In this document: piece after piece, positions 1 through 64,000 of the stretch
Position numbering within the stretch: the stretch's first letter is position 1
Layout of the letters: each line of letters begins with the position of its first letter
NCBI GenBank assembly: GCA_903873705.1
Contig: CAIQPK010000022.1
Span: 1 to 64,000 of the forward strand
Origin: an uncultured Acidobacteriota bacterium
GTDB taxonomy: Bacteria; Acidobacteriota; Terriglobia; Terriglobales; Acidobacteriaceae
Length of the DNA stretch: 64,000 bases
Direction: 5' to 3'
Notes under the pieces: generated by a model
The model's database searches: none
What the model saw: only the letters and a program-made list of their open reading frames with translations
Told to the model about the DNA's origin: nothing
Made by a program: the position numbers and the translations under genes

Positions 1-21
1 CGCCGCCAGCAACTGCCGCGT

Positions 22-765
22 CTAGGCCTCCCGCGGCGTAACGCAATCCTCGCTCCACGTCCCCGTCTCCACCACCCGACCCCGCTGCAGCACCAGCACC
101 CGATCACACAAATACCGCACCAGCGGCATCGAGTGCGAAATAAACAAACACGTCAACCCATACTGCTCCTTCAACCCGCGCAGCAGGTTGATCACCTGCG
201 CCCCCACCGACACATCCAGCGCACTCACCGGCTCATCCAGCACCAGCAGCTCCGGCCGCAGAGCCAGCGCCCGCGCAATGTTGATCCGCTGCCGCTGCCC
301 GCCCGAAAACTCATGCGGATACCGCTCCAGCGCCGACTCATCCATCCCCACCTCACCCAGCAGCTCCCGCAGCCGCGCCGCCACACCCTGCGTCGGCGCC
401 TCGCCATGGATCGCAAAAGGCTCCGCCAGCGTCTGCCGCACCGTCATCCGCGGATCGAGCGCCGCATAAGGGTCCTGAAACACAATCGCCAGCCGCCGTC
501 GCAACCGCCGCATCTCTCCCGCGGAAACACCCCGCAGATCAATAGCGTTTCCCCCGCTCTGCAGCCGAATCTCCCCTGACGTCGGCTCAATCAGCCGCAG
601 CAGCAGCCGCGCAATCGTGCTCTTGCCCGACCCCGACTCCCCCACCAGCCCCAGCGTCTCGCCCGCAAAAATCTCCAGCGAAACGTCGTCGATCACCCGC
701 GACCGTCCATACTCCTTCACCAGGTTCTTCGCCGAAATCAGGGGCAAGCTCACTGGCGTCGCCAT
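22..765 (-). CDS. Peptide/nickel-type ABC transporter ATP-binding protein (DppF/OppF-like)
   Basis: A cytoplasmic ATPase subunit that would power import of peptides or similar substrates through an inner-membrane ABC permease. All ABC motifs are visible: Walker A GESGSGKST (residues 42-50), Q-loop in VFQDPY (about 95-100), signature SGGQRQR (154-160), Walker B LLVLDEP (173-179) and the switch His in FISHSM. At 247 residues it ends soon after the catalytic core, whereas OppF/DppF usually run past 300 and carry a C-terminal Cys-rich extension, so it is a short member. It lies 3 bases after an NTF2-like gene on the same strand; permease genes, if linked, are outside the window. Substrate cannot be told from sequence. 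Confidence 0.9.
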   Translation of the reverse strand: MATPVSLPLISAKNLVKEYGRSRVIDDVSLEIFAGETLGLVGESGSGKSTIARLLLRLIEPTSGEIRLQSGGNAIDLRGVSAGEMRRLRRRLAIVFQDPYAALDPRMTVRQTLAEPFAIHGEAPTQGVAARLRELLGEVGMDESALERYPHEFSGGQRQRINIARALALRPELLVLDEPVSALDVSVGAQVINLLRGLKEQYGLTCLFISHSMPLVRYLCDRVLVLQRGRVVETGTWSEDCVTPREA

Positions 766-768
766 CCC

Positions 769-1260
769 TTACGTCGTCTCGCTGAAAATGATCTTCCAGC
801 CAATCAGCGTCTTTTCCATGATCAGCGTGAACGTCCCCTCAGCCGACCCACCCGCCCGCTTCGGCCGATCCAGGTGATACTTCCCCGTAGCCAGCGCAAA
901 GTTTTCACCCAGCTCCCGCGCCTCCACGTTCGAGTAAGCAATCACCCCCATGGAGTCACGGTTGGGATAGTTGATGTGGTACGCCGACTTGATATTCGCC
1001 ATCCCCCTCACGCTGCCGCCAATAATGGCCTGCGTCTCCGGTGCCACCTTGTAAGACTCCAGGAACTCGTCCAGATTGCCGCGGTTCCACGCACTCTCCT
1101 GCATCAGCACGACCTTCACCACGGCCAGCTGTTCCTTGCTCGCCGTAAACAGACCGTCGGGCTCTTTCTGCGCCCTCGCCGTTGGCGCCCACGCCACCAC
1201 CGCCAAAAACACCACCACCGCTGCTATCCACCTTTGGGTCTTGCCGCCCGTCATCCGCAT
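769..1260 (-). CDS. Secreted NTF2-like (SnoaL/DUF4440-type) protein
   Basis: A 163-residue protein with an N-terminal signal peptide (hydrophobic run ending around ARAQK, residues 13-31) followed by one compact domain. The pattern of an early Ser/Ala-Trp-Asn-Arg-Gly-Asp/Asn helix (QESAWNRGNLDEF), a central SVRGMANIKSAY segment and C-terminal strands ending in GWKIIFSE is typical of the NTF2-like alpha+beta barrel families SnoaL and DUF4440. Members bind small hydrophobic ligands or have no known activity, so function is open. The gene is immediately upstream of the ABC ATPase (3-base gap) and probably co-transcribed with it. Confidence 0.75.
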   Translation of the reverse strand: MRMTGGKTQRWIAAVVVFLAVVAWAPTARAQKEPDGLFTASKEQLAVVKVVLMQESAWNRGNLDEFLESYKVAPETQAIIGGSVRGMANIKSAYHINYPNRDSMGVIAYSNVEARELGENFALATGKYHLDRPKRAGGSAEGTFTLIMEKTLIGWKIIFSETT

Positions 1261-1402
1261 CGCTTGCCCCCGATTCCTGCTTTCAAACTTTCCGCTCGCT
1301 TCTCAAATCATACGAGCCCCGGGCCTTCCCGGTTTGTCATTCATCTGTCACTGCTCTCGATGCGCATCCCCCAACAACACCCACCCGCACCCACGCTCGT
1401 TG

Positions 1403-1408
1403 TAGACT
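1403..1408 (+). promoter_or_regulatory. Candidate -10 element (TAGACT) for a leaderless dacB mRNA
   Basis: TAGACT sits exactly 6 bases before the ATG at 1415 and there is no Shine-Dalgarno sequence between. A start point 6-7 bases after the hexamer would fall on the ATG. The same geometry recurs at several other genes in this window. Confidence 0.4.
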
Positions 1409-1414
1409 TCGCCC

Positions 1415-3058
1415 ATGCCCCCTCGTCACCTGCGACTCGGCCTCGTCCTCTGCGCCGCCACCCTCGCGCTGCCGCTCGCCGCCCAGACCACCTCCGCCCC
1501 CTTCCCCACCGGCCCATCCACCCCCCTCGGCCAACAGATCGCCGCCATCACCACCGACCCCGCCGCCCGCCGCGCCCACTGGGGCATCGCCGTCACCACC
1601 CTCGACGGCACACCTATCTACGGCCTCAACGAAGGCGAATTCTTCCGCCCAGCCTCCAACGCAAAACTCTTCACCACCGCCGCCGCAATGGCGCTGCTCG
1701 GCCCTGAGACGCGCCTGACAACTTCGGCAGAATCCACAGCAACCCTTAGCCGGATCGTCGCTGCAAGAGGCGTTCTTGACGGTGACATTGTTCTTAAAGG
1801 ACTAGGGGATGCCAACATCTCCGGTCGAAGCTTCCCCTATCTATCTCCCGCTGAAAAAAAGCGGCACCCTTCATCTGTTGCTGCGAACCTTATTCCACTT
1901 GATCCGCTTCATCACCTTGATTATCTGGCTGACACTTTTGTGCGGGCCGGGGTAAAACGCGTTACGGGCAACATCGTTGGCGACGAAACCTTATGGCCAC
2001 ATGAGCCGTATGCCAACGACTGGACCATCGATGATGCTGTCTGGGGTTACGGCGCGCCAGTTTCCGCGTTATCGATCAACGACAACCAGCTAAAACTGAC
2101 GATCAATCCTTCAGAGCACGTCGGCGGAGCGGCGTCCGTACAGATCGTTCCAGACATTGGCTATTACCAGGTTCGGAGCGAAGTGAAGACTGTTGCAGCG
2201 AAGTCGCCCGCCAGCATTCGAATAGACCGGGAGATGGGCTCGCGGATTGTCCGTGTCAGCGGAACAATAGCCGTCAGAGAACCCTACTCAACGGATATCG
2301 CCATTGACGATCCTGCGGAGTTTGCGGCGCAGGCGCTAAAGCAGGCGTTGGAAGCGCGTGGCATCAAGGTCAACGGTAATGCCCGCGCGGCTCATCGAGA
2401 TAACGGCGATACGTCGGAATTTACAGACGAGCTAAATACACCTCTGCCGAAATTGCCACACAACAACAATGCCGATCAGAGCGAATGGACGACATGCCTT
2501 GACGATTGCCCAATACAGGCTGATCAGCGGTCACCGCCCCTCGCCGACGACATCATCCTCACCCTCAAAGTCTCCCAAAACCTCCACGCCGAGCTACTCC
2601 TCCGCCGCCTCGGCAAGCAATACGGCACCGACGGCTCCACCGCCCAGGGCGCCCGCGTCGTCCGCCAGTTCCTCATCAACGCCGGCCTGGACGGCGACGA
2701 CTTCGTCTTCTACGACGGCTCCGGACTCAGCGGCCACGACCTCGTCACCCCGCGCGCCACCGCCCAGCTCCTCGCCTACGCCACCCATCAACCGTGGTTC
2801 GCCCAATGGCGCTCCGGCTTCCCCGTCGGCGGTGAAGACGGCACCCTGGCCAGCCGCTTCGCGCAGCCGCCGCTCAAAGACCACCTCTTCGCCAAAACCG
2901 GCACACTCTCTGAAGCCCGCGCCCTATCCGGCTACGTGGACTGCGCCAGCGGCAAAACGGTCATCTTCTCCGTCATGGTCGACAACCACGCCCCCAACAC
3001 CCCAGCCGACCGCATCGCCATGGACCACATCGTCGCCGCCATAGCCGCCGCCAACTAA
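1415..3058 (+). CDS. dacB: D-alanyl-D-alanine carboxypeptidase/endopeptidase, PBP4 type (peptidase S13)
   Basis: A periplasmic penicillin-binding protein that trims or cleaves peptidoglycan peptides. A signal peptide precedes the S13 domain, and the three active-site motifs are present: SNAK (residues 81-84, SxxK), SIN (220-222, SxN) and KTG (494-496). Length (547) is slightly above the family norm because of a low-complexity stretch around residues 330-370. The first ~270 and last ~530 bases have the near-exclusive C/G third positions of the neighbourhood, but about 1720-2530 (the region between SxxK and KTG that includes the inserted domains) uses mixed codons. The reading frame stays intact. 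This mosaic suggests replacement of the middle by recombination with a diverged homologue. Confidence 0.9.
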   Translation: MPPRHLRLGLVLCAATLALPLAAQTTSAPFPTGPSTPLGQQIAAITTDPAARRAHWGIAVTTLDGTPIYGLNEGEFFRPASNAKLFTTAAAMALLGPETRLTTSAESTATLSRIVAARGVLDGDIVLKGLGDANISGRSFPYLSPAEKKRHPSSVAANLIPLDPLHHLDYLADTFVRAGVKRVTGNIVGDETLWPHEPYANDWTIDDAVWGYGAPVSALSINDNQLKLTINPSEHVGGAASVQIVPDIGYYQVRSEVKTVAAKSPASIRIDREMGSRIVRVSGTIAVREPYSTDIAIDDPAEFAAQALKQALEARGIKVNGNARAAHRDNGDTSEFTDELNTPLPKLPHNNNADQSEWTTCLDDCPIQADQRSPPLADDIILTLKVSQNLHAELLLRRLGKQYGTDGSTAQGARVVRQFLINAGLDGDDFVFYDGSGLSGHDLVTPRATAQLLAYATHQPWFAQWRSGFPVGGEDGTLASRFAQPPLKDHLFAKTGTLSEARALSGYVDCASGKTVIFSVMVDNHAPNTPADRIAMDHIVAAIAAAN

Positions 3059-3105
3059 CCCAACGCAACGACCCTGAACCCTGGGCCCTGAACCCTTGGG
3101 CCCGC

Positions 3106-3363
3106 CTACTTCGGCGTGTGCTTCTTGATGTAATTCCGCAGCTTCAGGTTCGTATCCAGAGCCTTGGCCACCCCGCCGTCCAGCATCCGCAGCCAGTCCG
3201 ACGCCGGCTCCTTCAGCTCCGCCATGCTCAGCAGGTAGCTGGTCTGCACAATGATTTCCAGCGCGTTCGAAAGTTCATGCGCCAGCCGGCGCACTTCCAG
3301 CGCCAGCTCTTCCGGCATCTCCGCGGCGCCTTCGGTAACGGTCTTCTTTTCAGGTTCAGTCAT
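3106..3363 (-). CDS. Small HisKA-like (H-box) protein without a kinase domain
   Basis: An 85-residue protein starting at ATG 3363; a GTG start 33 bases upstream would add a basic, unlikely extension. It is mostly helical, with RRLAHELSNALEIIVQTSY near the middle followed by a second helix. The H-E-L-S-N pattern resembles the phospho-accepting H-box of HisKA/DHp dimerisation domains, yet no ATP-binding domain is fused or adjacent. It may be a stand-alone phosphotransfer or dimerisation module; this assignment rests on motif resemblance only. It faces dacB tail to tail. Confidence 0.6.
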   Translation of the reverse strand: MTEPEKKTVTEGAAEMPEELALEVRRLAHELSNALEIIVQTSYLLSMAELKEPASDWLRMLDGGVAKALDTNLKLRNYIKKHTPK

Positions 3364-3517
3364 AGTTTTCAGGCGTCTGTGGCGCGGTCTTCCCACCGTT
3401 CAGGACGCCGAACCCTCAGTCCGCACAGTGTACGGCACACCCGCCCGAATTGACAGCCCGTCCACGCTCTGGAACACTAGTTCTACACGCAAGGCGCGCA
3501 AGTCGCTGCTGGAGTGA

Positions 3518-3604
3518 GCCGAAATGGCGGAATTGGCAGACGCGCGTGGTTCAGGTCCACGTTCTCGCAAGGGAGTGGAGGTTCGAGTCCTCTTTTCGGC
3601 ACCA
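3518..3604 (+). tRNA. tRNA-Leu (anticodon CAG)
   Basis: The acceptor arms GCCGAAA and TTTCGGC pair fully, followed by discriminator A and an encoded CCA (3602-3604). The anticodon stem GTGG/CCAC encloses the loop TTCAGGT, giving anticodon CAG. A long variable arm typical of leucine tRNAs and a T-arm with GGTTCGAGTCC are present. Total length with CCA is 87. Confidence 0.97.
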
Positions 3605-3627
3605 AAATTTTAGTACCTGAATAAGGC

Positions 3628-3657
3628 AAAGGGCGGGAGCCAATCCCGCCCTTTCTG
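3628..3657 (+). terminator. Rho-independent terminator after tRNA-Leu
   Basis: Perfect 11-bp stem AAAGGGCGGGA / TCCCGCCCTTT with a 5-base loop and a short T-rich tail, 24 bases after the tRNA. Confidence 0.85.
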
Positions 3658-3856
3658 CTGCCCCGTCCGTGGTATTTGCCACTTAGCCACCTTACTCGAG
3701 CCGGCCACCAAAATCAGCCTATTACTTTTGGCACCCCTCCCGCTCACAGGCAAAATCCCCCCATTTCGCCCAAATTAGCAGGAATTCCCCCCACTCCCTT
3801 CTGCGTAATGCTCCTTTAGTGAGCCCCATCCCCCATCCGGGTCATGTCGTCTTTGC
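3658..3856. other. Intergenic stretch without a recognisable gene
   Basis: Between the tRNA terminator and the leader structure at 3857 there is no reading frame with plausible codon use or a ribosome binding site. The promoter of the small unit at 3857-4086 presumably lies here, but no convincing -35/-10 pair could be chosen. Confidence 0.5.
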
Positions 3857-3907
3857 GTATCTCCACCGAAGGTAGATGCAGTACCTAAATCGGCCCGTCG
3901 GAGATAC
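3857..3907 (+). promoter_or_regulatory. mRNA leader stem that sequesters the Shine-Dalgarno of the 3911 peptide
   Basis: GTATCTCC (3857-3864) is exactly complementary to GGAGATAC (3900-3907), and the second arm contains the GGAG ribosome binding site of the GTG at 3911. Inside the 35-base loop a second stem forms: AGGTA (3870-3874) with TACCT (3882-3886). The nested design resembles leaders that control translation by masking the ribosome binding site. Whether a ligand, protein or temperature opens it is not visible. Confidence 0.5.
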
Positions 3908-3910
3908 ACC

Positions 3911-4009
3911 GTGCACGATCTCATTGTCGCTTGTACTTTCTTACTCATCGTCATCTCACCCTGCATCGTTGCCATGCGCGTCGCCGCAGCCGAGCCCGGT
4001 GGCGACTAG
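3911..4009 (+). CDS. 32-residue hydrophobic membrane peptide (small ORF)
   Basis: A GTG start has GGAG 7-8 bases upstream and is followed by 31 codons and TAG. The product begins MHDLIVACTFLLIVISPCIV, continues AMRVAAA and ends EPGGD: one transmembrane helix (about residues 4-22) with a short polar tail, so it should be a single-span inner-membrane peptide. Support comes from context: a leader stem covering the ribosome binding site, and a factor-independent terminator 50 bases after the stop, make a complete short transcription unit. It resembles no family I can name. Overlapping longer frames have worse codon use. Confidence 0.55.
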   Translation: MHDLIVACTFLLIVISPCIVAMRVAAAEPGGD

Positions 4010-4060
4010 ATACCTCCGCATCGCAGGCCAGCTAACCCTCCCCAAAACGCCGCAAACGAC

Positions 4061-4086
4061 AAGGGCACCCATCTCGGGTGCCTTTT
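4061..4086 (+). terminator. Rho-independent terminator of the small-peptide unit
   Basis: GGCACCC (4064-4070) pairs with GGGTGCC (4076-4082) around the loop ATCTC, flanked by AAG and TTTT. It follows the 32-codon ORF on the same strand. Confidence 0.75.
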
Positions 4087-4231
4087 ACGTTTTCCCCAAC
4101 ACTCTCCCACTCGCGCAACACGATCAACGAGCACACAGCGCCTTCACCCGTGGGCGAAGTTGCGAGTTCTTAGTTCTTAATCTTGTGGACCGCGTTGAAT
4201 CAATTGCAAGCAAGACACTAACAACCCACAA

Positions 4232-4684
4232 CTAGCTATACAACGCCGCTTCAAACTGCCGCAGCGCCTCATCGCTCCACGCGTGCGACTGCCTCCGCCA
4301 CCCATTCGGATCGTCATCCAGAAAATTCGGAAAGTCGGACCGGCACACCGCAATCTTCGCCGCAAAATCCACCAGCGCCTGCGCCGTGCCATCCAGATAC
4401 AGCACCGCCTGCAGCCCATCCCGAGACCACTGCACCGAAGCCAACCGCTCCCGCTCGCGGTCCTCCAGCGAGCTGACGTTATAGATCAGCATCGCATCCA
4501 GGATCGCCGCATCATGCGTCTCCCGCGACCGGTCGCAAGCATAAAAGTACCCCGCCGGCCCCTCATCCTCAAACACCACCGTCCACGGCGGTGAAGGCGA
4601 GTTTGAAGAAAGAAAAGCACGTCCGGGAGTGAAAGTAAGCGAGTCCATTATGAACAGGGTACAGGCAATGAGAATGTAAGGCAT
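4232..4684 (-). CDS. DUF2251-like protein with N-terminal hydrophobic segment
   Basis: About 150 residues from the ATG at 4684; an ATG at 4765 is open but overlaps the upstream gene and adds a basic stretch. The N-terminus has a short hydrophobic segment (MPYILIACTLF), so it may be exported or anchored. The rest, beginning at PWTVVFEDEGPAGYFYACD, matches what I recall of DUF2251, small proteins of unknown function with a conserved FEDEGPTGYFY-like start and a C-terminal region rich in Phe, Trp and Asp. It follows the secreted protein at 4696-5475 by 11 bases and is likely co-transcribed. Confidence 0.65.
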   Translation of the reverse strand: MPYILIACTLFIMDSLTFTPGRAFLSSNSPSPPWTVVFEDEGPAGYFYACDRSRETHDAAILDAMLIYNVSSLEDRERERLASVQWSRDGLQAVLYLDGTAQALVDFAAKIAVCRSDFPNFLDDDPNGWRRQSHAWSDEALRQFEAALYS

Positions 4685-4695
4685 CCATGCGCGCG

Positions 4696-5475
4696 CTACT
4701 TTGGAACGATGTCTTTCATTTTCTCGTCGCCACCTTGGCCGAGCTGAAATGGGACAAGGGGCCACGGCAAATCGTTGTGAAACTGAAGTCTCACCGTTAG
4801 CAATTGGTTCAGAATCGCGACGTCGTTCGCAGTCGCCGTGAACAAGAACATACGGCCCTGGTAGAGTACCCCGATCATGGCAATCAATGTCTTTCCAGCT
4901 GATGCCCTGCGCTTTCCGTCCGCATCTTTCGTGTCAGCAGAAACTATCGACAGAATCACATGTGCCTTATCTATGTCGTAGTCGATCATGGAAGCCGCAG
5001 GAGTAAATCCCTGCCGCTTGCGAAGAACCGCCACTATCCCGGCAACGAAGTCATCGTCAGATTCATCCGCTGCTTTACATCTTCTCATCACTTCCTGCAA
5101 AGTGAGCCCGCCAGTTGGTGGTTCGGGGGAAAAATGCTTGGAATCTTCCGGCTCATAGTGGATCAGAGGATTACCCGCACCCACTTGGATATGGATCGGG
5201 TAGCACCCGTCTTTCTCCCCGTCTTTCGGATCTCCGAATGACGCGCGGAATGACCGCTGTTGCTCAGGATCCTCTTTCCGGAAGTCCGGAGAATATTGGA
5301 CAACCATATCCGATTCCGGAATAGCAAACGTTGCCCGCTGAGGGCTTCCGGGAGGATCGACAACGCTCACACTCACCTTGCCACCCTTGGTCTTTGACGC
5401 GCCTGCACTCTGTGCATGGAGAGAAAGCGCGATCCCGAAACTCAACCCGGCGGTGATCGCAACACGCATTTTCAT
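4696..5475 (-). CDS. Secreted protein of unknown function
   Basis: A 259-residue protein with a clear signal peptide (MKMRVAITAGLSFGIALSLH, cleavage likely after HAQ). The mature part is soluble, with an early Asp/Pro-rich region, three Cys (including GCYPIHIQV and RRCKAADE), and a C-terminal half of alternating strands (VILSIVSA, KTLIAMIGVLYQGRMFLF). I do not recognise a family. Third-position GC is much lower than in neighbours, and the partner gene downstream is also of mixed composition, which fits recent acquisition of the pair. Confidence 0.7.
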   Translation of the reverse strand: MKMRVAITAGLSFGIALSLHAQSAGASKTKGGKVSVSVVDPPGSPQRATFAIPESDMVVQYSPDFRKEDPEQQRSFRASFGDPKDGEKDGCYPIHIQVGAGNPLIHYEPEDSKHFSPEPPTGGLTLQEVMRRCKAADESDDDFVAGIVAVLRKRQGFTPAASMIDYDIDKAHVILSIVSADTKDADGKRRASAGKTLIAMIGVLYQGRMFLFTATANDVAILNQLLTVRLQFHNDLPWPLVPFQLGQGGDEKMKDIVPK

Positions 5476-5540
5476 TTGGAAAGCTTACATCGATCATGGG
5501 AGCAATCTGTTGCCAAGTTTCGGTAGACTCAACTTAGACG

Positions 5541-6788
5541 ATGCGATTCAAAGGGTTCTACATCGGCCGCGCCCAGCGCGTAGCCGCCTTACTACTGCTC
5601 TGCATGGCCGCCGAGTGCCTCGTCGTCGTTGCACGCCAGCCCCTCACCTCACAGGACTACCGCTTCGCCCGCTGCGGCCGTGAAATGTGGGAGAAGCCCT
5701 CCCCCCTCGCCGGCTACTTCACCACCTGCGGCAACCTCAACGGCGACGGCACGCTCGGCTACCGGCTCGCCGGCTTCCCCCTCACCGCGCAGCGCTACAC
5801 CCTGCTCGCCATCGACCACTTCCGCAAACCCGAGAACCGCCTCTACGGCGAGAGCTCCCTCAACGGCTCCACCTGGGAAGCCCGCCACGAGTTCGGCAGC
5901 ATCAAGTACCTCCTCCGCCTTCCCTTCGTCTTCTTCGCCCTCTGGCTCGGCGCCGGCCTCTGGTGGGTAGCCCGCCGTCTCTTCGGCAACGAGGGCGGCG
6001 CCCTCGCCCTCGCGCTCTACGTCTTCTGCCCGGCCATCATCCGCTACGCCTGCACGCCCAACAACGAAATCCTGGCCCTCTGGGGCCTCTACGGCCTCGT
6101 CTACACCGCCATCGGAGTAGCCCATGCCATGCAGGGCCCCCGCCGCAAATGGCGTCCCCGCATCCTGCTGCTCACCGCCGCTCTCGGCCTCACCTCATCC
6201 GCCCACCTGCTCGCCGGCCTCATCGGCCTGCTCGCCGCCACCATCTTCCTCTTCTACGTCGCCGACCGCCGCCGCAGCCAGATCTCCCAGGTACTCATCT
6301 ACTCCTCGCTCGGCGCCATGCTCATCGTCTTCGCCGGATTCGGCTTCCGCGTCTCCGCGTTCCTCTACGTCTTCATCGGCGGCGGCGCCCGTTTCTGGTT
6401 CAGCATGGAAGGCCTGCGCAGCTTCATCGCCACAGCCGCGCTTTACCCCTACAACATCTCGCTCCCCGTCCACGGAGCCATCATTCTCGCGACGCTCATC
6501 GCGCTCAGCATTTACCTCGCCTCGCGCCCCAGCCGCTACTTCGGCAATACCTGCCCGCTGCTGATGACCATCGCCCTCATCCCTGTCTACGCCACCCAGA
6601 CCGTCACCTCCCCCTGGCTCTGGGCGCTGCCCTTCCTCTTCACCTTCATCGGCGGCGTCTTCGCCGACGCTCTCGACAACTCCCGCCGCTCCCTCCAGCG
6701 CCGCCGCCTCACCGTCATCCTTGCCTCCGGTCTGGCGCTCGCGCAGGCCTTGCTCTGCATCGGTTGGCTCGCCCGATACACCCACTGA
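5541..6788 (+). CDS. Polytopic membrane protein, GT-C glycosyltransferase-like
   Basis: A 415-residue protein with about nine transmembrane helices. After the first helix there is a large extracytoplasmic loop (QPLTSQDYRFARCGREMWEK and on to EFGSIKYL) with acidic residues near the membrane, as in GT-C enzymes that transfer sugars from polyprenyl-phosphate donors. The central NNEILALWGLYGLVYTA and the long hydrophobic C-terminal half also fit. No precise substrate can be given. It is one of four such orphan proteins in the window (also 21391, 29111 and 57793), none next to polysaccharide export genes. Confidence 0.6.
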   Translation: MRFKGFYIGRAQRVAALLLLCMAAECLVVVARQPLTSQDYRFARCGREMWEKPSPLAGYFTTCGNLNGDGTLGYRLAGFPLTAQRYTLLAIDHFRKPENRLYGESSLNGSTWEARHEFGSIKYLLRLPFVFFALWLGAGLWWVARRLFGNEGGALALALYVFCPAIIRYACTPNNEILALWGLYGLVYTAIGVAHAMQGPRRKWRPRILLLTAALGLTSSAHLLAGLIGLLAATIFLFYVADRRRSQISQVLIYSSLGAMLIVFAGFGFRVSAFLYVFIGGGARFWFSMEGLRSFIATAALYPYNISLPVHGAIILATLIALSIYLASRPSRYFGNTCPLLMTIALIPVYATQTVTSPWLWALPFLFTFIGGVFADALDNSRRSLQRRRLTVILASGLALAQALLCIGWLARYTH

Positions 6789-6864
6789 GCCCAGGCGCCA
6801 AAATCCTGCATCCAACTTCGCAACCGCTGTACTGTGTACTCAAAGGCCCGAGGAAACGCCCCAC

Positions 6865-8658
6865 ATGATCTCGCTGCTGCGCCGAACGCTCGTTGTTCCC
6901 GCCCCTGTTTCGATTGCTCTCCTCTGCGCGCTCGCCGTGCTCTCCGGCTGCCACCGCCATCGCGGCTCCAAAAACCTCGGCACCCAGGTCAAGCACGTCA
7001 TCGACGTCCCCAAGCTTCAGGTCCTCAAGTGGGCTGACTTCTCCGACTACCAGCCCCAGGTAAAAATCTTCTACGACCACCGCGAAGACGCCCTCGCCTG
7101 GACCGAAGACAACCTCCCCACCCCGCAGGCCCGCGCCCTCATCCAGGATTTCGCCAACGCCGCCGACAAAGGCCTCCGTCCCGAAGACTACGACGCTTCC
7201 CGCTGGCCGCAGCGCCTCGACAAGCTCGCCCAGATCGAGCGCACCGCAGACACCTCCGCCGCTGCCGGCGACGCCCTCGCGCAATTCGACGCCGCGCTCA
7301 CCATCTCCGCCATGCGCTACGTCTCTGACCTCCACTCCGGCCGCGTCAATCCCCAGCACCTCAACTTCGACATCGACGTCCCCGCCAAGCGCGCCGCCTT
7401 CGACATCCCCACCTTCCTCAACGACCAGGTCTCAGAAGCCGACGACGTCAACGCCGTCATCGCCACCATCGAGCCCCAGAACCCCATGTACACCGCCACC
7501 GCCCAGGCGCTGCAACACTACCGCGTGCTCGCCCATCAGCAGGACGCTCTCTCGCCCTACGACCGCGCGCCGCTGCTCAAGCTCACCTCCACTAAGCCCC
7601 TCGTAGCCGGCCAGCCCTACCCTGCGCTCGAGCTGTACAAAATCGCGCAGCACCTCGCGCTCGAAGGCGACCTCGCCGACGCTCCCGCCGGCCCCTCCAC
7701 CGTCGGCAACATCTACACCCAGGAACTCTCCGACGCCGTAAAGCATTACCAGAACCGCCACAGCCTCACCGTCGACGGCAAGCTCACGCAGGCCACCATC
7801 GATTCACTCAACGTCTCCATGGACTACCGCGTCGAGCAGCTCAACATGTCGCTCGAACGCTGGCGCTGGCTCGATGAGCCTTACCTCAACCCGCGCGTGC
7901 TCGAAAACCTCGCCGAATTCGTCGTCCGCACCTACAACCCCGATCACACGCTCGCCTTCAAGATGAAGACCGTCAACGGTCAAGCCCACGGCGACCACGA
8001 CACCCCCATGTTCACGCGCACCATGAAGTACCTCGTCTTCCGCCCCTATTGGAACGTGCCGCCGTCCATCATCAAGAAGGAACTCGTCGGCCACATCCAG
8101 CGCAGCGGCGTAGGGTATCTCGCGCAAAAGAACTTCGAAGTCACCCGCTCCGACGGCACACCCGTCGACGGCTACTCCGCTGCGGACATCGAGCACCTCC
8201 GCTACAACATCCGCGAGAAGCCCGGCCCGAAGAACTCCCTCGGCCTCGTCAAGTTCATGTTCCCCAACGAGTACGACGTCTACATGCACTCCACGCCCGA
8301 GCTAAACCTCTTCAACCTCACCCGCCGCGACCGCTCCCACGGCTGCGTCCGCCGCGAGCACGCCGACCAGATGGCCGTCTGGGTCCTCGACGGCCAGGGC
8401 GGAGACTGGGACGCCGACAAAGTCGCCGCCGCCATGACCAACGAAGACCAGAACAACAAAACCGTTGCCCTCAAAAACCCGCTACCCGTCACGATCTTCT
8501 ACCTGACCGCCACCGCCGACGAAGACGGCACCATCCACTTCTTCGACGACGTCTACGGCTACGACAAGCAGCTCCTCCAGTTCCTCGACAAGGGCATGCC
8601 CTACCCCTCATCCCCTGCAAAGGTGAATCCTAAGGTCCCGCCGGGTGAAACAGTTTAG
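6865..8658 (+). CDS. L,D-transpeptidase lipoprotein (YcbB/LdtD type)
   Basis: A periplasmic enzyme forming 3-3 peptidoglycan crosslinks or anchoring proteins to meso-DAP. The start is the ATG at 6865, preceded by AGGA; the product (597 residues) has a lipoprotein signal ending in LSGC. A long N-terminal scaffold region is followed by a peptidoglycan-binding domain (around TVDGKLTQATIDSLN) and the YkuD catalytic domain. The catalytic motif is complete: YMHSTP, then RSHGCVRREHA near residue 490, with the nucleophile Cys. The domain order matches E. coli YcbB. Composition equals the neighbours, so it looks native. Confidence 0.92.
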   Translation: MISLLRRTLVVPAPVSIALLCALAVLSGCHRHRGSKNLGTQVKHVIDVPKLQVLKWADFSDYQPQVKIFYDHREDALAWTEDNLPTPQARALIQDFANAADKGLRPEDYDASRWPQRLDKLAQIERTADTSAAAGDALAQFDAALTISAMRYVSDLHSGRVNPQHLNFDIDVPAKRAAFDIPTFLNDQVSEADDVNAVIATIEPQNPMYTATAQALQHYRVLAHQQDALSPYDRAPLLKLTSTKPLVAGQPYPALELYKIAQHLALEGDLADAPAGPSTVGNIYTQELSDAVKHYQNRHSLTVDGKLTQATIDSLNVSMDYRVEQLNMSLERWRWLDEPYLNPRVLENLAEFVVRTYNPDHTLAFKMKTVNGQAHGDHDTPMFTRTMKYLVFRPYWNVPPSIIKKELVGHIQRSGVGYLAQKNFEVTRSDGTPVDGYSAADIEHLRYNIREKPGPKNSLGLVKFMFPNEYDVYMHSTPELNLFNLTRRDRSHGCVRREHADQMAVWVLDGQGGDWDADKVAAAMTNEDQNNKTVALKNPLPVTIFYLTATADEDGTIHFFDDVYGYDKQLLQFLDKGMPYPSSPAKVNPKVPPGETV

Positions 8659-8668
8659 AAGTGAGTGG

Positions 8669-9097
8669 CTACGGTATCTGGTGCAGATACCTCTCGCCAT
8701 CGATGACACCCGTCGTGTTCAGCCGAACATCCATCGTCGCCAGCTTGCCACCCTTGGATGCTGCGAGTGCGAGTAGGTAACTGTCCGTTACCTGATTCGA
8801 AGTAAGAAGTTTGCTAGTCTCCCAGATTCTCGTGTCGGACGTGCTTACGTCGTCAGGCCAGAACACGTGCCCTGGCCCTGCCTTCAGCACCGCCAGCATC
8901 GCAGCTGCCACAGCAGGACTCCCCACAAAGTTCGGCATCGCGGTATGGCTAAGGATGCGGAGAAAACCCAGCTCCGTAATGGGACATGTAGCCCAGCCCC
9001 CTGCTCGAATAGACAGAAACCATGCCTGTGCGCGCGCATGAAAGACGTGCGTGGGTGAAACCAGAGCGATCAGCACATTCACGACGAGCAGAAACAT
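8669..9097 (-). CDS. PIN-domain toxin of VapC type, first catalytic Asp replaced by Val
   Basis: A 142-residue PIN protein. VapC toxins are Mg2+-dependent RNases using three or four acidic residues. Here E42 (CPITELGF), D105 (QVTDSYLLAL) and D123 (LATMDVRL) are present, but the N-terminal motif reads MFLLVVNVLIAL, whereas the family has Asp at position 5 (LLDVNVLIAL). The codon is GTC rather than GAC, one substitution. The protein may be an inactive toxin that still binds its antitoxin. It follows the antitoxin gene by 3 bases. Confidence 0.88.
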   Translation of the reverse strand: MFLLVVNVLIALVSPTHVFHARAQAWFLSIRAGGWATCPITELGFLRILSHTAMPNFVGSPAVAAAMLAVLKAGPGHVFWPDDVSTSDTRIWETSKLLTSNQVTDSYLLALAASKGGKLATMDVRLNTTGVIDGERYLHQIP

Positions 9098-9100
9098 ACG

Positions 9101-9328
9101 TTACAGAAGTTCGTCTCGCAACTGATTGACTACTTCCAGCGTGACGGGAGTCGTGTCGCGCACCAGTAGAACAGGGATCCCGTTGCGTATCTCATAAGGA
9201 GGACCGCTCGGCGCCAGGGCCTGACGCGTTAGGTCGGAGATGACTTTACCCACCGGCGCCTTTTTCTGCGCAGCGATCTCCTCGACTGCTTTCAGGACAT
9301 CATCGTCGATGGTGAGAACCGTTTGCAT
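9101..9328 (-). CDS. VapB-type ribbon-helix-helix antitoxin
   Basis: A 75-residue protein with an N-terminal ribbon (MQTVLTIDDDVLKAVEEIAA) and two helices typical of CopG/Arc DNA-binding antitoxins. The C-terminal half (GPPYEIRNGIPVLLVRD) would wrap the toxin. A good ribosome binding site (GAGGGG) precedes the ATG. It should repress its own operon and neutralise the PIN protein directly downstream. Confidence 0.85.
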   Translation of the reverse strand: MQTVLTIDDDVLKAVEEIAAQKKAPVGKVISDLTRQALAPSGPPYEIRNGIPVLLVRDTTPVTLEVVNQLRDELL

Positions 9329-9359
9329 AGGCCCCTCAGGTCAAATCATACATCCGCGG

Positions 9360-10091
9360 CTACGGCTTGCGTTCCGGCTCCATGCGCTGCTCGGCAGCCA
9401 CCCACTCCGTCACATCCCTCTCCACCGTGCGCAAATAATCCGACAATCGCTGCCCCTTCTTCTGCTCAAACACCCTCTCCAGCACCCGGCACTCCGCAAT
9501 CCGATCCACGCGAAAACTCCGAAAATCCTTCCGCAGCTCGCACCACGCCACCAGCGTCCACACACCGCCCCAGAAGTACAACGCCAGCGGACGCACCGTC
9601 CGCTCGCTCCCCGCGCCATCCAGCCGCAGATAAGCAAACTCCACCGCGTGGCAGCTCAAACAAGCCGCATGAAGCTTGTCGATCAGCTTCCGCTGCGCCT
9701 GCGGCAGCTTGAACCCCGGCGCATACAGCATGATGCTGTCCAGCCGCTCCGCCAGCGCCGGCGGCAGCACCGCCTCAATCCGCGCCAGCGCCGCACTCGC
9801 CGCAGCGACACTCTCCGCGCCACCCCACGCCTTCACCAGCCGCGCGCCCAGCACCAGTGCCGTCAACTCTTCCGGTGTAAACATCAGCGGCGGAAGATCA
9901 AACTCGCGGCGCAGCGTATACCCCACGCCCGCCTCGCCCTCGATCGGCTGCCCATTCAGCTGCAGGTCGCGCACGTCGCGATAGATCGTCCGCTCCGAAA
10001 CCTGCAGCCGCTCGGCCAGCGCCCGAGCCGTCCGCAGACGCCCCGAGCGCAGCATCTGCACTATGCGAAACAATCGATCGGCACGTCTCAT
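9360..10091 (-). CDS. YafY-type transcriptional regulator (HTH + WYL domains)
   Basis: A 243-residue regulator with an N-terminal winged helix-turn-helix (RLFRIVQMLRSGRLRTARAL, then SERTIYRDVRDL, residues 6-45) and a WYL-type ligand-sensing domain toward the C-terminus (residues about 135-215). These proteins often control neighbouring genes in response to nucleic-acid or small-molecule ligands. Directly upstream, 62 bases away and on the same strand, is a VOC-family gene, but a dispersed repeat sits between them, so operon membership is uncertain. Confidence 0.88.
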   Translation of the reverse strand: MRRADRLFRIVQMLRSGRLRTARALAERLQVSERTIYRDVRDLQLNGQPIEGEAGVGYTLRREFDLPPLMFTPEELTALVLGARLVKAWGGAESVAAASAALARIEAVLPPALAERLDSIMLYAPGFKLPQAQRKLIDKLHAACLSCHAVEFAYLRLDGAGSERTVRPLALYFWGGVWTLVAWCELRKDFRSFRVDRIAECRVLERVFEQKKGQRLSDYLRTVERDVTEWVAAEQRMEPERKP

Positions 10092-10100
10092 ACTTAGATA

Positions 10101-10132
10101 TTGTCATCCTGAACGCAGTGAAGGACCTGCTT
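10101..10132. repeat. Dispersed repeat copy 1 (TGTCATCCTGAaCG...GAAGGAcCTGC type)
   Basis: TTGTCATCCTGAACGCAGTG is followed by AAGGACCTGCTT. Related copies lie at 37877, 38703, 54287 and 63707, always between genes. This family of degenerate, partly palindromic repeats is common in Acidobacteriota intergenic DNA; its role is unknown. Confidence 0.7.
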
Positions 10133-10153
10133 CGCGCTTGTAGCGGCAAAAAT

Positions 10154-10528
10154 CTACCGGCTGTGCAACCCAACATGATTGCCCTCCGAATCGATCAGGC
10201 AAGCATAAAAACCGTACCCGCCCGGAACCTGCGTCTTCGGCACCAGCAGCTTCGCATTCAGGCTCTGCGCACGCGCCAGCGCATCGTCCAGCTTCCCATC
10301 GACGTTCAGGTAAACCATCGTGCCTTCCGCCGCCGGCTTCTGCCCCAGCCGCTGCACCAGGCATCCCCCCACCGCGCCCTCCCCGGAAGGAAACATGTGG
10401 CAAGGCTCATCGCCAGGAAACGGCAGCATCTGCGCCGCCAGCAGCGTCTCGTAAAACTGCGTCGCCCGATCAATGTCGGCTGTCGGAATCTCAAACCACG
10501 TAATCGCGTTGCCTTCAAACTTGCTCAT
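10154..10528 (-). CDS. VOC-family (glyoxalase/dioxygenase-fold) protein
   Basis: A 124-residue single-domain protein beginning FEGNAITWFEIPTADIDRAT, the usual first beta-alpha unit of VOC proteins, followed by FYETLL and ending GFYACLIDSEGNHVGLHS, the typical last strand. Such proteins are often annotated as glyoxalase or bleomycin-resistance relatives, and many have no proven activity. Metal ligands cannot be assigned with certainty. The ATG is preceded by a purine-rich ribosome binding site. Confidence 0.85.
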   Translation of the reverse strand: MSKFEGNAITWFEIPTADIDRATQFYETLLAAQMLPFPGDEPCHMFPSGEGAVGGCLVQRLGQKPAAEGTMVYLNVDGKLDDALARAQSLNAKLLVPKTQVPGGYGFYACLIDSEGNHVGLHSR

Positions 10529-10596
10529 GTGGACTCATCTCCTGTGCGGAATGAACTACACACGCAGAATAGAAAAGCCCTACTGACAACATGGTG

Positions 10597-11040
10597 TCAG
10601 TAGGCTGTCAGGATGAACCGCACTTCCAGCGGCTTCAGGTCAGGCTTCAACCACCGCCCTCGCGCCGCATCCGACTTCACCACATCGAACCCGCAATACT
10701 CCCCATGCAGCCGCCGCTGCTCGCCAAACTCCTCCACCGCCAGCCGCACCGCATCCAGGTCTGTCGCGCAATCCGCGCCCTGCAAAAAGTCATCCACCAC
10801 CGCCAGCCAGAAGATCGTCAGCGTCTCGTGATAAGCATTAGCCGGCGTCCCTACCGCCCGATTATGCCGCCGTATCGCCGTCCGCACCTTGGGCAGCACG
10901 CCATACGCATACCGCCGCAGATACAGCGCGGCAATCGCAACATGCGCGCCGTGCGTCCAGCGCTCGCGGGGTAGATGAGCGGTTTCGAAGAGATGCACGA
11001 AGTCGCTGAGCGCGGCTTCGGAGGTCAGGAAGTCATCCAT
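10597..11040 (-). CDS. Conserved hypothetical helical protein
   Basis: A 147-residue protein from ATG 11040 (30 bases inside the longest open frame). It is Trp/His/Arg-rich: FETAHLPRERWTHGAHVAIA, then LRRYAYGVL, RRHNRAVGT, and a C-terminal RWLKPDLKPLEV. The conserved-looking WTHGAHV and NAYHETLTIFW segments could bind a metal or ligand, but I cannot assign a family or reaction. A TAGACT hexamer lies 10 bases before the ATG with no Shine-Dalgarno sequence, so translation may start with almost no leader. Confidence 0.65.
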   Translation of the reverse strand: MDDFLTSEAALSDFVHLFETAHLPRERWTHGAHVAIAALYLRRYAYGVLPKVRTAIRRHNRAVGTPANAYHETLTIFWLAVVDDFLQGADCATDLDAVRLAVEEFGEQRRLHGEYCGFDVVKSDAARGRWLKPDLKPLEVRFILTAY

Positions 11041-11102
11041 GGATGAATTGAGTCTACAAGCCGCGGTCACGGCGAAAGCAGAAGTCGATGACGCTTGCGC
11101 AC

Positions 11103-11672
11103 CTATTGGTCGTGACGTTCGCTGCTGGTAACGAAGTCGCCTTCTTTAATCCGGAAAGCTGCCTCGTCGTCATCAACAAGGTCGAAGCCCGTGTCGGTAT
11201 GCGAAGGACGATGGGTGGACGTTCCATTCGGAGTCGCCGTGACTTGCACCGCGCCGAAGATAAGAGCGTAATTCGCTTCCCAGTAGTAGGTCTTGCCCGC
11301 TTCAGCATGGAGGGTCATCATCCCGAGCAGATCGCGCTTGCCTTTAACACTGCCGCAGAGCTTATGCTCGCCCGGCATGACGTCCACAAAGAAATAGCTG
11401 TTGTGTCTGGTCGCGCCAACCCACTTACCGTCCACCCCGAAGCGTGTGAGGATCGTGGAGCTAAGCATGGGTTTGTTGTATTTTTCCAGAAAGTAGACGC
11501 GTGCCTTGCCTTCCACCAGCGGCGGAAGAGTGGGAGTCGGGATAACATCGACGCGGAACTCTACCTTATTGTCGCCGCAGCCATCAGGCAGCAGGTTCTT
11601 CTTCTCATAGGCATGAGCGCACGGAACACCAAGAGCGAGAAGAATCGAACCGACCAAGACAGCAGACCGCAT
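11103..11672 (-). CDS. Secreted DUF2846-like protein
   Basis: A 189-residue protein starting at ATG 11672, chosen because AGGAG precedes it at correct spacing; an upstream in-frame codon at 11705 has no such site. It has a signal peptide (MRSAVLVGSILLALG...AHA) and a mature domain with KARVYFLEKYN, FGVDGKWVGATRHNSYFFVD and MPGEHKLCGSV, then LHAEAGKTYYWEA. This order matches DUF2846, beta-rich periplasmic proteins, often lipoproteins, of unknown role. It appears monocistronic, with dnaB ending 59 bases upstream of its ORF. Confidence 0.7.
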   Translation of the reverse strand: MRSAVLVGSILLALGVPCAHAYEKKNLLPDGCGDNKVEFRVDVIPTPTLPPLVEGKARVYFLEKYNKPMLSSTILTRFGVDGKWVGATRHNSYFFVDVMPGEHKLCGSVKGKRDLLGMMTLHAEAGKTYYWEANYALIFGAVQVTATPNGTSTHRPSHTDTGFDLVDDDEAAFRIKEGDFVTSSERHDQ

Positions 11673-11763
11673 GGAAACTCCTGGCGCTGGACGATAACAG
11701 CGCATGGCAGCAGGGAATCAGGGTGATCTTCGTCACTATAGCATTCCGCGCCGCAGGCGAAGG

Positions 11764-13155
11764 TCAATACGCGTCGCCACCGCCGCCATCGCCATGCGCC
11801 AGGTTCTCAAACCGCGTGTAGTCGGCGAGATACGCCATGTGCACCACGCCCGTAGGCCCGTTACGCTGCTTGGCGATGATGATCTCCGCCTTACCCTTCA
11901 GGTCCTCGTCCTCGCGGTTGTAGTACTCCTCGCGATGAATGAACGCCACCACGTCCGCATCCTGCTCAATCGATCCCGACTCGCGCAGATCGCTCAGCAG
12001 CGGCTTCTTGTCGCCCGTCCTCTGCTCACTGCCACGCGACAGCTGCGACAACGCCACCACCGGCACACGCAACTCCTTCGCCAGCGCCTTCAACCCGCGC
12101 GACACCGCACTCACTTCCTGCGTCCGGTTCTCAAACTTCTTCTGCGCCGACCCCACCGACCCCGTCATTAGCTGCAAATAATCAATCACGATCAAATCCA
12201 GTCGGCCTTCCTGCTGCGTCAGCCGCCGCGCCTTCGCCCGCATCTCGGCCAGCGTAATCCCGGGCGTGTCGTCGATAAACATCTTCGAACTCATCAACCG
12301 CTCCAGCGCATTGATCAGCTTGTCCCTGTCCGAGCGCGGAATAAACCCCGTCTGAATCAGCCGCGAATTCACACTGGCCTCACTCGCCAGCATGCGTCGC
12401 AGCAGACTCTCCTTCGACATTTCCAGCGAGAACACCGCCACCACCTTGTTGTCCCGCACCGCGCAGTTCTGAGCAATGTTGATCGCCCACGCCGTCTTGC
12501 CCATCGAAGGCCGCGCCGCAATAATAATCAACTCGCTCGGCTGCAGCCCGCTCGTCATCTTGTCGAAGTCAATGTAGTGCGTCGCGAGTCCCGTAATCTC
12601 GCGCCCCTGCTCATACAGCGCATCGATCGACCCAAACGAGCTAGCCACAATTTCGCCGACGCTCGAAAACCCGCGGTTGATGGCCGAATCCGCCACCTCC
12701 GCCAGCTTCGCTTCCACGTCGTTCAGCACATGCGTCGCTTCTTCCGTCTGGTCAGAAGCCTGCGCCATCCCCTCCGAAAAGATGCTCATCAACTGCCGCA
12801 GCAGGCTCTTGTCCTTCACAATCCGGACATAGCTCTCAATGTTCAGGTTCCGCGGAATGCCTTCAGTAAGGTGCGCCAGGTACGCCGGCCCGCCAATCGC
12901 CTCCAGCTCACGCTTCCTTGCCAGCGCATCCTGCACGGTCAGCAGATCAACCGCATGATTCAGCGCCAGCAGCTCCAGCATCGCGCGATACACACGCTGG
13001 TGCGAGTCCAGCGAAAAATCCTCCGCCCGCAACTTGGCCGTAGCATCACTGATCGCCACCGCATCCAGCAACATGGCGCCAAGAATGGCCACCTCCGTGT
13101 GCAGAGACGAAGGCATTCCATCGGGCGAAAAGCGAGGTTCAGCGAAAGCGGCCAT
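11764..13155 (-). CDS. dnaB: Replicative DNA helicase DnaB
   Basis: The hexameric helicase that unwinds DNA at the replication fork and binds primase. The 463-residue product has the N-terminal collar domain (LHTEVAILGAMLLD near residue 19) and the RecA-like motor with Walker A ARPSMGKT (214-221) and Walker B LIVIDYLQLM. The basic ERTGDKKPLLSDLRESGSIEQ region near the C-terminus is characteristic. Length is normal and no intein is present. A TACACT hexamer lies 10 bases before the ATG, with GGAAG between, so either a short leader or a conventional ribosome binding site is possible. Confidence 0.96.
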   Translation of the reverse strand: MAAFAEPRFSPDGMPSSLHTEVAILGAMLLDAVAISDATAKLRAEDFSLDSHQRVYRAMLELLALNHAVDLLTVQDALARKRELEAIGGPAYLAHLTEGIPRNLNIESYVRIVKDKSLLRQLMSIFSEGMAQASDQTEEATHVLNDVEAKLAEVADSAINRGFSSVGEIVASSFGSIDALYEQGREITGLATHYIDFDKMTSGLQPSELIIIAARPSMGKTAWAINIAQNCAVRDNKVVAVFSLEMSKESLLRRMLASEASVNSRLIQTGFIPRSDRDKLINALERLMSSKMFIDDTPGITLAEMRAKARRLTQQEGRLDLIVIDYLQLMTGSVGSAQKKFENRTQEVSAVSRGLKALAKELRVPVVALSQLSRGSEQRTGDKKPLLSDLRESGSIEQDADVVAFIHREEYYNREDEDLKGKAEIIIAKQRNGPTGVVHMAYLADYTRFENLAHGDGGGGDAY

Positions 13156-13245
13156 GAGTGCTTCCAGTGTAGAGACACAGCTTCAGTCCGGTGGACTTTA
13201 GCTCCCTGTGCATTCGTGGATAAACCCGCCAACTCCCCGTCACAC

Positions 13246-13274
13246 AACAGAAAACGGCGACCCGAAGGCCGCCG
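13246..13274 (-). terminator. Rho-independent terminator after the aminotransferase
   Basis: Read on the minus strand, an 8-bp stem (CGGCGGCC with GGTCGCCG, one mismatch, TTCG loop) is followed by TTTTCTGTTG. It lies 21 bases past the stop at 13296. Confidence 0.65.
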
Positions 13275-13295
13275 CTCCCAGTGGATTTGCTGTGA

Positions 13296-14468
13296 CTACT
13301 TCGTATGCTCCGCGTAAACCTTCTGCGCGGCAACCAACCCCGTCCCAAACTGAACACCCAGCTGCGGCAGCGACTTCACCACCACCTGCTCCATCGCCGC
13401 AAGCAGCGCCATCGTATCCAGATAGTCGAAGAAGCCCAGGTGAGCAATCCGGAATATCTGCCCCTTCATCTCGCCCTGCCCGTTGGTGATGATCGCCCCA
13501 AACCGCGACTTCAACTCCTTCACCATGATGCCCGAGTCCGTGCCCTCCGGCGCATACACCGCCGTCGCCGCCCCTCCCGGAGTCACCGCGAAGAGCTTGA
13601 AGCCCATCGCCGTCACCGCAGCCCGCGTCATCGCCGCAATCGTCTCGGCGTTGTCAACCAGCTTTGCTCGTCCCGCCGCAAGATCGCCATCAGCCTGCGC
13701 CGCAATCCAGTCCAGCGCCGCGCCCAGCGCCGCAATCAGCGCGACCGCCGGCGTATACGCGCTCTCGCCATTCTTCGCGTTCTTGCGCTCCTTGCGCAGA
13801 TCAAAGTAGTAGCGCGGATTGTACGTCGCCTCCATGCGCTCCCACGCCTTCTGGCTCACCGCAAGATAGCTCAGCCCCGGCGGAATCATCACCGCCTTCT
13901 GCGACCCGCCAATCAGCACATCGATGCCCCACGCATCCATATCCAGCACGCTCGTGCCCAGACCCGTAATGCCGTCCACAATCAGTAACGCTTCCGAGTT
14001 AGCCGCCTTCAACAACTCAGCAACGCCCTTCACATCGTGCCGCGCTCCGGTCGAAGTCTCATTCGCCTGCATGAACACCGCACGCGTCTCCAGCTTCAAT
14101 TCCTTCTTTACCTCTTCTAGGTCGAACGTCTGCCCATAAGGCACCTTCACCTCGTCAACCTCGCAGCCAAACGCCTTCGCCAGCGCGCTCCACCGCTCGC
14201 CAAACTTGCCCGCCGTCAACACCAGCACGCGGTCCCCCGGAGACGTCAAATTCGACACCGATGCCTCCATCGCGCCCGTACCCGAAGACGACAGGATAAT
14301 CACATCGTTCTTCGTTCCAACGAAGTCCTTCAACTGCGCCAGCACGCGCGTGTAAAGCGCACGAAACTCCGGCGTGCGGTGGTGAATATCGGCGGCAGCC
14401 ATCGCAAATTGCGCGGCAGGGAGCAGCGGCGTCGGTCCAGGCGTAAAGAGTCGTGTCTTGCGTATCAT
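13296..14468 (-). CDS. Class V aminotransferase, serine/alanine-glyoxylate type
   Basis: A PLP-dependent enzyme of the alanine-glyoxylate / serine-pyruvate transaminase family (390 residues). It opens with RLFTPGPTPL, has the phosphate-binding SSSGTGAMEA (60-69), the PLP-contacting Asp in LLIVDGITGLG, and the Schiff-base lysine in GGSQKAVMIPPG (K191). In related bacteria these enzymes serve glycine/serine interconversion or photorespiration-like glyoxylate removal; the natural amino donor cannot be read from sequence. TAAAAT lies 6 bases before the ATG, and GGAGG is too close to act as a ribosome binding site, suggesting a leaderless message. Confidence 0.9.
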   Translation of the reverse strand: MIRKTRLFTPGPTPLLPAAQFAMAAADIHHRTPEFRALYTRVLAQLKDFVGTKNDVIILSSSGTGAMEASVSNLTSPGDRVLVLTAGKFGERWSALAKAFGCEVDEVKVPYGQTFDLEEVKKELKLETRAVFMQANETSTGARHDVKGVAELLKAANSEALLIVDGITGLGTSVLDMDAWGIDVLIGGSQKAVMIPPGLSYLAVSQKAWERMEATYNPRYYFDLRKERKNAKNGESAYTPAVALIAALGAALDWIAAQADGDLAAGRAKLVDNAETIAAMTRAAVTAMGFKLFAVTPGGAATAVYAPEGTDSGIMVKELKSRFGAIITNGQGEMKGQIFRIAHLGFFDYLDTMALLAAMEQVVVKSLPQLGVQFGTGLVAAQKVYAEHTK

Positions 14469-14474
14469 GCCTCC

Positions 14475-14480
14475 ATTTTA
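14475..14480 (-). promoter_or_regulatory. Candidate -10 element (TAAAAT) of the aminotransferase
   Basis: TAAAAT (minus strand) ends 6 bases before the ATG at 14468, the same spacing as at dacB, 49527, 50896 and 63232. Confidence 0.45.
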
Positions 14481-14541
14481 CCGGCCCAGCGCCCGCCCCA
14501 CGGGCTTGATAAGCTGTAAGTTGGCATTCGGAGGCAGTGAC

Positions 14542-15018
14542 ATGGCAGCAATCGGCGACCGCATCGGCACAGACATCATCACCGCAATGAAAGCGAAGGA
14601 AGCCGACAAGCTCACCACGCTCCGCATGGTCAAGTCTGCGCTCAAGTCCAAGGAAATCGACAAGCGCGAGCCCCTTACCGACGCCGAAGAGCAGTCCATC
14701 CTTACCACCCTGCTCAAGCAGCGCCGCGAAAGCGTAGAAAGCTTCACCAAGGGCAACCGCCCCGAGCTCGCCGCAAAAGAACAGATCGAAATCGGCCTCA
14801 TCGAGGCCTACATGCCCCAGGCCGCCGGCGAAGACGACATCCGCGCCATCATCACCGGCGCCATCGACACCCTCACCAAATCCAACGGCACCCGCCCCAC
14901 CCCCAAAGACATGGGAGCCGTCATGAAAACCGTCCAGCAGCGCCTGCTGGCCGACGGCACCCGCGCCGACGGCAAACTCGTCAGCGAACTCGTCAAGTCA
15001 GAACTCGCAAAATCCTGA
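14542..15018 (+). CDS. GatB/YqeY domain protein
   Basis: A 158-residue soluble protein starting at ATG 14542 with GGAGG 8 bases upstream. It begins GDRIGTDIITAMKAKEADKL and contains TTLRMVKSALKSKEIDKREPLTDAEE, the standard YqeY N-terminal helices, with the C-terminal helical domain ending ADGTRADGKLVSELVKSEL. YqeY resembles the tail domain of the GatB subunit of tRNA-dependent amidotransferases, and a tRNA-related role is suspected but unproven. Confidence 0.92.
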   Translation: MAAIGDRIGTDIITAMKAKEADKLTTLRMVKSALKSKEIDKREPLTDAEEQSILTTLLKQRRESVESFTKGNRPELAAKEQIEIGLIEAYMPQAAGEDDIRAIITGAIDTLTKSNGTRPTPKDMGAVMKTVQQRLLADGTRADGKLVSELVKSELAKS

Positions 15019-15062
15019 ATCGATTTTGTCCCCAGACAACTGCGCAACGGGCGCTTTGAAGG

Positions 15063-15116
15063 GGCGGGACTTTAGTCCCGCCATACTCGTAACCGGTAGA
15101 TAGCGGCTTTAGCCGC
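15063..15116. repeat. Pair of palindromes with CTTTAG core (REP-like element)
   Basis: GGCGGGACT-TT-AGTCCCGCC (15063-15082) and GCGGCT-TT-AGCCGC (15103-15116) share the core CTTTAG between self-complementary arms of different sequence. It lies between convergent genes, so it could also stop transcription, but there is no T-tract. Palindromes with CTTCAG or CTGAAG cores recur at 31598 and 38846. Confidence 0.7.
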
Positions 15117-15137
15117 AGAGGCAATGCTGAGGTCGCC

Positions 15138-17036
15138 CTACAGCTTCGGATGCACCAGATGAAACCCCGTCTTCTGCTGATAGGCATGAGCCAACGCACA
15201 AGCCTTCGCCTCGCCATATAACGCCCCCAGGAACGTGATCGACACCGGCGTCCCCGGCCCGCCAACATTCCCCGGATCGCCATCCCCATCGTTCGGCGCT
15301 GGCGGCGCATCCGCCCCGCGCAAACCATTCGGCACAATCACCGCCGGCTGACCCGTCAGGTTCGTCGCCGTCAGTTGCGTCCCCCCACTCGGCGTCACCA
15401 GTACGTCAATGTCGGCGAACACCTTCGTCATCGCCGCCAACGCCAGCGTCCTCGCCCGCGCCGCCTGTATATATTCCACCGCCGGATACAGCCGCGCCAC
15501 CCGAAACTGGTTCGGCCAGTCCCCCGGCTTCTGCCCGGTCAGCAGCGCATCCCGCCCACTCCGCGTCAACTCATCGAACGCCGCCGCCGCTTCCGCCTCC
15601 AGCATCGGCGTCAGCGCGCCAAACGGAAACTCCGGCAGCTCCATCGGCTGCAGCGCAATCCCCATTCCCCGCAGCGTCTCCAGCGCCTTCGTATTGAATG
15701 CCGCATCGTAAACCTGCCGGTCGAACGAAGCCTTGCTCCGCACCACGCGCTGCTCGTACTCCTCGCGCTCTTTCGCCGTCGCGCCCGCCCCCAGCGCCTT
15801 CACCGCCGCCAGCACCGGCGCATCGAACGCCGACTTGATATACCCCACCCGCAGCTTACGCACATCGCCCGTAAAGTCCAGATTGAACGCCGCGTCCCGC
15901 ACCGCAAGGTCATGCCCATCCGGCCCCTGGATCGCCGCCAGCACCAGCGCCGCATCCTCCACGCTCCGCGCAATCGGCCCAATCTTGTCCATCGACCAGC
16001 TCAGCGCCATCGCCCCTGTCCGCGGCACCAGCCCAAAGCTCGGCCGCAACCCCGTCACGCCACACCGCGTGCTGGGCGAAGAGATCGACCCCAGCGTCTC
16101 CGTCCCAATCGCAAACCCTACGCACCCCGCCGCCACCGCGCTCGCGCTCCCGGCCGAGCTCCCACTCGACCCCTGCCGCACATTCCACGGGTTCCGCGTC
16201 CGCCCCCCAAACCACAGGTCCCCCTGCGCCAGCGCACCCATCGACAACTTCGCAATCAGCACCGCTCCCGCCGCCTCCAGCCGTTGCACCACCATCGCGT
16301 CCGTGTCGAACGACTGCTGCTCAAACCCCGCCGCTCCCCACGTCGTCGGGTACCCCGCTACCGCCAGCAGGTCCTTCGCTCCCCACGCAATCCCATGCAG
16401 CGGCCCCAGGTACTTCCCGCCGGAAATTTCACGATCGGCAGTAGCCGCCTGCTGCAGCGCCCGCTCCTCCGTGTACGTGATCACGCAATGCAGCTGCGCA
16501 TCCAGCCGCCTCAGCCGCCCCAGGTACATCCGCGTCAGCTGTACCGACGTCACCTTCCGCGTATGCAGCATCTCGCCCAGTCGCCGCACCGTCAGGTACG
16601 CCAGCGACTCACCCGCACTCCGCGACGAAGGGTCAACGTCCGCACTCGCCATGCGCGGCAGGATTTCGAGTCGAGCCGCCTTCCGCACCGTCTCAAACTT
16701 GGCCCCGGCCGGCACCGGATCGAACACCAGCGACGGCGCCACACCATTCTGCAGCGGCAGCTTCCGCACCGCAGCCACGTCATCCCGTTGACCGCTAAGC
16801 CCCTCGATCATCACCTTCCGCTGCTCTTCCGTGAAGTGGACTCCGGCAATCAGCGCAGCCTGCTCAATCATCTCTATCGTGATCGCCAGCGGCTTCGCCT
16901 CCCCAACACCCGGCGTCTGCGCAGCCGCCGAACTCGCCACCCCCAGCAGCGCCCCTGGAAAAAGCGACTGCCCCACTCCAGCCAACGTCGCTAATGCCAA
17001 AAAATCTCGCCGCTCTACCAACCATGCTTTGGACAT
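15138..17036 (-). CDS. Exported amidase (amidase-signature family)
   Basis: A 632-residue amide hydrolase with the Ser-cisSer-Lys triad: K221 in GIAWGAKDLL, cis-Ser S293 in QGSSGSSAGSAS, and nucleophile S317 in GTETLGSISSPS. The N-terminus has twin arginines followed by a hydrophobic run (VERRDFLALATLAGVG...AAAQ), so export through the Tat system is likely. Residues 45-190 form a long pre-domain found in some Glu-tRNA amidotransferase-A-like amidases of this group. The substrate is unknown; free-standing location argues against a role in tRNA amidation. Confidence 0.9.
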   Translation of the reverse strand: MSKAWLVERRDFLALATLAGVGQSLFPGALLGVASSAAAQTPGVGEAKPLAITIEMIEQAALIAGVHFTEEQRKVMIEGLSGQRDDVAAVRKLPLQNGVAPSLVFDPVPAGAKFETVRKAARLEILPRMASADVDPSSRSAGESLAYLTVRRLGEMLHTRKVTSVQLTRMYLGRLRRLDAQLHCVITYTEERALQQAATADREISGGKYLGPLHGIAWGAKDLLAVAGYPTTWGAAGFEQQSFDTDAMVVQRLEAAGAVLIAKLSMGALAQGDLWFGGRTRNPWNVRQGSSGSSAGSASAVAAGCVGFAIGTETLGSISSPSTRCGVTGLRPSFGLVPRTGAMALSWSMDKIGPIARSVEDAALVLAAIQGPDGHDLAVRDAAFNLDFTGDVRKLRVGYIKSAFDAPVLAAVKALGAGATAKEREEYEQRVVRSKASFDRQVYDAAFNTKALETLRGMGIALQPMELPEFPFGALTPMLEAEAAAAFDELTRSGRDALLTGQKPGDWPNQFRVARLYPAVEYIQAARARTLALAAMTKVFADIDVLVTPSGGTQLTATNLTGQPAVIVPNGLRGADAPPAPNDGDGDPGNVGGPGTPVSITFLGALYGEAKACALAHAYQQKTGFHLVHPKL

Positions 17037-17556
17037 GCCAAATTATTGCACTTGGGCCCTCCCTTGCCCGGACTCGAGCTTAGCCCCCTATCGCCATCGA
17101 TAAATGACAAAATCTTCAGAATCTTCACTTACGAGAACTCCAAAGTAACCAGACTGAGTGGTTACCTTAGGGGGAGGCCGCAACTCCCGCTAAATGGACA
17201 CTTGGAAACGAACATTAATGTCTCGGTTGACGACACAAAAATGGTGCAACTCGGTGATGTTTATTGGTTTTTTAAGATAATTATCCTTGATACGCCCATC
17301 AGGAAAAGCCATCCTTGGTTCATCACAGCTTGTTGAAATCGTGTATAGGCAAGTCGCCAAGGCCCTGAATTTTGCCAAGATCAGCCTTGTCCCTGCCCGA
17401 TCTTCGCGTTTTGTGAGCAGTTTCTAAGCAAGTTGCTGTTACTAAAGAGTGCCAGGTAACCTCTGCCGAGAGTGGTGAGTTCCACCCACCTTGAACTTCA
17501 GGTTCCTTGCTCGATGGCACACCGCTCATATGCGGAATGAATACCGGAGGCTTCAC
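17037..17556. other. AT-rich intergenic region upstream of the PEP-CTERM gene
   Basis: About 520 bases between divergent genes, much lower in GC than the surroundings. It contains a 7-bp inverted repeat GTAACCA / TGGTTAC (17145-17151 and 17159-17165) that could be an operator. A short plus-strand frame (17046-17336) lacks a ribosome binding site and has random codon use, so I treat the whole as regulatory or decayed DNA. Confidence 0.5.
17145..17165. promoter_or_regulatory. Inverted repeat, possible operator
   Basis: GTAACCA-gactgag-TGGTTAC is a perfect dyad in the AT-rich region shared by the amidase and PEP-CTERM genes. Regulator-binding is an inference from symmetry only. Confidence 0.35.
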
Positions 17557-18228
17557 ATGAAGTTCGGCAAGTTTATTCTTCTCGGCACCATTCTTGCGGC
17601 GACAGCACCTGTCGCCATGGCAGATTCCATCAACTATCTCGACAGCTCGTTCACCGTTTCCGGTACCGGCAACTTCACCGGCACAAAGGACACGTTCACC
17701 AGCAACAAGCAGACCGGGGTCTCCAATCCGCTGCGTGGCGCTTCCGCCGTCACCATTTCAGGCAGCACGGATGCACTCATCACCAACGGAACCACGGCCT
17801 ACTTCGTGCCCAACACGCCGATGGCAGGCAGCGCGTTCCTCACGTTCAGCGATCCGTCGGACGCGGTTCCCGTGCTGCTGCTGCAGTTCACCACATCCGG
17901 GGGCCTCACCGTCAAGCTCTATGCGACCGATATCACCAACGTGTCCAACGGCAAGAACGCCACCACCGGCGCGCATCCCAAGCCCGCCACCTTTGGCGAA
18001 TGGGACGGTGAAGGCTACATCGTCGAAACCGGCACGGGCGCTCTCAACTTCAACATTCCGGTCACCTTCGAGCTCGATAACCAAACAGCTGGTTCTGGCT
18101 CGGCTGCCTATGACTTCACCGTCACCGGTGAAGCTCCTGAACCCAGCAGCCTCGCACTGCTCGGAACCGGCATGATGGGCCTCGCTGGCGTTGGCTACCG
18201 CAAGTTTCGCACCAACAAAGTCGCCTAA
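17557..18228 (+). CDS. PEP-CTERM sorting-signal protein
   Basis: A 223-residue exported protein. Start is ATG 17557, preceded by CGGAGG. After a signal peptide (MKFGKFILLGTILAATAPVA) comes a beta-rich Thr/Ser/Gly domain, then the C-terminal tripartite signal: EPSSLALLGTG preceded by PEAPE-like residues, a hydrophobic helix (MMGLAGVGY) and the basic tail RKFRTNK. Exosortase (EpsH/XrtA) recognises this signal and links such proteins to envelope or exopolysaccharide sorting. No exosortase gene is in the window. The body carries a conserved-looking TFSDPSDAVPVLLLQFTTSG segment but no enzyme motif. Confidence 0.9.
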   Translation: MKFGKFILLGTILAATAPVAMADSINYLDSSFTVSGTGNFTGTKDTFTSNKQTGVSNPLRGASAVTISGSTDALITNGTTAYFVPNTPMAGSAFLTFSDPSDAVPVLLLQFTTSGGLTVKLYATDITNVSNGKNATTGAHPKPATFGEWDGEGYIVETGTGALNFNIPVTFELDNQTAGSGSAAYDFTVTGEAPEPSSLALLGTGMMGLAGVGYRKFRTNKVA

Positions 18229-18254
18229 CCCTTATTAACTCCAGTAACGCGCAT

Positions 18255-18284
18255 GCGGGACGCTTCGGCGTCCCGCTATTTTTT
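18255..18284 (+). terminator. Rho-independent terminator of the PEP-CTERM gene
   Basis: Stem GCGGGACGC / GCGTCCCGC with TTCG tetraloop (18255-18276), then TATTTTTT. Confidence 0.9.
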
Positions 18285-18321
18285 GCCCACCCACCGCTGG
18301 TCGCTAGGGGTAACTGTCCTC

Positions 18322-18372
18322 GAGCGACAGAAAAGGGAGAACCGCATCGCGGTTCTCCCATTTCTGTCGCTC
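18322..18372. terminator. Long inverted repeat between convergent genes (gyrB 3' end)
   Basis: GAGCGACAGAAA and GGGAGAACCGC pair with GCGGTTCTCCC and TTTCTGTCGCTC around a 3-base loop, with one unpaired base pair position in 51 bases. It begins 8 bases past the gyrB stop on the minus strand and, lacking a T-tract, may work as a bidirectional hairpin terminator or 3'-end stabiliser. Confidence 0.7.
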
Positions 18373-18379
18373 CCACGCC

Positions 18380-21130
<2,751 letters not shown>

Positions 21131-21229
21131 TCAACGTCTGAGTATAGCACGCCGAAGGCCCCTCCAGCGCCCCCGCCAGGGGGCCTCAGATTCGCTTCCC
21201 AAGCTCCCGATTCTGCCCCCACCGTGCGA

Positions 21230-21235
21230 TATACT
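21230..21235 (+). promoter_or_regulatory. Candidate -10 element (TATACT)
   Basis: GCGATATACT ends 7 bases before an ATG at 21243 that opens a 19-codon frame, and about 155 bases before the probable start of the GT-C gene. It likely drives the GT-C transcript. Confidence 0.45.
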
Positions 21236-21242
21236 TTGCGCC

Positions 21243-21302
21243 ATGACGCCGCCCGCGCCCATACCTGCGCGGCCCGCTTCAACCATCCGGCAAAGGCGGT
21301 GA
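21243..21302 (+). other. Possible 19-codon upstream ORF in the GT-C leader
   Basis: ATG ACG CCG ... CGG TGA encodes MTPPAPIPARPASTIRQRR. The ATG lies 7 bases after TATACT, so it could be the first codon of a leaderless message. It may be a regulatory leader peptide or mere chance; no conservation data are available. Confidence 0.3.
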
Positions 21303-21390
21303 CCCCAGTGACCAATCCGGCCCGCTTTTCCGACCGAAAATCTCCCCGCCGCCGCCCAACGCAATCAACCACCCCCCGCTGGAGCCAGTC

Positions 21391-22959
21391 CTGAGCACCC
21401 TCGCCTCCCTCAGGAACTTCCCGCTCCTGTGGTTCCTCTTCACCTGCGCCGCGGCCATAGCCGCCACCCCCTTTCTCCGCCGCCTCCCCCAGCCCCGCCG
21501 GTCCCTCCTGCTCCGTCGCACCGCCCTCATCGCCGGCATCCTCACCCTCGCCACCTTCGTCGCGCTCGACCTCTACTCCCTCAACAGCTTCATGCTCGAC
21601 ACCGACGAGGCCAACCTCCTCAGCATCGCCGCCGCCAGCCTCCACGGCCAGCCCCTCTACCACCCCATCCTCTCCACCGACGTCAGCTACTCCCTGATGT
21701 ACGGCCCCGTCACCTTCTTCGTCTACCGCCTCGCGCTCCTGTCCGGAAACGGCAGCTTCCTGGTCCTGCGCATCCTCGTCGTCACCCTCAACCTGCTGCT
21801 CTGCGCCGTCCTCTACAGCACCTTCCGCAAACTCCTCCGCCGCGACACAGCCATCGCCCTCATAGCCTTCGCCCTCTGCCCCCTTCTGCAATGGGTCAAG
21901 TGCAGCTTCGGCGTCCGCCCGGACATCGGGATCATCCTCGCCATGTCCCTCGCCGTCCGCGCCACTCTCATGGACGCCGAACTCCCCGCCGCCATCCTCA
22001 CCGGCCTCTGCGCCGGCATCGCCATCGACTTCAAGCTCACCGTCCTTCCCGCCTTCGCCTTCCTCCTGCTCATCCTCTTCCGCCGCTTCGGCACCCGCGC
22101 CGCAGCCATCGCCGCGATCATCGCCACAGCGACCGCCCTCGCCCCCTTCGCCCTCCCCGCCATCTCCCTACACAACTACCTCGATCTCCTTGCCCTCACC
22201 CGCACCGAAGGCGTCGGCCACGCCGCCCTCATCTACTCCCTCTTCTTCGCCATCTTCCTCGCCGCGCCGCTCGCCATACTCATCGCCGCCGGTACTCCAC
22301 CTTGGCCCGCCGCCCGCCAGGCCTGGCCCGAGCTCTCACTCCTCACCCTCTGCCTCGTCGCCGCCACGCTGATCTCCGCAAAACCCGGTGCCGGTCCCTG
22401 GCACTTCTGGCAGCTCATACCCGTCATCGCCGGTTACCTCGCACTCACGCTCAGCCGCTCCGAGCCATCCCCTTCCCCCCGCCTCGACCTCGCCATCTGC
22501 CTTATCGCCGTTTCCAGCGCCGCCTTCGGCCTCTCCTTCGCCGCGCGAAACCTCGCGACCCTGCGCGCCCCGCAGGACCCCACCGCGCAACAGCTTCGCC
22601 TCGGCCGCATCGAAATCGCCGCCGCCCTCGACCGCTATCGCGGCCACACCCTCCAGATGGGCTACGGCCCCTCACCCAATGAACCCGTTGAGCTCCTCCG
22701 CTACCTCCTGCCGCTCCACGGCCAGCCCTACACCCTCGATGGCAGCGGACGCCTAGAAGCCGGCCTCGTCCCCTTCCCCTCCCGCATCACGCAGAAGATG
22801 AACACCTGCACCGACGACCTCTGGCTCATCCCCCATGACGAGCAGCCCTTCGATCACTGGCGCTTCCCGGCAGCCCTGCGCCGCGCCTTCACCCAGCACT
22901 ACGCCATCGCCCAGCGCGGCGCCATCTACGACGTCTGGGCCTGCCGCTCCACCCACTGA
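21391..22959 (+). CDS. Polytopic GT-C-type glycosyltransferase-like protein, probable CTG start
   Basis: A membrane protein with roughly ten helices. The first in-frame ATG is at 21592, but the 67 codons before it encode two convincing hydrophobic helices (LRNFPLLWFLFTCAAAIAA and RTALIAGILTLATFVALDLY) continuous with the rest. No ATG, GTG or TTG occurs in frame upstream as far as the stop at 21244. CTG at 21391 has GGAG 6 bases before it, so a CTG start is the best reading (522 residues). The first loop holds LDTDEANLLSIAAASLHGQP, an acidic motif usual in GT-C enzymes using lipid-linked sugars. The acceptor is unknown. Confidence 0.65.
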   Translation: MSTLASLRNFPLLWFLFTCAAAIAATPFLRRLPQPRRSLLLRRTALIAGILTLATFVALDLYSLNSFMLDTDEANLLSIAAASLHGQPLYHPILSTDVSYSLMYGPVTFFVYRLALLSGNGSFLVLRILVVTLNLLLCAVLYSTFRKLLRRDTAIALIAFALCPLLQWVKCSFGVRPDIGIILAMSLAVRATLMDAELPAAILTGLCAGIAIDFKLTVLPAFAFLLLILFRRFGTRAAAIAAIIATATALAPFALPAISLHNYLDLLALTRTEGVGHAALIYSLFFAIFLAAPLAILIAAGTPPWPAARQAWPELSLLTLCLVAATLISAKPGAGPWHFWQLIPVIAGYLALTLSRSEPSPSPRLDLAICLIAVSSAAFGLSFAARNLATLRAPQDPTAQQLRLGRIEIAAALDRYRGHTLQMGYGPSPNEPVELLRYLLPLHGQPYTLDGSGRLEAGLVPFPSRITQKMNTCTDDLWLIPHDEQPFDHWRFPAALRRAFTQHYAIAQRGAIYDVWACRSTH

Positions 22960-22976
22960 CCCCGCCCCACCGTCGC

Positions 22977-22982
22977 TATAAT
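22977..22982 (+). promoter_or_regulatory. Candidate consensus -10 element (TATAAT)
   Basis: TATAAT ends 8 bases before the ATG at 22991; no ribosome binding site lies between, so the mRNA would have a leader of 0-2 bases. Confidence 0.5.
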
Positions 22983-22990
22983 CGTCGCAG

Positions 22991-24190
22991 ATGCCAGCCG
23001 AACAGCCCCCTGCGGCCGCCATTTCCACGGCGGCAAGCGCAGTCGTCCCATCGCCGGAAACACGCCACATCCCCTCACTCGACGGCCTCCGCGGCCTCGC
23101 CATCCTGATGGTCATGCTGCTCCACGGCTTCGAAGTCAACCCCGGCAGCAGCCGCCTGCTTCACATCATCGCCGAGCTACTCAACTGCGGCCGCTATGGC
23201 GTCGACCTCTTCTTCGTCCTCTCCGGATTCCTCATCACCGGCATCCTCATCGACACCCGCCACGACGCCCACTACTTCAAGCGCTTCTTCGGCCGCCGCG
23301 CCCTGCGCATCCTCCCCCTCTACTACGCCGTCCTCCTGCTCCTGCTCGCGCTTACCCCCATCGTCCACTTCGCCTGGCAGGGCATGGCTCCCTACTTCCT
23401 CCTCTACATCCAGAACTTCCGCCCCATCCAGCTCAACGACTTCACCCTCTACCCCGGCCCCGTCGGCCTCTATCACCTCTGGTCGCTCGCCATCGAAGAG
23501 CAGTTCTACCTCGTCTGGCCCTGGATCGTCTTCCTGCTCGCCGGCAGCCAGCGCCGCGTCGCCTGGACGTGCCTCTTCGGCTCCCTCGCCATCCTCGCCC
23601 TGCGCCTCTACCTGCTCGCCACCGGCACCGCATCCTGGCAGTTCCTGCTCATGAGCTCCATCACCCGCGCCGACTCGCTCCTCATCGGCGGCCTCCTGGC
23701 CGCGCTCTACCGCAGCGCCCCCGCCTGGCGCCGCGTCCAGGCCTTCGCTCCGATTACCTTCATCGCGCTCGCCTCCGGCTTCTTCACCTATCTCTTCGCA
23801 ACCGACTCGTTCCAGACCAGCGGCCGTTATTGGAGCCAGGGCTGTAACTTCACCGTCCTCGCCCTCGGCTTCGCCGCCCTCCTCGCCTGGACCGTCACGC
23901 CCCACTCCCTCCCTGCCCACGTCTTCTCGCAAGCGTGGCTACGCTGGCTGGGCAAATACAGCTACGGACTCTACGTCCTCCACGTCCCTCTTTTCGCCTG
24001 CCTCAGCCTGCCGCTGCGCACACACTTCAACGCGCTTTTCGCCAACAGGTTCCTCGCTGTCATCCTCACCGCCGCCGTCCTTTTCACCCTCGCCATCGCA
24101 CTCGCCTGGTGCAGCTTCCGCTTCTTCGAGTCGCGCTTCCTCAGCCTCAAGCGCCTCTTCGCCTACCAGCAAATCGATCCCGCCCGCTAA
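22991..24190 (+). CDS. Acyltransferase-3 family membrane protein (OafA/YrhL-like)
   Basis: A 399-residue inner-membrane protein with about ten helices that would transfer acyl (often acetyl) groups onto sugars of envelope glycans. The family signature is present: IPSLDGLRGLAILMVMLLH, with the conserved His, then GVDLFFVLSGFLITGIL and a later LWSLAIEEQFYLVWP. It shares these motifs with the second copy at 27834-29033, but the two are clearly diverged. It follows the GT-C gene by 31 bases, with its own -10 element, so the pair may act on the same glycan; that is an inference. Confidence 0.92.
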   Translation: MPAEQPPAAAISTAASAVVPSPETRHIPSLDGLRGLAILMVMLLHGFEVNPGSSRLLHIIAELLNCGRYGVDLFFVLSGFLITGILIDTRHDAHYFKRFFGRRALRILPLYYAVLLLLLALTPIVHFAWQGMAPYFLLYIQNFRPIQLNDFTLYPGPVGLYHLWSLAIEEQFYLVWPWIVFLLAGSQRRVAWTCLFGSLAILALRLYLLATGTASWQFLLMSSITRADSLLIGGLLAALYRSAPAWRRVQAFAPITFIALASGFFTYLFATDSFQTSGRYWSQGCNFTVLALGFAALLAWTVTPHSLPAHVFSQAWLRWLGKYSYGLYVLHVPLFACLSLPLRTHFNALFANRFLAVILTAAVLFTLAIALAWCSFRFFESRFLSLKRLFAYQQIDPAR

Positions 24191-24260
24191 CCTCGGCGCA
24201 GCAAAAAGGCGCCGAAGCCGCAGCATCACGCTGCTCCTCCGGCGCCTCCTGCAACAGCAG

Positions 24261-25028
24261 CTACTGCGCTTCGAACGTTAGTGGCTTCTCCGTCACCGGC
24301 GGCGCCTCATGCTCCGCCAGTACAGCGTTGTAGAAGATCCCCGCCACCGCCGCGCCCACAATCGGTGCCAGCCAGAACAGCCACAGCTGCCCCAGGTATC
24401 CCAGCGCATGGTCTGAAAACAACGCCGTCGCCGTCGACCGCGCCGGGTTCACCGACGTGTTCGTAATCGGAATGCTGATCAGGTGAATCAGCGTCAACCC
24501 CAGCCCAATCGCCAGCGGCGCAAAGCCCTTCGCTGCCCGCTGATCGGTCGAGCCCAAAATGATCATCAGGAAGAAGAACGTCAGCACCGACTCCGCGATA
24601 AAACACGCCGCCATGCTGTACCCATCCGGCGAGTGCGCCGCCAGCACATTGCCCCCATAGCCATTCGACGCAAACCCGCCGGCCACAAACCCCGGCTTGC
24701 CCGTCGCGATGAAGTGCAGAATCCCCGCACCAATCGTCCCACCCACCACCTGCGCGCCGATGTACGGTAAAAGCTCGCTCGCCGGAAACCGCTTCCCCAG
24801 CCACAGCCCAACCGACACCGCCGGATTCAAATGACATCCAGAAATATGCCCAATCGCATAAGCCATCGTCAGCACCGTCAGCCCAAACGCCAGCGACACA
24901 CCGACAAACCCGATGCCCAGCGTCGGATATCCCGCAGCGAAAACCGCCGCGCCGCAACCGCCAAACACCAGCCAGAACGTACCGAAAGCCTCGGCAGTAC
25001 AACGATGAAACAGAGAAGGAGAAGACAT
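24261..25028 (-). CDS. aqpZ: Aquaporin Z-type water channel
   Basis: A 255-residue major intrinsic protein with six transmembrane helices and two half-helices carrying NPA boxes: HLNPAVSVG in the first half and [13 protein letters not shown] in the second. The start [20 protein letters not shown] is typical of AqpZ, as is the arginine after the second NPA (NPAR), which with a His-containing helix 5 gives a narrow water-selective filter rather than a glycerol pore. The gene stands alone. Confidence 0.93.
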
Positions 25029-25186
25029 AAGCGTGCAATCACTTTCAAAGTGAGATGGCGGCCCTTACAGGGCCCGGAGCCGCTTGGAAGTTGCGAGAAG
25101 TGTACGCGCGAATGAGGAAAGCGATGAGAATTTTTACAAATTCACCTGGCGGCATACAATCAAAACTTCAGGGACCGGAGGCCACA

Positions 25187-25396
25187 ATGATTTTTCATGT
25201 TTCGCTGGAAAAAGCAGAGGATGGCTGGATCGTCGCTGAAGTCCCTGCGTTGCCAGGGTGCGTCTCTCAGGGTAAAGACGAAGAAGAGGCCCTTGAAAAC
25301 GTCAAAGAAGCCATCACGGCGTGGATGTGGGCACAAGATCAAAAGGCGTCTGAGACAATGTCGCCGGCGAACCGAAAAGTTGTTGTCGCGGTCTGA
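25187..25396 (+). CDS. hicB: HicB-type antitoxin
   Basis: A 69-residue protein starting at ATG 25187 with GGAG 6 bases upstream. FHVSLEKAEDGWIVAEVPAL followed by PGCVSQGKDEEEALENVKEAI is the partial RNase-H-like fold of HicB; no DNA-binding domain is fused. It should mask the active site of the HicA protein encoded after it. In classical loci hicA comes first, so the order here is reversed, and the partner begins 119 bases downstream. Confidence 0.88.
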   Translation: MIFHVSLEKAEDGWIVAEVPALPGCVSQGKDEEEALENVKEAITAWMWAQDQKASETMSPANRKVVVAV

Positions 25397-25515
25397 TCGT
25401 TCTTGTATGGTAGGCGCCGAACCCGCAACATCTCTGACGGAATTTTGTTTCGCCAACGCGTCAATTCTGTCTCATAGTTGGATTGGCCGTGTCGATATCG
25501 GCCCGCGCGAGGCCG

Positions 25516-25737
25516 ATGGGAATACTGAGCAACATTTCCGGCAAGGAAGCAGCTAAAGCCTTCGGGAAGGCTGGTTGGCAAATTATGGGTCAGGTCGGCA
25601 GTCATCTCGTGATGACAAAGCCTGGCGAACGAGCAAACCTGTCAATCCCACAGCACAAGGAGTTATCCGTAGGCACGCTTCGCTCGCTCATCCGCTCCGC
25701 GAATCTCTCGGTCGACGATTTCCTGGACCTGCTGTAG
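25516..25737 (+). CDS. hicA: HicA-type mRNA interferase toxin
   Basis: A 73-residue double-stranded-RNA-binding-like protein from ATG 25516 (GAGG just upstream). The catalytic His is in VGSHLVMTKPG, followed by IPQHKELSVGTLRSLIRSA, the second half of the HicA fold. It would cleave mRNA when free of HicB. The 119-base spacer after hicB is unusually long for a pair usually overlapping or within a few bases; both genes have lower GC at third positions than neighbours, consistent with mobility. Confidence 0.88.
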   Translation: MGILSNISGKEAAKAFGKAGWQIMGQVGSHLVMTKPGERANLSIPQHKELSVGTLRSLIRSANLSVDDFLDLL

Positions 25738-25746
25738 AAGTCTTCA

Positions 25747-27819
25747 TCACCACACCCGGCAAGCCGGCGCATGCACCATCGGTTGTCCGGCCTTGCACCC
25801 GAACGCCTTCTGAAACTCCGGCATATCCGACACCACGCCATTGATCCGCGCAAACCCCGGCGAGTGCGGGTCCGTGATCGCATTCACCCGCAGGTCCTCC
25901 GGCCGCGCGTTCTCGCAAGCCCACTGCGCCATGCCCACAAAGTACCGCTGGTCGGGCGTAAACCCATCCACATTCCCCAGCTTCATCCCCGCCGTCTGCT
26001 TCTGCCACGCGATATACGCAATCAGCGTCCCGCCAATATCCGCCACGTCCTCGCCGCTGGTCAGCTTCGAGTTGATGTGAATGTCATCGACGATCACGTA
26101 CCCCGCATACTGGTCGCGAATGCAGTTGATGCGGTCTTCAAAACCCTTCGCATCTGCTGCCGTCCACCAGTCCTTCAGGTTGCCCTTGTCGTCATACTGC
26201 CGGCCTTCATCGTCAAACGCGTGCGTCAGCTCGTGCCCGATCGTCGACCCCGTATTCCCATAATTCGGCGCGTCATCCAGCTTCGGGTCATACAGCGGAG
26301 GCTGCAGCACGCCCGCCGGAAAGTTGATGTCGTTCATCTGCGGGTTGAAGTACGCATTCACCGTCGGCGGCGTCATGCCCCACTCATTCAGGTCCACCGG
26401 CTTGCCCAGCTTGTGCCACTCCCGCGCATCTTCAAAACGGCTCGCCCGAATCACGTTGCCCATATAGTCGTTCGGCTTTACCGTCAGCGAACTGTAATCG
26501 CGCCACTGGTCCGGATACCCGATCTTGTTGCGGACAGCATGAAGCTTGCGCAGCGCTTCAGCCTTCGTCTCCGGACTCATCCACTCCAGCCCCTCAATCT
26601 CGTGCTGCATCGCGCTCTCCACCTGCTCGGTCATCAGCCGCGTCTTCGCCTTCGTGTCTGCCGTAAACGTCCGCGCCACAAACTCCTGCCCCAGTGCTTC
26701 GCCCAGGTTGCGGTCCACGCCCCGCGTGCACGTCTTCCACCGCGGCGCCATCACCGGAACACCCCGCAGCGTCTTCTGGAAGAAGTCGAAATTCGCCTGC
26801 TCGTAAGGATGAGCCAGGTAAGTCGCCGCCACCGTCAGCAGGTGAAACCGCACATACGCCCGCAAGTCATCCACCGGCTCCGTCGTCAGCTCCGCCTGCA
26901 GTGCCTTCACAAACTCCGGCTGCGACACGTTCAACGACGCCACACCTGGCGCATCCTGGGTCGCAAAATACACCGGCCAATCCACCGCCGGCGCCAGCGT
27001 CTTCAGCTCCGCAATCGACATCATGTGATACGTCTTGTGCGGATCGCGCCGGTCCACCCGCGTCAACGACGCCTTCGCCAGCGCCGTCTCAATCCGCAGA
27101 ATCGCCGTCGCATCCGCCGCGGCACGCTCCGGCGTCTCGCCGCTCATACCCAGCAGCTGCGCAATGTAGGCCGCATACTGCGTGCGGATCTTCACGCTCT
27201 TCTCGTCATCCTTCGTGTAATAATCCCGGTCTGGCAATCCCAGCCCACCGGCGCCCAGCTCCACGATCATCAGCGACGAGTTCACCGCATCCTGCCCCGT
27301 CCCTGAAGAAAAAAAGAAATTTCCCGGGGCCTCATGGTGCAACCAGGCCAGCGCCGCAATCAACTGCTCGCGCGTCTTCAACGCATTAACCTTCGCCAGC
27401 TCCGGCCGTATCGGCTTGTCCCCCAACGCATCGATCGCCGCCGTATTCATGCACGCCGCAAAGTAATCGCCCACCTTCTGCTGCACCGGCGTCCGATTCG
27501 CCGCCTTCGCATCCGCCTCCAGAATCCCCCACAAAAACTGCTGGTTATCGTTGTACAACTTTGCATAAACATCCCACCGCGCCTGGTCCGCAGGAATCGG
27601 ATTGTTCTTCAGCCATCCGCCGCACGAAAACTTGTAGAAGTCCACACAAGGATCAACCGTGCGATCCAGGCTGGTCACATCCAGCGAAGGCGAGTACGGC
27701 ATAGCCGTCAGTGGCCGAGCCACCGGAGCTGCAGCAGCAGGCTGCTGAGCCACCGCACCAACCCCACATCCCAGCATGATCGCCAAACCGGTCACACCGG
27801 CAAAACGTTTACCCAGCAT
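25747..27819 (-). CDS. M13 family zinc metallopeptidase (neprilysin-like), exported
   Basis: A 690-residue zinc endopeptidase. ATG 27819 is preferred over 27837 because GGAGGAG precedes it at normal spacing. A signal peptide (MLGKRFAGVTGLAIMLGCGV) is followed by DPCVDFYKFSCGGWLKNNPI, the M13 N-terminal motif, and the catalytic motif GHELTHAFDDEGRQYD (HExxH) with the third ligand region GEDVADIGG. It ends with VHAPACRVW, the C-terminal Cys-Arg-x-Trp hallmark. These enzymes digest peptides in the periplasm or outside. The gene starts 14 bases after the acyltransferase stop, so they may share a transcript. Confidence 0.95.
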   Translation of the reverse strand: MLGKRFAGVTGLAIMLGCGVGAVAQQPAAAAPVARPLTAMPYSPSLDVTSLDRTVDPCVDFYKFSCGGWLKNNPIPADQARWDVYAKLYNDNQQFLWGILEADAKAANRTPVQQKVGDYFAACMNTAAIDALGDKPIRPELAKVNALKTREQLIAALAWLHHEAPGNFFFSSGTGQDAVNSSLMIVELGAGGLGLPDRDYYTKDDEKSVKIRTQYAAYIAQLLGMSGETPERAAADATAILRIETALAKASLTRVDRRDPHKTYHMMSIAELKTLAPAVDWPVYFATQDAPGVASLNVSQPEFVKALQAELTTEPVDDLRAYVRFHLLTVAATYLAHPYEQANFDFFQKTLRGVPVMAPRWKTCTRGVDRNLGEALGQEFVARTFTADTKAKTRLMTEQVESAMQHEIEGLEWMSPETKAEALRKLHAVRNKIGYPDQWRDYSSLTVKPNDYMGNVIRASRFEDAREWHKLGKPVDLNEWGMTPPTVNAYFNPQMNDINFPAGVLQPPLYDPKLDDAPNYGNTGSTIGHELTHAFDDEGRQYDDKGNLKDWWTAADAKGFEDRINCIRDQYAGYVIVDDIHINSKLTSGEDVADIGGTLIAYIAWQKQTAGMKLGNVDGFTPDQRYFVGMAQWACENARPEDLRVNAITDPHSPGFARINGVVSDMPEFQKAFGCKAGQPMVHAPACRVW

Positions 27820-27833
27820 AAAATCTCCTCCGG

Positions 27834-29033
27834 TCATCCTAACGCTCCTTCCGTCGATGGTGTAAAGCGCTCCTTCAGCTTCAGAATCGGCGCCTCAAAA
27901 TACCGGTAACTCACCCACGAAATCGCCAGCGATCCCACCATCGCAATCGCCGCCGTCGCCCACACCGCCCGCGCGCGATGATGCCCGCACACCAGCACCG
28001 CCAGGTAGCTGAAAGCCGAGTAAAAAAGGAAGTGATAAATATAAAACCCGTAGCTCCGCTGCCCCAGTGCACGCAGCCACGAGTGCACGCAAAGCCTGTA
28101 AAACGCGCTTTTCGGGTCCAGTGCCAGCAGAATCAGCACACCGCCAATCAGCGCCGCGATCGTCAGCGCGAAAGGACTATTGCGACCCACATAATCGCCA
28201 TCCAGCACATGCCCGAAACGCACCACACTCTCCACCTCCAGCAACCCCACAAGACCAATCAGGGCCACGCCCGCGGGTTTCGCCATGGCCTGCACGCGTG
28301 CACCCTCAGGACCCTTCAAGGCCAGCGCCAGAAACCCTCCCAGCAGCAGTGAGTCCCCCCGCAGCAGGGTCACGCGATCGAGAAACCCCGCATCAATCAG
28401 CCAACCCGGCAGCGCATGCACACAAACCATGCGCAGCAGCGGCGTCGCCACCACCGCTGCAATGCAAAAATTGCGCAACCGAACCCGGTCCTTCACCAGG
28501 AAAACGACGAACGGCCAAATCAAATAAAACTGTTCCTCGACGCACAAACTCCAGAAGTGGTCCAGCCGGTACTCCATCGGCATCACGACCGCCAGGCTCG
28601 AGCGCACGCCACCGATGTACTGCGGATAATCCTGCGGCCAGATAAACCGAGCGTAGTTCCCCAGGTACACCGGCCACAGCCACAGCCCCGGATGCACGTG
28701 CCACCGCAACAACGGATAAAGCAACACCCCCACCAGCAACACCAGGTAGTACAGCGGAAAGATCCGCAACGTCCGCCGAATATAAAAGCTGCGCACCCGG
28801 AAAGGCTTATTCCGCGACTCATACAAAATGCCCGTGATCAGAAACCCGGACAACACAAAGAAGAAGTCGACGCCGATCCCCAACCAGTTCTGCCGCGCCG
28901 GCAGCGGAACATAATGCGAGCAGAAAACCAGCAGCACAGCAATCGCCCGCAGGCCATCCAGCGCAGGGTAATAGACCCGATGCTCAGACGGCGCTCCAAT
29001 CCCCGGTTCCGCTGTTCGCAAGGTGGACAACAA
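27834..29033 (-). CDS. Acyltransferase-3 family membrane protein
   Basis: A 399-residue protein with ten or so helices; YYPALDGLRAIAVLLVFCSH contains the conserved catalytic His, followed by GVDFFFVLSGFLITGIL and FWSLCVEEQFYLIWPFVVF. Its likely role is acylation of exported polysaccharide or lipid-linked sugar. It is one of two such genes in the window, transcribed away from the GT87 gene at 29111. Confidence 0.92.
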   Translation of the reverse strand: MLSTLRTAEPGIGAPSEHRVYYPALDGLRAIAVLLVFCSHYVPLPARQNWLGIGVDFFFVLSGFLITGILYESRNKPFRVRSFYIRRTLRIFPLYYLVLLVGVLLYPLLRWHVHPGLWLWPVYLGNYARFIWPQDYPQYIGGVRSSLAVVMPMEYRLDHFWSLCVEEQFYLIWPFVVFLVKDRVRLRNFCIAAVVATPLLRMVCVHALPGWLIDAGFLDRVTLLRGDSLLLGGFLALALKGPEGARVQAMAKPAGVALIGLVGLLEVESVVRFGHVLDGDYVGRNSPFALTIAALIGGVLILLALDPKSAFYRLCVHSWLRALGQRSYGFYIYHFLFYSAFSYLAVLVCGHHRARAVWATAAIAMVGSLAISWVSYRYFEAPILKLKERFTPSTEGALG

Positions 29034-29110
29034 GTCCTTTCGATGGCTGAACGTTTAGTCTACATCGCAGCAAAACCCGCCTAACCCGCGCGATATGAGA
29101 GCATGACCCC

Positions 29111-30358
29111 ATGCCCCCGGCGTCCGCCAGACCAAGCTCCCGCAGGCTCCTCTCCCTCGCCGCCGCCGCCCTGCTTCTTGCCCTCCTGCTCTTCGCCAAG
29201 TACCGCCAGCCCGACATCTCCACCCTCCAGATCATCACCCACGCCCTCACCTCACCCCCCGGCACCGACTCCACCCTCTACATGAACATGGGCGAAGCCG
29301 CCTTCCACGCCCCCGGCCACCGCATCTTCCCCACCCTCTTCTTTGCCGACCATCAGAAATTCATCTACCCCCCCTCCTCCCTCTTCTTCATCGAAGCCCT
29401 CAACCTCACACCCTCCCCCGACGCCACCCTTCGCATCCTCCTCCTGCTCAGCTGGCTGGGCACCCTCACCGTCGCCGCCCTCTTCTTCCGCACCCTCCGC
29501 GGCAGCATCACCGTCGCCGAAGCCGCCTCCATCACCCTCCTCGGCATCCTCTTCCTCCCCATCGCCGAAGCCTTCTACCGCGGCCAGGTCCAGCTCCTGC
29601 TCACCTTCCTCTGGGGACTCTCCGCCCTCCTCTGGCAGCGCCGCCGACCCGGCTGGGCCGGCTTCATCCTCGCCCTCACCTGCGCCTTCAAACCTCAGCT
29701 CGCCCTATTCCTCCTCTGGGGACTGCTCCGCAAACAATGGCGCTTCACCGCTATCTTCGCCGCCACCATCGCCGTCATCACTACCTGCTCCATCGCCCAC
29801 TTCGGCCTCCAGAACAACCTCGACTACCTGCCCGTCCTCAGCTACCTCAGCCACCACGGCGAGGCCCTCTGGGCCAACCAGACCATGAACGGCCTCCTCA
29901 ACCGCCTCCTCCGCAACGGCGACCCCATCAGCTGGAACCCCACCGTCTACCCACCCTTCAGCACCCCCGTCTACCTCATCAGCACCGCCTTCACCGCCGC
30001 CGCCATCCTCCTCGGCCTGGCCCTCCCCGCCCTCCGCCGCTGGGCCGGCACCACCGCCGACTTCCTCTTCTTCGGCGGCCTCTCCGTCCTAATCTCCCCC
30101 ATCGCATGGGAGCACCACTACGCCATCTTCTTCTTTCTATTGATCTTTCTGCTCTCCCGCACCGAACAACTCAGCCGCCCCCGCTGGCTCACCCTCGCCG
30201 CCTGCACCCTGGCCATGGCCAACCGCCTCCCCCCGCTCGACCACCGCATCATCGGCCCGCTCGCCCTCATCGGCGCCTACCTCTTCTACGCCGGCCTCGC
30301 CATCCTCGCCCTGCTGGCAATCGAGGCACCCGAACCCAAAACCGCCCAAACTCTCTGA
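29111..30358 (+). CDS. GT87-type polyprenyl-phosphate glycosyltransferase-like membrane protein
   Basis: A 415-residue polytopic protein. Features of GT87/DUF2029 are an N-terminal helix, the loop with DSTLYMNMGEAAFHAPGHRI and FIYPPSSLFFIEAL, the central FYRGQVQLLLTFLWGLSAL with GQ motif, FKPQLALFLLWGLL, and ANQTMNGLLNRLLRNGD. GT87 enzymes are mannosyltransferases in actinobacteria; the substrate here is unknown. The stop codon overlaps the presumed rpmI promoter. Confidence 0.82.
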   Translation: MPPASARPSSRRLLSLAAAALLLALLLFAKYRQPDISTLQIITHALTSPPGTDSTLYMNMGEAAFHAPGHRIFPTLFFADHQKFIYPPSSLFFIEALNLTPSPDATLRILLLLSWLGTLTVAALFFRTLRGSITVAEAASITLLGILFLPIAEAFYRGQVQLLLTFLWGLSALLWQRRRPGWAGFILALTCAFKPQLALFLLWGLLRKQWRFTAIFAATIAVITTCSIAHFGLQNNLDYLPVLSYLSHHGEALWANQTMNGLLNRLLRNGDPISWNPTVYPPFSTPVYLISTAFTAAAILLGLALPALRRWAGTTADFLFFGGLSVLISPIAWEHHYAIFFFLLIFLLSRTEQLSRPRWLTLAACTLAMANRLPPLDHRIIGPLALIGAYLFYAGLAILALLAIEAPEPKTAQTL

Positions 30359-30394
30359 TATACTGAGAAACGTTGTCCCATAGCCGTTTCTCAG
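30359..30394 (+). promoter_or_regulatory. rpmI promoter (-10 TATACT) overlapping a 10-bp inverted repeat
   Basis: TATACT (30359-30364) begins one base after the stop of the preceding gene. Overlapping it is the perfect dyad CTGAGAAACG (30363-30372) and CGTTTCTCAG (30385-30394), loop 12. If transcription starts near 30371 the RNA holds only the second arm, so the dyad would act as DNA (an operator); with an upstream start it would be an RNA hairpin in the ribosomal-protein leader. Confidence 0.5.
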
Positions 30395-30419
30395 CTAGGA
30401 ATCAGCAGCAAGGAACCCC

Positions 30420-30617
30420 ATGCCAAAGTTGAAAACACACAGCGGCGCGGCCAAGCGCTTCAAGAAGACCGCCTCCGGCAAGTTCAAGCGCGGTCAGTCG
30501 AAGATGCGCCACATCCTCACCTCCAAGGCCACGAAAACCAAGTCCAAGCTTGGCAAGATCGTGCTCGTCTCGGTTGCGGATACCCCCAAGGTCGCCCGGA
30601 TGCTCCCTTACGCCTAA
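30420..30617 (+). CDS. rpmI: 50S ribosomal protein L35
   Basis: A 65-residue basic ribosomal protein with the usual start [20 protein letters not shown] and later [15 protein letters not shown]. It binds 23S rRNA in the large subunit. AAGGA precedes the ATG. In many bacteria infC lies directly upstream; here infC is about 29 kb away, and rpmI follows a glycosyltransferase gene instead. rplT follows after 179 bases. Confidence 0.98.
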
Positions 30618-30796
30618 AGCGTAAGCCGCATTCGTAAGAGTTTTTCCCATCAAGCCGCTGGTAACAGCAAAGGGCCGCAAAGCGTAAAGGCCCCTGGATT
30701 GGCTAAGTCAGTCCACCGAGATGGGAAGCAGCAAGCGAGAGAAGAGGCCACCTTACCTCCATCCGCTCAAACGATGTACGCAAAAGGAGAACACCC
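30618..30796 (+). promoter_or_regulatory. rpmI-rplT spacer, likely structured leader of rplT
   Basis: A 179-base gap inside a normally tight operon. It contains a stretch with local pairing (GGGCCGCAAAGCG...AAGGCCCC) and a strong AAAGGAGAA ribosome binding site. In other bacteria L20 represses its own operon by binding leader or intergenic RNA, so this is the place to look for such a site; no match to a known structure was established. Confidence 0.4.
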
Positions 30797-31186
30797 ATGC
30801 CCCGTGTAAAACGGAGTACAAAACGTAACGACCGCCGCAAAAAGATCCTCAAGCGCGCCAGTGGTTACTTCCTCACCAAATCAAAGCTCTACCAGGCAGC
30901 CCAGGAAGCCGTCGAGCGCGGCCTCAAGTTCGCCTACACCGGCCGTAAGCAGAAGAAGCGCCAGTTCCGCTCCCTCTGGATCGTCCGCATCGGCGCCGCT
31001 GCCCGCATCAACGGTATGAGCTACTCCACCTTCATCAACGGCCTCAAGCACGCCGGCAACGGCCTTGATCGCAAGATCCTTTCCGACATTGCGTCCAACG
31101 ACCCCGCCGGTTTCGCCGCCCTCGCCCTCCAGGCCAAGGCCGGCCTCGAAACCGCCAAGTCCAACCGCGCCGCCGCCAAGGCCTAA
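30797..31186 (+). CDS. rplT: 50S ribosomal protein L20
   Basis: A 129-residue protein essential for early 50S assembly and often the autorepressor of its operon. [20 protein letters not shown] is the basic rRNA-binding extension; the globular part includes [20 protein letters not shown] and FINGLKHAG. It has an Ala/Lys-rich tail (KSNRAAAKA) slightly longer than in E. coli. Confidence 0.98.
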
Positions 31187-31204
31187 GCACTCCGCATCAC
31201 CCAA

Positions 31205-31235
31205 AAGGGCGTGGCTCCGGCCACGCCCTTCGCTT
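31205..31235 (+). terminator. Rho-independent terminator after rplT
   Basis: AAGGGCGTGGC / GCCACGCCCTT stem with TCCG loop (31205-31230), followed by a short pyrimidine run, 18 bases past the stop. Confidence 0.8.
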
Positions 31236-31355
31236 TGCGTCGAATCCTCGGTTGCGTTCCGAATCGTGCCATTTCGGCACATGACATGGGCATACCGACC
31301 AAATTTCCTTCCAGCATCGCCCGGTCAGCTGAGCCGCCGATAGCATGAACCCAGC

Positions 31356-31550
31356 ATGATTTCCGTAACCATCTCCGAAGCCGAAGCCATCCTTCATGAA
31401 CTCATCCAGAAGGCTCACTCCGGCGAAACAGTCATCATCACAGCGGACGATAGCATCCTGCCATTAGCTCAACTGAAGCCCATTCCTTCCGAGGGCCTGG
31501 GATGGGAACACCCTCTTTGGGAGTCCGAAGAGTGGCTCTTGGAGAGCTAG
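31356..31550 (+). CDS. Orphan Phd/YefM-type antitoxin-like protein
   Basis: A 64-residue protein opening MISVTISEAEAILHELIQKA and continuing HSGETVIITADDSILPLAQL, the N-terminal fold of Phd/YefM antitoxins, which bind operator DNA and neutralise a toxin through the C-terminus. The tail is short (GWEHPLWESEEWLLES). A PIN or RelE-like toxin gene would be expected right after it, but the next 260 bases hold only palindromic repeats. It is therefore an orphan or remnant. Confidence 0.72.
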   Translation: MISVTISEAEAILHELIQKAHSGETVIITADDSILPLAQLKPIPSEGLGWEHPLWESEEWLLES

Positions 31551-31597
31551 AAGATACTTCGAAGAAATTGGCTGTCGGTGTAAAGTATGTGCTGTTG

Positions 31598-31684
31598 AGG
31601 GCCGAAGGTCCGATCCATAACAGCCTGGGCCGAAGGCCCAGGTACGGTAAGGAAAGAATCAGAGGGCTGAAGGCCCGATCCATA
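31598..31684. repeat. Cluster of palindromes with a direct repeat (REP-like element)
   Basis: AGGGCCGAAGGTCCGATCCA plus TA (31598-31619) is repeated with two changes at 31663-31684, flanking the perfect palindrome CCTGGGCC-GAA-GGCCCAGG (31624-31642). It lies immediately downstream of the orphan antitoxin, where the toxin gene would be. Confidence 0.7.
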
Positions 31685-31811
31685 GCCGCGCCCCCAATAC
31701 CATCAGTTGATTTGCCCTGGCACCCTCCCCCCAAAGTCGCACCCCTGACCCACACGCATTATTGACCCCACCCCCATCTCCCCCTCTAATAGACCTCGGA
31801 GAATCCGCAGA

Positions 31812-32744
31812 GTGTCCTACTTTTCCCAACGCAAGAAAGCCATCCTCCGCTGGGGCTACGACCGCCTCTGGCATCGCTGGCCCTTGCTGCTCTATCCGCT
31901 CATCCGCAACTTCCGCAAAGAGAACCACTACTTCCCCAACGTTCTCCGCCCCCGCACCTTCAACGAGAAGACGCTCTATCGCATGCTCTTCGACCGCCGC
32001 GCCTTCCTTCATTGCCTCGCCGGCAAGCTCGAGTCGCGCCCCTTCATCACCCGTCGCCTTGGCCCTGATGCCCCGTTCATTCCGCTGGCCGGCGTCGTCC
32101 GCCGCCCCGAAGACCTCGCCTCCATCGCCCTGCCCGCGCGCTTCATCATGAAGGCCAACCACGGCAGCGCCATGCTCTACGTCCACGACCGCGACGAAGC
32201 ACCCGACCTGAACCACCTGCAACAACTCTGCCGCGAATGGATCACCTACGACTACGGCAAGTACTTCCGCGAGTGGGTCTACAACGGCGTCGAGCGCTGC
32301 ATCCTTATCGAACCGCTGCTCTCAGACCTCGACGGCAGCATCCCCATCGACTACAAATTCTTCTGCTACGACGGCGTCCCGCTCTTCATCAAAACCGACA
32401 GCAACCGTTTCTCGCACCACACCTCGTCCATCTTTCACTGCGACTGGACCCACATCCCCGGCCACAGCGAAACCCCCGCGTGCGACGTCCCGCCTCCGCC
32501 CCCACCGCACCTCGCCGAAATGCTCGAAATTGCCCGCAAACTTTCGCGCGGCATGGACTTCATCCGCGTCGATCTTTACGACACCAGCATCGGCGTCCGC
32601 GTCGGCGAGCTCACCAACACCCCCGCCGCCGCAGCCTACGTCTTCACTCCCCGCGAGCTCGACTACCGCTTCGGCAAACCCTGGAACCTCGTCACCAAAG
32701 GCGATCTACCCGATGCCTGGCCAACCCAGCCCGCCAGCCACTAG
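31812..32744 (+). CDS. TupA-like ATP-grasp family protein
   Basis: A 310-residue cytoplasmic enzyme-like protein starting at GTG 31812. FPNVLRPRTFNEKTLYRMLF, IMKANHGSAM (an ATP-grasp lysine/Gly loop), LIEPLLSDLDGSIPIDYKFF and DFIRVDLYDTSIGVRVGELT match the TupA-like ATP-grasp group, which is usually found among polysaccharide biosynthesis genes (first named for teichuronopeptide synthesis). It probably ligates a carboxylate to an amine or modifies a glycan; the partner is unknown. It stands alone. Confidence 0.82.
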   Translation: MSYFSQRKKAILRWGYDRLWHRWPLLLYPLIRNFRKENHYFPNVLRPRTFNEKTLYRMLFDRRAFLHCLAGKLESRPFITRRLGPDAPFIPLAGVVRRPEDLASIALPARFIMKANHGSAMLYVHDRDEAPDLNHLQQLCREWITYDYGKYFREWVYNGVERCILIEPLLSDLDGSIPIDYKFFCYDGVPLFIKTDSNRFSHHTSSIFHCDWTHIPGHSETPACDVPPPPPPHLAEMLEIARKLSRGMDFIRVDLYDTSIGVRVGELTNTPAAAAYVFTPRELDYRFGKPWNLVTKGDLPDAWPTQPASH

Positions 32745-32767
32745 CCGGCAGCCATCCCCGAAGCCGC

Positions 32768-34513
32768 TTACTTGACCGCCGGCGAAGCGTAATCCGGCGG
32801 TGCGTAGTAAGGCAACTTCTGCTGCTCTTCCGTAGCCCGCTTCACCGCAATATCCGCAAACAGCAATGACGGCACAATCGTCGTCTCCGGCACCGGAGCC
32901 AGCGTCTGCGACACCCACGGATCGTCGCCCGCGGCCATGATCTCGCTCCGCAAACTCCGCTGGTCAAGCTCATCGAACACCGCGCCCCGCACCAGCGTTC
33001 GTTTGCCATCCGGACTCACCCGGTACAGCATCCGCGGCGCCAGTTCTCCACCCAGCGTCTCCACCTCGTACACATCGCGCCCCTGCTCCTTCGCCATTGC
33101 CAGCAGCTTCGCATGAAGCTCCGCCGCCGGCACCGGCGCACTCGACTTCACCATCAACACGCCCGCACGCGAGTGTGGCGGCTGCCCCGGCGCGGCCCGC
33201 CCATGCCCATTCGACATCGGAAAATCCTTCACCGGCTCACGCCCCACCAGGTAGTTCTCCAGCTTGCCCTTGTCGACAACCGTCACCGACTGCGCCGGCA
33301 CGCCCTCATCATCCACCGCAAATGACCCCAGCAGCGACTGCCCCTTGAACGTCCGCAGCCCCGGATCATCCACCACGCTCAAAAAGTCCGGCAGCACCCG
33401 GCTCCGGAAGCTCGACTGAAACGCTCCTTGCGTCCGCGCCGTCGTCCCAATCTCCGGCCGGTCAGCCTCAATGTTCGGCACAAACAATTTATTGATCACA
33501 TCCGAAGCCGCGTCGCCCGAAAACAACACCGGTCCGTGATAATCCTCCGCGTCCACCACCGGTGCATGACGCAGCGCGTCATAGCTCTTCAGATTGTTGA
33601 TAGCCCGCTGCCGAAACTTCGCCCAGTCCTCCAGCCCCGCCGCCGTAGCCGCGGTCGACCCATTGTCCCGCCCCAGCTGCATCCCATCCGGAGCCTGCCC
33701 ACCCACACTCACATTCGCCCCATACCCCGCATACCCCTGCCGCAGCACTGCGCCATCCGTGTTCACGGTGTACCGGTTGATCACAAACCCGCGCACATTC
33801 GCCGTCGAAAACTGCACATCCGCCGCGAACCCCTTCACCTCGGGCTCCGTCGCATACAGCCCACTCGCTTCAGTCAAACGCCGCTTCCACTCGCCCTTAT
33901 CAATCTCCAGCTTCTCCAGCGGCTCAATGTTCACCACCGCCTTTGCCGGAGTAAAGTCGTCCGCCGTAGGCGGCGTCTGAAACCGCTTCAGCGTAGCCTG
34001 CTTGGTCGCATAAGCCCGCAGCGCATTCTTGTACGCATCATCGGTCGCGGTCCAAAGCGCAAACCGCAGCGCATCCGCATCGTTGTCCCCCGGCGCCAGC
34101 TGCAACACACCATCCCCGCGCGCCGAGCTCGAATCCGTCGCATAATCCCCAATCCGCACCGTCACCCGCACGGCCCGCTGATGACTCACATCCTCCCGCG
34201 TCAGCGCCCCATAATTCGCAACCGCCTCATACCCTTCCAGATCTTCCAGCCGATACTCAATAAAATAAGGCCGCTGCATCCCCGGCAACACCAGCAGCTC
34301 CTTCTCCCGAGCCAGCTCATCCCGCATAGCCTTCAACAACGGATCCTTCTCCGCCTCAGCCGCAGCGCCAGCACTCATCTCAATCGCACCACCACCAATC
34401 ACAACGGGTGCCCCATGTCCGGACTCTCGGACATGGGCCTCCGCAGAGGCACCCATCCCCATACCCAACACCGCACCCAACACCACCGCAGTCCGCACAG
34501 AGATCACCATCAC
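32768..34513 (-). CDS. TldE/PmbA-type protein with signal peptide
   Basis: A 581-residue TldD/PmbA-family protein lacking the HExxxH motif, thus the non-catalytic TldE-like half. The counterpart region reads GPVLFSGDAASDVINKLFVP instead of the metal site. The C-terminal barrel has FQSSFRSRVLPDFLSVVDDP and NGHGRAAPGQPPHSRAGVLM. It begins with MMVISVRTAVVLGAVLGMGM, a probable signal peptide. Its ATG overlaps the TldD stop by 4 bases (34510-34513), so the two are translated together and probably form a heterodimer. Confidence 0.85.
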   Translation of the reverse strand: MMVISVRTAVVLGAVLGMGMGASAEAHVRESGHGAPVVIGGGAIEMSAGAAAEAEKDPLLKAMRDELAREKELLVLPGMQRPYFIEYRLEDLEGYEAVANYGALTREDVSHQRAVRVTVRIGDYATDSSSARGDGVLQLAPGDNDADALRFALWTATDDAYKNALRAYATKQATLKRFQTPPTADDFTPAKAVVNIEPLEKLEIDKGEWKRRLTEASGLYATEPEVKGFAADVQFSTANVRGFVINRYTVNTDGAVLRQGYAGYGANVSVGGQAPDGMQLGRDNGSTAATAAGLEDWAKFRQRAINNLKSYDALRHAPVVDAEDYHGPVLFSGDAASDVINKLFVPNIEADRPEIGTTARTQGAFQSSFRSRVLPDFLSVVDDPGLRTFKGQSLLGSFAVDDEGVPAQSVTVVDKGKLENYLVGREPVKDFPMSNGHGRAAPGQPPHSRAGVLMVKSSAPVPAAELHAKLLAMAKEQGRDVYEVETLGGELAPRMLYRVSPDGKRTLVRGAVFDELDQRSLRSEIMAAGDDPWVSQTLAPVPETTIVPSLLFADIAVKRATEEQQKLPYYAPPDYASPAVK

Positions 34514-36306
34514 CGCCCACCCTTCTGCATACCACCCACACCAACCGACGCCACCGGAGGAGGCGGCACAATCGGCGGCCTCGCCGTACCCTGCGCCTGC
34601 CGCTGCGTCTCAATCTCCGTCACCAGCATCGCCGGAGCCACCGCGCTCACCGGTATCTGTCCCGACTCCGCGCCGCACACGCCGTTGAAAATATCCTGCC
34701 GGTCGCCCGTCTCGATAATCCGGTTCAGCGCCGCCTGCGGTGTCCCCACAATCGACACCCCCCGCACCAGCTCATCCGGCCGCCCATCCACATACACCCG
34801 GTAAACCACCGTCGGAATCACCTGGAAAGCCTGTGGCGACCGCCGCGTCGTCACCGCAAACCCCGACGAAATATCCTCAAAAAACAGCCCATAAGCCTTC
34901 TTCTGCTTCGCCGCTTCAGCCTTCAGCATCTCGCGCAGCTCCGCATCGCTCACGCTCTTGGTCGAAGTCACAATCAAATTCCCCTGCCGCCCCGTCGGCA
35001 TCTTCCCCGTCTCGGCGCGCCCATGTCCATTCGACTGCCCAAAGCTCGCCACCGGCTGCCGCGACATCAGGAACGTCTTCAACACGCCGTCCTGTATCAG
35101 GTCCACCTTCCGCGCCGGTTGTCCTTCATCGTCAAACGAGTAGTGCCCACTCAGCGGCTGTCCCTTGAACGCCGCCAGCGTCGGATCATCCGCCACCGAC
35201 AGAAACGCCGGCAGAATCGGCTTGTTCAGCAGCTTCGTAAACGTCTGGCCTTCTTCATCGCCGCGCTGACGCTGCCCTTCCAGCCGATGCCCCAGCACCT
35301 CGTGAAAGAACACCGCACTCGCCCGTCCCGACAAAATCGCCGGCCCGTTATAAGGCTCCGTAATCGGCGCCAACCGCAGGTCGACAAGATTCTTCGCCAT
35401 CGCCACGGTCTTTTCAAGAATCGTTTTCTGCTCCGGCAAATGTCCCGCCGCATCCGCCTCAAACGTCTCCACGCGGAACAGGTCCATGCCGTCGGCAGCC
35501 CGCGTGCGCGCCACCACCACCAGCCGCGCCACATGGTTAGGCGACTCCACCCTCGCGCCCTCGCTCGACACAAAATAATCCGTCTCGTTCGACGCTTCCA
35601 TCTGCACCGTGTCGTAATAAATGTCCGGGTACTGCTTGAACACCGCGCTGATCTCGCGCAGCCGCGCTTCCCATGCCGACTTATCCAGCTCCAGCTTCGG
35701 TGCCGCCGGCATCATCTCTGCCTGCGCCTTCTCCGCCGAGAAATCCGCCGAGACATCCTCTTCCTTCGCCCTCACCTGCTGCTCGGTCTTCACCTTCATC
35801 AGCGCATCCAGCGCCTTGCCGTACCCGCGGTTCGTCCCAAACCACAGCGTCCGCGCAATCGCCGCGCGGTCATCCGTCAGCGGCAGCGGAATCGTCGTCA
35901 GCGCGCTCGTCCGATGGTCCCCATGCGTGTTATCCAGCTCAGGCGACCCCAGCCTTACCTGCACATCCGCCATCCGCGTCCGGTGCGCCGACGAAGACGT
36001 AATCGCGCCATACTGCGCCAGCATGCTCACGCTCTCCGCATCGGCAACCGAGTAGCTCAAAAAATAAGGCCGCACCAGCGGCTGCGCCGACTTCACATCC
36101 GCCGCGCCATTGCCCAGCTCCGCCATCGCGCGCTTCAGTTCGACGTCCAGCGTTTCCAGCAGCGCCGGGTCCGGCTTCTGCGAAACCGCCGTTGTCGCCT
36201 TCGCCTCGGCCTTCTTCTGCGCGACCGCCGTCGTCACACAAACCGCTGCGCCCACAACCGCTCCAGCCCAGGCCGCCCGCTTGCTCCAAATCCATGGCTT
36301 CGTCAT
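34510..36306 (-). CDS. TldD-type metallopeptidase with signal peptide
   Basis: A 598-residue protein with the TldD zinc motif HEVLGH (in ASAVFFHEVLGHRLEGQRQ) and the later conserved block PILPAFLSVADDPTLAAFKG and SNGHGRAETGKMPTGRQGNL. In E. coli the cytosolic TldD/TldE dimer degrades peptides and matures microcin B17. Here both halves carry N-terminal hydrophobic signal sequences (SKRAAWAGAVVGAAVCVTTA), suggesting work in the periplasm. It is first in the pair; the upstream gene is divergent. Confidence 0.88.
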   Translation of the reverse strand: MTKPWIWSKRAAWAGAVVGAAVCVTTAVAQKKAEAKATTAVSQKPDPALLETLDVELKRAMAELGNGAADVKSAQPLVRPYFLSYSVADAESVSMLAQYGAITSSSAHRTRMADVQVRLGSPELDNTHGDHRTSALTTIPLPLTDDRAAIARTLWFGTNRGYGKALDALMKVKTEQQVRAKEEDVSADFSAEKAQAEMMPAAPKLELDKSAWEARLREISAVFKQYPDIYYDTVQMEASNETDYFVSSEGARVESPNHVARLVVVARTRAADGMDLFRVETFEADAAGHLPEQKTILEKTVAMAKNLVDLRLAPITEPYNGPAILSGRASAVFFHEVLGHRLEGQRQRGDEEGQTFTKLLNKPILPAFLSVADDPTLAAFKGQPLSGHYSFDDEGQPARKVDLIQDGVLKTFLMSRQPVASFGQSNGHGRAETGKMPTGRQGNLIVTSTKSVSDAELREMLKAEAAKQKKAYGLFFEDISSGFAVTTRRSPQAFQVIPTVVYRVYVDGRPDELVRGVSIVGTPQAALNRIIETGDRQDIFNGVCGAESGQIPVSAVAPAMLVTEIETQRQAQGTARPPIVPPPPVASVGVGGMQKGGR

Positions 36307-36501
36307 GATTACTTTGAACCCGTCTTCGCGTCCGGCTCAATGGCCCGTGTGCGCGATTTCCGCTGAGCCGAGTGTATCCAAATCCGCGTTCCGGGTGTGT
36401 CATCGCCCGACACCCATTTTGGCTGCCAGCAGCACCCGCTGGCACACACCGCGCCATCCGCTCTTGAACACGCTTGGCTCGCTATCTGAGAGACTCCCCA
36501 T

Positions 36502-37833
36502 ATGCGCCTTGGTAAGCTCACAGTCCTGCTCCCGCTCCTTCTCCCCGTCGCCGCCCGCGCCGCAGAAACCCCCACCGAGCACGCCGCCAACCTCGCCGCC
36601 GCACAAGAGCTCGCCAGCTTCGCCGTCCACGGCAACCTCCCCGACTACGCCCTCCCCATCGATCAGCTCGCCAAGGCCCAGCACCTCGCCTTCCTCGGCG
36701 ACACCCTCTCCGTCATCCTCATCCTCTGGGGAATCGCCCAGGTCATCCTCCTGCTCCACTTCGGCCTCGTCGCCCGTATGCGCAACATCGCCCTCCGCTC
36801 TACCCGTGCCCGCTTCCTGCAAGCCTTCGTCTTCAGCGGCCTCTTCGTAGCCGCCATCTTCCTCCTTAATCTCCCTATCAGCATCTACGGCCACCACGTT
36901 GCCGTCGGCTACGGCCTCTCCATCCAGGGCTGGCCCGGCTGGTTCGCCGACAAGGCCAAAACCCTCGCCATCCGCTGGATCGTAGCCGGCTTCATCGCCC
37001 TGCTCCTTTTCTGGACCATCAACCGCTTCCCGCGTCGCTGGTGGCTCGTCTTCTGGGCCACGTCCATCCCCATCTCCATCGCCGCCATCTTCATCACCCC
37101 TTACGTCATAGACCCCCTCTTCAACAAGTTCGAGCCCCTCCAGCAAACCAACCCCGCCCTCGTCCAGCAGCTCGGCCGCGTCGCCGCCCGCGCCGGCGTC
37201 GATATCCCCGCCAGCCGCATCTTCCTCATGCGCGCCAGCGCCAAGACCACCACCATGAACGCCTACGTCACCGGCTTCGGCGCCTCCAAGCGAATGGTCG
37301 TCTGGGACACCACCCTCGCCAAAATGACACCCGACGAAGTACTCGTCGTCATGGGCCACGAAACCGGCCACTACGTCCTGCACCACATCGTCATCGGCGT
37401 CGCGCTCTCCATCGCCGGTCTCTTCGTCCTGCTCTACCTCGTCTTCCACTTCGTCCAGTGGACCCTCACCGCCTACGGCTCCCGCTGGCACATCCACTCC
37501 CAGCCCGACTGGGCCACCCTTCCCATCCTGCTCCTCGGCGCCCTCATACTCATGGCCCTTTCGCTCCCCATCCAGAACGGCATCAGCCGCCAGATCGAGC
37601 ACAACGCCGACGTCTACGGCCAGGAAGTCGTCCACAACATCGTCCCCGACCCCTCCGCCGCCGCCCGCGACTCCTTCCAGGTCCTCGGCGAAGCCGCCCT
37701 CGAAGAACCCAACCCCGACCCCCTCTTCGAGTTCTGGCTATACGACCACCCCTCCACCGGACGCCGCGCCGCCTTCGCCGCCCACTACAACCCCTGGGGC
37801 CCAGCCGCCTCCCCCAAATACTTCCCCCAATAG
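36502..37833 (+). CDS. M48 family membrane metallopeptidase (Ste24/CAAX-protease-like)
   Basis: A 443-residue integral membrane zinc protease. A signal peptide (LGKLTVLLPLLLPVAARAAE) precedes about seven helices. The catalytic site is VLVVMGHETGHYVLHH (HExxH), with the downstream EHNADVYGQEVV giving the third ligand (ExxxD). Relatives are yeast Ste24 and bacterial HtpX, acting on prenylated or misfolded membrane proteins. It ends HPSTGRRAAFAAHYNPWG, the family tail. No partner genes adjoin it. Confidence 0.93.
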   Translation: MRLGKLTVLLPLLLPVAARAAETPTEHAANLAAAQELASFAVHGNLPDYALPIDQLAKAQHLAFLGDTLSVILILWGIAQVILLLHFGLVARMRNIALRSTRARFLQAFVFSGLFVAAIFLLNLPISIYGHHVAVGYGLSIQGWPGWFADKAKTLAIRWIVAGFIALLLFWTINRFPRRWWLVFWATSIPISIAAIFITPYVIDPLFNKFEPLQQTNPALVQQLGRVAARAGVDIPASRIFLMRASAKTTTMNAYVTGFGASKRMVVWDTTLAKMTPDEVLVVMGHETGHYVLHHIVIGVALSIAGLFVLLYLVFHFVQWTLTAYGSRWHIHSQPDWATLPILLLGALILMALSLPIQNGISRQIEHNADVYGQEVVHNIVPDPSAAARDSFQVLGEAALEEPNPDPLFEFWLYDHPSTGRRAAFAAHYNPWGPAASPKYFPQ

Positions 37834-37876
37834 CCTTTCAGCCAACAGCCGCTCTCCCTCACCCCCCAACCAAACC

Positions 37877-37931
37877 TGTCATCTCGACCGAAGCATCGCG
37901 CCTTTTGCGATGCGCAGTGGAGAGATCCCCG
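37877..37931. repeat. Dispersed repeat copy 2
   Basis: TGTCATCTCGACCGAAGC, a short palindrome GCATCGC...GCGATGC, then GCAGTGGAGAGATCCCCGC. Copies 1-5 share the TGTCAT start and a GAAGGA or GGAGAGA/AATCTGC end. It is followed at once by a TTGCTG microsatellite, as is copy 3. Confidence 0.75.
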
Positions 37932-38050
37932 CATTGGCACTTGCTGTTGCTGTTGACGTTGCAGTTGCCGGGTGCCCCATTCATGCCACGCACCTTGCGG
38001 CATGAGTGAGGAAGCTCAACAGCCTGCACCCCCGCAACCCCCGTGGCGAA

Positions 38051-38087
38051 ACTTGGCGTTTAAACTTCGCGCACTTCGCGTCAAGGC
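38051..38087. repeat. 37-base repeat (copy A; copy B at 60363)
   Basis: ACTTGGCG followed by a T/A-rich core and GCGCACTTCGCGTCAAGGC. It matches 60363-60399 at 32 of 37 positions in the same orientation. Confidence 0.65.
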
Positions 38088-38183
38088 CTCCCCCGCATCG
38101 GCACAAAGCCGGGCGCCCCATCCGCGAGAGCTTCATCACCGGCGGGAAGGCACAATGCCCACCGTCGTATCATCAAAACCGAC

Positions 38184-38531
38184 ATGACCCACACCGACTG
38201 CCTCTTCTGCAAAATCGCCACCGGCGCCATCCCCACCACCCGCCTATACGAAAACGACCACATCCTCGCCTTCCCCGACCTCAACCCCCAGGCCCCCACC
38301 CACATCCTCATCATCCCCAAAGACCACCTCAACTCCCTCGCCGAAGCCACCTCCACCCACACCGAAGTCTTCGGCCACCTCCTCTCCGCCGTCACCGAGG
38401 TCGCCCGCCAGCAGCACCTCGACGGAGGTTACCGAACCGTCATCAATACCGGCCCCGACGGCGGCCAAACCGTAGGCCATCTCCACCTCCACCTCCTCGG
38501 CGGACGCGCCATGCACTGGCCCCCAGGCTAA
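38184..38531 (+). CDS. HIT family protein (HINT-type nucleotide hydrolase)
   Basis: A 115-residue protein starting MTHTDCLFCKIATGAIPTTR, with FPDLNPQAPTHILIIPKDH and the histidine triad GQTVGHLHLHLLGGRAM (HxHxHxx). HINT enzymes hydrolyse AMP-lysine or aminoacyl-adenylates. The length and C-terminus (GRAMHWPPG) fit bacterial HinT. It appears monocistronic. Confidence 0.94.
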   Translation: MTHTDCLFCKIATGAIPTTRLYENDHILAFPDLNPQAPTHILIIPKDHLNSLAEATSTHTEVFGHLLSAVTEVARQQHLDGGYRTVINTGPDGGQTVGHLHLHLLGGRAMHWPPG

Positions 38532-38659
38532 TCCTTTCTTACCCTTACCCCAACACTTCAAGTACGCCTTGAAGGGGGTGTTAACCACCCTGGTTCATCC
38601 CCATTACCCACCCTGATTCGTACCCCTCTCGCCACGCTGCAGCATCCCAGCCACCCGCA

Positions 38660-38697
38660 CCCCAATCCCCCAATCCCCCAATCCCCCCCGACCCCCC
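38660..38697. repeat. (CCCCAAT)n heptamer array, G-quadruplex-capable
   Basis: C4-AAT-C5-AAT-C5-AAT-C7-GA-C6 on the plus strand. The minus strand therefore has five runs of at least four G separated mostly by ATT, a textbook G-quadruplex pattern resembling ciliate telomere repeats. Confidence 0.8.
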
Positions 38698-38702
38698 GAG
38701 GA

Positions 38703-38837
38703 TTGTCATTCCGTAGCGCAGCGAAGGAATCTGCTTCTGCTCTTGCTCTTGCTCTTGCTCTTGCTTTGCTCTTGCCCATGCCCTTGTTCTTGCAGTTGCC
38801 GTTGTCGTTGCCGTTGTCGTTGTCGTTGCCGTTGCCC
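38703..38837. repeat. Dispersed repeat copy 3 plus TTGC-rich microsatellite
   Basis: TTGTCATTCCGTAGCGCAGC then GAAGGAATCTGCTT (38703-38736) runs directly into CTTGCTCTTGCTC repeats and then GTTGCCGTTGTC repeats up to 38837. The hexamer tract is imperfect and about 100 bases long. Confidence 0.75.
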
Positions 38838-38845
38838 GAAGGTAC

Positions 38846-38900
38846 CCCGAGGCTTCAGCCTCGGGTCTCATAGGCACCCGCAAGAAGGGGCTTCAGCCCC
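38846..38900. repeat. Two palindromes with CTTCAG core
   Basis: CCCGAGGCTTCAGCCTCGGG (38846-38865) and GGGGCTTCAGCCCC (38887-38900) differ in arms but share the CTTCAG centre, like the CTTTAG pair at 15063. Confidence 0.75.
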
Positions 38901-39171
38901 TGGGGTATGCCCTCCTCGACTCGCGCATAATCCCGTCAAGCCCCCACACCTCTGCAAATCTTCCCAAACCCGCACCACCACAGCCGATTCGCACCCAAAA
39001 TACTTGGCACAATTATTCCCGCCAACTCTCTAAAATAGAAGTAGCTCTCAAAAGGCGCTCCGGAGACCCCCGCCCAGGTCTGCCCAGACCTAGCCCTTTG
39101 TTTCCGTGACTTTACGCCCAAAGCCTGGGGGGGCCACCACCCCCCAGACCCCAACCTGCGAAAATACCTTC

Positions 39172-39966
39172 ATGGCCCCAGCAGGCGTCTCCCTCACCCT
39201 CGTCAACAAGGTAGCCCTGGTCACCGGAGGCTCCCGCGGCATCGGCGCCGCCACCGTCCGCCTCCTCCGCCAGGCAGGCGCCCGAGTCGTCTTCAGCTAC
39301 CGCTCAGAAGCTGCCCGCGCCGCCGAGCTCGTAGCCGAATGCGGCGGCGACGCCCACTGCCGCGCCCTCCAGCAGGAGCTCGCCAGCGCCGAGGACGGCC
39401 AGGTCCTCGTCGAAACCGCCGCCGTCGTCTTCGGCCGCATCGACATCCTCGTCGTCAACCACGGCATCTGGCCGCCCCACGACCAGCCCATAGCCGAAAT
39501 GCCCGCCACCCAGTGGCGCCGCACCCTCGGCGTCAACCTCGAAAGCGTCTTCGGCCTCGTCCAGTCCGCGACCGCCCAAATGCTCGCACAGCCGCAGGAC
39601 CACAAGACCCGCGGCCACATCGTCCTCGTCGCCAGCACCGCCGCCCAGCGCGGAGAAGCCTTCCACGCCGACTACGCCGCCAGCAAAGGAGCCCTGCTCT
39701 CCCTCACCAAGAGCCTCTCCAGCGAGCTCGCCCCCCAGGGCATTCTCTGCAACTGCGTCGCCCCCGGCTGGGTCCGCACAGAAATGTCCGCTGGAACCCT
39801 TTCCGATCCAGACGCGTCCAAGAAAGCACTGAGCCTGATCCCGCTCGGCCGCGCAGCGGACCCCGATGAGATCGCCGGCCCCATCCTCTTCCTCTGCACC
39901 CCATGGGCCGGCTTCATCTCAGGAGAAGTCTTCAACGTCAACGGTGGCGCCGTGCTGGTAGGCTAG
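39172..39966 (+). CDS. SDR-family oxidoreductase (3-oxoacyl-ACP reductase-like)
   Basis: A 264-residue NAD(P)-dependent short-chain dehydrogenase from ATG 39172. It has the cofactor loop TGGSRGIG (near residue 18), NHGIW, the catalytic Ser in VASTAAQRG and Tyr/Lys in DYAASKGALL, then APGWVRTEM. FabG-like reduction of 3-oxoacyl-ACP is plausible because it heads an operon with fabZ, lpxA and lpxI, but a sugar or other alcohol substrate cannot be excluded. A short GC hairpin (39124-39146) lies upstream. Confidence 0.88.
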   Translation: MAPAGVSLTLVNKVALVTGGSRGIGAATVRLLRQAGARVVFSYRSEAARAAELVAECGGDAHCRALQQELASAEDGQVLVETAAVVFGRIDILVVNHGIWPPHDQPIAEMPATQWRRTLGVNLESVFGLVQSATAQMLAQPQDHKTRGHIVLVASTAAQRGEAFHADYAASKGALLSLTKSLSSELAPQGILCNCVAPGWVRTEMSAGTLSDPDASKKALSLIPLGRAADPDEIAGPILFLCTPWAGFISGEVFNVNGGAVLVG

Positions 39967-39986
39967 GCAGTCACTCGGAGTAAAAC

Positions 39987-40886
39987 GTGTTCAAGCTCAA
40001 CCTAACTCGGCGATGGACCGCAGCAGCCGCTCTGCTGCTCACCTTCGCAGGCACCAGCATCCACGCCCGCGCGCAAGCCTCCGCCATCCCCAGCGCCTCG
40101 CCCGACACCGGCAAGAACACTGCCGCCTACGGCCAGAAGGTCCTCGACCAGATGGTGCAGGCCCTCGGAGGCGACGCCTGGCGCAACCGCCGCAACTGGA
40201 AAGCCAACGGCAACTTCGGCATCTTCTACAAGAGCAAGCCCAACGACGTCTCGCCCAAGTTCGAGGAATTCCACCTCCTTCAACCCAACGTAACCCGCTT
40301 CGTCGTAGTCACCCACTACGGCAGCGGCCTCGCCGACCTGCTCGGCGCTCCCATCGGCGTCTCCGCCGGCCGTGACCACCCCGACATCGTCCAGCTCCAC
40401 ACCCCTGACGACTCCTACGAGATCACCTACAAAGGCAAAGTGGAACTGCCCAAGGAGATGGTCTCCGAGCAACAACGCCAACGCGCTCACTCGCTTGACG
40501 TCGTCATGAGCTGGCTCAAGCGGCCCGACACCGTCGTCGTCTACGAAGGCATGGGCACGGTCGCTCGCCGCCCCGCCGAGCGCGTCTCCATCATCACCGC
40601 TGACAACGACACCGTTACCCTCGAGCTCGACGCCAGCACCCACCTCCCCGTCAGCCGCGAATTCCGCTACCGCAACACCACCTACAAGGATTTCGACATC
40701 GATCGCGAAGAGTACGACAACTACCAGCTCCGCGACGGCGTCATGACACCCTTCACCATCACCCGCTACAAGAACGACGACATGGTCGCCCAGCGCTTCA
40801 TCGTGGACATGCACTACAACGTCGACCTTCCCCCCGCCCTCTTCAACCCCGACATCCCGCTCTCCGGCAAGCCACCGAAGAAGTAA
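39987..40886 (+). CDS. Secreted protein, possibly LolA/outer-membrane-lipoprotein-sorting-like
   Basis: A 299-residue exported protein (GTG start, CGGAG upstream) with a signal peptide ending near ARAQA. The mature part alternates strands: GGDAWRNRRNWKANGNFGIF, then VTRFVVVTHYG, VTLELDASTHLPVSREFRYR and MTPFTITRYKND. This layout recalls periplasmic half-barrels of the LolA/LolB/DUF4292 kind, in which DASTHLPV-like turns are typical. It is second in the lipid A operon, 20 bases after the SDR gene and 3 before fabZ, so a role in envelope assembly is likely but unproven. Confidence 0.7.
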   Translation: MFKLNLTRRWTAAAALLLTFAGTSIHARAQASAIPSASPDTGKNTAAYGQKVLDQMVQALGGDAWRNRRNWKANGNFGIFYKSKPNDVSPKFEEFHLLQPNVTRFVVVTHYGSGLADLLGAPIGVSAGRDHPDIVQLHTPDDSYEITYKGKVELPKEMVSEQQRQRAHSLDVVMSWLKRPDTVVVYEGMGTVARRPAERVSIITADNDTVTLELDASTHLPVSREFRYRNTTYKDFDIDREEYDNYQLRDGVMTPFTITRYKNDDMVAQRFIVDMHYNVDLPPALFNPDIPLSGKPPKK

Positions 40887-40889
40887 GCG

Positions 40890-41468
40890 ATGGGTACTCG
40901 CGGTGATATTCTGGGCGCTGTCATGAGTGAACCCACCGCGCCCCCGGCGACCGACGCCGCCCCCTCCGAGCCCGCCGCAAAAACCACGATGGACATCGTC
41001 GAAATCATGGCGGTCCTACCCCACCGCTACCCCTTCCTGCTCATTGACCGCGTCATTGAAATCGAGCCCCGCAAACGCGTCGTCGCGCTCAAGAACGTCT
41101 CCATGAACGAGCCTCACTTCACCGGCCACTTCCCCGACTACCCCATCATGCCCGGCGTCCTCCAGGTAGAAGCCATGGCGCAAGCCGGCGGCGCGTTGCT
41201 GCTCGGCGAGTTCTCGCTCGAAGAACGCGCTGGCAAGCTGATGGTCTTCACCGGCATCGAAAGCGCCCGCTTCCGCCGCCCCGTCGTTCCCGGCGACCAG
41301 CTCCGCATCGAGGTCACCGTCGAGAACTGGCGCTCACGCGCCGTCAAGATGAAGGGCATCTGCACCGTCAACGGCAAGGTTGCCAGCGAGGCCCTCTTCA
41401 CCGCGCAACTCGTCCCGCGCGTGCGCGCCCCGAAGGCCGAAGACCAGGTAGTCGAGGCCGCAGAGTGA
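40890..41468 (+). CDS. fabZ: 3-hydroxyacyl-ACP dehydratase FabZ
   Basis: The hot-dog-fold dehydratase of fatty acid synthesis, also supplying acyl chains for lipid A. The core starts MDIVEIMAVLPHRYPFLLID and has the catalytic HFTGHFPDYPIMPGVLQVE with His and, later, the Glu in VEAMAQAGG. The 192-residue frame from 40890 has an N-terminal Ala/Pro-rich extension; ATG 40923 is an alternative. It ends overlapping the lpxA start by 4 bases. Confidence 0.96.
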   Translation: MGTRGDILGAVMSEPTAPPATDAAPSEPAAKTTMDIVEIMAVLPHRYPFLLIDRVIEIEPRKRVVALKNVSMNEPHFTGHFPDYPIMPGVLQVEAMAQAGGALLLGEFSLEERAGKLMVFTGIESARFRRPVVPGDQLRIEVTVENWRSRAVKMKGICTVNGKVASEALFTAQLVPRVRAPKAEDQVVEAAE

Positions 41469-42250
41469 ACATCCACGCCACAGCCATCGTCGTCGAAGGC
41501 GCGATCGTCCCAGCCAGCTGCCGCGTTGGCCCCTTCTGCACCATCGGCCCCAACGTCGTGCTGGGCGAGGACTGCGAGCTCGTCTCGCACGTCGTCCTCG
41601 ATGGCCACACCACGCTCGGCCGGGGCAACAAGGTCTTCTCCTTCACCTGTCTCGGGATCGCCCCGCAGGACCTCAAGTACGCCGGCGAACCCACCCGCCT
41701 CGAGATCGGCGACAACAACTCCATCCGCGAGTACGTCACTATCTCCCGCGGCACAGTAGGCGGAGGCGGTGTTACCCAGGTCGGCTCCGACTGCCTCATC
41801 ATGGCCTACACGCACATCGGCCACGACTCCCACATCGGCAACGGCTGCATCCTTGCCAACGCCGCCACCCTCGCCGGCCACGTCATCGTCGAAGACTACG
41901 CGGTAGTCGGCGCGCTCTGCCCGGTGCACCAGTTCTGCCGCATCGGCCGCTACAGCTACATCGGCGGCGGCACCACCATCACCCAGGACGTTCTCCCCTA
42001 CTCGCTCACCTCCATCGAGCGCAACAACCACGCCTACGGTCTCAACAAGGTCGGCCTGCAACGCCGCGGCTTCACCCCCGAGCAGATCCGCCAGCTAGGC
42101 ACCGCCATGCGCGCCCTCACCAGCAGCAAGAAGAACACCACGCAAGCACTAGCTGTAATCCACGACCAACTGGCCCAGGGCGGCGGCCACGAACACGTCC
42201 GTTACCTGGCCGACTTCGTCGCCGCCAGCGAACGCGGCGTAATCAAGTAA
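41465..42250 (+). CDS. lpxA: UDP-N-acetylglucosamine acyltransferase LpxA
   Basis: Catalyses the first step of lipid A synthesis, adding a 3-hydroxyacyl chain to UDP-GlcNAc. GTG start overlaps the fabZ stop (GTGA). The 261-residue product shows hexapeptide repeats (IHATAIVVEGAIVPASCRVG and following), the typical AYTHIGHDSHIGNGCILANA with catalytic His, and the C-terminal helical domain (NKVGLQRRGFTPEQIRQL). Length is normal. Confidence 0.97.
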   Translation: MNIHATAIVVEGAIVPASCRVGPFCTIGPNVVLGEDCELVSHVVLDGHTTLGRGNKVFSFTCLGIAPQDLKYAGEPTRLEIGDNNSIREYVTISRGTVGGGGVTQVGSDCLIMAYTHIGHDSHIGNGCILANAATLAGHVIVEDYAVVGALCPVHQFCRIGRYSYIGGGTTITQDVLPYSLTSIERNNHAYGLNKVGLQRRGFTPEQIRQLGTAMRALTSSKKNTTQALAVIHDQLAQGGGHEHVRYLADFVAASERGVIK

Positions 42251-42252
42251 CG

Positions 42253-43113
42253 ATGACAACAACCGGCAAACTCGGACTCATCGCCGGCAACGGCCGTTTC
42301 CCTTTCCTCCTCCTTGACGCCGCCCGCGCGCACAACCTCGACGTCGTCGTTGCCGCCATCAAGGAAGAAACCTTCCCCGAGATCAACGACCGCGCCGCCG
42401 CCGACCCCGATCACATCCGCATCCACTGGATGTCGCTCGGCGAGCTCTCGAAGCTCATCGAAACGTTCCACCGCGAAGGCGTCACGCAAGCCGTGATGGC
42501 CGGCCAGGTGAAACACAAGCAGATCTTCTCCAGCATCCGTCCCGACTGGCGACTCGCCAAGCTGCTGCTCAACCTCCGCACCCGCAACACCGACATGCTG
42601 CTCGGCGCAGTCGCCAAGGTCCTCGGCGACGAAGGCATCATCCTCATCTCCTCCACCGCCTTCCTCGAACCGCTGCTCGCTCCCGCCGACGTCCTCACGC
42701 AGCGCGCTCCCACTGAAGCCGAGCGCATCGACATCGGCTACGGCCTCACCGTAGCCCGCGGCATCGCCGCCTTCGACCTCGGCCAGACCGTCGTCATCGC
42801 CGCCGGTGCCTGCGTCGCCGTCGAAGCCATGGAAGGCACCGACGCCACCATCGCCCGCGCCGGCGACCTCTTCCGCACCTTGGATTCCGACGCCAGCACC
42901 CTCGACCGCTCGCTCACCGTCGTCAAGGTCGCCAAGCCCAATCAGGACATGCGTTTCGACGTCCCCGTCGTTGGCCTGCCCACCATCGAAGCCATGCGTT
43001 CCGCCGGTGCCACCTGCCTGTGCGTCGAAGCTGGCCGCACCCTGCTCTTCGACCGCGAAGCCATGGTCGCCGCAGCCGACGCAGCCGGCATCGCCCTCGT
43101 CGGCGAGAAGTAA
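42253..43113 (+). CDS. lpxI: UDP-2,3-diacylglucosamine pyrophosphatase LpxI
   Basis: The LpxH-independent enzyme that hydrolyses UDP-2,3-diacylglucosamine in lipid A synthesis (formerly DUF1009). The 286-residue protein has KLGLIAGNGRFPFLLLDAAR at the start, VMAGQVKHKQIF, and the C-terminal domain with VVKVAKPNQDMRFDVPVVGL and ACVAVEAMEGTDA. It follows lpxA by 2 bases as the last gene of the operon. LpxI is usual in alpha-proteobacteria and Acidobacteriota, consistent with the taxon inferred. Confidence 0.95.
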   Translation: MTTTGKLGLIAGNGRFPFLLLDAARAHNLDVVVAAIKEETFPEINDRAAADPDHIRIHWMSLGELSKLIETFHREGVTQAVMAGQVKHKQIFSSIRPDWRLAKLLLNLRTRNTDMLLGAVAKVLGDEGIILISSTAFLEPLLAPADVLTQRAPTEAERIDIGYGLTVARGIAAFDLGQTVVIAAGACVAVEAMEGTDATIARAGDLFRTLDSDASTLDRSLTVVKVAKPNQDMRFDVPVVGLPTIEAMRSAGATCLCVEAGRTLLFDREAMVAAADAAGIALVGEK

Positions 43114-43215
43114 GAACCCGCCGACCCCCGGTGACAATTCCATGACACCGCTAGCGTAATATGGCTTCCACGGCGCGCGCGACATCGAGCGGGCTCGCCT
43201 TCAGGAGACTTCCGC

Positions 43216-43749
43216 ATGCTTCGCACGAAATTGTTTGCCGCCGCGCTCTGCGGCTCCCTCGCCCTGGCTCCCGTCGCGTTCGCGGCCGACACCCTCGCCC
43301 CCGGCGCCTCAGCCCCCAACTTCACCCTGCCCTCGCAGGAAGAAAAGCCCGTCTCGCTCAAGGACTACAAGGGCAAGTGGGTTGTCCTCTACTTCTATCC
43401 CAAGGACATGACCACCGGCTGCACCATCGAAGCCCACAACTTCCAGCGCGATACCGCCAAGTATGACGCCCTCAATGCCGTCGTTCTCGGCGTCAGCCTC
43501 GACACCGTCGAAAGCCACAAGACCTTCTGCTCGCGCGACAGCCTCACCTTCAAGCTGCTCGCCGACCCCGACCACAAGGTCATCGACGCTTACGGCGTGC
43601 CGGTCAACACCCGCGGCAACATGAGCTTCGCTTCGCGTGACACCTTCCTCATCTCGCCCCAGGGCAAGGTCGTCAAGTTTTGGGAAGTGAAGGACATCCA
43701 GGCCCACAGCGAAGAAATCCTCGCCGCCATCGAAGCCGCCAAAAAGTAA
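43216..43749 (+). CDS. Exported peroxiredoxin (BCP/AhpC-TSA type)
   Basis: A 177-residue thiol peroxidase with a signal peptide (LRTKLFAAALCGSLALAPVA). The peroxidatic Cys is in YFYPKDMTTGCTIEAHNF and a possible resolving Cys in KTFCSRDSL. The order of strands follows BCP/PrxQ. Periplasmic location implies reduction by a periplasmic thiol partner not seen here. AGGAG lies 9 bases before the ATG. Confidence 0.92.
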   Translation: MLRTKLFAAALCGSLALAPVAFAADTLAPGASAPNFTLPSQEEKPVSLKDYKGKWVVLYFYPKDMTTGCTIEAHNFQRDTAKYDALNAVVLGVSLDTVESHKTFCSRDSLTFKLLADPDHKVIDAYGVPVNTRGNMSFASRDTFLISPQGKVVKFWEVKDIQAHSEEILAAIEAAKK

Positions 43750-43769
43750 ACCCTCAACAAACGCAAAAA

Positions 43770-43803
43770 AGCCCGGGCCTCGTGAGAGGTGCCGGGCTCT
43801 TTT
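43770..43803 (+). terminator. Rho-independent terminator after the peroxiredoxin gene
   Basis: AGCCCGG...CCGGGCT stem, with a further short inner pairing, followed by CTTTT; preceded by a run of A. Confidence 0.8.
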
Positions 43804-43835
43804 GCTTGCCTGTAGGTACGGCGTGGAAAAGACAG

Positions 43836-44630
43836 TTACTTCTTGGCTGCCTTCTTCGCTGGGGCCTTCTTTGCAGGGGCCTTCTTCGCAGGAGCCTTCT
43901 TTGCTGCTGCCTTCTTCGCAGGAGCCTTCTTCGCTGCTGCCTTCTTTGCCGGTGCCTTCTTTACAGCTTTCTTAGTTGCCAAGGTGTTACCTCTCGTTGT
44001 GGTTTTTTTGCTGCTTGTGCTCTTGTTGCCAACTGCTTTTTTCAAAGCAGCCTTACCGCCGCGCAGAGCACGTACTGACTTCGCGGCAGATTTCAAACTC
44101 TTCTTGCCCGCAACCTTCTTGGCGGGAGCCTTCTTTGCAGGCGCCTTCTTCGCTGCCACCTTTTTGGCCGGAGCTTTCTTCGCGGCAACCTTCTTGGCGG
44201 AAGCTTTCTTTACAGCAGCCTTCTTCACAGGCGCTTTCTTTGCAACAGCCTTCTTCGCAGGAGCTTTCTTTACTGGAGCTTTCTTTACCGGAACTTTCTT
44301 TACTGGAACTTTCTTGGCCGGTGCCTTTTTCGCAGGGGCTTTCTTCGCAGGAGCCTTCACTGCAGCAGCAGGAGCCGAAACCGGCTGCGCCGACTCGCGC
44401 GTGGGAGGCTCGTACGGATCCACCGGAGTCGATGGCGCGCTGAACACTTCCGCGTCTTCCGCATGCGTGGTGTCGTGGGCCAGGGGAGCATCGTCTTCAT
44501 CATCGCGCGACGAGCTGAACTCTTCCTCTTCGTCGTCTTCGTCCAGCAGCGAGTGGTCCTCGCTGTCTTCACCTTCGTAGCTGTCTTCAGCGGATGCGTG
44601 CAGTTTGATCAGTTCGTCTTCATGCATCAT
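43836..44630 (-). CDS. Histone H1-like Lys/Ala/Pro-rich protein with acidic N-terminus
   Basis: A 264-residue protein (ATG 44630, GGAG 8 bases upstream; the frame is open 10 codons further). Residues 1-65 are strongly acidic ([18 protein letters not shown]). The remaining part from about residue 90 is a near-continuous series of [16 protein letters not shown] and similar pentapeptide units, as in eukaryotic H1 tails and bacterial Hc1/BphH1-like proteins that bind DNA. The acidic head may shield the basic tail. A receiver protein at 54346 ends with the same kind of tail. Its DNA contains many direct repeats, so length may vary between strains. Confidence 0.85.
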
Positions 44631-44660
44631 GACCATCTCTCCAGGCGATTCGTGGTCCAC

Positions 44661-44889
44661 TTCGACCGCGATCGGTTCGACAAGCGTTTACGCAACACAC
44701 GAGAAGTAAACTTTTCTCCTCGCAGATTCTAGCAACAGGATTACGCCCGCGACACACAAATAGCAAGCACCTTTTTTGGTGCAGTGATTTTTTTTTCAAT
44801 CCCCCGGAAGGTTGTCCGCTTTCGCCTGCTCGTTCTCTCGCAACCTGATCCGCATTTCAAGCGCAGTCTTCTTCAACACAGCGTCCCGA
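44661..44889. other. Spacer with AT-rich hairpin and T-tract
   Basis: Between the transglycosylase and the H1-like gene (both minus strand) a hairpin GCACC-TTTTTT-GGTGC precedes TTTTTTTTT near 44768-44800 on the plus strand; no plus-strand gene lies upstream, so it may act on minus-strand transcripts as a simple stem, or be regulatory. Confidence 0.35.
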
Positions 44890-46677
44890 TCAGCGTTTCT
44901 TTCGCGATGATTTCGCAGCTCCATGCGCTGTCGTCGCCGCCGCTTTTTTCCCGCGCGCACTTCCGCTCTTCGCACCGCGCGCCTTGCGTCCACGCATCCC
45001 CGGCGCCAGTCGCACGGGCTGCGACACATACAGCGACCGCCCAGCAGCCACGCGCCCCGCGGCCAGATGGTTCCACGACCGCAGTTGCTCCACCGTCACG
45101 CCAAAGCGATCGGCCACGGTTACCAGCGTATCTGTCTTACGCATCGTGTATCGCTGCTGGCCTTCATTGTTCGCCGCAGCCACCGGCACCACCAGTTCAT
45201 CCTGCGCCGCCAGCGGATTCGTCACGCTCACTTGATTCAGCGTTGCGATCTCCGCCGCCTTGCCATGCAGCATCGCAGCAATTGAATCCAGCGTCTCGCC
45301 TTCCGTCACCACGTGGAACCGCCAGCTCGATCGCTTGTCTTCCGGGATATCCTTCAGCCGCTCGCTGTAAACACTCTTCGTCCCCACCGGAAGGTGCAGC
45401 TCATAAGGAATGTCCCGTGGCGTAGCCAGCCGCAGCAGCGCCGGGTTCAACCCCACAATCTCCGACACCGTCGAGTTCGTCACGTCCGCCACCAATTTCA
45501 TGTCGATCGCATACGTCGTCGTCACCTTGTCCGAAAGTACCGGCGCATCCGGCACCAGATCGCTCAAGCCGTACTGCGCTGGGTTCTTCGCCATGATCAT
45601 CGCCGCGATGATGCCCGGCACATACGCCTTCGTCTCGCCTGGCAGCACGTTCCGTCGATACAGCTCCCAGAAGTCCGCATAACCCGTCCGGCTCACCACG
45701 CGCTGCACATTCCCTGGGCCCCAGTCATACGCCGCCATCGCCAGGTACCAGTCGCCAAACTGCGCATACAGCGACTTCATATACCGTGCATACGCCAGCG
45801 ACGACTTCTCCGGATCGAACCGCTCGTCAAAGTAGCCGTTCCGTTCCAGCCCATACCCGCTGAACGGCATGAACTGCCACATCCCGCCCGCACCCGAGCT
45901 CGCGTTCAACGCCTGCGGCTGAAAGCCCGACTCCGCCACCGCCTGGTAGATCAAATCCTGCGGAACACCCTGCTCGCGCAGAATCCGCGAAATCATGTCC
46001 TTGTACTTACCTGCCCGTTCCAGCGACCGCTTCAGATGCGCGTGTCCCGCTTGCGAGTTCGAAAAGTAGCTGATCCATCCGGCGACATAGTCGTTCACGA
46101 CCAGCGGAAAGTCCGACTGCGTTGTGCGCAATTCTTCGGTCACTTTCCCGACCAGCGCGGGGTTCGAAGGAAACGTCACTTCATTCGCTGCATCAAGAGG
46201 TGCCGCTTCCACTCGCGGCGAAAACCCGTTGCCCTGCTTCAGCGCCACCATCTCCAGCGAGTTGATCGCAGAAATCAACCGGTCAAGCTCATCGGAAAGC
46301 TGCGGATCGGACTTCAGGTCCAGGTTGCTCGCCAGCATCAGGTCAACCGCCGCATCGAAGTCCGAGCGCGCCGCATCCAGCCGGTTCGCGTTGTAGTTCG
46401 AAACGCCGGACCGGTAACTCGTCTCCGCATTCGCAATCAGCTGTGACACCTTCTGCGCCTGCAAATTCGCCGATATCGTTTCGGAAGTCTTTTGTGCCTG
46501 GGTTGCCTGCACCTGCGCGGCCTGCTGTGCGGCGGCGGCCGTAGCCGGCGCTGTAGCCGTCTGCGCTGCCCGCCCCGGAGCAGCTGTCGTCGCCCCTGGG
46601 TCACCTGGGCATCCCACCAGCACCAGCAGCAGCGGCACGCAAAAAAGCGCCCTCCGCCCGCCCCGTCTTTCGATCAT
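44890..46677 (-). CDS. mltD: LysM lytic murein transglycosylase lipoprotein (MltD-like)
   Basis: A membrane-anchored enzyme cleaving peptidoglycan glycan strands. ATG 46677 gives [20 protein letters not shown] and the lipobox LVGC, fitting a lipoprotein. A helical N-terminal region (about residues 40-200) precedes the SLT domain: [20 protein letters not shown] with catalytic Glu, then [10 protein letters not shown]. Two LysM domains follow ([19 protein letters not shown] and [20 protein letters not shown]). It ends in a very basic tail ([17 protein letters not shown], later SSRKKR), unusual for MltD. lepA is divergent. Confidence 0.9.
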
Positions 46678-46788
46678 GTTCCGCGTCGTCTTCAACCCTG
46701 TCATTGTAGACGTTGCCACCCACCGAACGTCGGCAACGCCCCGCGCTGTTATCCTAAGAGTTCGAGGCATTTCGCCTTCACGGACAGC

Positions 46789-48591
46789 ATGGACCCCTCA
46801 CACATTCGCAACTTCGCGATCATCGCGCATATCGACCACGGCAAATCGACCCTCTCTGACCGGCTCCTCGAGCTCACCGGCTCGCTCACCTCGCGCGAGA
46901 TGCAGGCCCAGGTGCTAGACGCCATGGATCTCGAGCGCGAGCGCGGCATCACCATCAAGGCCCACACCGTCCGCATGATGTACACCGCGCACGACGGCGA
47001 AATCTACCAGCTCAACCTCATCGACACCCCTGGCCACGTCGACTTCTCCTACGAAGTCTCGCGCTCGCTCGCCAGCTGCGAAGGCGCGCTCCTGGTCGTC
47101 GACGCCTCCCAGGGCGTCGAAGCGCAGACCCTCGCCAACGCCTACCTCGCCATCTCCAACGGCCTCGAAATTCTGCCGATCATCAACAAGATCGACCTCC
47201 CGTCCGCCGACATCGAGCGCACCAAGGCGATGATCGAGAAATCCGTAGGGCTTCCGGCAAGTGACGCGGTTTGCGTGAGTGCCAAGACCGGCCTCAACGT
47301 CGCCGACATCCTCGAAGCCGTCGTCACCCTGCTGCCGCCCCCACAAGGCGACGCCGACGCTCCGCTACAGGCGCTCATCTTCGACTCCTGGTTCGACCCC
47401 TACAAGGGCGTCATCGTGCTCGCCCGCATCATCAACGGCCGCATGACGAAGGGCATGAAGATCAAGATCATGTCCAACGGCAAGACCTTCGACATCGACA
47501 ACATGGGCGTCATGACCCCCAAGCCCGTCGTCCTCGAAGAGCTCTCCGCCGGCGAAGTCGGTTTCTTCGTCGCCACCATCAAGAACGTAGCCGACACCAA
47601 GGTAGGCGACACCATCACCTCCGTCGAGCGCCCCTGCGCCGAAGCCCTCCCCGGCTTCGAAGACATCAAGAGCATGGTCTTCGCCGGCCTCTACACCGTC
47701 GACTCCCACGAGCACGGCATGCTCCGCGATGCCCTCGAAAAGCTCCGCCTCAACGACGCCAGCTTCAACTTCGAACCCGAGTCCTCCGTCGCCCTCGGCT
47801 TCGGTTTCCGCTGCGGCTTCCTCGGCCTGCTTCACCTCGAAATCATCCAGGAGCGCCTTGAGCGCGAGTACGATCTCGACCTCATCATCACCGCCCCCGG
47901 CGTGCAGTACAAAATCACGCTCACCGACGGCTCCGTCGTCACGGTCGACAATCCCTCACGCTGGCCCGACCCCACCGGCATCGAGCAGATCGAAGAACCG
48001 GTCATCATGGCCAAGATCCTCACCAACGAGGAGTACGTCGGAAACATCCTCAAGCTCGTCGAGGACAAGCGCGGCCGCCAGCAGAACATCGAGTACGTCT
48101 CCGAAACCCGCGTCATGCTCACCTACGAGCTCCCCCTCAACGAGATCGTCCTCGACTTCTACGACAAGCTCAAGTCCGTCTCGCGCGGCTATGCGTCGCT
48201 CGACTACCAGCTGGCAGGCATGTGGGTCTCGCCGATGGTGAAGATGGACATCCTGATCGGCGGCGACCCGGTCGATGCGCTCTCGATCATCGTGCACCGC
48301 GACGCCGCCTACGACCGCGGCAAAGTCCTCGTAGAAAAAATGCGCGAACTGATCCCCCGCCAGATGTTCGAGGTAGCCATCCAGGCCGCCATCGGCAGCA
48401 AGATCATTGCGCGCTCCACCGTCACCGCCATCCGCAAAAACGTCATCGCCAAGTGCTACGGCGGCGACATCAGCCGAAAGCGCAAGCTCCTCGACAAGCA
48501 AAAAGAAGGCAAGAAGCGCATGAAGCGCATCGGCAAAGTAGACATCCCCCAGGAAGCCTTCCTCGCGGTCTTGAAGGTCGGCGAAGAGTAG
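46789..48591 (+). CDS. lepA: Elongation factor 4 (LepA)
   Basis: A 600-residue translational GTPase. The GTPase domain has [16 protein letters not shown] (G1), the switch residues and [14 protein letters not shown], and [12 protein letters not shown]; it is followed by EF-G-like domains II, III and V and the LepA-specific C-terminal domain with [20 protein letters not shown] and [18 protein letters not shown]. LepA aids ribosome function under stress. Start at ATG 46789 matches family length; longer open frame upstream is a shadow of the divergent gene's leader. Confidence 0.97.
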
Positions 48592-48604
48592 CTCGGGAGT
48601 GTAG

Positions 48605-49354
48605 ATGCTAGACGGTCAAGAGATTCGAACAACTATCGAAAGCCTCTACGAAGTCTTTGCGTCTTATTCACTGCCGAAACACACAGACCATTGTCCCTGC
48701 TGCGTTCACGATGCTGATGACGCACTGATTCATTCCAAACCGCTGCGCGAGCTAAGTTCAAATGACTTGGATCGATATATTTTCAAAGCAATCTCGACTT
48801 GGGGAGATAGTGCGTTATTGCGTCACTTCCTGCCTCGCATGTTTGAGTTGATGCTCATTCCGTACGGACCGGGTTGGCTCGCAGTCGATCATTCCATTGT
48901 TGTCAACAAGCTCCGCCTCGGCAATTGGCTCGAATGGCCTAAACACGAGCAGACCGCAGTCAGAGTATTTCTTCACGCAATTTGGATGGGCCACTTGGCT
49001 CGCCCGTTCACAATGGCGTTCGATGTATTTGAGGAACCATCCGACGAATGGCTTTGCACCATCGCCCAAGCTGAGCCGATTCTCGCTTCATATCTCAGCA
49101 CGTGGTTATTGGATGATCGACCGCAGTCTCTGAAGGCTCTGGCGCTATTCATAACTCGCAGCTCGATCGTTCACCCGAAAAACGGTGGTCGCGATGCTTT
49201 CTGGAGTCAAGCGGAGACACAGTACGCAGAGCTTCGGGAATGGGTCCGCTCGCGTGCTGTCGAGGAGAAGCTTGAACGTGCGGCAATCGACAAAGCGAAC
49301 GGCGCTCAATGGAGAGATTGTGCTGACGCGTTGATGGAACTCTACAGCAGTTGA
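48605..49354 (+). CDS. Hypothetical protein of foreign-like composition with CPCC motif
   Basis: A 249-residue protein (GGGAG before ATG). It is helical and Trp-rich; HTDHCPCCV near residue 26-34 could be half of a zinc site, and PYGPGWLAVDHSIVVNKLRL, then FDVFEEPSDEWLCTIAQAEP follow. I recognise no family. Codon use is mixed and AT-richer than lepA, which ends 13 bases upstream, so it looks inserted behind lepA. The downstream spacer before 49527 is also non-coding and of mixed composition. Possible role as an accessory or defence-type protein is only a guess. Confidence 0.7.
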   Translation: MLDGQEIRTTIESLYEVFASYSLPKHTDHCPCCVHDADDALIHSKPLRELSSNDLDRYIFKAISTWGDSALLRHFLPRMFELMLIPYGPGWLAVDHSIVVNKLRLGNWLEWPKHEQTAVRVFLHAIWMGHLARPFTMAFDVFEEPSDEWLCTIAQAEPILASYLSTWLLDDRPQSLKALALFITRSSIVHPKNGGRDAFWSQAETQYAELREWVRSRAVEEKLERAAIDKANGAQWRDCADALMELYSS

Positions 49355-49514
49355 CGCTTGATCGATCGGATAGCGTCAGCTATGGGGATCCAGTCGCGTG
49401 CTCACAGCCCATTACAGATGTGGATTTCCGTGGACCGCACCCAGAAGAGGGAAGCCGCTAGCCGCTCAAAGGGACGTTGGTCACATCGTCGTTGAGCCCA
49501 CCATGCGAACCTCT

Positions 49515-49520
49515 TAGATT
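49515..49520 (+). promoter_or_regulatory. Candidate -10 element (TAGATT)
   Basis: TAGATT ends 6 bases before the ATG at 49527 and no Shine-Dalgarno is present, implying a leaderless message. Confidence 0.4.
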
Positions 49521-49526
49521 AGTTCC

Positions 49527-50354
49527 ATGCGTTCCCAAACCGAAAAAGCCGAAACCTTCCGCGCCCTCCACCACCGCGACACCGCCTTCCTCATCCCCAA
49601 TCCCTGGGACGCCGGCTCCGCTCTCCTGCTGCAGAACCTTGGCTACGAAGCCATCGCCACCACGAGCGCCGGCTTCGCCTTCACGCAAGGGCGCCGCGAC
49701 AACGCCGTCACCCGCGAGAGCGTCCTCTTCCACATCGCGCAACTCACCGCCGCCTGCAATCTCCCCCTCAGCGCCGACCTCGAAAACGGCTTCGGCGACT
49801 CCCCCGAAACCGTCGCTGAAACCATCCGCCTCGCGGCCGCAGCGGGAGCCGTCGGCGGCTCCATCGAAGACGCCACCAACAACCCCGCCACCCCCATCTA
49901 CGACCTCGCCGCCGCCGTCGACCGCATCGCCGCCGCCGCAGCAGCCGCCCGCGCACTCGACTTCCCCTTCACCCTCACCGCCCGCTGCGAAAACTACCTC
50001 GTCGGCCGCCCCAACCTCGCCGACACTATCGCCCGCCTGCAGGCCTACCAACAGGCCGGCGCCGACGTCCTCTTCGCCCCCGGCCTCACCCGCCGCGACG
50101 ACATCGCCGCCGTCCTTAGCTCCATCGACCGCCCCTTCAACCTCATCATGGCCATCCCCGGAATGGAAGTCTCTTTCGCCGAAGCCTACGCCATGGGCGT
50201 CCGCCGCGTCAGCGTAGGCAGCGCGCTCTCCCGCGCCGCGCTCACAGCATTCGTCCACGCCGCTGAAGAGATGCGCGACCACGGCACCTTCAACTTCGCC
50301 GCCGACGCCATTCCCTACCGCGCCCTCAACGCCATGTTCCCCGAAAAATCCTAG
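49527..50354 (+). CDS. Isocitrate lyase/PEP mutase superfamily enzyme
   Basis: A 275-residue TIM-barrel enzyme. FLIPNPWDAGSALLLQNLGY, IATTSAGFAFTQGRRD, LSADLENGFGDSPETVAETI (metal-binding acidic motif) and GGSIEDAT are typical of the PEP mutase/oxaloacetate decarboxylase-like branch of the isocitrate lyase family. The substrate could be a 2,3-disubstituted malate or phosphonate, and cannot be fixed here. The end overlaps by 4 bases the convergent GNAT gene. Confidence 0.88.
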   Translation: MRSQTEKAETFRALHHRDTAFLIPNPWDAGSALLLQNLGYEAIATTSAGFAFTQGRRDNAVTRESVLFHIAQLTAACNLPLSADLENGFGDSPETVAETIRLAAAAGAVGGSIEDATNNPATPIYDLAAAVDRIAAAAAAARALDFPFTLTARCENYLVGRPNLADTIARLQAYQQAGADVLFAPGLTRRDDIAAVLSSIDRPFNLIMAIPGMEVSFAEAYAMGVRRVSVGSALSRAALTAFVHAAEEMRDHGTFNFAADAIPYRALNAMFPEKS

Positions 50355-50896
50355 CCGCGCCTGCGCGCCCGCCACTCCTCGGCCGTAATCTCCCACACCT
50401 CCGTCAACAGCCGCCCGCTCACGTAATCGCTCTCCTTCACCTCGACCACCCGCATCCCACCCCTCTCTGAAATGCTTCGCGACCCCACATTCGCCGCCGC
50501 CTTTGGCACCCGTAGCAGCGGCATGCCCAACTCCTCAAACCAGAACTCCGCCACCACCTCCGCCGCCTCGCTCATCAACCCCTGCCGCTGCCACGGCACG
50601 GCCAGCCAGAACCCCCGATTATTCGTGGCGTTCCTGAACAACCCAATCGCTCCAATGATGACCTCCGGCGCCGTCTTCAGCCGCAGCGTCCAATGCCACT
50701 CTTCGCCGCGCTCCATCGCCGGCAGCGCATCGTCGCGGTAGTACGTCAACACGCCATCGTCGGGATACGGCCAAGGCACATGGCTCGCCAGGAACTCCAC
50801 CACACCCCACACCGGAAACAGCCGCTGCACCTGCACCGCATCCGCGAGTTCCAGCGGACGCAGCAGCAGGCGAGCAGTCTCCAAAGGCTGCACCAT
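50351..50896 (-). CDS. GNAT family N-acetyltransferase (RimJ/RimL-like)
   Basis: A 181-residue acetyl-CoA-dependent acetyltransferase. ETARLLLRPLELADAVQVQR at the start, IGAIGLFRNATNNRGFWLAV, PWQRQGLMSEAAEVVAEF (acetyl-CoA loop QGLMSEA) and a C-terminal strand pair are standard for the RimJ/RimL group, which acetylates protein N-termini or small molecules. TAGGAT lies 6 bases before the ATG with no ribosome binding site. Confidence 0.9.
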   Translation of the reverse strand: MVQPLETARLLLRPLELADAVQVQRLFPVWGVVEFLASHVPWPYPDDGVLTYYRDDALPAMERGEEWHWTLRLKTAPEVIIGAIGLFRNATNNRGFWLAVPWQRQGLMSEAAEVVAEFWFEELGMPLLRVPKAAANVGSRSISERGGMRVVEVKESDYVSGRLLTEVWEITAEEWRARRRG

Positions 50897-50902
50897 CTCG
50901 CC

Positions 50903-50908
50903 ATCCTA
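50903..50908 (-). promoter_or_regulatory. Candidate -10 element (TAGGAT)
   Basis: Minus strand TAGGAT ends 6 bases before the ATG at 50896; same geometry as at 1403, 14475, 49515 and 63220. Confidence 0.4.
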
Positions 50909-50974
50909 TCAAGCGCCTTAAACTGCGATGGAGGCCCGCAGGCCCCCATCGCTCACTTCAGTGATGCGTCCTGC

Positions 50975-51640
50975 TTACTTGGCAGCCGGCTTGGGAGTAG
51001 CCGGACGTGAGGCAGGCTTGGAAGCCGGAGCAGAAGGCGCCGCCGGCGGCGGTGCAGCAATACCCGAGCTCACGTTGTAAGCATTGATCACAGCCTGCGT
51101 AATGTCCATCTTCGGCTCGTCGAACCACAGCACCGGGTTCGGCGCATTCTGCTGCCCGCCAACGTTCATCAGCAGCGTAAAGCCGTTGTCCTGCGCATAC
51201 TTCACCGCAGCGCCGCCCACCTTCTGGGCAACCTTGCCGTAAGCTTCCTGCAGGTCGGTCTGGTAAGCCGTGCGAGCGGCATCAGCGTCAAAGTTCAGCT
51301 GCTTTTCCTTCGCATCAATGTTCTTGATCAGGTTCGCGCGCTGTTCATCAGGAGCGTTCGCCGGCAAGGCCTGCAGCTGCGCCTTCAGCGAGTCGACTTC
51401 CTTGCCCTGGGCATCGATCGCGTTGCCCTTGGGCTCGTACTTCTTCTGAATTTCATTGACGGCGCGCTGGCCTTCGTTGGTGGCAACCACGGCCTGCTCA
51501 AAAGCAATAACGGCGACCTTGGTCGGCAGGGCCTGGGGCAGGGCGGGTGCAGGTGCGGCCTGCGCGGGAGCAGCGGTTTGAGCCGCCAGGGTAGACGTAG
51601 CGAGGCCAGCGGCCAGGGCGAAAACTAGGGTGCGCTTCAT
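50975..51640 (-). CDS. OmpH/Skp-family periplasmic chaperone-like protein
   Basis: A 221-residue exported protein from ATG 51640 (the open frame extends far upstream without support). A signal peptide ends at TLAAQ; then a strand (KVAVIAFEQAVVATNEGQRA), two long helices (IQKKYEPKGNAIDAQGKEVD onward) forming a Skp-like coiled coil, and a closing strand (GFTLLMNVGG). Skp holds unfolded outer membrane proteins. Its Pro/Ala-rich tail (APPPAAPSAPASKPASRP) is longer than usual. It is not linked to bamA or lpxD here. Confidence 0.85.
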   Translation of the reverse strand: MKRTLVFALAAGLATSTLAAQTAAPAQAAPAPALPQALPTKVAVIAFEQAVVATNEGQRAVNEIQKKYEPKGNAIDAQGKEVDSLKAQLQALPANAPDEQRANLIKNIDAKEKQLNFDADAARTAYQTDLQEAYGKVAQKVGGAAVKYAQDNGFTLLMNVGGQQNAPNPVLWFDEPKMDITQAVINAYNVSSGIAAPPPAAPSAPASKPASRPATPKPAAK

Positions 51641-51802
51641 GCGGTGTGTCAGACTCCTTCGAAGTCGTTTCCAGAAATTTCGGTCGGTATTGCCGCGAGG
51701 GCGCTGTCTGCGCCTAAGGCGGTCCGGCCGCACCTTCCTCCGCCCGTGGAGCACTCTCCCACGACAAAGGGTGTAGAGCACCGCCAGCTTGCGCGGTTTC
51801 GA

Positions 51803-52087
51803 TCAAGTCTTCGATTGCTCAAAGGGAGGATTGAAAGCGGCTTGCAGGCGCGAGGTCAGTCGGCTACCCCAGATTATAGGGGTAAATGCCGCGAACAGTA
51901 AACACTCATCCCTGCTTCCCGTCACATGAATCCGTCCGTCTTGCCGCAAAATAAACTCGCCAGCGCCGCTAACCTTTACCGTCTCCCATAAAGTGGAGCC
52001 ATACCGGCACTCTTCTCCGTTTTCTGGAGTCCGCCACGCTTCGACATCCCCAATTTCCCAGCAAAAGACCCATTTTGGGTTTGGCAC
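51803..52087 (-). CDS. Doubtful hypothetical protein (94 codons)
   Basis: An open frame with plausible protein-like content (WEIGDVEAWRTPENGEECRY, SGAGEFILRQDGRIHVTGSR) but no recognised family, no clear ribosome binding site and codon use unlike its neighbours. It could be a decayed gene or a chance frame. Confidence 0.3.
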   Translation of the reverse strand: MPNPKWVFCWEIGDVEAWRTPENGEECRYGSTLWETVKVSGAGEFILRQDGRIHVTGSRDECLLFAAFTPIIWGSRLTSRLQAAFNPPFEQSKT

Positions 52088-52207
52088 GGCGATTGCATTT
52101 GTCCCTGGTGTTCGTGAAGGCTCTTTCCTGGGGAGGGTAGGCCGTCCGAGCGTCTGGCAACGGGGAATGAAGCTGCATCCATAAGAGGTGCGCCACCCGC
52201 CAGACCG

Positions 52208-52304
52208 GCCCTGCTAAGGCAGGGCTACTTTTGGAGGCCAGTGACTGGCCGTTAAAAGGCCCAAAGCCATCTTCCGGGGAGGGAAGGTGGCCGTCGGGCC
52301 TTTT
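52208..52304. repeat. Three consecutive palindromes
   Basis: GCCCTGC-taag-GCAGGGC (52208-52225), GGCCAGTGACTGGCC (52236-52250) and AAAAGGCCC...GGGCCTTTT with inner GCCATCTTCC/GGAAGGTGGC pairing (52254-52304). The last has a T-rich end and could also terminate transcription. Confidence 0.7.
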
Positions 52305-52962
52305 ATCTTGCCCCAAACGCCACAAGATTCTATTGCGCGGATGCCACTCCCGGCGTACTATCGACTGTGTATCCGGCACGGCGATCTTCCAGGTTGCTCC
52401 AGTGTGGGTTCTGAGTGGGTTTTTTCTGAGCTTGAGTGCCTGGTTGTCGATTCTGCCTGGAATGCTGGGTTAGCGCGGTGGAGACACGAGGGCGGGGATT
52501 AAATAGGGACCGAACGTTGCGCGAGCCCCGCTCGCTGCACACTGGTCCCCAGAGCGCGATTGGCGATCCCGCCGCATGATGGAGATTCGCCCCTGTCTGG
52601 TGACAGCATTCGCCCGGGCCGGACGTTCGGTTGTTTGTGACGAGGTGAGCCGCGGATTGCCTTTGAGGTAACGGAGCTTGTTCGTTCCGGTCTACAAATG
52701 GCGCACCGATGCAGTACACGTACGCAGTACCAATGAGGATGGGCGCAGACAGGTCAAAGCCGTAGTGCAGGGAGCGGGAGCAATCCGGCGCCGGGCACGG
52801 CAAACCGAGTCAAAAGCCTTTTGAGTCGCACTTGAGACGGTTGTTTCCGAGACTGAAAATCCGGGCCACTGAACCCACGCTCCTGCGCGGAGCCTCTATA
52901 GCCGTGCGCAAATTTATCGTCGATCGGGCTTGTACCCAATCGTAAGGGGAAACAAAAGCAAC

Positions 52963-54147
52963 ATGTCAGAGCAGAATGTAGTGGATTCACTGTCGCACAG
53001 CGCGCCGGAAAACTTTGGAAATCAGGCCGGCAACCAGAACTTTGGCAACCAGGACTTCGACGGCGACTCCGGCGGTTCCGGCGATGGCATCGCGCCCGGC
53101 CAGGGCCAGTCCAAGAGCAGTCGCCGCCGCCGCCGCAAGCGCAAAGGCAAGGTCGGCGACGGCCCCATCGGCGCCTCATCCGAGGGCGGTGACACTTCAC
53201 CGCAGCCCGCGCCGTTCGTGATGGAAGGCGAAAGCCTCGCACTCGCCGGCTCGGCCGCTCCTGCGCAATCCCAGCAGCGCCGCCCCAATCCAAACCCCAA
53301 CCCCGGTGGCCAGCAGCCGCAGCAGGGTCAAGGCCAAGGAGCAGGCGGCAAGCGCTGGAAGAAGAAGTTCCGCGACCGCGATCGCCGTCCTGCCCGCAGC
53401 GAAAACCCTGGCAACGACTTCCGCGCCGACGGCAGCAGCAGCCAGAGCGGCTTCTCCAATCCCGGCGCCGCCTTCAACAACGGCGCCAACTACGGCAACA
53501 ACACCGGCGGCGGCGGTGGCGGCTTCAAGCGCAAAGGCAAACAAGGCCCGCGCAAGGACCGCAGCTTCGTCGGCCCTATGGACCACAGCTATCGCGAGGT
53601 GAACGGCAACTTCGCCGACTCGCCTCCCTCCACCATCCAGATCAACGGCGGCGGCTTCGGACGCAAGGGCGGCCATCGCCACCACGGCGACTCGCAGCCC
53701 ATCGACCACTCCATGCCCCGCGCCATCCCCATCCCCGAAGGCGCGCAGACCCACATCTACTTCTTCATCGAAGACCTGTTCTTCACCGCGAAGATTTCCG
53801 AGATGGCACGCAAGCAGGGCGTCAAGATCGCCTTCATCAAGAACGACAAGGACGCGCTCGCCGAACTCACCAACGGCGAGGACGAGAACAAGCCAGCGCT
53901 GATCGTCTTCGACCTGAACAACGTCAACGCCAAACCGATGACGCTGATTCCCAAGCTCAAGGCCAAGCTCAAGAAGTCGGTTTCCATCATCGGATTCCTC
54001 TCCCACCTGCAGGGCGATCTGAAGGCCAAGGCCGTCGAAGCCGGTTGCGATGCGGTCATGCCGCGCGCCGCCTTCTCCCAGAACCTGCCAAACCTTTTGC
54101 GCCGTTACAGCGTCGAAGAGGGCGAAGAAGTTAATTACAACCAGTAA
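52963..54147 (+). CDS. Degenerate receiver domain fused to a basic Gly/Arg-rich disordered region
   Basis: A 394-residue protein from ATG 52963 (AAGGGGA upstream). Residues 1-245 are low-complexity: NQ/G-rich, then basic patches SRRRRRKRKGK, GGKRWKKKFRDRDRRPARS and GFKRKGKQGPRKD, resembling RNA- or DNA-binding disordered regions. The C-terminal 130 residues have a receiver-like order: YFFIEDLFFTAKISEMARKQ (acidic pair), ALIVFDLNNVNAK (phospho-acceptor-like Asp), IIGFLSHLQGD (Ser for Thr) and GCDAVMPRAAF, where the usual Lys is Arg. Phosphorylation may therefore be lost. It is convergent with the receiver gene at 54346. Confidence 0.7.
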   Translation: MSEQNVVDSLSHSAPENFGNQAGNQNFGNQDFDGDSGGSGDGIAPGQGQSKSSRRRRRKRKGKVGDGPIGASSEGGDTSPQPAPFVMEGESLALAGSAAPAQSQQRRPNPNPNPGGQQPQQGQGQGAGGKRWKKKFRDRDRRPARSENPGNDFRADGSSSQSGFSNPGAAFNNGANYGNNTGGGGGGFKRKGKQGPRKDRSFVGPMDHSYREVNGNFADSPPSTIQINGGGFGRKGGHRHHGDSQPIDHSMPRAIPIPEGAQTHIYFFIEDLFFTAKISEMARKQGVKIAFIKNDKDALAELTNGEDENKPALIVFDLNNVNAKPMTLIPKLKAKLKKSVSIIGFLSHLQGDLKAKAVEAGCDAVMPRAAFSQNLPNLLRRYSVEEGEEVNYNQ

Positions 54148-54150
54148 AAG

Positions 54151-54185
54151 AAATGACTATCGACGGTTTCCGCCGATAGCCATTT
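54151..54185 (+). terminator. Hairpin after the 52963 gene
   Basis: AAATG-a-CTATCG-a-CGG pairs with CCG-c-CGATAG-c-CATTT around TTT; two A/C mismatches are symmetric. It begins 3 bases past the stop codon. Confidence 0.55.
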
Positions 54186-54230
54186 GCGACTTTCGCGGGC
54201 TCGGGTGGTACTGAGCTGTGTTTGCGAAGC

Positions 54231-54261
54231 AAAAGCGCGCCGATCACTCGGCGCGCCTTTT
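54231..54261. terminator. Rho-independent terminator, possibly bidirectional
   Basis: AAAAGCGCGCCGA / TCGGCGCGCcTTTT stem with loop TCAC, between convergent genes; A and T runs on both sides suit termination from either direction. Confidence 0.8.
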
Positions 54262-54286
54262 CGTTAAGCCCTGAACCACTTCTACT

Positions 54287-54328
54287 GTGTCATCTCGACC
54301 GAAGCGCAGCGCAGTGGAGAGACCTGCA
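54287..54328. repeat. Dispersed repeat copy 4
   Basis: GTGTCATCTCGACCGAAGCG then CAGCGCAGTGGAGAGACCTGC, matching copy 2 closely over its conserved ends. It lies just past the 3' end of the receiver gene at 54346. Confidence 0.75.
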
Positions 54329-54345
54329 GCTCTGTTCGCTCAGGC

Positions 54346-54897
54346 TTACTTCTTGCCCTTCTTCGCCACGGCCTTCTTCACAACTTTCGTAGCCGGAGCC
54401 TTCTTAGCGACCACTTTCTTAGCCGGAGCCTTCGCCACCACCTTCTTCGCAACCTTTTTCACCACCGGAGCCGTCGACGGCGCAGCCAGCGGAGAAGCCG
54501 CCGCCGCGCCAGCTAGCCGCGTCAGCTTGGCCGCATGTTTCTCCATCAGCTTCTCAATCGACTGGATCAGCTGCCGCGTTTGCATCGGCTTCACCAGCAT
54601 CTTGTCCGCGCCCATGTCCTGCCAGTCGTCATCGGCCACGGGAAACGCCGTCAGCAGCGCCACGGCCGGATGGTACGCCGCATTCCGCGCCGCCTGGATC
54701 ACCTCGCGCCCTGCAGCATCGGACTCCATCCGCATGTCCGTGATCACCATCTGGTACTCGCGCAGCTTGATCTTCGACTTGCCCTCGCGCGCGCTGGCGG
54801 CAGTATCCACGTCATAGCCGCTGATCTCCAGCACGGCCTTCAGGGTCAGCAATACGGTCACTTCATCATCAACGAGCAAAATACGGCGCTTGGCCAA
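54346..54897 (-). CDS. Response regulator receiver with histone-H1-like C-terminal tail (TTG start)
   Basis: A 183-residue protein. TTG at 54897 is chosen as start: AGGAG lies 7 bases upstream and the product MAKRRILLVDDEVTVLLTLK is a perfect receiver opening; an ATG further up (54939) has no support. All receiver residues are present: DD in LLVDDE, phospho-acceptor Asp in MVITDMRM, Thr in LLTAF and Lys in LVKPM. After residue 120 comes an Ala/Pro linker and the basic tail KKVAKKVVAKAPAKKVVAKK, like the protein at 43836. The tail may tether the receiver to DNA or another polyanion. No histidine kinase is adjacent. Confidence 0.85.
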   Translation of the reverse strand: MAKRRILLVDDEVTVLLTLKAVLEISGYDVDTAASAREGKSKIKLREYQMVITDMRMESDAAGREVIQAARNAAYHPAVALLTAFPVADDDWQDMGADKMLVKPMQTRQLIQSIEKLMEKHAAKLTRLAGAAAASPLAAPSTAPVVKKVAKKVVAKAPAKKVVAKKAPATKVVKKAVAKKGKK

Positions 54898-55120
54898 GGT
54901 GGTTCTCCTAAGGATGGTGCTGGAATGAGCCCGGTGCACATAAGATGCGCCCCAAACCCGACTAGCTGCCCACGGATCAACGCGCAGCCCGTGTCATCCG
55001 ACCACACATCGTCGCAGGTGCAACCATCGCTTGCAAGCTCCGTCCCTGAGCCGGCTGAAACGTTTTGAAGCCCGCCGGGAATCAGCTAACATCAAAGCGT
55101 CACCAGGGAGGATCTTCAGC

Positions 55121-55261
55121 ATGAGTTCGCACGATGCCCACGAAACCTACGAGTCCGCACACGATCAAGAGTCCTTTGTCGACACCTACTGGCAAATCGG
55201 CCTCATCGCCTTCGCGCTCTGCTTCGTCACCATGCTGGTCGCCTTCGCTCCCACGGTCTAA
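55121..55261 (+). CDS. 46-residue single-span membrane peptide
   Basis: ATG 55121 has GGGAGGA 8 bases upstream. The product begins MSSHDAHETYESAHDQESFV, then one hydrophobic helix (QIGLIAFALCFVTMLVAFAP) reaches the C-terminus. A polar His/Asp/Glu-rich head and C-terminal anchor suggest a small inner-membrane protein. The strong ribosome binding site is the best evidence. No family is recognised. The MFS gene follows after 38 bases and might be co-transcribed. Confidence 0.65.
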   Translation: MSSHDAHETYESAHDQESFVDTYWQIGLIAFALCFVTMLVAFAPTV

Positions 55262-55299
55262 TCAACGCCGCAGAGCCTCCGGCGCATCTCATCCCGGGT

Positions 55300-56823
55300 A
55301 TGAGCAAGACACCCTCCACAGCGGCTGGTTCCCATCCGCGAGCCGCCGCTACCTGGGTTCTCGCCGCTTCCATCCTCGGCTCCAGCATGGCCTTCATTGA
55401 TGGCACCGCCGTCAACGTCGCTCTGCCTGCGCTCCAGAACGCGCTGCACGCCACCGTCAGCGACGTGCAGTGGGTCATTGAGTCCTACGCCCTCCTGCTT
55501 GCCTCCCTCCTGCTTGTCGGCGGATCGCTGGGCGACCGCTTCGGCCGCCGCAAGGTCTTCCTCGCCGGCGTCGTCCTCTTCGCGCTCACCTCGGCCTGGT
55601 GCGGCTTGGCAGCCTCCATCCTCACGCTCATCATCGCCCGCGCCGTCCAAGGCATGGGAGCAGCTCTTCTTCTGCCCGTCAGCCTCGCGCTCCTCACATC
55701 GGCCTATCCGGAGGAAACCCGCGGTCGCGCCATCGGCGCGTGGTCCGGATTCACCACCCTGACCGCCGCTATCGGCCCCGTCTTCGGCGGCTGGCTCGTC
55801 GAGCACGCCTCCTGGCGCTGGGTCTTTTTCTTGAATCTCCCTCTCGCCGCTGCCGTTATCATCATCACCCTCTTCTTCGTCCCTGAAAGCCGCAACACCC
55901 ACGCCGCTTCCAAGCTCGATTGGCCTGGCGCGACCCTCGCCACGCTCGGCCTCGGCGCCATCACCTTCGCGCTCATCGAAGCCCCCAAGGGCGCCACCCG
56001 AGCCATCATTGCCGGCTCCCTCGGCCTCATTCTCTTCGCAGCCTTCATCCTCGTCGAGGCCCGTTCCGACGCACCGATGGTCCGCCTCTCACTCTTCCGC
56101 TCCCGCAACTTCACCGGCGCCAACCTCCTCACGCTCTTTCTCTACTCCGCCCTAGGCGGCATGCTCTTCTTCGTCCCGCTCGATCTCATCCAGGTCCAGC
56201 ACTACACTGCCACGCAAGCCGGAGCCGCCCTGCTTCCGCTGATCGTCCTCATGTTCGCGCTCTCCCGCTGGTCCGGAGGCCTCGTCGCCCGCTACGGCGC
56301 CCGATGGCCGCTCACCATCGGCCCGCTAATCGCCGCCGCCGGCATCGCACTCTACACCCGTCCCGGCATCGGAGGCAGTTACTGGACCACTTTCTTCCCC
56401 GCTGTCACCCTCCTCGGCCTCGGCATGGCCATCTGCGTCGCGCCGCTTACCACCACGGTGATGAACGCCGTCCCGGAAGACGAGTCCGGCATTGCCTCCG
56501 GCGTCAACAACGCCGTCTCCCGCCTCGCCAGCCTGCTCGCCGTCGCCGTCTTTGGCCTAATCCTCTACGCCAGCTTCAACCATGCTCTCGATCAGCACCT
56601 CAACACCCTCGCCATCTCCACATCCGCGCGCCAGGCAGTCGATGCCGCCCGTCCCCAGCTCGCCGCCGCCCTCAACCCCGACCCCCGCCTTCAGCGCGCC
56701 ATAGCCGAGTCCTTCGTCTCCGGCTTCCGCTTCATCCTCTGGCTCGCCGCCGGCCTCGCCGCAGCAAGCTCCCTCAGCGCCTGGCTCATCATCGAACCCA
56801 CCCAACCGAGCCGCACCCAGTAA
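55300..56823 (+). CDS. MFS drug exporter of the DHA2 (EmrB/QacA) family
   Basis: A 507-residue, 14-helix proton-coupled exporter. SSMAFIDGTAVNVALPALQN is helix 1 with the conserved Asp, followed by LGDRFGRRKVFLAGVVLFAL (motif A) and RAVQGMGAALLLPVSLALL. GPVFGGWLVEHASWRWVFFL is motif C and its continuation. It probably exports toxic lipophilic compounds. The start ATG at 55300 has no strong ribosome binding site and follows the small peptide gene by 38 bases, which suggests translation coupled to it. Confidence 0.9.
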   Translation: MSKTPSTAAGSHPRAAATWVLAASILGSSMAFIDGTAVNVALPALQNALHATVSDVQWVIESYALLLASLLLVGGSLGDRFGRRKVFLAGVVLFALTSAWCGLAASILTLIIARAVQGMGAALLLPVSLALLTSAYPEETRGRAIGAWSGFTTLTAAIGPVFGGWLVEHASWRWVFFLNLPLAAAVIIITLFFVPESRNTHAASKLDWPGATLATLGLGAITFALIEAPKGATRAIIAGSLGLILFAAFILVEARSDAPMVRLSLFRSRNFTGANLLTLFLYSALGGMLFFVPLDLIQVQHYTATQAGAALLPLIVLMFALSRWSGGLVARYGARWPLTIGPLIAAAGIALYTRPGIGGSYWTTFFPAVTLLGLGMAICVAPLTTTVMNAVPEDESGIASGVNNAVSRLASLLAVAVFGLILYASFNHALDQHLNTLAISTSARQAVDAARPQLAAALNPDPRLQRAIAESFVSGFRFILWLAAGLAAASSLSAWLIIEPTQPSRTQ

Positions 56824-56956
56824 CGCGTCGATACGGTTACAGGCTCGCCACCCCGCCCCCTCCCAGTTATCCTTTTTTTGTCACGAGACGACTTTCTCGC
56901 GCCACCATTCGTCCAAACCATACCCGGCAAAACACATCCCTTACCTTGGTGAACCC

Positions 56957-57637
56957 ATGACATTGAAGCACCTTCCGAAGCGACTTCCCCTGCTCCTTCT
57001 CGCCACCGCGCTCACCGTTCCCAGCCTCCTCGCCCAGGCCCCTGCCGGCGCCCCGCGCCCCGGCGGAGCACCGCCGCCCCCGCCACCACCCACCGCCGGA
57101 GCGCACCTCGAAGTCCTCCCCGACGGCTCTTCCGCCTCCTACGCGGTCAATGAGCAGCTCGTCGGCATCGGCTTCCCCAACGACGCCATCGGCACCACCA
57201 CCGCCCTCACCGGCACGCTCGTCATCGCCGCAGACGGCACCATCCCCGCGGGCTCATCCAAGCTCACCGCCGACCTCGGCAAGCTCAAGAGCGACCAGGA
57301 CCAGCGCGACGGCTACGTCCGCACCCGCACCCTCGAAACCGACAAGTTCCCCACCGCCGAATTCGTCCCCACCAAGATTGAAGGCGTTCCCCAGATGATC
57401 CCGTTCCAGGGACAGGTCGGCGTTCAGGTCACCGGCAACCTCACCATCCACGGCGTCACCAAGCCGGTCGTCTTCCGCGGCATCGCCACCTTCGGCCGCG
57501 ACGGCGTCATCGCCGGCCGCATCAAGACCGACTTCACCTTCGCCACCTTCGGCCTCACCAAGCCCACCCTCGCCCGCCTCATGACAGTCGACGACAAGAT
57601 CGCCCTCGACCTCGTCTTCCGCCTCAAACGCAACTAG
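56957..57637 (+). CDS. YceI family periplasmic lipid-binding protein
   Basis: A 226-residue exported protein: signal peptide (KRLPLLLLATALTVPSLLAQ), a Pro/Gly-rich linker (PGGAPPPPPPPTAGA) and a YceI beta-barrel with LTADLGKLKSDQDQRDGYVR, ETDKFPTAEFVPTKIEG and VTGNLTIHGVTKPVVFRG. YceI proteins bind polyisoprenoids or fatty amides in a lipocalin-like cavity. The polyproline linker is an addition to the common form. Confidence 0.92.
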   Translation: MTLKHLPKRLPLLLLATALTVPSLLAQAPAGAPRPGGAPPPPPPPTAGAHLEVLPDGSSASYAVNEQLVGIGFPNDAIGTTTALTGTLVIAADGTIPAGSSKLTADLGKLKSDQDQRDGYVRTRTLETDKFPTAEFVPTKIEGVPQMIPFQGQVGVQVTGNLTIHGVTKPVVFRGIATFGRDGVIAGRIKTDFTFATFGLTKPTLARLMTVDDKIALDLVFRLKRN

Positions 57638-57680
57638 GCAACGTTGGCCCTGCCCACATAAGAAAGCCGCCACGTCACTC

Positions 57681-57714
57681 ATCCCCTGCCGCCCACCGGC
57701 AGGGGATGTTCTTT
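57681..57714 (+). terminator. Rho-independent terminator after the YceI gene
   Basis: ATCCCCTGCCG / CGGCAGGGGAT stem with a 5-base loop and TTCTTT tail. Confidence 0.9.
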
Positions 57715-57792
57715 AACATCTCCGACACCCTTGGCAGCAATCACCCTACGCGTCGCAGCCGATACAATCAGGCATACCCGAGGAATAAATAG

Positions 57793-59559
57793 TTGATAAC
57801 GTCAATGGTGAGTGACTCTCCCCAGGAGAATCCCGCAGCAGCGTGGTGGAGTCTTGCCGCCATCATCCTCTGCATCGCCGTGGCCACCTTCGCCGTCTGG
57901 CGCATTCTCGGCACTCCGCTCTTCGGCTGCGACGACGCCAACATCTTCTTTATCTACGCACGCAATTTCGCGCACGGCAACGGCATCGTCTACAACGCAG
58001 GCGGGCAGCACGTCGAAGGCTTCAGCAGCATTCTTTACTTCCTCTGCTGCAGCGCCGCCTACCTCGTCTCCGCCCGGCCCGAGCTGGCTCTCTTCTGGCT
58101 CAACGTCCTCTTCTGCATCGCGACCAACCTTGTCCTCGCGTTTGTCATCCGCCGCTTCGCCGCCATCTGCCAACTCTCCCGCATACAAACGGTTCTACTC
58201 GGCCTCGCCTACCTGCTCTGGCTGGCTATCAATCCGGCCTACTTTGCCTGGAACATCGTCTCGCTGATGGACGTCGGCCTTTACACCCTCGCCATCACCC
58301 TTAACTACGCATTTCTAGCCACCTTGCTGCTCCGCGACACGATTCCCGCCCTCCGCGAAGCCCTCCAGCTCAGTGCGCTCGCGATCCTGCTGCTGCTCAC
58401 CCGCCCTGAAGGCATCGCCTGGGCGCTCGTTGCCATCACGATCTTCGCCGTCGTCGCCTGGCTCCGCCTCGCATCCTTCAGCGGCGCTCTCCGGGCGGCA
58501 GCCGTACCCCTGCTCGCCGTCGACGCCGCAGTCGAGATCTTCCGCCTAAAGTACTTCGGCTACCTGCTCCCCAACACCTTCTACGCCAAGGTCTCCGCTT
58601 CCCTCCCGCAGACCTTCCATGACGGCTCGCGTTATCTCCTCGGATTCATCCGGCTCTACGGCATCGTCTCCATCGCCCCGGTCATGCTCGGCATCGGAGG
58701 CGTCGTTTACGTTCTCTACCGCAACGAGCACACCGACAACGCCTTTCCCGTCGTCACCCTCACCCTGCTCTTCGCCGCCGTTGGGCTCGCGTTCCCCGTC
58801 CTTGAAGGCGGTGACCACTTCCGCGACTTCCGCATGTATCAGAGCATCTACCCCATCCTCGGCTTCCTCTTCCTGCTTCCCGCCATGTACTTTCTGAGGC
58901 TCAAAGAGTGGACCAACGCAGCCATTTACTCCGCTGCCATGCTCATCTTCGCCATCTTCACCTGGAACGGCTCGTGGACGCGCTTTAGCCAGCACAATCA
59001 ACTCCAGGGCCTGACCAACACCCAGATGCGCGTCCGCGTCGAGTTCCTCATCGCCAGCCAAGGCCGCCGCCGCGGCAATCGCCTCAACCAGCTCTTTCCC
59101 ACCCACTCTCCCAGCATCGGCGTCTTTGAGGCCGGCGGCAACGCCTACGCCTACAACGGCGTCACCTATGACCTGATGGGCCTCAACGACCCCCGCATGG
59201 CCCACGCCGACAAAATCAAGACCGGCCCCAAGGGCCACCAGTCCTTCAACAAGGACGTCTTCTACTCTCTCGCGCCCGACATCCTGCTCCCCGAAACCGT
59301 CCTCCCCACCTATGCCATCCACCTCAACACCGTCGACACCTTCTACCGGGACCCCGACGGCTTCGAGAACCAGGCCTTCAAAAACATCTTCGCCGACCCC
59401 CAATTCCGCGCCGCCTACTCCCTCGTCGCTATGCGCAACATCGCCGTGCCCGCTTTCGTCTGCTACGGCTACTTCCGCAACACTTACCTCACCGCCCTCA
59501 CCGCCACCGGCCAGTACGTCGTCGTCGACCGCCTGCCGACCCCGCTCCCGGCTGCCTGA
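57793..59559 (+). CDS. Polytopic GT-C-type membrane protein
   Basis: A 588-residue protein with about ten to eleven helices. TTG 57793 has GAGGA 8 bases upstream; ATG 57805 is an alternative. The first outer loop holds GCDDANIFFIYARNFAHGNG, with the DD pair typical of GT-C arabinosyl- or mannosyltransferases, then VEGFSSILYFL. A large C-terminal soluble part (after about residue 400) includes FPTHSPSIGVFEAGGNAYAY and NDPRMAHADK, probably periplasmic. Closest in style to AftB/arabinofuranosyl-like enzymes, but the sugar is unknown. Confidence 0.75.
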   Translation: MITSMVSDSPQENPAAAWWSLAAIILCIAVATFAVWRILGTPLFGCDDANIFFIYARNFAHGNGIVYNAGGQHVEGFSSILYFLCCSAAYLVSARPELALFWLNVLFCIATNLVLAFVIRRFAAICQLSRIQTVLLGLAYLLWLAINPAYFAWNIVSLMDVGLYTLAITLNYAFLATLLLRDTIPALREALQLSALAILLLLTRPEGIAWALVAITIFAVVAWLRLASFSGALRAAAVPLLAVDAAVEIFRLKYFGYLLPNTFYAKVSASLPQTFHDGSRYLLGFIRLYGIVSIAPVMLGIGGVVYVLYRNEHTDNAFPVVTLTLLFAAVGLAFPVLEGGDHFRDFRMYQSIYPILGFLFLLPAMYFLRLKEWTNAAIYSAAMLIFAIFTWNGSWTRFSQHNQLQGLTNTQMRVRVEFLIASQGRRRGNRLNQLFPTHSPSIGVFEAGGNAYAYNGVTYDLMGLNDPRMAHADKIKTGPKGHQSFNKDVFYSLAPDILLPETVLPTYAIHLNTVDTFYRDPDGFENQAFKNIFADPQFRAAYSLVAMRNIAVPAFVCYGYFRNTYLTALTATGQYVVVDRLPTPLPAA

Positions 59560-59569
59560 TTCCTTCACC

Positions 59570-59578
59570 TGCTATACT
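59570..59578 (+). promoter_or_regulatory. Extended -10 promoter (TGCTATACT) for infC
   Basis: TGnTATACT lies 10 bases past the preceding stop codon. Transcription from about 59585 would give an 85-base infC leader containing the 9-codon ORF at 59638. Confidence 0.5.
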
Positions 59579-59637
59579 TGCGAGTGCTTCGGTTTCTGCG
59601 CGCTTATTGCCAAAACCACAACCATCCCCCTAAAATC

Positions 59638-59667
59638 ATGGCCGCAAAGGCGAGCCATGGAGGCTGA
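59638..59667 (+). other. 9-codon upstream ORF ending 2 bases before the infC start
   Basis: ATG GCC GCA AAG GCG AGC CAT GGA GGC TGA encodes MAAKASHGG. Its stop (59665-59667) is 2 bases before the infC start at 59670, and its last codons contain the infC Shine-Dalgarno GGAGG, so translation could be coupled. It may be chance; conservation would decide. Confidence 0.35.
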
Positions 59668-59669
59668 CT

Positions 59670-60320
59670 ATCCCACCAATCGATAAGCGTTCCGCGAAGT
59701 CCTTCATCCGCACCAACGAGCGTATCCGCGCACGCGAAATCCGCGTGATCGACGAGAACGGCGAACAGCTCGGCGTCATGGCGCCCTTTGAGGCCCTCAA
59801 GATGGCCCGCGAGAAGTCTCTGGACCTCGTCGAGATCTCGCCCAACGCCGTCCCGCCCGTCTGCAAAATTCAGGACTACGGCAAGTATCTCTACGAGAAG
59901 GACAAGTCCGACCGCGCCGCTCGCAAGAAGCAGAAGATCATCGTCATCAAGGAAGTCAAGTTCTCGGTCAACGTCGACGAGCACGACTACATCACCAAGA
60001 AGAACCAGGCCGTCCGCTTCCTCACCGAAGGCGACAAGGTCAAAGCCAGCCTCCGCTTCAAGGGCCGCCAGATGGCCCACCGCGACCTCGGCTACAAGAT
60101 CATCAACCGCCTCATCATGGACGTAGGCGAAGCCGGCATCGTGGAATTCATGCCCCGCATGGAAGGCACCACCCTCCACGCCATCATCGCCCCGGCGAAG
60201 AAAGCCGAAGTGCAACAGGCCCCAGCAGCTCCACGCCCACCCCGCCCTCAGGCACCCATAGCGCCGACGGCGCCAGTTGAAGCAGCACCAGCAACAGCCG
60301 AAACCGCTCCCGCCGAATAA
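59670..60320 (+). CDS. infC: Translation initiation factor IF-3, rare ATC start codon
   Basis: IF-3 (216 residues) checks start codons and the initiator tRNA on the 30S subunit. The conserved N-terminus (PPIDKRSAKSFIRTNERIRA, REIRVIDENGEQLG) extends upstream of the first conventional start (GTG 59745), so that GTG is internal. ATC at 59670 has GGAGG 6 bases before it. E. coli infC uses ATT for autocontrol, since IF-3 rejects non-standard starts; ATC here would work the same way. The C-terminal domain has FKGRQMAHRDLGYKIINRLI. An Ala/Pro-rich tail follows. It is separated from rpmI-rplT by about 29 kb. Confidence 0.93.
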   Translation: MPPIDKRSAKSFIRTNERIRAREIRVIDENGEQLGVMAPFEALKMAREKSLDLVEISPNAVPPVCKIQDYGKYLYEKDKSDRAARKKQKIIVIKEVKFSVNVDEHDYITKKNQAVRFLTEGDKVKASLRFKGRQMAHRDLGYKIINRLIMDVGEAGIVEFMPRMEGTTLHAIIAPAKKAEVQQAPAAPRPPRPQAPIAPTAPVEAAPATAETAPAE

Positions 60321-60339
60321 GCCTCAACGCATCACGATC

Positions 60340-60375
60340 AGCGCCAAGTCTGCCATCGCGCAACTTGGCGCTTTT
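60340..60375 (+). terminator. Rho-independent terminator after infC
   Basis: AGCGCCAAGT (60340-60349) pairs with ACTTGGCGCT (60363-60372), followed by TTT. Confidence 0.8.
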
Positions 60376-60399
60376 ACTTGGCGCACTTCGCGTCAAAGC
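60363..60399. repeat. 37-base repeat (copy B; copy A at 38051)
   Basis: ACTTGGCGCTTTTACTTGGC followed by GCACTTCGCGTCAAAGC; 32/37 identical to 38051-38087. Its first part is the 3' arm of the infC terminator. Confidence 0.65.
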
Positions 60400-60407
60400 T
60401 TTTGCTC

Positions 60408-61826
60408 CTACCTGTGGTCCCTCAAAGCCGCCAGCGCCGCCTGCTGCCCGCACATCCCATGCACCCCACCCCCCGGCGGCGTAGACGAACTGCATAAGTA
60501 GATCGCCGCATTCGACGTCCGATACCCCCGCAGCGTAGGCCGCGCCACCAGCTGCCCCAGCGTCATCGCCCCGCCGCTCACATCGCCGCCCGCCAGGTTC
60601 GCATTCCAGGCTCCCAGCTCCGCCGCCCCACTTGCCCGACGTGCCAGCACGCAATCCCTGAAGCCCGGCGCAAACCGCTCCACCTGCGCTTCAATCACAT
60701 CACTCATATCATCCGCAGACCCCGCCGGCACATGGCAGTAAGCCCACGCCGTGTGCTTGCCCTCCGGCGCACGCGCTGGATCAAACAGACTCGGCTGCAC
60801 CAGCAGCACAAAAGGGTTGTCGTTACGACGGCCATAGAACGCATCGTGCTCTGACCGCGCCATCTCCTCCAGCGTCCCGCCCAGGTGCACGGTAGCCGCC
60901 CGCGCGCATTCGGTCGACCGCCAAGGAATCGGCGCGCTCAACGCCCAGTCCATCTTGAAGATCCCCGGCCCCGCACGGAAACTGCCCAACCGCCGCTTGA
61001 AGCTCGCCGAAAGCGCCTCGCCGCAGACGCCCTCCATCCCCCGCACGCTCGTATCGAAAAACGTCACATCCGCCGGCGCCATCTCCGCCAACCGCGTAAT
61101 CGTCACCCCCGTAACGATCCGCCCACCCAGCGTCTGCAGATACGCCGCCAACGCATCCGACAACACCTGCGCTCCGCCCGCAACAATCGGCCACCCCGTA
61201 GCGTGCGCCGCCGCCGCCAGCACCAGCCCCGCAGCCGAGCTCGCCACGTGCGTCAGCGGAATCACCGAGTGCGCAGCACACCCCGCAAACAGTGCCCGCG
61301 CCCGTTCTCCCTTGAACACCGTCCGCGCCAGCATCTGCGCCGGCAGCATCGCCGCCATACCAAAGTTCGCCATAGCCAGCGGATGCCGCGGCACACTCAG
61401 CAGCGGCCGCATCGACCCATCCACCACCTTCGCCCAGTCCCGCACCGTCGGCCCCAGCAGCGCGCGCCACGCCCGCGCATCGCGAGCCTCAAACTGCGCC
61501 GCCGTCGCCTCCAGCGAGTGCTCCAGCATCATCGCCGATCCATCATCCAGCGGATGCGCCAGCGCCGCCTCCGGCTCAATCCACCGCAGCCCAAGCTGCT
61601 CCAGCGGCAGCGACATAAAAAACGGCGAACACACACCTAGCGGATAAACCGATGACCCCAGGTCATGCCGAAACCCCGGCAGCGTCACCTCGCCTGTTGC
61701 ACACGCTCCGCCAATTGTCGCGTTCCGCTCATAAACCGTAACGGCCACGCCCCGCTGCGCCAGCGTAATCGCCGCCGCCAGCCCGTTCGGCCCTGATCCC
61801 ACGACATTTGCCGTCCGCAGCGCCAT
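60408..61826 (-). CDS. FAD-dependent oxidoreductase, phytoene-desaturase-like
   Basis: A 472-residue flavoprotein of the CrtI-like branch. The dinucleotide-binding start is NVVGSGPNGLAAAITLAQRG, then VYERNATIGGACATGEVTLP with FRHDLGSSVYPLG. The end has DVSGGAMTLGQLVARPTLRG and YLCSSSTPPGGGVHGMCGQQ, the C-terminal FAD-binding block. Close relatives are annotated as NAD(P)/FAD-dependent oxidoreductase or all-trans retinol/carotenoid desaturase-like. No other carotenoid genes are near, so substrate is open. Confidence 0.9.
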   Translation of the reverse strand: MALRTANVVGSGPNGLAAAITLAQRGVAVTVYERNATIGGACATGEVTLPGFRHDLGSSVYPLGVCSPFFMSLPLEQLGLRWIEPEAALAHPLDDGSAMMLEHSLEATAAQFEARDARAWRALLGPTVRDWAKVVDGSMRPLLSVPRHPLAMANFGMAAMLPAQMLARTVFKGERARALFAGCAAHSVIPLTHVASSAAGLVLAAAAHATGWPIVAGGAQVLSDALAAYLQTLGGRIVTGVTITRLAEMAPADVTFFDTSVRGMEGVCGEALSASFKRRLGSFRAGPGIFKMDWALSAPIPWRSTECARAATVHLGGTLEEMARSEHDAFYGRRNDNPFVLLVQPSLFDPARAPEGKHTAWAYCHVPAGSADDMSDVIEAQVERFAPGFRDCVLARRASGAAELGAWNANLAGGDVSGGAMTLGQLVARPTLRGYRTSNAAIYLCSSSTPPGGGVHGMCGQQAALAALRDHR

Positions 61827-61853
61827 CTCTTTGCGATACCCAGGTGCGTCGTG

Positions 61854-63158
61854 CTAGCTCGTCCACGCCACGCGTACAGCCTTCTTGCCCAGCCGCAACG
61901 TCGGCTGTTCGCCCATCTTGGTCCGCGCCACTACGATCGCCGAAAACTTGTCGCCGTTGATCGAAACCGCGTTCTCCTTCAGCTTCCGCACGGCCTCCGT
62001 CGTCGACGGCGCCAGCCCTGCCAGCTGCAGCAGCTTCGGCACCCTCAGCATCCGCTCCGCAGTCGACCCATCTACCGGCGGCGTGTGCAGTCCATCCGTG
62101 CTCAGCGAAATCTCCACCACCGGAAGATCATCCGCCACCGGCGCTTTTTGCTGGAACGTCTGCGTCCATCCTTCCGCCACCCGCGCCGCTTCTTCAGGCG
62201 AGTGGAAGCCAGCCGTAATCGTCTCCGCCAGGTCCTTCTTAACCCGCATCGGATGCATCTCGCCGCGCTCCACCAGCACCTTCATCGAGTCGATCTGCGA
62301 CTGCGGCTTGTCCGTCAAAAATGTCCAGTACTTCCACATCAGCTCGTCGGAGATCGACATCAGCTTGCCGTACATCTCGGAAGCCGGCTCCTGTATCCCG
62401 ATCGCGTTCCCCAGCGACTTGGACATCTTCTGCACGCCATCCAGACCCTCCAGGATCGGCGTCATCAACACAATCTGCGGCGGCTGCCCGGCATCCCGTT
62501 GCAGATCGCGCCCGCGCATCAGGTTGAACTTCTGGTCGGTGCCACCCAGCTCCACATCGCACTCCAGCGCCACCGAGTCATAACCCTGTGCCATCGGATA
62601 CAGCAGCTCATGCACATGGATCGGCTGCTCATCCTGGAAGCGTTTATGAAAGTCCTCGCGCTCCAGCATCTGCGACACCGTAAACTTCGCCGCCAGCCGG
62701 ATCATCTCCGCAAACCCCAGCTTGTCCAGCCACTCCGAGTTGTAACGCACCTCGGTCTTTTCAGCGTCCAGTATCTTGAAGACCTGTTCCTTGTACGTCT
62801 CCGCGTTCACGCTGATTTCTTCCCGCGTCAGCGGCTTGCGCGTCTGGTTCTTCCCCGTCGGGTCGCCAATCAGCGCCGTCGAGTCGCCAATCAAAAAAAT
62901 CACTGTATGCCCCAGCTGCTGAAAGTGCCGCAGCTTGCGCATCAGCACCGTGTGCCCCAGGTGCAGGTCCGGCGCGGTCGGATCGAATCCCGCCTTGATC
63001 CGCAGCGGCTTGCCCATCGCCCGCGAGCGCTCCAGCCGCGCCCGCAGCGCGTCCTTCGCATCCGAATCGGCAGCAGGAATCAGTTCAGCCACACCCTTGG
63101 TAATCAGGTCGAGCTGTTCTTCGACGGGCAGGAAGGTCGTTTGTAAGTTGCTCATCAT
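61854..63158 (-). CDS. tyrS: Tyrosyl-tRNA synthetase
   Basis: A class I synthetase charging tRNA-Tyr (434 residues; ATG 63158, or the next codon ATG 63155). The HIGH-type motif is [11 protein letters not shown], with [12 protein letters not shown] before it; KMSKSLGN is the second signature; the C-terminal S4 RNA-binding domain ([20 protein letters not shown]) is present. It is of the TyrRS type using KMSKS rather than KFGKT. It diverges from the MmcQ gene; both promoters seem to share a dyad of their -10 elements. Confidence 0.97.
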
Positions 63159-63170
63159 ATCGGCATCTCA

Positions 63171-63227
63171 AAGTATAGAAGCCTCACCCCGCGATTCCCT
63201 ATTTACCGGTTTCAGTCCCTATACTTT
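63171..63227. promoter_or_regulatory. Mirror-image divergent promoters between tyrS and the MmcQ gene
   Basis: AAAGTATAG (63171-63179) and CTATACTTT (63219-63227) form a perfect 9-bp dyad 39 bases apart. Each arm holds a TATACT -10 hexamer pointing outward: minus strand 63173-63178 for tyrS, plus strand 63220-63225 for the 63232 gene, where it ends 6 bases before the ATG. Confidence 0.55.
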
Positions 63228-63231
63228 CGTC

Positions 63232-63669
63232 ATGGACGCCGACCTCGCCCGTACCTTCCTCCTCACCCTTCCGCACGTCGTTGAAACCCAGCAATGGGGC
63301 GCCAACCTCTTGTTCTGGACCGGAGACAAAGCGATAGGCGGCAAGATGTTCTGCGTCATCGACCTCGACGGTGGCGGCAAAGCCGTCGTCTCCTACGCCG
63401 CCGGCCCCGAGCGCTTCGCGGAGCTCGTCGAGCGCGAAGGCCTCTTTCCCGCTCCCTACATGGCCCGCATCCACTGGGTAGCCGCCGAGCGCTGGAGCGC
63501 CCTCCGCAATGCCGAGTGGCAAACCGAACTCCGCGCCGCCCACGCCATCACCCTCGCCAAGCTACCCAAACGCGTCCAGGCAGCCCTCGCCCTGCCCGCC
63601 TCCGCACGCAACAAGCTCATCAGCGAACGTAGAAAGGTCCTCGCCGATAAGGCTGCCAGTAAAAAGTAG
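63232..63669 (+). CDS. MmcQ/YjbR family protein
   Basis: A 145-residue protein from ATG 63232. RTFLLTLPHVVETQQWGANL, followed by LFWTGDKAIGGKMFCVIDLD, AVVSYAAGPERFAELVEREG and PYMARIHWVAAERWSAL, matches the MmcQ/YjbR double-wing fold, a putative DNA-binding family of unknown role. There is no ribosome binding site; the message is likely leaderless. The Lys/Ala-rich tail (ERRKVLADKAASKK) is typical. Confidence 0.88.
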   Translation: MDADLARTFLLTLPHVVETQQWGANLLFWTGDKAIGGKMFCVIDLDGGGKAVVSYAAGPERFAELVEREGLFPAPYMARIHWVAAERWSALRNAEWQTELRAAHAITLAKLPKRVQAALALPASARNKLISERRKVLADKAASKK

Positions 63670-63706
63670 GCGATAGCGTGCTACTTCCGCTAACCCACCA
63701 CAAGCT

Positions 63707-63761
63707 GGTCCTTTCGAGCGAAAGCCGCGCACTTGCCGCCGCAGTGGAGAAATCTGCAGTC
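63707..63761. repeat. Dispersed repeat copy 5
   Basis: GGTCCTTTCGAGCGAAAGCC, a palindromic core, then GCAGTGGAGAAATCTGCAGT. The 3' end matches copies 2 and 4; the 5' end has diverged and gained its own inner stem (TTTCGAGCGAAA). Confidence 0.65.
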
Positions 63762-63789
63762 AGGCATGGCACAGACTCACCTGCCCGAA

Positions 63790-64000
63790 CTACTTCGTCG
63801 TCGGCACCGCTCTCGTCGTCACAATCGCCCGGAAATTATCGCGGTAGATGTACACCAGCACCACTTCCAGAATCGACGCAAAGAACCCCGGCAGGATCAT
63901 CTTCCCGTTGGTCAGGCTGAGATGAAAAAGCAGGATGTTCACCAGGACCGGTCCCAGTAACGTCAGGCCCAGCGGCACCGTTCCGCCGTAGAGCACCAGT
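63790..64000 (-). CDS. DoxX-like membrane protein, N-terminus beyond the window
   Basis: The visible 70 codons run off the right edge: LVLYGGTVPLGLTLLGPVLV, NILLFHLSLTNGKM and a last helix ILEVVLVYIYRDNFRAIV. The PLGLTLLGPVLVNILLFH block is characteristic of DoxX-like four-helix membrane proteins, functions mostly unknown. The open frame continues at 64000, so the start is not in this window. Stop is at 63790. Confidence 0.65.
   Translation of the reverse strand, partial: LVLYGGTVPLGLTLLGPVLVNILLFHLSLTNGKMILPGFFASILEVVLVYIYRDNFRAIVTTRAVPTTK

What the first reader, a model, noticed from the sequence alone, without database searches (positions are those of the whole stretch)
3857..4086. Self-contained unit: RBS-masking leader, 32-codon membrane peptide, terminator
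GTATCTCC at 3857 is exactly complementary to GGAGATAC at 3900, which contains the Shine-Dalgarno of a GTG-initiated 32-codon frame coding for a single transmembrane helix. A second stem (AGGTA/TACCT) nests inside, and a GC-rich terminator follows 50 bases after the stop. The three parts together look like a regulated small-protein gene or a structured RNA that standard gene callers would miss.
Basis: partly seen in the sequence, partly recalled or inferred. Interest (0 to 1): 0.75.

Follow-up and report, generated by a model that had tools for sequence, protein, structure and literature searches.

The report
Multi-copy mini membrane-peptide family
The short reading frame is a real gene for a 32-residue membrane peptide, one of a widespread, apparently undescribed family in soil Acidobacteriaceae in which many copies carry the same kind of promoter, while the ribosome-masking stem that drew attention is peculiar to this copy and one relative.

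Summary
The frame 3911-4009 is a genuine protein gene: 139 distinct relatives were collected from one bacterial family (Acidobacteriaceae), consensus about MHDLLIAxAFxxMVxxPxxVA plus a polar tail. P17 is invariant, F10 nearly so; pN/pS is 0.07-0.39 in frame against 0.84-2.86 out of frame. Genomes give up to nine matches, in many cases in tandem, at different intergenic sites. The window site lies between tRNA-Leu(CAG) and a convergent DUF2251 gene; 8 of 24 DUF2251-bearing genomes of the genus have the peptide there, and three show the site without it.

The main result lies outside the given coordinates. Many copies share a promoter, GTGGNAT-N22-[GC]ATN[AC]T (58 of 62 spacings exactly 22 nt), followed by an mRNA that starts with a hairpin just before the ribosome site. 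The window copy has at most a degenerate, shifted version.

The masking stem is real (8 bp; chance about 0.006 for this leader) but not a family trait: near-complete masking occurs in 2 of 9 copies at this site. No Rfam, Pfam, NCBIfam, PADLOC, PHROGs or PDB family fits.

Best reading: a co-regulated set of small membrane peptides acting on a membrane partner. A type I toxin is the main rival; antitoxin RNA was not found but cannot be excluded.

The parts
3518..3604 (+). tRNA-Leu (anticodon CAG), upstream neighbour
   Evidence: Rfam RF00005 51.1 bits at 3518-3601; ARAGORN in L072 694-780
3628..3654 (+). terminator-like hairpin after the tRNA (AAAGGGCGGGA/TCCCGCCCTTT)
   Evidence: read; a hairpin of the same kind also follows the tRNA in L064, L065 and L066
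3728..3756 (+). sigma-70-like consensus match (TTGGCA-17-CAAAAT), sense strand, 155 nt before the gene; role unknown
   Evidence: 9 of 12 positions; 1 found in 3600-4300 against a mean of 0.3 in shuffles
3778..3812 (+). weak, shifted match to the family promoter (GCAGGAA-N22-AATGCT)
   Evidence: composite matrix score 5.5, p=0.007 at -133 with free position (one of 22 genus copies tested); at the usual distance the best score is reached by 7.7% of shuffles
3857..3864 (+). 5' arm of the masking stem, GTATCTCC
   Evidence: fold
3870..3886 (+). nested stem AGGTA/TACCT
   Evidence: fold
3900..3907 (+). 3' arm of the masking stem, GGAGATAC, containing Shine-Dalgarno GGAG 3900-3903
   Evidence: predicted accessibility 0.001-0.002, 4th or 5th lowest of 126 members
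3911..4009 (+). small membrane peptide gene, GTG start, MHDLIVACTFLLIVISPCIVAMRVAAAEPGGD
   Evidence: own paralogs, relatives, codon pattern, predicted helix 2-27 at mean pLDDT 88.8
4061..4085 (+). intrinsic terminator; the complementary strand of the same stem (4064-4082) also has terminator form, towards the convergent gene
   Evidence: terminator-like hairpin found after 7 of 8 window-site copies
4232..4765 (-). convergent neighbour, DUF2251 protein (ORF as listed; the conserved start is more likely the internal ATG giving MDSLTFTPGRAF)
   Evidence: PF10008 E 1.5e-34; present in 24 of 28 genomes of the genus

Best explanation
The unit is a protein-coding gene of a multi-copy family of about 32-residue single-helix membrane peptides of the Acidobacteriaceae. 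Shown by comparison: conserved coding sequence; many paralogs at different intergenic sites; at 56 distinct places before members an exact shared promoter whose GTGGNAT box lies 22 nt upstream of a -10-like hexamer; behind that promoter a short leader dominated by a hairpin just upstream of the Shine-Dalgarno sequence. Inferred: an unknown transcription activator, bound over the -35 region, switches these copies on together; the hairpin at the mRNA 5' end protects the message; the peptide inserts as one helix and, through conserved His2, Phe10, Pro17 and small residues, binds and tunes a membrane protein. In the window copy the hairpin covers the ribosome site, the start is GTG and the promoter is degenerate, so this copy is probably weakly translated or being lost.
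For: Relatives: 17 of 61 genomes at E<=1 by single sequence, the weakest of them chance-like; by profile 142 of 398 family genomes at E<=0.1, of which 111 have a best E<=0.001 by my count of the table, and 102 of 256 good-quality genomes at E<=0.1; 139 distinct members collected, mostly from the stronger hits. Coding: pN/pS in frame 0.07 (15 orthologs of one genus), 0.39 (9 window-site copies), 0.26 (18 copies of another genus), against 0.84-2.86 in the other frames; 116 members together 0.40 against 0.83 and 1.80. Residues: P17 139 of 139, F10 136, H2 131, M13 120. Promoter: GTGGGAT in 30 of 139 upstream regions against 0.9 expected; spacing 22 in 58 of 62; 56 distinct exact sites 50-130 nt before members against 2 elsewhere in the held DNA; of 79 further members outside the training set and not near-duplicates, 32 exceed the 99th percentile of matched shuffles, 0.8 expected. 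Leader hairpin: mean z -1.96 over 54 leaders against +0.09 and -0.54 in control stretches. Helix model.
Against: The activator was not identified, and no start site, transcript or peptide was measured. Copies at the window site lack the exact promoter (0 of the 8 so labelled), and the window itself does not reach the threshold at the usual place (7.7% of shuffles as good). 47 of 79 members outside the training set do not exceed the 99th percentile. In minimum-energy folds of leader plus 30 nt of gene the ribosome site was unpaired only 28% on average, so the hairpin does not simply leave it free. The membrane partner is a guess: neighbours are unrelated genes. 19 of 28 genomes of the genus have no match at E<=0.001, so the function is dispensable. 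Only 26 of 139 members have a terminator-like site under the rule (3 in shuffles). A type I toxin would look similar in several respects.
Confidence: 0.6

Rival explanations
1. A type I toxin-antitoxin family: each peptide is a membrane-damaging toxin held down by an antisense RNA and by mRNA structure.
For: Under 60 residues in nearly all members, one hydrophobic helix, polar tail, tandem copies in intergenic DNA, patchy presence. The window copy has a GTG start, a stem over the ribosome site and a terminator that works in form on both strands, as reviewed for Fst of pAD1 (PMC7472228, passages and section 4). One member, L153, has a family-type promoter pattern 59-94 nt after its stop pointing at the gene.
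Against: No sigma-70-like site on the antisense strand of 3600-4300. The family promoter pattern occurs antisense near 1 of 139 members only. Masking is not general. Very strict residue conservation (P17 139 of 139) points to a specific partner, although proline is also essential in Fst. Clear direct repeats as in pAD1 par were not found.
Confidence: 0.25
2. A small accessory subunit of one respiratory or transport complex, present as several isoforms.
For: Strict helix conservation and separate control per copy; some copies lie next to genes that read like ccmA/B/C/E (my reading of sequences, not a family search).
Against: No constant neighbour; no match in many good genomes of the same genus; no convincing Pfam subunit model (Ycf9 best E 0.0039 in 2 of 37, FixS 0.051 in 1 of 37).
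Confidence: 0.1
3. A structured RNA or riboswitch-like leader in which the reading frame is incidental.
For: Hairpin leaders; the window fold has z -1.76.
Against: Codon pattern; no Rfam match at gathering score over the unit and nothing near a gathering score at the permissive threshold; leader sequence and masking vary freely.
Confidence: 0.03
4. A leader peptide that attenuates the next gene.
For: Some copies lie roughly 190-400 nt upstream of a same-strand gene that reads as DAHP synthase.
Against: The next gene differs from copy to copy and is convergent at the window site; terminator-like hairpin after 7 of 8 window-site copies; no run of regulatory codons in the peptide.
Confidence: 0.02

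Closest known systems
Fst/Ldr superfamily of type I toxins (par of pAD1, ldr/rdl)
   Same: About 33 residues, one helix with a conserved proline, polar tail, tandem paralogs (Ldr; tandem copies recalled); in the window copy also GTG start, stem over the ribosome site and a two-way terminator (features of Fst as seen in PMC7472228)
   Different: PxxxA rather than PxxxG (A 121, G 0 of 139), tryptophan in only 3 of 139 members, proline late in the helix, no antisense gene detected at the window, activator-type shared promoter, no Pfam match
Regulatory small membrane proteins such as AcrZ, KdpF, MgtS (recalled)
   Same: Single conserved helix under purifying selection
   Different: Those have known partners and are not multi-copy families (recalled); here up to nine matches per genome and no known partner
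DinQ/TisB-type stress-induced peptides (DinQ: search listing and start of abstract, PMC3567139; TisB recalled)
   Same: Small single-helix peptide, regulated transcription
   Different: Those are damage-induced with antisense RNAs; here the regulator is unknown and there are many copies with a shared promoter

Membership tests
Type I toxin-antitoxin toxins | small hydrophobic peptide under 60 residues with one helix | tested here: met
   median length 32, 95th percentile 38.5, longest 130; hydropathy above 1.6 in 99%; helix model of the window peptide
Type I toxin-antitoxin toxins | antisense RNA antitoxin | tested here: inconclusive
   no antisense promoter-like site in window 3600-4300; family promoter pattern antisense at 1 of 139 members; transcripts cannot be tested here
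Type I toxin-antitoxin toxins | toxic on overproduction | not testable with these tools
   needs expression
Fst/Ldr superfamily | tryptophan between helix and charged tail | tested here: not met
   W anywhere in the first 45 residues of 3 of 139; the review notes that the Fst prototype itself lacks it
Fst/Ldr superfamily | [PDST]xxxG in the helix | tested here: not met
   fourth residue after P17 is G in 0 of 139, A in 121
Fst/Ldr superfamily | direct repeats and a convergent short antitoxin RNA sharing the terminator | tested here: not met
   only short two-copy repeats of 10-12 nt in 3840-4240; the convergent gene is a DUF2251 protein; a short RNA itself cannot be excluded
Family described here | profile match with H2, F10, P17 | tested here: met
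   window peptide E 4.9e-14 with A1, an alignment that contains it; independent single-sequence hits to its own paralogs, E 1.0e-6 and 1.4e-5
Family described here | GTGGNAT-N22-[GC]ATN[AC]T promoter | tested here: inconclusive
   window p=0.007 at a shifted position, 0.077 at the usual place; a sibling copy in the same genome scored above all 550 shuffles at the usual place
Known Rfam families | score at or above gathering threshold over 3857-4086 | tested here: not met

The most novel reading that the evidence does not exclude
Acidobacteriaceae carry a scattered regulon devoted largely to one paralogous family of about 32-residue membrane peptides: up to nine copies per genome, many with the same fixed-geometry activator promoter and a hairpin at the mRNA 5' end, so that one signal releases a dose of closely similar peptides into the membrane.
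Probability: 0.4. Interest if true: 0.78.

Novelty: new variant of a known kind. Interest (0 to 1): 0.6.

Why it matters
Small membrane proteins are poorly catalogued outside a few model species. Here is a strongly conserved family, absent from the protein and RNA libraries searched, whose copies sit at many different sites and in many cases share a promoter precise enough to predict start sites to a few bases. That makes the regulator, the signal and the membrane target directly testable in culturable soil bacteria, and gives a marker for finding a new transcription factor binding site in a little-studied phylum.

Tried and rejected
Leader as a conserved masking device: rejected as a family trait. 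Rfam at gathering and permissive thresholds: nothing over the unit at a meaningful score. Mobile-element origin: one peptide per collection gave no plasmid or phage tblastn match (weak tests for so short a query); three genomes show the tRNA-Leu/DUF2251 site without the unit; I did not search for insertion genes or terminal repeats at each copy. Functional partner from neighbours: many recurrent neighbours but no constant one. Structure-blind alignment of leaders was too poor for covariation counts, so hairpin support rests on folding energies with controls. A first test of promoter matches outside the training set gave 31 of 61 over the threshold, but its shuffles were shorter than the stretches tested and some rows were near-duplicates; it is replaced (32 of 79). 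Members outside Acidobacteriaceae: two weak partial hits among 396 phylum genomes, taken as chance. Literature: four searches; no listed title concerned such peptides in these bacteria; subscription journals are mostly not held. Papers read: PMC8309996, passages only; PMC7472228, passages and section 4; the others by search listing and start of abstract only.

Full report
Observation. GTATCTCC 3857-3864 pairs with GGAGATAC 3900-3907, AGGTA 3870-3874 with TACCT 3882-3886; a GTG-started frame runs 3911-4009; a terminator stem lies at 4061-4085. The fold of 3840-4095 has z -1.76. A helix of at least 8 pairs over GGAG appears in 113 of 20000 shuffles of this leader: rare for one gene, unremarkable for a 64 kb window.

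The frame is a gene. In its own genome the peptide has two tandem relatives on another contig (57-64% identity). Among 61 genomes 17 gave matches at E<=1, the weak ones including chance hits. From 22 clear members (alignment A1) a profile found matches in 142 of 398 genomes of the bacterial family at E<=0.1 (111 of 398 with a best E<=0.001 by my count of the table), up to 9 matches per genome, and in 29 of 396 genomes of the phylum at E<=0.01, 27 of them in the same family and 2 weak partial hits outside. The family is Acidobacteriaceae, judged from three named loci and the taxonomy of Bryocella elongata. Gathering held sequence, mostly around the stronger hits, gave 139 distinct members (rows with identical 60 nt upstream plus ORF were merged). 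Coding selection: in-frame pN/pS 0.07 in 15 orthologs of one genus, 0.26 in 18 copies of another, 0.39 in 9 window-site copies; the other two frames gave 0.84-2.86; for 116 members together 0.40 against 0.83 and 1.80. Residues: P17 139 of 139, F10 136, H2 131, M13 120, A21 121. Start codons: ATG 137, TTG 1, GTG 1, the last being the window. A model of the window peptide is one helix, residues 2-27, mean pLDDT 88.8 with five sequences. No family fits: Pfam and NCBIfam (only weak scattered hits, best E 0.0039), PADLOC, PHROGs (one hit at 0.034 in 1 of 22), PDB sequences.

Where the copies sit. The window unit lies between tRNA-Leu(CAG) and a convergent DUF2251 gene. Comparing coordinates, 8 of the 24 genus genomes with DUF2251 have the peptide beside it (G000, G006, G009 with two tandem copies, G012, G018, G024, G025, G027). 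In G002, G022 and G010 the tRNA and DUF2251 are adjacent with no peptide between (loci L064, L065, L069). Other copies occupy other recurring sites, whose neighbours read (my reading, not a family search) as ccm genes and DAHP synthase, an M28 peptidase and thiC, glyA and a hydrolase, folC and others; 30 of 139 fell in no recurring group. Tandem clusters occur in several genomes. No neighbour is constant, so the unit is probably autonomous. One plasmid and one phage search gave no match.

The shared promoter. Upstream regions of different copies share words at fixed distance: GTGGGAT in 30 of 139 (0.9 expected), GTGCTAT in 23, GTGGAAT in 18, median position -82 to -85. Alignment of 15 orthologs shows conserved blocks upstream of and within the gene, while most of the sequence between them varies. 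Of 62 pairings of GTG[GC]NAT with a downstream [GC]ATN[AC]T hexamer, at 77 GTG[GC]NAT sites, 58 had a spacing of exactly 22 nt. The second and last bases of the hexamer (A 71 of 77, T 72 of 77) behave like the A and T of a bacterial -10 element. A further upstream element tends to a palindrome TACCAC-N4-GTGGTA. In the held DNA (1.32 Mb counted on both strands, with redundancy) the exact pattern occurs at 56 distinct places 50-130 nt before a member and at 2 others. One of these two lies 194 nt before member L136; the other lies 59-94 nt after the stop of member L153 on the opposite strand, pointing at the gene. Of 79 members outside the training set and not near-duplicates, 32 exceed the 99th percentile of matched shuffles at the usual distance (24 of 57 outside the window's genus, 8 of 22 within it) and 47 do not. 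With the box ending about 35 nt before the likely start site, the simplest inference is an activator bound over the -35 region. None of the 8 copies labelled as window-site carries the exact pattern (the window itself fell outside that automatic label). The window has a weak match at -133 (p 0.007) and none at the usual place (7.7% of shuffles as good), plus a sigma-70-like consensus match at 3728-3756; its sibling copy on contig 45 scores above all 550 shuffles at the usual place.

The leader. Behind the exact promoters the inferred 5' leader has a median of 42 nt (the start site is assumed, not measured). It forms a hairpin just upstream of the ribosome site: mean z -1.96 over 54 distinct leaders, against +0.09 for equal stretches farther upstream and -0.54 after the stop. 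Stems differ in sequence between groups while staying complementary. Such a hairpin at the mRNA 5' end would be expected to slow decay (inference). Against a simple picture, the ribosome site was unpaired only 28% on average in minimum-energy folds of leader plus 30 nt of gene. It is not specially masked compared with shuffled upstream sequence: mean accessibility 0.355 against 0.388 in 119 members. Among 9 window-site copies only the window and the G018 copy are almost fully masked, with unrelated stem sequences; a third, in G025, is less accessible than its shuffles (p=0.02); as a group p=0.56.

How it most likely works. Shown by comparison: coding conservation, copy number, shared promoter in many copies, hairpin leader. 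Inferred: coordinated induction, membrane insertion, action on a specific partner through the conserved face. The strict conservation of single residues favours a partner over simple membrane damage, but proline is also essential in Fst-type toxins (PMC7472228, section 4), so a toxin remains possible at about one in four. The window copy differs from the norm in three ways expected to lower expression (GTG start, masked site, degenerate promoter) and may be a quiet or decaying copy.

Limits and mends. Neither changes the odds.

Noticed in passing
window 31598-31642 (-): Acido-Lenti-1 RNA (RF01687) just above its gathering score (37.3 against 37 bits).
   Followed up: no
L069, just after tRNA-Leu at 1184-1270 (G010): A second copy of the tRNA-Leu 3' end follows the tRNA at this site, which looks like a trace of an integration event at the tRNA.
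   Followed up: no
downstream of the peptide in genus g51 orthologs, e.g. L124, L131, L132, about 79 nt after the stop: A conserved block (exact core in 10 of 15) that reads on the same strand as RVAGM[AT]FNFSAV, changing mostly at third positions by eye; possibly a second small gene of that locus.
   Followed up: partly
G000:C45, L002 1415 and 1584 (-): Tandem pair of the peptide in the window's own genome; only the first copy has the promoter match, so the two may be co-transcribed.
   Followed up: partly
L114, L125, L126: In three genomes of genus g9 peptide copies lie near genes that read as a ccm (cytochrome c maturation) cluster; in L114 copies lie on both sides of it.
   Followed up: partly
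L091 1236 and 2205 (-): Two copies with identical peptides inside a 253-nt repeat at 99% identity, with a tRNA-Thr gene between them: a recent duplication.
   Followed up: no
upstream of members, about -110 to -140: Extra palindromic TACCAC-N4-GTGGTA elements suggest a dimeric regulator with more than one site per promoter.
   Followed up: partly
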